The translations under genes and the position numbers were made by a program. DNA of 14,392 nucleotides. Origin: Mycobacterium sp. (GTDB lineage: Bacteria; Actinomycetota; Actinomycetes; Mycobacteriales; Mycobacteriaceae). Shown here one piece after another: positions 1-14,392 of the stretch (position 1 is the stretch's first letter; each line of letters opens with the position of its first letter). The stretch is taken from NCBI GenBank assembly GCA_018882545.1, contig VERS01000005.1:1-14392 (forward strand), in the 5' to 3' direction. The notes under the pieces are model-generated. The model was not told the DNA's origin. It did no database searches and saw nothing but the letters and a program-made list of their open reading frames with translations.

Positions 1-1
1 G

Positions 2-1102
2 CCCACCGTTGACAACTGGCCTAACTACTTCATCGAACGACCCCGTGCCGGCCAGACCGAGACACTTGGCGGTACGAGCCTGAACCGCCGCTACACCTTT
101 GACACCTTTATCATCGGTGCCTCCAACCGGTTTGCCCATGCCGCAGCCCTGGCGATCGCCGAGGCGCCGGCGCGGGCCTACAACCCACTCTTCATCTGGG
201 GTGAGTCCGGTTTGGGTAAGACCCATCTACTGCACGCAGCCGGCAACTATTCCCAGCGACTCTTCCCCGGCGTGCGGGTCAAGTACGTCTCCACGGAGGA
301 ATTCACCAACGACTTCATCAACTCGCTACGCGACGACCGCAGGGTCGCGTTCAAGCGCAGCTATCGCGACATCGACGTCTTGCTGGTCGACGACATCCAG
401 TTCATCGAGGGTAAAGAGGGCATCCAGGAGGAGTTCTTCCACACCTTCAACACCCTGCACAACGCCAACAAGCAGATTGTCATCTCCTCGGATCGCCCGC
501 CCAAACAGCTGGCCACTCTGGAAGACCGCCTGCGAACCCGATTCGAATGGGGCCTGATCACCGACGTCCAACCACCGGAGCTGGAGACCCGCATCGCGAT
601 CCTGCGAAAGAAAGCACAGATGGACGACCTGGCGGTACCCGATGACGTTTTGGAGCTCATCGCCAGCAGCATCGAACGCAACATCCGCGAACTCGAGGGT
701 GCCCTCATCCGGGTCACTGCCTTCGCCTCACTGAACAGGTCGCCCATCGACGTTGCACTTGCCGAAATCGTGCTCCGAGACCTGATCGCCGACGCGGGCA
801 CCGTCCAGATCAGTGCCGCGATGATCATGGCGGCCACCGCCGAATACTTCGACACCACCGTCGAGGAACTCCGCGGGCCCGGCAAGACCCGCGCTCTGGC
901 CCAGTCCCGGCAGATCGCCATGTATCTGTGCCGCGAGCTGACCGATCTCTCACTGCCCAAGATCGGCCAGGCCTTCGGTCGCGACCACACCACCGTGATG
1001 TACGCCCAGCGCAAGATTCGCGGCGAAATGGCCTACAAACACGAGGTGTTCGACCACGTCAAGGAATTGACCACCCGCATCCGCCAACGCTCCAAGCGCT
1101 GA
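2..1102 (+). CDS. dnaA: Chromosomal replication initiator DnaA (5' end missing)
   Basis: DnaA is the AAA+ ATPase that binds DnaA boxes in oriC, melts the origin and recruits the replicative helicase. The reading frame is open from the first complete codon (position 2). The 366 visible residues lack the N-terminal helicase-interaction domain and linker; mycobacterial DnaA is about 500 residues, so roughly 140 are outside the window. Numbering from position 2, the Walker A motif GESGLGKT is at 67-74, Walker B VLLVDD at 126-131, sensor 1 ISSD at 161-164, the box VII arginine-finger region [10 protein letters not shown] at 176-185, and sensor 2 [10 protein letters not shown] at 226-235. The DnaA signature DHTTVMYA of the DNA-binding helix-turn-helix domain is at 328-335. 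The gene ends with TGA directly before the oriC spacer, the standard actinobacterial arrangement. No defect is visible. The identification is certain. Confidence 0.98.
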
Positions 1103-1189
1103 CCGGACCCGCCGTGCCGGCTGAAAAACTTTGGCACCGCTACTTATCACCCGTCACAGCCGTCATTGTGAACACCGTGTGCAAAACAC

Positions 1190-1198
1190 TGGGGATAA
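1190..1198 (-). promoter_or_regulatory. Candidate DnaA box, reverse strand
   Basis: The forward strand TGGGGATAA gives TTATCCCCA on the reverse strand, one mismatch from the consensus. It is adjacent to a short A tract (GATAAAAAG) and overlaps the left arm of the 8-bp oriC inverted repeat. It is a moderate candidate only. Confidence 0.4.
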
Positions 1199-1220
1199 AA
1201 AGCCCTCGCCCCGGGAAGGC

Positions 1221-1229
1221 CGTGGACAA
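1221..1229 (-). promoter_or_regulatory. DnaA box, near consensus, reverse strand
   Basis: The forward strand reads CGTGGACAA, so the reverse strand is TTGTCCACG, one mismatch from TTGTCCACA. It lies in oriC in opposite orientation to the boxes at 1269-1288. Confidence 0.6.
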
Positions 1230-1268
1230 CGTCCCGGCCTCCACATCTCATCCGAAGTGAATCCCCAG

Positions 1269-1277
1269 TTATCCACA
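1269..1277 (+). promoter_or_regulatory. DnaA box, perfect consensus
   Basis: TTATCCACA matches the bacterial DnaA box consensus TTATNCACA exactly. It lies in the dnaA-dnaN spacer and is followed two bases later by a second, near-consensus box. Confidence 0.85.
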
Positions 1278-1279
1278 AT

Positions 1280-1288
1280 TGGTCCACA
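1280..1288 (+). promoter_or_regulatory. DnaA box, near consensus
   Basis: TGGTCCACA differs at one position from TTGTCCACA, the form common in mycobacterial origins. It has the same orientation as the perfect box ending at 1277, with start-to-start spacing of 11 bp, which puts both on the same helical face. Confidence 0.6.
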
Positions 1289-1367
1289 GCCCTCCACCGG
1301 CCACCAGCACCACATATCCGGATCCATCCACACATTGCACAGGCCCTACTACTGATACTGGGATTCA

Positions 1368-1388
1368 TTCAAAGGGTTCCTCTTTGAA
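1368..1388. repeat. 7-bp perfect inverted repeat in the AT-richer part of oriC
   Basis: TTCAAAG (1368-1374) and CTTTGAA (1382-1388) are exact reverse complements separated by 7 nt. They could form a hairpin or be the half-sites of a dimeric protein. They lie inside the lowest-GC patch of the spacer. No known binding protein is recognised. Confidence 0.5.
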
Positions 1389-1465
1389 GAACACCGCTGG
1401 GGAGAAGTCACAATCCGCCGGATCGCACCGGACCTCCAGGACCCAGGTTGAGCCACACCGAATGA

Positions 1466-1495
1466 CTGTCAAGATCCCCCTCGACGTTCTAGGTT
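1466..1495 (+). promoter_or_regulatory. Candidate dnaN promoter
   Basis: CTGTCA at 1466-1471 (4 of 6 with TTGACA) is followed after 18 bp by TAGGTT at 1490-1495, which fits the actinobacterial TANNNT -10 pattern. Transcription would start near 1502 and give a leader of about 50 nt before the dnaN ATG. The assignment is by pattern only. Confidence 0.4.
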
Positions 1496-1505
1496 GGTGT
1501 ACGGA

Positions 1506-1530
1506 CAGCCCGTTTGCAGCGGCGGGCTGC
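1506..1530 (+). promoter_or_regulatory. Hairpin with two alternative pairings in the dnaN leader
   Basis: CAGCCCG (1506-1512) pairs perfectly with CGGGCTG (1523-1529). Alternatively GCAGC (1516-1520) pairs with GCTGC (1526-1530). The two foldings exclude each other because they use the same 3' strand. The element ends 23 nt before the dnaN start codon, just upstream of the ribosome-binding sequence GGAGTGAAGGG. Confidence 0.4.
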
Positions 1531-1553
1531 CGGCGTTGGAGTGAAGGGACTCG

Positions 1554-2747
1554 ATGCACGTGGCGACCACGACGGTTGGCTCCGATCTGAAGTTCCGACT
1601 GATCCGGGAAGACTTCGCCGAGGCCGTCGCCTGGGTCGTCCGCAGCCTGCCGAGCCGTTCTCCGACGAACCCGGTTCTGGCCGGCATCCTGATCACCGGT
1701 TCAGATGAAGGCCTGACGATCGCCGCTTTCAACTTCGATGTTTCTGCTGAAGTCACGGTTCCGGCCGAGATCGCTTCGGCCGGAACGGTTTTGGTATCCG
1801 GCCGACTGTTGTCCGATATCACCCGCGCGCTGCCGGCCATGCCGGTCGACGTCAGCGTGGACGGCGCCAGGATGTTGCTGAACTGCGGTAGTGCGAGATT
1901 TTCCCTGCCGGCCATGCAGGTCGAGGACTATCCGACCTTGCCCGCCCTGCCGGAGGAGACCGGTGTGGTGGGAGCCGACCTGTTCACCGAAGCCGTCGGG
2001 CAGGTGGCAGTGGCCGCCGGGCGCGACGACACGTTGCCAATGCTTACCGGAATCCGGGTCGAAATCTCCGGCGACAAAGTGGTGCTGGCCGCGACCGACC
2101 GGTTTCGGCTCGCGGTCCGGGAACTGAGTTGGACGAGTGCTTCGCCAGGGTTGGACGCTGCTGTTCTGGTGCCGGCCAAGACTCTCGCGGAGGCCGCGAA
2201 ATCCTTGACGCCTGGCGGTGAACTCCACCTGTCCCTCGGTATCGGTGTGGCGGTCGGCGAGGAGCGCCTGCTGGGTATGAATTGCGCAGGCCGCCGCAGC
2301 ACCACCCGGCTGCTGGATTCGGAGTTCCCGAAATACCGTCAGCTTCTGCCCCCGGAACACACCGCCGTTGCGACGGTGTCGGTGACCGAGCTGGCTGAGG
2401 CGATCAAACGGGTCGCCTTGGTCGCTGACCGGGGCGCGCAAGTGCGCATGGAATTCTCCCCCGATGCCGTGCGCTTGCACGCCGGCGCCGACGGTCTCGG
2501 CACGGCCGAGGAGGATCTCCCGGTCGACTTTGCCGGTGAGCCGTTGACCATCGCCTTCAACCCGTCGTACCTGACCGATTGACTGACATCGCTGCACACC
2601 GATCGGGTGGTCTTCGGATTCACCGCGCCCAGCAAGCCGGCGGTGCTGCGGCCGGCACCGGCCGAGCCGCCCAGTGGACCGGGTCCCTTCCCGGCGATGG
2701 ACACCGAGTATGTCTACCTGTTGATGCCGGTCCGGCTACCGGGCTGA
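1554..2747 (+). CDS. dnaN: DNA polymerase III sliding clamp (beta), interrupted by an in-frame TGA
   Basis: DnaN forms the ring-shaped homodimeric clamp that tethers DNA polymerase III and repair factors to DNA. The ATG at 1554 follows GGAGTGAAGGG and gives the expected mycobacterial N-terminus. Clamp sequence is continuous through residue 342, with [30 protein letters not shown] and [12 protein letters not shown] near the domain boundaries and FNPSYLTD at the break. Codon 343 is TGA at 2580-2582, where mycobacterial DnaN has glycine. The same frame then continues for 54 codons of typical clamp C-terminus, ending [12 protein letters not shown], to the TGA at 2745-2747. That gives 397 codons including the TGA, close to the usual 400. 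The tail contributes to the client-binding groove and the end of domain III, so the 342-residue product should not work as a clamp. Wild-type origin and function are certain. Whether the stop is real, read through or a base error cannot be decided here. Confidence 0.93.
2580..2582 (+). other. Premature in-frame TGA in dnaN
   Basis: The codons around it read CTG ACC GAT TGA CTG ACA TCG. A single G-to-T change of GGA would create the stop and leave everything downstream in frame. The base after the stop is C, a context known to weaken UGA termination in several systems. No reassignment of UGA is likely, because most genes in the window end with TGA. Confidence 0.85.
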
Positions 2748-2769
2748 GAACCGAAGGAGAGTGGCACAC

Positions 2770-3663
2770 ATGGAACTGGGTCTGGTTGGTCTGGGCAAGA
2801 TGGGCTTCAACATGCGCGAGCGGCTGCGCAACGGTGGCCACGAGGTGACGGGCTACGACCCCCGCCCGGAGGTGTCCGATGTCCCCACCCTCGCGGCGCT
2901 GGCAGAGGCACTTCCGGCCCCCCGGGTTGTGTGGGTCATGGTCCCCTCAGGGCCGATCACCCACGACACCATCGCCTCGTTGGCCGAAGTCCTGAGTCCC
3001 GGTGATCTGGTAGTCGATGGCGGCAACTCGCGCTACACCGAAGACGGCCCGCATGCCGAGATGCTGGGTGAGCGTGGGATCGGTTTCGTCGATGCGGGTG
3101 TCTCGGGCGGCATCTGGGGGCTCACGGAGGGCTACGGTCTGATGGTCGGGGGCAGTGATGCCGACATCGCTCGGTTGATGCCGATCTTCGACGCACTGCG
3201 CCCCAGCGGGCCGGCTGCCGACGGGTTCGTCCATGCCGGCCCGGTCGGGGCGGGTCACTACGCCAAGATGGTGCACAACGGTATCGAGTACGGGCTGATG
3301 CATGCCTACGCCGAAGGCTATGAACTACTCAATGCCGAACCTCTGATCACCGACACCCAGGCGGTGATTCAGGCGTGGACCAACGGCACGGTGGTTCGGT
3401 CGTGGCTGCAACAACTGCTGGCGAAGGCGCTCAAGGAGGACCCGGCCCTGGCCGCCATCTCCGACTACACCGAAGATTCCGGTGAAGGCCGATGGACTGT
3501 CGAGGAGGCCATCAACCACCGCGTGCCCACGCCGGTTATCGCAGCCTCCCTCTTTGCGCGGTTCGCCTCGCGCCAGGAGCAGTCACCGACGATGAAGGCG
3601 GTCTCGGCTCTGCGCAACCAATTCGGAGGCCACGCGGTCAAACGGGTTCCGTTGTCCGGCTAG
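2770..3663 (+). CDS. gnd: 6-phosphogluconate dehydrogenase, decarboxylating, short type
   Basis: It oxidatively decarboxylates 6-phosphogluconate to ribulose 5-phosphate in the cytosolic pentose phosphate pathway. The 297-residue length fits the short class of the family, which lacks the duplicated C-terminal half of the 470-residue enzymes. The Rossmann motif GLGKMG is at 7-12, DGGNSRYTED at 83-92, VSGGIWG at 111-117, and the catalytic segment HYAKMVHNGIEYG at about 163-175 with Lys166 and Glu173. ATG 2770 is preferred because AAGGAGA ends 9 nt upstream. An in-frame GTG at 2761 would leave no spacing. The gene begins 22 bp after the normal dnaN end and stops 3 bp before recF, so it is probably in one operon with replication genes. 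Cofactor preference (NAD or NADP) is not decided. Insertion here is typical of fast-growing mycobacteria and absent in M. tuberculosis. Confidence 0.95.
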   Translation: MELGLVGLGKMGFNMRERLRNGGHEVTGYDPRPEVSDVPTLAALAEALPAPRVVWVMVPSGPITHDTIASLAEVLSPGDLVVDGGNSRYTEDGPHAEMLGERGIGFVDAGVSGGIWGLTEGYGLMVGGSDADIARLMPIFDALRPSGPAADGFVHAGPVGAGHYAKMVHNGIEYGLMHAYAEGYELLNAEPLITDTQAVIQAWTNGTVVRSWLQQLLAKALKEDPALAAISDYTEDSGEGRWTVEEAINHRVPTPVIAASLFARFASRQEQSPTMKAVSALRNQFGGHAVKRVPLSG

Positions 3664-3666
3664 CTG

Positions 3667-4809
3667 ATGCATGTCCGGCACCTGGCGCTACGCGACTTCC
3701 GATCCTGGGCTCATGTCGACCTCGAGTTGGCACCAGGGCGGACGGTATTCGTCGGCCCCAATGGCTTCGGCAAGACCAATCTCGTTGAGGCGCTGTGGTA
3801 TTGCGCCACCCTGGGTTCGCACCGGGTGGCTGCTGATGCACCCCTGATCAGATCCGGCGCCGACCGTGCGGTGATTTCGACCATCGTCGTCAACGATGGA
3901 CGCGAACTCGCGGTCGACATCGAGATCGCCGCGGGGCGGGCCAACAAGGCCAGGCTGAACCGCTCACCGCTGCGCAGCACCCGGGAGGTGCTCGGTGCGG
4001 TTCGGGCAGTGTTGTTCGCACCCGAGGACCTTGCGCTGGTCCGTGGCGAGCCGGGTGAGCGGCGTCGTTATCTGGACGAATTGGCCACCCTTCGGCGGCC
4101 CACGATCGCGGCGGTCCGCAGCGACTACGACAGGGTCCTTCGGCAACGCACGGCGCTGTTGAAGTCCGCGGCGGGGTCGCGACTGCGCTCCGATCCCGGG
4201 GTCCTGGAGACCCTCGAGGTGTGGGACGGGCACCTCGCGGAGCACGGTGCCCAACTGATGGCCGCCCGGATCGGTCTGGTCAATCAGCTCAGCCCAGAAG
4301 TCGAGAAGGCCTATCAGGTGCTGGCCCCGGCCTCCCGGCCGGCGACCATCGGCTATCGCGCCAGCATCGGCTACCACACCGAAGACGTCGAATGCCTGGA
4401 GGCCGCGCTGCTGGCCGGGTTGGCCAACCGGCGTGCTGCGGAGCTGGAGCGCGGGGTCTGTCTTGTCGGACCGCACCGGGACGATCTGGAGTTGCGGCTG
4501 GGTGACCAGCCGGCGAAAGGCTTTGCCAGCCATGGTGAATCGTGGTCTTTTGCCCTAGCGCTGCGATTAGCGTCCTACGAACTGCTGCGCGGCGAGGGGA
4601 GCGAACCAGTTCTGATCCTCGACGATGTCTTTGCCGAACTGGACACTTCTCGGCGACGCGCATTGGCGGGTGTGGCCGCGGCAGCCGAACAGGTGCTGGT
4701 GACCGCCGCGGTGGACGAGGACATCCCTGCGGACTGGGACGCCACCCGCATCGGCGTTGTGCTGCGCGAGGACGAGAGCGGGCGCGCGTCGGCGGTCGTG
4801 CTGCCGTGA
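3667..4809 (+). CDS. recF: DNA replication and repair protein RecF
   Basis: RecF is an SMC-like ATPase that recognises gapped DNA and helps RecO/RecR load RecA. The 380-residue length is normal for the family. The N-terminus has the typical beta strand pattern followed by Walker [10 protein letters not shown] at residues 30-38. The signature region [15 protein letters not shown] spans about 288-302, and Walker B VLILDD is at 315-320, followed by VFAELD. The ATG lies 3 nt after the gnd stop with no good ribosome-binding site of its own, which suggests translational coupling to gnd. The stop TGA overlaps the GTG of the next gene. No truncation or missing catalytic residue is seen. Confidence 0.97.
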
Positions 4810-5420
4810 GCCAGCACCGCAGCTCTGACGATCGGGCTCCTGACGATCGGGTCCCTGACGGTGGTGGCCCGGATGGTGGCGTCGAGCCGAGAACTTCCCC
4901 GGAGCGCCTCTCCGGTATGGATCTCGTCCGCCGCGCGCTGGAGGAAGCCCGCGCGGCCGCCCGCGATCAGGGCAAGGAGGTCGGCCGGGGTCGCCGGACG
5001 CCTGCGGCCCGCCGCACGACCCCGCCGCGCAGCCGCCGTCGGTGGTCGGGGCCGGGTCCTGACGCGCGCGACCCGCAACCGCTCGGCCGGGCGACCCGCG
5101 ACTTGGCCACGATGCGGGGCTGGGGTCCGCAGGTCGCAGAGGGAACGGTCTTCGCCCAATGGCCGGCGGTGGTCGGTGACGATATCGCCGGCCATGCCAC
5201 CCCGACCGCGTTGCGCGACGGTGTCCTGAGCATCACCGCCGAATCGACTGCGTGGGCCACCCAGTTAAGGATGGTGCAGGCCCAACTGTTGGCGAAGATC
5301 GCGGCCGCGGTCGGCGACGGTGTGGTCACAGCGCTGAAAATCACCGGGCCCGCCGCACCCTCGTGGCGCAAGGGCCCCCGGCACATCTCCGGCCGCGGCC
5401 CGCGCGACACCTATGGATGA
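4806..5420 (+). CDS. dciA: DUF721 protein, DciA-type helicase operator (Rv0004 homologue)
   Basis: DciA proteins load or operate the replicative helicase DnaB in bacteria that lack DnaC. The mycobacterial homologue Rv0004 has been reported as an essential replication factor. The C-terminal half (from about residue 90) carries the DUF721 core: [20 protein letters not shown], an [11 protein letters not shown] helix and a conserved [20 protein letters not shown] tail matching Rv0004. The N-terminus is low-complexity, acidic then Arg-rich, with a pentapeptide repeat. GTG 4806 overlaps the recF stop (GTGA), typical of translational coupling, and gives 204 residues against about 187 in M. tuberculosis. 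An internal ATG at 4920 ([11 protein letters not shown]) is an alternative, but it lies at a point where Rv0004 already has some 20 upstream residues. Family assignment is firm, and the exact start is moderately sure. Confidence 0.92.
4825..4866 (+). repeat. 15-bp tandem repeat in the dciA 5' coding region
   Basis: CTGACGATCGGG occurs at 4825-4836 and again exactly at 4840-4851, with a degraded third copy CTGACGGTGGCC at 4855-4866. The period is 15 bp. The encoded stretch reads [15 protein letters not shown], a pentapeptide repeat in the disordered N-terminus. Confidence 0.75.
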
Positions 5421-5536
5421 CACCGGCGGCTATCGGGCGCCGGCCGACGACTCCCCCTCCGTCACGGTGGCCCCAGTGCCGCGAGAACGTAACGGATCGG
5501 CGCGTGAGCCGTGCGGACGCATCCCGATCGGAGAAA

Positions 5537-5552
5537 TGCGCCGCACGGCGCA
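5537..5552. repeat. Small hairpin downstream of dciA
   Basis: TGCGCC (5537-5542) pairs with GGCGCA (5547-5552) around the loop GCAC. It lies 117 bp past the dciA stop and about 50 bp before the gyrB -10 element. There is no T tract after it, so it is a weak terminator candidate at best. Confidence 0.35.
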
Positions 5553-5581
5553 AATAGCTGTGTAGAAACGCTGCTGCAGAA

Positions 5582-7710
<2,129 letters not shown>

Positions 7711-7739
7711 TCCAGCGACCTGCCCAACCAGAGGAATTC

Positions 7740-10244
<2,505 letters not shown>

Positions 10245-10302
10245 CGGGTGATGGCCAGGACGCGGTTGGTTCCGCGGTAGGTGCGTTAGGTAAGGAGTTG
10301 CG

Positions 10303-11064
10303 GTGAGTTCACCGAACGAACCGGGCCAGCCCCGGGCGGGAGACCGCCCGGCGCACGGCGATGTCACCACAGACATCCCGCCGTGGCAGAACAGCGCACG
10401 GAGCCGACCCGACGGCCCCCCCAATCGCACTGTTGCGGCGCCGCCGGCGGCTGCGGAGTTGCGGACAAACCGCTACGTCACCGGTACCGCCGCACCGGAC
10501 CTGTCCGGGTTGACGACCCCGTCCGGTCAGCGCACCGACGTGGTCGGCCTGGTCGAGCCGATTCCCAGTGAACTGCCGGATCTGTCCGGGCCGGTGCCCA
10601 GGCCCCCCCAGCACCGTCGCCCCGGCCCCGATGTGCCGATGCGGCCCGCCGCGCCCCCTATCGCTGCCGCCGACCCAGCAGCGACCGCCGGCCGGTCCCG
10701 CGGCCCGGTGCGCGCCAGCATGCAGATCCGGCGGATCGACCCGTGGAGCGCACTGAAGGTGTCGCTGCTGCTCAATGTCGCGCTGTTCTTCGTCTGGATG
10801 ATCGCCGTGGCGTTCCTCTATCTGGTGCTGGGCGCCATGGGTGTGTGGAGCAAATTGAACAGCAACGTCGGGGACCTGCTGACCAGCGGTAGCAGCGCCG
10901 GCGGCGATTTGGTCTCGGCCGGTTCGGTTTTCGGCGGCGCAGCGCTGATCGGTCTGGTGAACATCGTCTTGCTGACGGCGATGGCCACCGTCGGGGCCTA
11001 CATCTACAACCTCAGCACCGATATCGTGGGCGGTGTCGAGGTCACACTGGCAGATCTCGATTAG
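10303..11064 (+). CDS. DUF3566 membrane protein (Rv0007 homologue)
   Basis: This is a 253-residue protein of unproven function found beside gyrA in many actinobacteria. The first 140 residues are Pro/Ala/Arg-rich and probably disordered in the cytoplasm. The DUF3566 region follows with [20 protein letters not shown], a transmembrane helix at about 151-177 and a second at about 210-236. The conserved end [11 protein letters not shown] closes the protein. The GTG start at 10303 has TAAGGAGT ending 4 nt upstream. It lies 58 bp after gyrA in the same direction and may belong to the gyrase transcript. Its mycobacterial relatives have been linked to the cell envelope only loosely, so no role is assigned. 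Family membership is confident from the C-terminal region and position. Confidence 0.88.
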
Positions 11065-11083
11065 GCCTGCCCGACCGGTCGTT

Positions 11084-11112
11084 TGGGCACGCCGCCGTAG
11101 GTGCGGTAATCT
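11084..11112 (+). promoter_or_regulatory. Promoter of the tRNA-Ile unit
   Basis: TGGGCA at 11084-11089 (4 of 6 with TTGACA) and TAATCT at 11107-11112 (5 of 6 with TATAAT) are separated by exactly 17 bp. The start site would fall near 11119, about 9 nt before the mature tRNA. This is the best sigma-A-like promoter in the window. Confidence 0.65.
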
Positions 11113-11114
11113 TC

Positions 11115-11126
11115 CACGCGCGCGTG
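11115..11126. repeat. Perfect 12-bp palindrome at the tRNA-Ile start site
   Basis: CACGCGCGCGTG reads the same on both strands and fills the space between the -10 hexamer and the tRNA 5' end (11128). It is an alternating purine-pyrimidine run and makes the promoter discriminator region entirely GC-rich. Confidence 0.7.
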
Positions 11127-11127
11127 C

Positions 11128-11201
11128 GGGCCTATAGCTCAGGCGGTTAGAGCGCTTCGCTGATAACGAAGAGGTCGGAGGTTCGAGTCCTCCTAGGCCC
11201 A
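11128..11201 (+). tRNA. ileT: tRNA-Ile, anticodon GAT
   Basis: This 74-nt cloverleaf has acceptor arms GGGCCTA and TAGGCCC, a D arm containing AGCTCAGGCGGTTAGAGC, and anticodon stem CTTCG/CGAAG with loop CTGATAA. The anticodon GAT is at 11162-11164. The T arm is GGAGG-TTCGAGT-CCTCC and the discriminator is A at 11201. CCA is not encoded. It is followed by a micro-ORF and tRNA-Ala as in other mycobacteria. Confidence 0.97.
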
Positions 11202-11203
11202 CG

Positions 11204-11329
11204 ATGTCCTGGTTGACGCGGGCGAGATTCACCAAGGCCGCAGTGCTGGCGGCGGCGGTCGGCGTGGTCGTCGCGTTGGCGTCCCGGCGCCGCCGAGAGG
11301 TGTGGCATACCCTCGAACCGGGATTGTGA
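11204..11329 (+). CDS. 41-residue membrane micro-protein in the tRNA spacer (DLW-39-like candidate)
   Basis: An ATG two bases after the tRNA-Ile 3' end opens a 41-codon frame that ends with TGA one base before tRNA-Ala. The predicted protein has a basic start (MSWLTRARFTK), one hydrophobic helix rich in Ala and Val at about residues 12-26, then RRRR and a short tail with VWHTLEPGL. This resembles the small DLW-39 family encoded near gyrA and its tRNAs in actinobacteria, with VW in place of the DLW motif. The match is from memory of the family and is only moderate. No Shine-Dalgarno sequence lies just upstream, because that space is tRNA. Translation would need a nearly leaderless message released by tRNA processing, which mycobacterial ribosomes can use. 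The ORF could also be a chance open frame. Confidence 0.5.
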   Translation: MSWLTRARFTKAAVLAAAVGVVVALASRRRREVWHTLEPGL

Positions 11330-11330
11330 C

Positions 11331-11403
11331 GGGGCCTTAGCTCAGTTGGTAGAGCGCTGCCTTTGCAAGGCAGATGTCAGGAGTTCGAATCTCCTAGGCT
11401 CCA
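11331..11403 (+). tRNA. alaT: tRNA-Ala, anticodon TGC
   Basis: This 73-nt cloverleaf has acceptor GGGGCCT pairing with AGGCTCC (one G-U pair), D arm TAGCTCAGTTGGTAGAGC, and anticodon stem CTGCC/GGCAG with loop TTTGCAA. The anticodon TGC is at 11364-11366. The T arm is AGGAG-TTCGAAT-CTCCT and the discriminator is A at 11403. CCA is not encoded. It probably shares the tRNA-Ile transcript, since no promoter is evident in the spacer. Confidence 0.97.
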
Positions 11404-11437
11404 CGGGTGGCCCGGTTCGACGGGCCGCATATCGGCA

Positions 11438-11986
11438 ATGGCACACTGTGAAGCCGTGAGCACAAGCCCGATTCAGACTGCAACAGCGACCCTGCACACC
11501 AACCGCGGCGACATCAAGATCGCCCTGTTCGGAAACCACGCCCCCAAGACCGTCGCCAACTTCGTCGGCCTGGCCCAGGGCACCAAGGACTACTCCACCC
11601 AGAACGCGTCCGGATCGTCGTCGGGCCCGTTCTACGACGGGGCCATCTTCCACCGGGTGATCCGCGGATTCATGATCCAGGGCGGGGACCCCACCGGTAC
11701 CGGCCGGGGCGGCCCGGGGTACAAGTTCGCCGACGAGTTCCACCCCGAACTGCAGTTCGATCGGCCCTACCTGTTGGCAATGGCGAACGCCGGCCCGGGC
11801 ACCAACGGATCGCAGTTCTTCATCACCGTCGGCCCGACCCCGCACCTGACTCGCCGGCACACCATCTTCGGAGAGGTCGTCGACCCCGATTCGCAGCAGG
11901 TGGTCGACGCGATCGCCACCACCCCGACCGACGGCATGGACCGGCCCGACGATGATGTGGTGATCGACTCGATCACCATCTCGTGA
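11438..11986 (+). CDS. ppiA: Peptidyl-prolyl cis-trans isomerase A (cyclophilin)
   Basis: It catalyses cis-trans isomerisation of prolyl bonds during protein folding and is cytosolic, since no signal peptide is seen. Cyclophilin landmarks are complete: [14 protein letters not shown] at 71-84 with the catalytic Arg73, [17 protein letters not shown] at 114-130, and HTIFGEV at 141-147, where His141 replaces the Trp that in human cyclophilin A binds cyclosporin. ATG 11438 gives 182 residues, the length of M. tuberculosis PpiA, with a matching N-terminus. No ribosome-binding site is obvious. GTG 11456 ([11 protein letters not shown]) is a possible later start. Open frame extending further upstream runs through tRNA-Ala and is not credible. 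The stop lies only 4 bp from the stop of the opposing gene. Confidence 0.96.
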
Positions 11987-11990
11987 TGCC

Positions 11991-12410
11991 TCAGGTGCCC
12001 GGCGCGTAGCCGGCCGCGGTCAGCGCGTCGAGCACCGCGATGGGGTCCCCGCCGAGGTCCCACCGGGTCAGCACCAGCAGTGTGTCGTCGGTGGTGTCGA
12101 TCTCGAGCAACCGCACTTTGCGGCCCCATCGGCGGAACTCGGTGATGCGGATGAGGGCGATGTCGGCCCGGCCCAGGGTCCGGGAACTCAGCCAGCCCCG
12201 GTACACCAGCCCGTCCGGGGTGACGGCCAGCCGAGGGCGGGCCCGCCAGGAGCCCGCGGCGAACACCAGCAGGCCGATCGCGGCGACCCCGCTGAGGAAC
12301 CGTCCCGGCACATCGTCGGAGGCCAGGAAAGCCACAGCCATCAGCAGCCCCGCCGCGGTGACGACCCCGATCGCGGCCGGGCGCGGCCCCCACTGGTGAG
12401 GGTTATCCAC
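11991..12410 (-). CDS. Two-helix membrane protein with a PH-like domain (Rv0010c homologue)
   Basis: This 139-residue protein is of unknown function. Two transmembrane helices lie at about residues 11-30 and 38-54. A cytoplasmic or peripheral beta-rich region follows with RARPRLAVTPDGLVYRGW, IALIRITEFRRWGRKVRLLE, a TRWDLG motif and a closing VLDALTAAGYA helix, the arrangement of small bacterial PH-like proteins such as Rv0010c. The start is GTG at 12410. It has no Shine-Dalgarno sequence and the start codon itself lies inside a DnaA-box sequence, so translation may be leaderless. It lies 45 bp downstream of crgA on the same strand and may share its transcript. It converges on ppiA. The family assignment is good; the function is unknown. 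Confidence 0.85.
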   Translation of the reverse strand: MDNPHQWGPRPAAIGVVTAAGLLMAVAFLASDDVPGRFLSGVAAIGLLVFAAGSWRARPRLAVTPDGLVYRGWLSSRTLGRADIALIRITEFRRWGRKVRLLEIDTTDDTLLVLTRWDLGGDPIAVLDALTAAGYAPGT

Positions 12411-12411
12411 A
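12403..12411 (+). promoter_or_regulatory. DnaA box outside oriC, perfect consensus
   Basis: TTATCCACA is identical to the best oriC box. On the reverse strand it covers the GTG start codon of the Rv0010c-like gene. Confidence 0.55.
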
Positions 12412-12415
12412 GGGA

Positions 12416-12424
12416 CTATCCACA
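12416..12424 (+). promoter_or_regulatory. DnaA box outside oriC, one mismatch
   Basis: CTATCCACA differs from the consensus only at the first base. It has the same orientation as the box at 12403-12411, with start-to-start spacing of 13 bp. Confidence 0.5.
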
Positions 12425-12433
12425 GTGGGGATG

Positions 12434-12451
12434 AATCACAGCCGTGTGATT
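12434..12451 (-). terminator. Hairpin after crgA, possible weak terminator
   Basis: AATCACA (12434-12440) and TGTGATT (12445-12451) are exact reverse complements with a 4-nt loop. The hairpin lies 4 bp past the crgA stop on the crgA transcript. No U tract follows, so termination is uncertain. It may instead protect or process the mRNA between crgA and the next gene. Confidence 0.35.
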
Positions 12452-12455
12452 GTCG

Positions 12456-12737
12456 TCACCGCCAGCGCATGGTGAGCAGCAGGCCCGCGATCATGAACCC
12501 GAAACCGATGGCGTAGTTCCACGGCCCCAGGTCGGACATCCAGACCAGCGGATCGGGGGTGTCCAGACCGGATGCGGCGAGTTGGAAGACCAGCAGCCAG
12601 ATCAGCCCGAAGAGCATCAAGCTGACGAACAGTACGACGAACCACACGCTGGACGGGCCGGCCTTGACCTTCACCGGGGTGCGACTGACCGCACTCGAGG
12701 CGAAATCGTTCTTCTTCCGGACCTTCGACTTGGGCAT
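12456..12737 (-). CDS. crgA: Cell division protein CrgA
   Basis: CrgA is a small inner-membrane protein that joins the divisome, interacting with FtsZ, FtsQ, FtsI and CwsA in mycobacteria, and helps coordinate septal and polar wall synthesis. The 93 residues equal the M. tuberculosis length. A basic cytoplasmic N-terminus ([12 protein letters not shown]) is followed by transmembrane helices at about 30-52 and 73-90, an extracytoplasmic loop with [20 protein letters not shown], and a short MRWR end. The ATG has GGAAGG (12744-12749) 6 nt upstream. It is read divergently from pabA and toward the Rv0010c-like gene. Confidence 0.96.
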
Positions 12738-12778
12738 TGGCTACCTTCCAGACGGGCCGTCAGCGCGGGACCGGTAAG

Positions 12779-12808
12779 AGATTATCCCAGCACCCGACCC
12801 GCTGTCCG
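12779..12808 (-). promoter_or_regulatory. Candidate crgA promoter
   Basis: On the reverse strand, CGGACA (12803-12808, 4 of 6 with TTGACA) is followed after 18 bp by TAATCT (12779-12784, 5 of 6 with TATAAT). Transcription would start near 12772 and give a leader of about 35 nt that contains the GGAAGG ribosome-binding site. Confidence 0.55.
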
Positions 12809-12833
12809 CTGGGTCACCCGGCCGTCTCCGGCC

Positions 12834-12860
12834 TACACTGCCGCCGGCGACCGGTAGCCT
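12834..12860 (+). promoter_or_regulatory. Candidate pabA -10 elements
   Basis: TACACT (12834-12839) and TAGCCT (12855-12860) both fit the TANNNT pattern. The second would place the start site at 12867-12869, on or next to the GTG of pabA, so the message would be leaderless. No convincing ribosome-binding site is present, which favours that reading. Confidence 0.4.
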
Positions 12861-12868
12861 TGGCAGCC

Positions 12869-13594
12869 GTGCGGGTCCTCGTCCTCGACAACTACGACAG
12901 CTTCGTCTTCAACCTGGTCCAGTATCTGGGCCAGCTTGGTGTCGAGGCCGAAGTCTGGCGTAACGACGACCCCCGGGTGGCCGGACCGGCGGAAATCACC
13001 GCCGCCGCCGACACCTTCGCCGGCGTGCTGCTCAGCCCGGGTCCGGGCACCCCGGAGCGGGCCGGCGCGTCGATCCCCCTGGTCCGGGCCTGCGCCGCCG
13101 CGGGTACCCCGTTGCTGGGCGTGTGCCTGGGCCACCAGGCGATCGGTGTGGCGTTCGGCGCAACGGTCGACCGGGCCCCGGAATTGTTGCACGGCAAGAC
13201 CAGTCCGGTGTACCACACCAATGTCGGTGTGCTGCAGGGGCTTCCGAATCCGTTCACCGCGACCCGGTACCACTCGCTGACGATCCTGCCGGATACGCTG
13301 CCGGAGGATTTGGAGATCACCGCCCACACCGCCCGCGGCACCGGCGGCGGGCCGAATTCCGGCGGAGTGATCATGGCGGTCAGACACCGCGCGTTACCCA
13401 TTCACGGGGTGCAGTTCCATCCGGAGTCCATCCTCACCGAGGGCGGCCACCGGATGTTGGCCAACTGGCTGGGCTATTGCGGGCAGGCCCCGGAGGAATC
13501 CCTGGTGCGTCGGTTGGAACAAGAGGTGGCCGACACCGTGCGGAAGGCGACTGCCGGACCGGCCGAGTGGCCTATGACGCGAACGCCAGCGTGA
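12869..13594 (+). CDS. pabA: Glutamine amidotransferase subunit of p-aminobenzoate/anthranilate synthase
   Basis: This class I glutamine amidotransferase releases ammonia from glutamine for amination of chorismate, making 4-amino-4-deoxychorismate (folate) and possibly anthranilate (tryptophan). Homologues at this locus are named pabA or trpG. From GTG 12869 the product is 241 residues beginning VRVLVLDNYDSFVFNLVQYL. The oxyanion strand is SPGPGTPE near 56-63, the nucleophile Cys86 in GVCLGHQAIG, and the His184/Glu186 pair in VQFHPES, so the triad is complete. A Gly-rich stretch near 157-166 (GTGGGPNSGG) looks longer than in M. tuberculosis. The frame is open upstream to 12737, but that part overlaps the crgA leader and start codon. 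Its end overlaps the pknB end by 23 bp. Confidence 0.93.
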   Translation: MRVLVLDNYDSFVFNLVQYLGQLGVEAEVWRNDDPRVAGPAEITAAADTFAGVLLSPGPGTPERAGASIPLVRACAAAGTPLLGVCLGHQAIGVAFGATVDRAPELLHGKTSPVYHTNVGVLQGLPNPFTATRYHSLTILPDTLPEDLEITAHTARGTGGGPNSGGVIMAVRHRALPIHGVQFHPESILTEGGHRMLANWLGYCGQAPEESLVRRLEQEVADTVRKATAGPAEWPMTRTPA

Positions 13595-14392
13595 TCGAGC
13601 CGTTGAAGTTCACGCCGGTGCCCGGTGGCGGGTTCTGCGTCACCACCGCATTGGTCCGCTGACCGCTGTTGGGCACATCCGGACCCTTCACCAGGGCTCC
13701 GGTCCAGCCCAGGCCGCGCAGGTTGGGTTCGGCGTCCGTCCAGAACTGACCGATCAGGTTCGGCATGACGAACTGGTTGCCCTTGGAGACCTTCAGGGTG
13801 ATCGGGGTGTCCAGTTCTGCCGAGTTGCCCGTCGGCGGATCCGTCGCCAGCACCTCCCCGGCCGGCTTGATGCTGTCCACCGGCGCGGTGAGCACCGTGG
13901 TGAACCCGACGGTGTTGAGGTTCTTGGTCGCCTGCTCGGTGCTCTGCCCGGTCACGTCGGGAACCGATCGGGTGACCGGGCCGGTGCCGACGACGAGAGT
14001 GATCTCGGCGGTGATGGCCGCGGTGGCGTTGGCCGGCGGAACGGTGTTGAGCACCTTGTCACGCTGGGACGCCGCCGAGGACGCCTGGGTCTGTTTGAAC
14101 TTCCCGAATCCGGCTGCGGTCAGTTTCTTGACCGCCTCGGCGTAGCTCAGCGCCGACACGTCGGGGACCTCACGCTGCTCGGGCCCGGTGGAGACGTTGA
14201 CCGAGATCTCGGCGCCGGCGTTGATCGAGCTGTCCGCGGCCGGGTCGGTGCTGATCACATGATCCGGCGGGACGACGCTGTCCGGCTTGGGTTGGGTGCG
14301 GGTCTTGAAACCCCTGTTCTGCAACTCGGCGACGGCATCCGCGGAGATCTTGCCGCGCACATCGGGCACCTGGACCGCGCGCGGTGTGCCGC
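13572..14392 (-). CDS. pknB: Serine/threonine protein kinase PknB, C-terminal PASTA region (partial)
   Basis: PknB is a transmembrane kinase that controls cell-wall synthesis and division, sensing muropeptides or lipid II through extracellular PASTA repeats. Only the extracellular end is in the window; the kinase domain and membrane helix lie beyond position 14392. The frame is open to the window edge, starting GTPRAVQVPDVRGK, so the GTG at 14369 is internal and not a start. Four PASTA repeats can be counted, opening at VQVPDVRGK, REVPDVSALSYAEA, RSVPDVTGQSTEQA and FVMPNLIGQFWTDAEP. Each is about 65-70 residues and ends in a strand such as EISVNVSTGP or ITLKVSKGN. The match to M. tuberculosis PknB is close along the whole stretch. 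The stop (TAG, 13572-13574) overlaps the convergent pabA end. Confidence 0.95.
   Translation of the reverse strand, partial: GTPRAVQVPDVRGKISADAVAELQNRGFKTRTQPKPDSVVPPDHVISTDPAADSSINAGAEISVNVSTGPEQREVPDVSALSYAEAVKKLTAAGFGKFKQTQASSAASQRDKVLNTVPPANATAAITAEITLVVGTGPVTRSVPDVTGQSTEQATKNLNTVGFTTVLTAPVDSIKPAGEVLATDPPTGNSAELDTPITLKVSKGNQFVMPNLIGQFWTDAEPNLRGLGWTGALVKGPDVPNSGQRTNAVVTQNPPPGTGVNFNGSITLAFAS

What the first reader, a model, noticed from the sequence alone, without database searches (positions are those of the whole stretch)
2580..2747. In-frame TGA in the essential clamp gene dnaN, with an intact tail beyond it
Seen: codon 343 is TGA, and the same frame continues for 54 codons that read as a normal clamp C-terminus (VVFGFT, then [12 protein letters not shown]) up to the usual stop 22 bp before gnd. 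Known: the clamp is essential and its C-terminal tail forms part of the client-binding groove and of domain III, so a 342-residue product should fail. The position is not invariant in the family (mycobacteria have Gly, E. coli has Val), so another inserted residue could be tolerated. Inference: this is a single-base error, a very recent nonsense change covered by a suppressor or second dnaN copy, or programmed readthrough of a UGA followed by C. The undegraded tail argues against an old pseudogene.
Basis: partly seen in the sequence, partly recalled or inferred. Interest (0 to 1): 0.8.

Follow-up and report, generated by a model that had tools for sequence, protein, structure and literature searches.

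The report
Probable sequence error in clamp gene
A stop codon interrupts the essential sliding-clamp gene of an uncultured mycobacterium, but the sequence is a fragmented draft in which other genes are interrupted too, so this is most likely a wrong base in the draft and not biology.

Summary
TGA at 2580-2582 is in frame in dnaN; the 342-codon 5' piece holds clamp domains I, II and two thirds of III, and the 54-codon tail is an ordinary clamp C-terminus ending 22 bases before gnd. The window is one whole contig of a fragmented mycobacterial draft (755 contigs, 84% complete), probably metagenome-assembled. In the relatives examined the codon is never a stop: 108 of 108 loci with both pieces and 119 of 119 proteins with both pieces have one and the same residue. 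RF2 is present, no tRNA-Sec reaches the cut-off, none of 33 tRNAs has anticodon UCA, TGA ends five of seven genes checked on the contig, and the bases after the TGA fold no better than shuffles. No second dnaN was found. Two other genes of this draft carry one in-frame TAG each (2 of 143 matches), against 0 of 150 listed in four relatives: suggestive, not significant. Most likely a consensus error; next a recent nonsense allele in part of the population. Readthrough, suppression or a hidden second clamp are not excluded but unsupported. Only reads can settle it.

The parts
1554..2579 (+). 5' piece of dnaN, 342 codons: clamp domains I and II, domain III to profile position 82 of 121
2580..2582 (+). 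In-frame TGA at codon 343; a sense codon in 108 of 108 relatives' loci that hold both pieces
2583..2744 (+). Undegraded 54-codon tail of dnaN (rest of domain III and C-terminus)
2745..2747 (+). Usual terminal TGA of dnaN, 22 bases before gnd
2..1099 (+). dnaA, 5' end cut off by the contig end; 366 codons without internal stop, then TGA 1100-1102
   Evidence: the name rests on position and recall, no family search was run on it
2770..3660 (+). gnd-like 6-phosphogluconate dehydrogenase, no internal stop, ends in TAG
3667..4806 (+). recF, no internal stop, ends in TGA
5677..7707 (+). gyrB (start chosen by me), no internal stop, ends in TAG
7740..10241 (+). gyrA, no internal stop, ends in TGA

Best explanation
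The TGA is a wrong base in the consensus of a fragmented draft assembly, from thinly covered or mixed-strain reads. The organism itself probably carries an intact dnaN with a sense codon at position 343, as the relatives examined do. Shown: the stop is in the sequence, is absent from the relatives examined, and the same draft has other interrupted genes. Inferred: that reads would not support it.
For: The genome is a draft of 3.28 Mb in 755 contigs, 84.43% complete, 2.67% contaminated; the window is one whole contig. DnaN is essential for mycobacterial viability (PMC10421592, passages), and the truncated product lacks the last third of domain III. No stop at this codon in 108 of 108 loci or 119 of 119 proteins that hold both pieces. 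The tail has no second lesion, although its synonymous sites differ at 39-60% from the 12 nearest loci. Of 143 matches to five families in this draft, 2 have an in-frame stop, both TAG, both in dehydrogenase-like genes; in one the two halves match adjoining parts of one Pfam profile. In four relatives 0 of 150 listed matches of that family have a stop.
Against: No reads or coverage could be seen. The excess of stops is not significant: 1 of 33 strong matches against 0 of 150 (Fisher P = 0.18), or 2 of 53 against 0 of 150 (P = 0.067). Only 150 of 236 control matches were listed, one family only, and two of the four control genomes look like near kin. Four of the five families showed no stop in this draft, 90 of 90 matches clean. 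The six other genes checked for internal stops on this contig have none. The two dehydrogenase stops could be real pseudogenes, and the one on C316 is a weak family match.
Confidence: 0.72

Rival explanations
1. A real, very recent nonsense allele carried by some cells (or by DNA of dead cells) of the sampled population, picked up as the consensus; a lethal or dying allele with no function.
For: Tail undegraded, no further lesion; the fragmentation and completeness of the draft suggest a population sample (inference).
Against: A lethal allele should be too rare to become the consensus unless coverage is very thin (inference).
Confidence: 0.17
2. The organism lives with the UGA by readthrough or suppression: a tRNA inserts a residue at codon 343 often enough to make a full clamp.
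For: The stop is UGA followed by C; termination efficiency depends on the base after the stop, and U there lowers readthrough in E. coli (start of the abstract of PMC5289835 in the listing). The tail stays in frame.
Against: No relative examined has the stop. RF2 has no stop inside. 33 tRNA genes found, none with anticodon UCA; tRNA-Trp has CCA. No tRNA-Sec over the cut-off. The 51, 81 and 101 bases at the stop fold no better than shuffles (z 1.46, 0.64, 0.34), and no Rfam match lies there. TGA ends 5 of 7 other genes checked on the contig. The two other interrupted genes carry TAG, which suppression of UGA would not cover. Not tested: changes in the body of tRNA-Trp, in the ribosome or in RF2, and tRNAs in the missing part of the genome.
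Confidence: 0.05
3. The broken gene is covered by a second clamp gene elsewhere in the genome, a duplicate or one on a prophage.
For: Some mycobacteria have more than one clamp gene: divergent second clamps in G092, G237, G243 and G220, two equal full-length copies in G244, and in G055 a dnaN in three pieces besides a complete one. The second clamp of G237 has relatives at 51-52% identity in mycobacterial phages. About 16% of this genome is missing.
Against: One dnaN only was found in this draft. Whether a phage clamp can replace the host clamp was not tested.
Confidence: 0.04
4. The 342-residue product works as a clamp, alone or with a separately started tail peptide (first in-frame start codon of the tail is GTG at 2607).
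For: The ninth codon after the stop is GTG.
Against: The cut falls inside domain III. [quoted passage not shown] that the end of the protein also forms part of the partner-binding pocket is recalled. No relative examined is split this way.
Confidence: 0.02

Closest known systems
dnaN of mycobacteria, beta sliding clamp (TIGR00663; a solved example is 5ah2)
   Same: dnaN followed by gnd and recF, three clamp domains, conserved C-terminus; nearest loci 80-84% and nearest listed proteins 88-89% identical over the 5' piece
   Different: One in-frame TGA at codon 343, found in none of the relatives examined
Isolated nonsense errors or rare nonsense alleles in fragmented draft assemblies
   Same: A single stop, undegraded downstream frame, fragmented draft, other interrupted genes in the same draft
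   Different: It hits an essential gene, which made it conspicuous; read support was not available
UGA recoding (selenocysteine insertion, stop readthrough, TGA-reading codes)
   Same: In-frame UGA with a conserved continuation
   Different: The UGA is not conserved, no tRNA-Sec over the cut-off, no UCA anticodon among 33 tRNAs, RF2 present, TGA ends most genes checked

Membership tests
Beta sliding clamp, DnaN (TIGR00663) | Match of the protein to the family profile over its length | tested here: met
   Pieces searched apart: profile 1-327 (288 bits, over the cut-off of 137.65) and 329-367 (20 bits) of 367
Beta sliding clamp, DnaN (TIGR00663) | One uninterrupted reading frame | tested here: not met
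   TGA at 2580-2582; a dnaN locus, but as held not an intact gene
Conserved (programmed) stop-codon readthrough | The in-frame stop is kept in relatives | tested here: not met
   0 of 108 loci and 0 of 119 proteins with both pieces
Conserved (programmed) stop-codon readthrough | Stimulating RNA structure after the stop | tested here: not met
   z-scores 1.46, 0.64 and 0.34; no Rfam match there. Not every readthrough case needs a fold (recalled)
Selenoprotein | tRNA-Sec in the genome | tested here: not met
   5 weak matches, none over the cut-off, each on an ordinary tRNA; genome 84% complete, so an unseen copy is possible. selA, selB and selD were not searched
TGA-reading genetic code | RF2 lost, a tRNA with anticodon UCA, TGA not used as stop | tested here: not met
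   RF2 present without a stop inside; no UCA among 33 tRNAs; TGA ends 5 of 7 other genes checked on the contig
Sequence or assembly error | Reads do not support the base | not testable with these tools
   No reads or coverage available
Sequence or assembly error | Other unexpected stops in the same draft | tested here: inconclusive
   2 of 143 matches in five families against 0 of 150 listed (of 236) in four relatives for one of these families; P 0.067 and 0.18

The most novel reading that the evidence does not exclude
The TGA is real and fixed, and this lineage makes an essential replication clamp only by reading through a UGA, tying the amount of clamp to translation accuracy.
Probability: 0.03. 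Interest if true: 0.75.

Novelty: not a real feature. Interest (0 to 1): 0.1.

Why it matters
If real, an essential gene would depend on translational readthrough, which would be striking. As it is most likely an error, its value is as a caution: an isolated stop in a conserved gene of a fragmented draft should first be checked against reads and against other genes of the same draft.

Tried and rejected
Old pseudogene: rejected. The tail has no further lesion, and pN/pS against the 12 nearest loci (some of them the same genome twice) is 0.23-0.40 in the tail and 0.17-0.21 in the 5' piece. The tail is thus somewhat less constrained than the rest; in relatives its length varies (54-60 residues after the codon in 99 of the 100 loci measured, 8 in one that ends without a stop). 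This cannot date the stop.

Genetic-code change, selenocysteine and suppressor tRNA: looked for and not found. The five weak tRNA-Sec matches lie on ordinary tRNA genes.

Second dnaN in this draft: not found. The 5' piece has no close plasmid match in a mycobacterium among the six records listed of 320.

Bin mixing at the tRNA Gln/Glu pairs of C410 and C320: only the tRNAs align, at 81-83%, so they are not strain duplicates. Of the other 59 contigs held, none aligns with the window contig.

Composition scan for interrupted genes in 60 of 755 contigs (390,648 bases; 17 loci under 3,000 bases, 43,632 bases, are N only). One search trained the codon scores and then crashed on N; finished. Three candidates: the C271 dehydrogenase; C664, where two genes adjoin; and C660, with no Pfam match on either side, not counted. 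The scan is insensitive: at its thresholds it listed neither the dnaN stop nor the C316 stop, and C271, C316 and C446 were fetched because they were already suspected.

One row (ppiA) was misframed by me and was redone.

Papers: four searches. One search gave no paper; one search gave one, on Chlamydia psittaci, which I did not open. PMC5289835: abstract start in the listing and one passage. PMC10421592 and PMC11139829: passages only. None of the titles listed concerns this interruption.

Full report
What is there. The window is the whole of contig C446 (14,392 bases) of a draft genome of 3.28 Mb in 755 contigs, 84.43% complete and 2.67% contaminated. 297 genomes, the window's own included, were searched in its genus (unnamed); the named records nearest in dnaN are Mycobacterium, Mycolicibacterium and drafts labelled as metagenome-assembled. 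That the genus is Mycobacterium in the wide sense, and that this genome too is metagenome-assembled, are inferences from those names and from its fragmentation; its own record name was not shown. Because that genus includes a germ on the control lists, no codon was changed and the pieces of the gene were searched apart.

The observation. dnaN starts at ATG 1554, runs 342 codons, meets TGA at 2580-2582, and continues in the same frame for 54 codons to TGA 2745-2747, 22 bases before gnd. The 5' piece and the tail match adjoining parts of the clamp family profile (1-327 and 329-367 of 367) and of the same solved clamp (5-344 and 347-401 of 401).

Relatives. Of 109 loci (29 and 80, some the same genome fetched twice), 108 hold both pieces, separated by exactly one codon; it is a sense codon in 108 of 108 and for one and the same residue. 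One locus lacks the tail; this is probably L063, whose contig ends 28 bases after the match. Of 120 listed proteins (of 3,408 found) 119 hold both pieces with the same spacing and residue; one shorter protein lacks the tail. The nearest listed protein is 89% identical, so no other copy of this species was seen.

Is UGA read here? RF2 is present without a stop inside. 33 tRNA genes were found; 30 were typed and the other 3; none has anticodon UCA and the tRNA-Trp has CCA. No tRNA-Sec reached the cut-off. Of seven other genes on the contig, dnaA, recF, gyrA, ppiA and the gene ending at 5420 end in TGA, gnd and gyrB in TAG (six, the one ending at 5420); the six have no internal stop (dnaA is partial). 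Folding of three stretches at the stop gives z-scores of 1.46, 0.64 and 0.34, no better than shuffles. Rfam finds in the window only the two tRNAs and one sub-threshold match on the other strand of one of them. Nothing suggests programmed readthrough.

A second clamp? Only one dnaN was found in this draft. Of the 297 genomes, I looked again at 15 with several, weak or no matches. In most of them the extra matches are pieces at contig ends or short pieces; two have no match. But G244 has two full-length copies with equal scores, G055 has a dnaN in three pieces besides a complete one, and G092, G237, G243 and G220 have a second, divergent clamp covering most of the profile. Three of the four divergent ones were scanned and match clamp domains. 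The one of G237 has relatives at 51-52% identity in mycobacterial phages and prophages. So extra clamps exist in some mycobacteria, but there is no sign of one here; 16% of the genome is missing.

Other interrupted genes in the same draft. The genome search counts stops inside matches. In five families: AMP-binding 0 of 26, short-chain dehydrogenase 2 of 53, ABC transporter 0 of 32, enoyl-CoA hydratase 0 of 17, P450 0 of 15; together 2 of 143 matches, some of which are pieces of one gene. Both stops are TAG. On C271 the two halves match profile positions 2-64 and 73-191 of the dehydrogenase family. On C316 the stop lies inside an otherwise open dehydrogenase-like frame, a weak match (E 1.2e-5). 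In four relatives 0 of the 150 listed of 236 matches of this family have a stop; two of these genomes look like near kin, so they are not independent. Restricted to the range of strength that the control listing covers it is 1 of 33 against 0 of 150, P = 0.18; with all, 2 of 53 against 0 of 150, P = 0.067. This is suggestive only. About 2.8% of random substitutions in the genes of this contig would create a stop, so if the stops are errors each would stand for some 36 substitutions of any kind (inference).

Conclusion. An essential gene, interrupted once, in none of the relatives examined, with an undegraded tail, in a fragmented draft that has further isolated stops of another kind, is best explained by a wrong consensus base (0.72), next by a rare recent nonsense allele of the sampled population (0.17). 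Suppression or readthrough, a hidden second clamp and a working short clamp share the rest. Reads at the codon would decide.

Noticed in passing
L211 (G000:C271), 4428-4430, minus strand: A short-chain dehydrogenase gene of the same draft is interrupted by one in-frame TAG; both halves match the family.
   Followed up: yes
L212 (G000:C316), within 129-467, minus strand: A dehydrogenase-like gene of the same draft has one in-frame TAG in an otherwise open frame.
   Followed up: partly
L178, L182, L184, L185: Four other mycobacterial genomes carry a second, divergent clamp gene; three were scanned and match clamp domains. The one in L182 has relatives at 51-52% identity in Mycobacterium abscessus phages and prophages. 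Of the five neighbouring frames scanned, one matched a family of unknown function and four nothing.
   Followed up: partly
L164 and L177 (G244:C1): Two full-length dnaN copies with equal scores on one contig, about 96 kb apart on opposite strands; a true duplication or an assembly repeat.
   Followed up: no
L180, L189, L190 (G055:C1:3356-4507): A dnaN in three pieces on one contig, besides a complete copy elsewhere in the same genome.
   Followed up: no
L071, L063: Records titled Bifidobacterium breve hold a dnaN 76% identical to the window's, so the record names look wrong.
   Followed up: no
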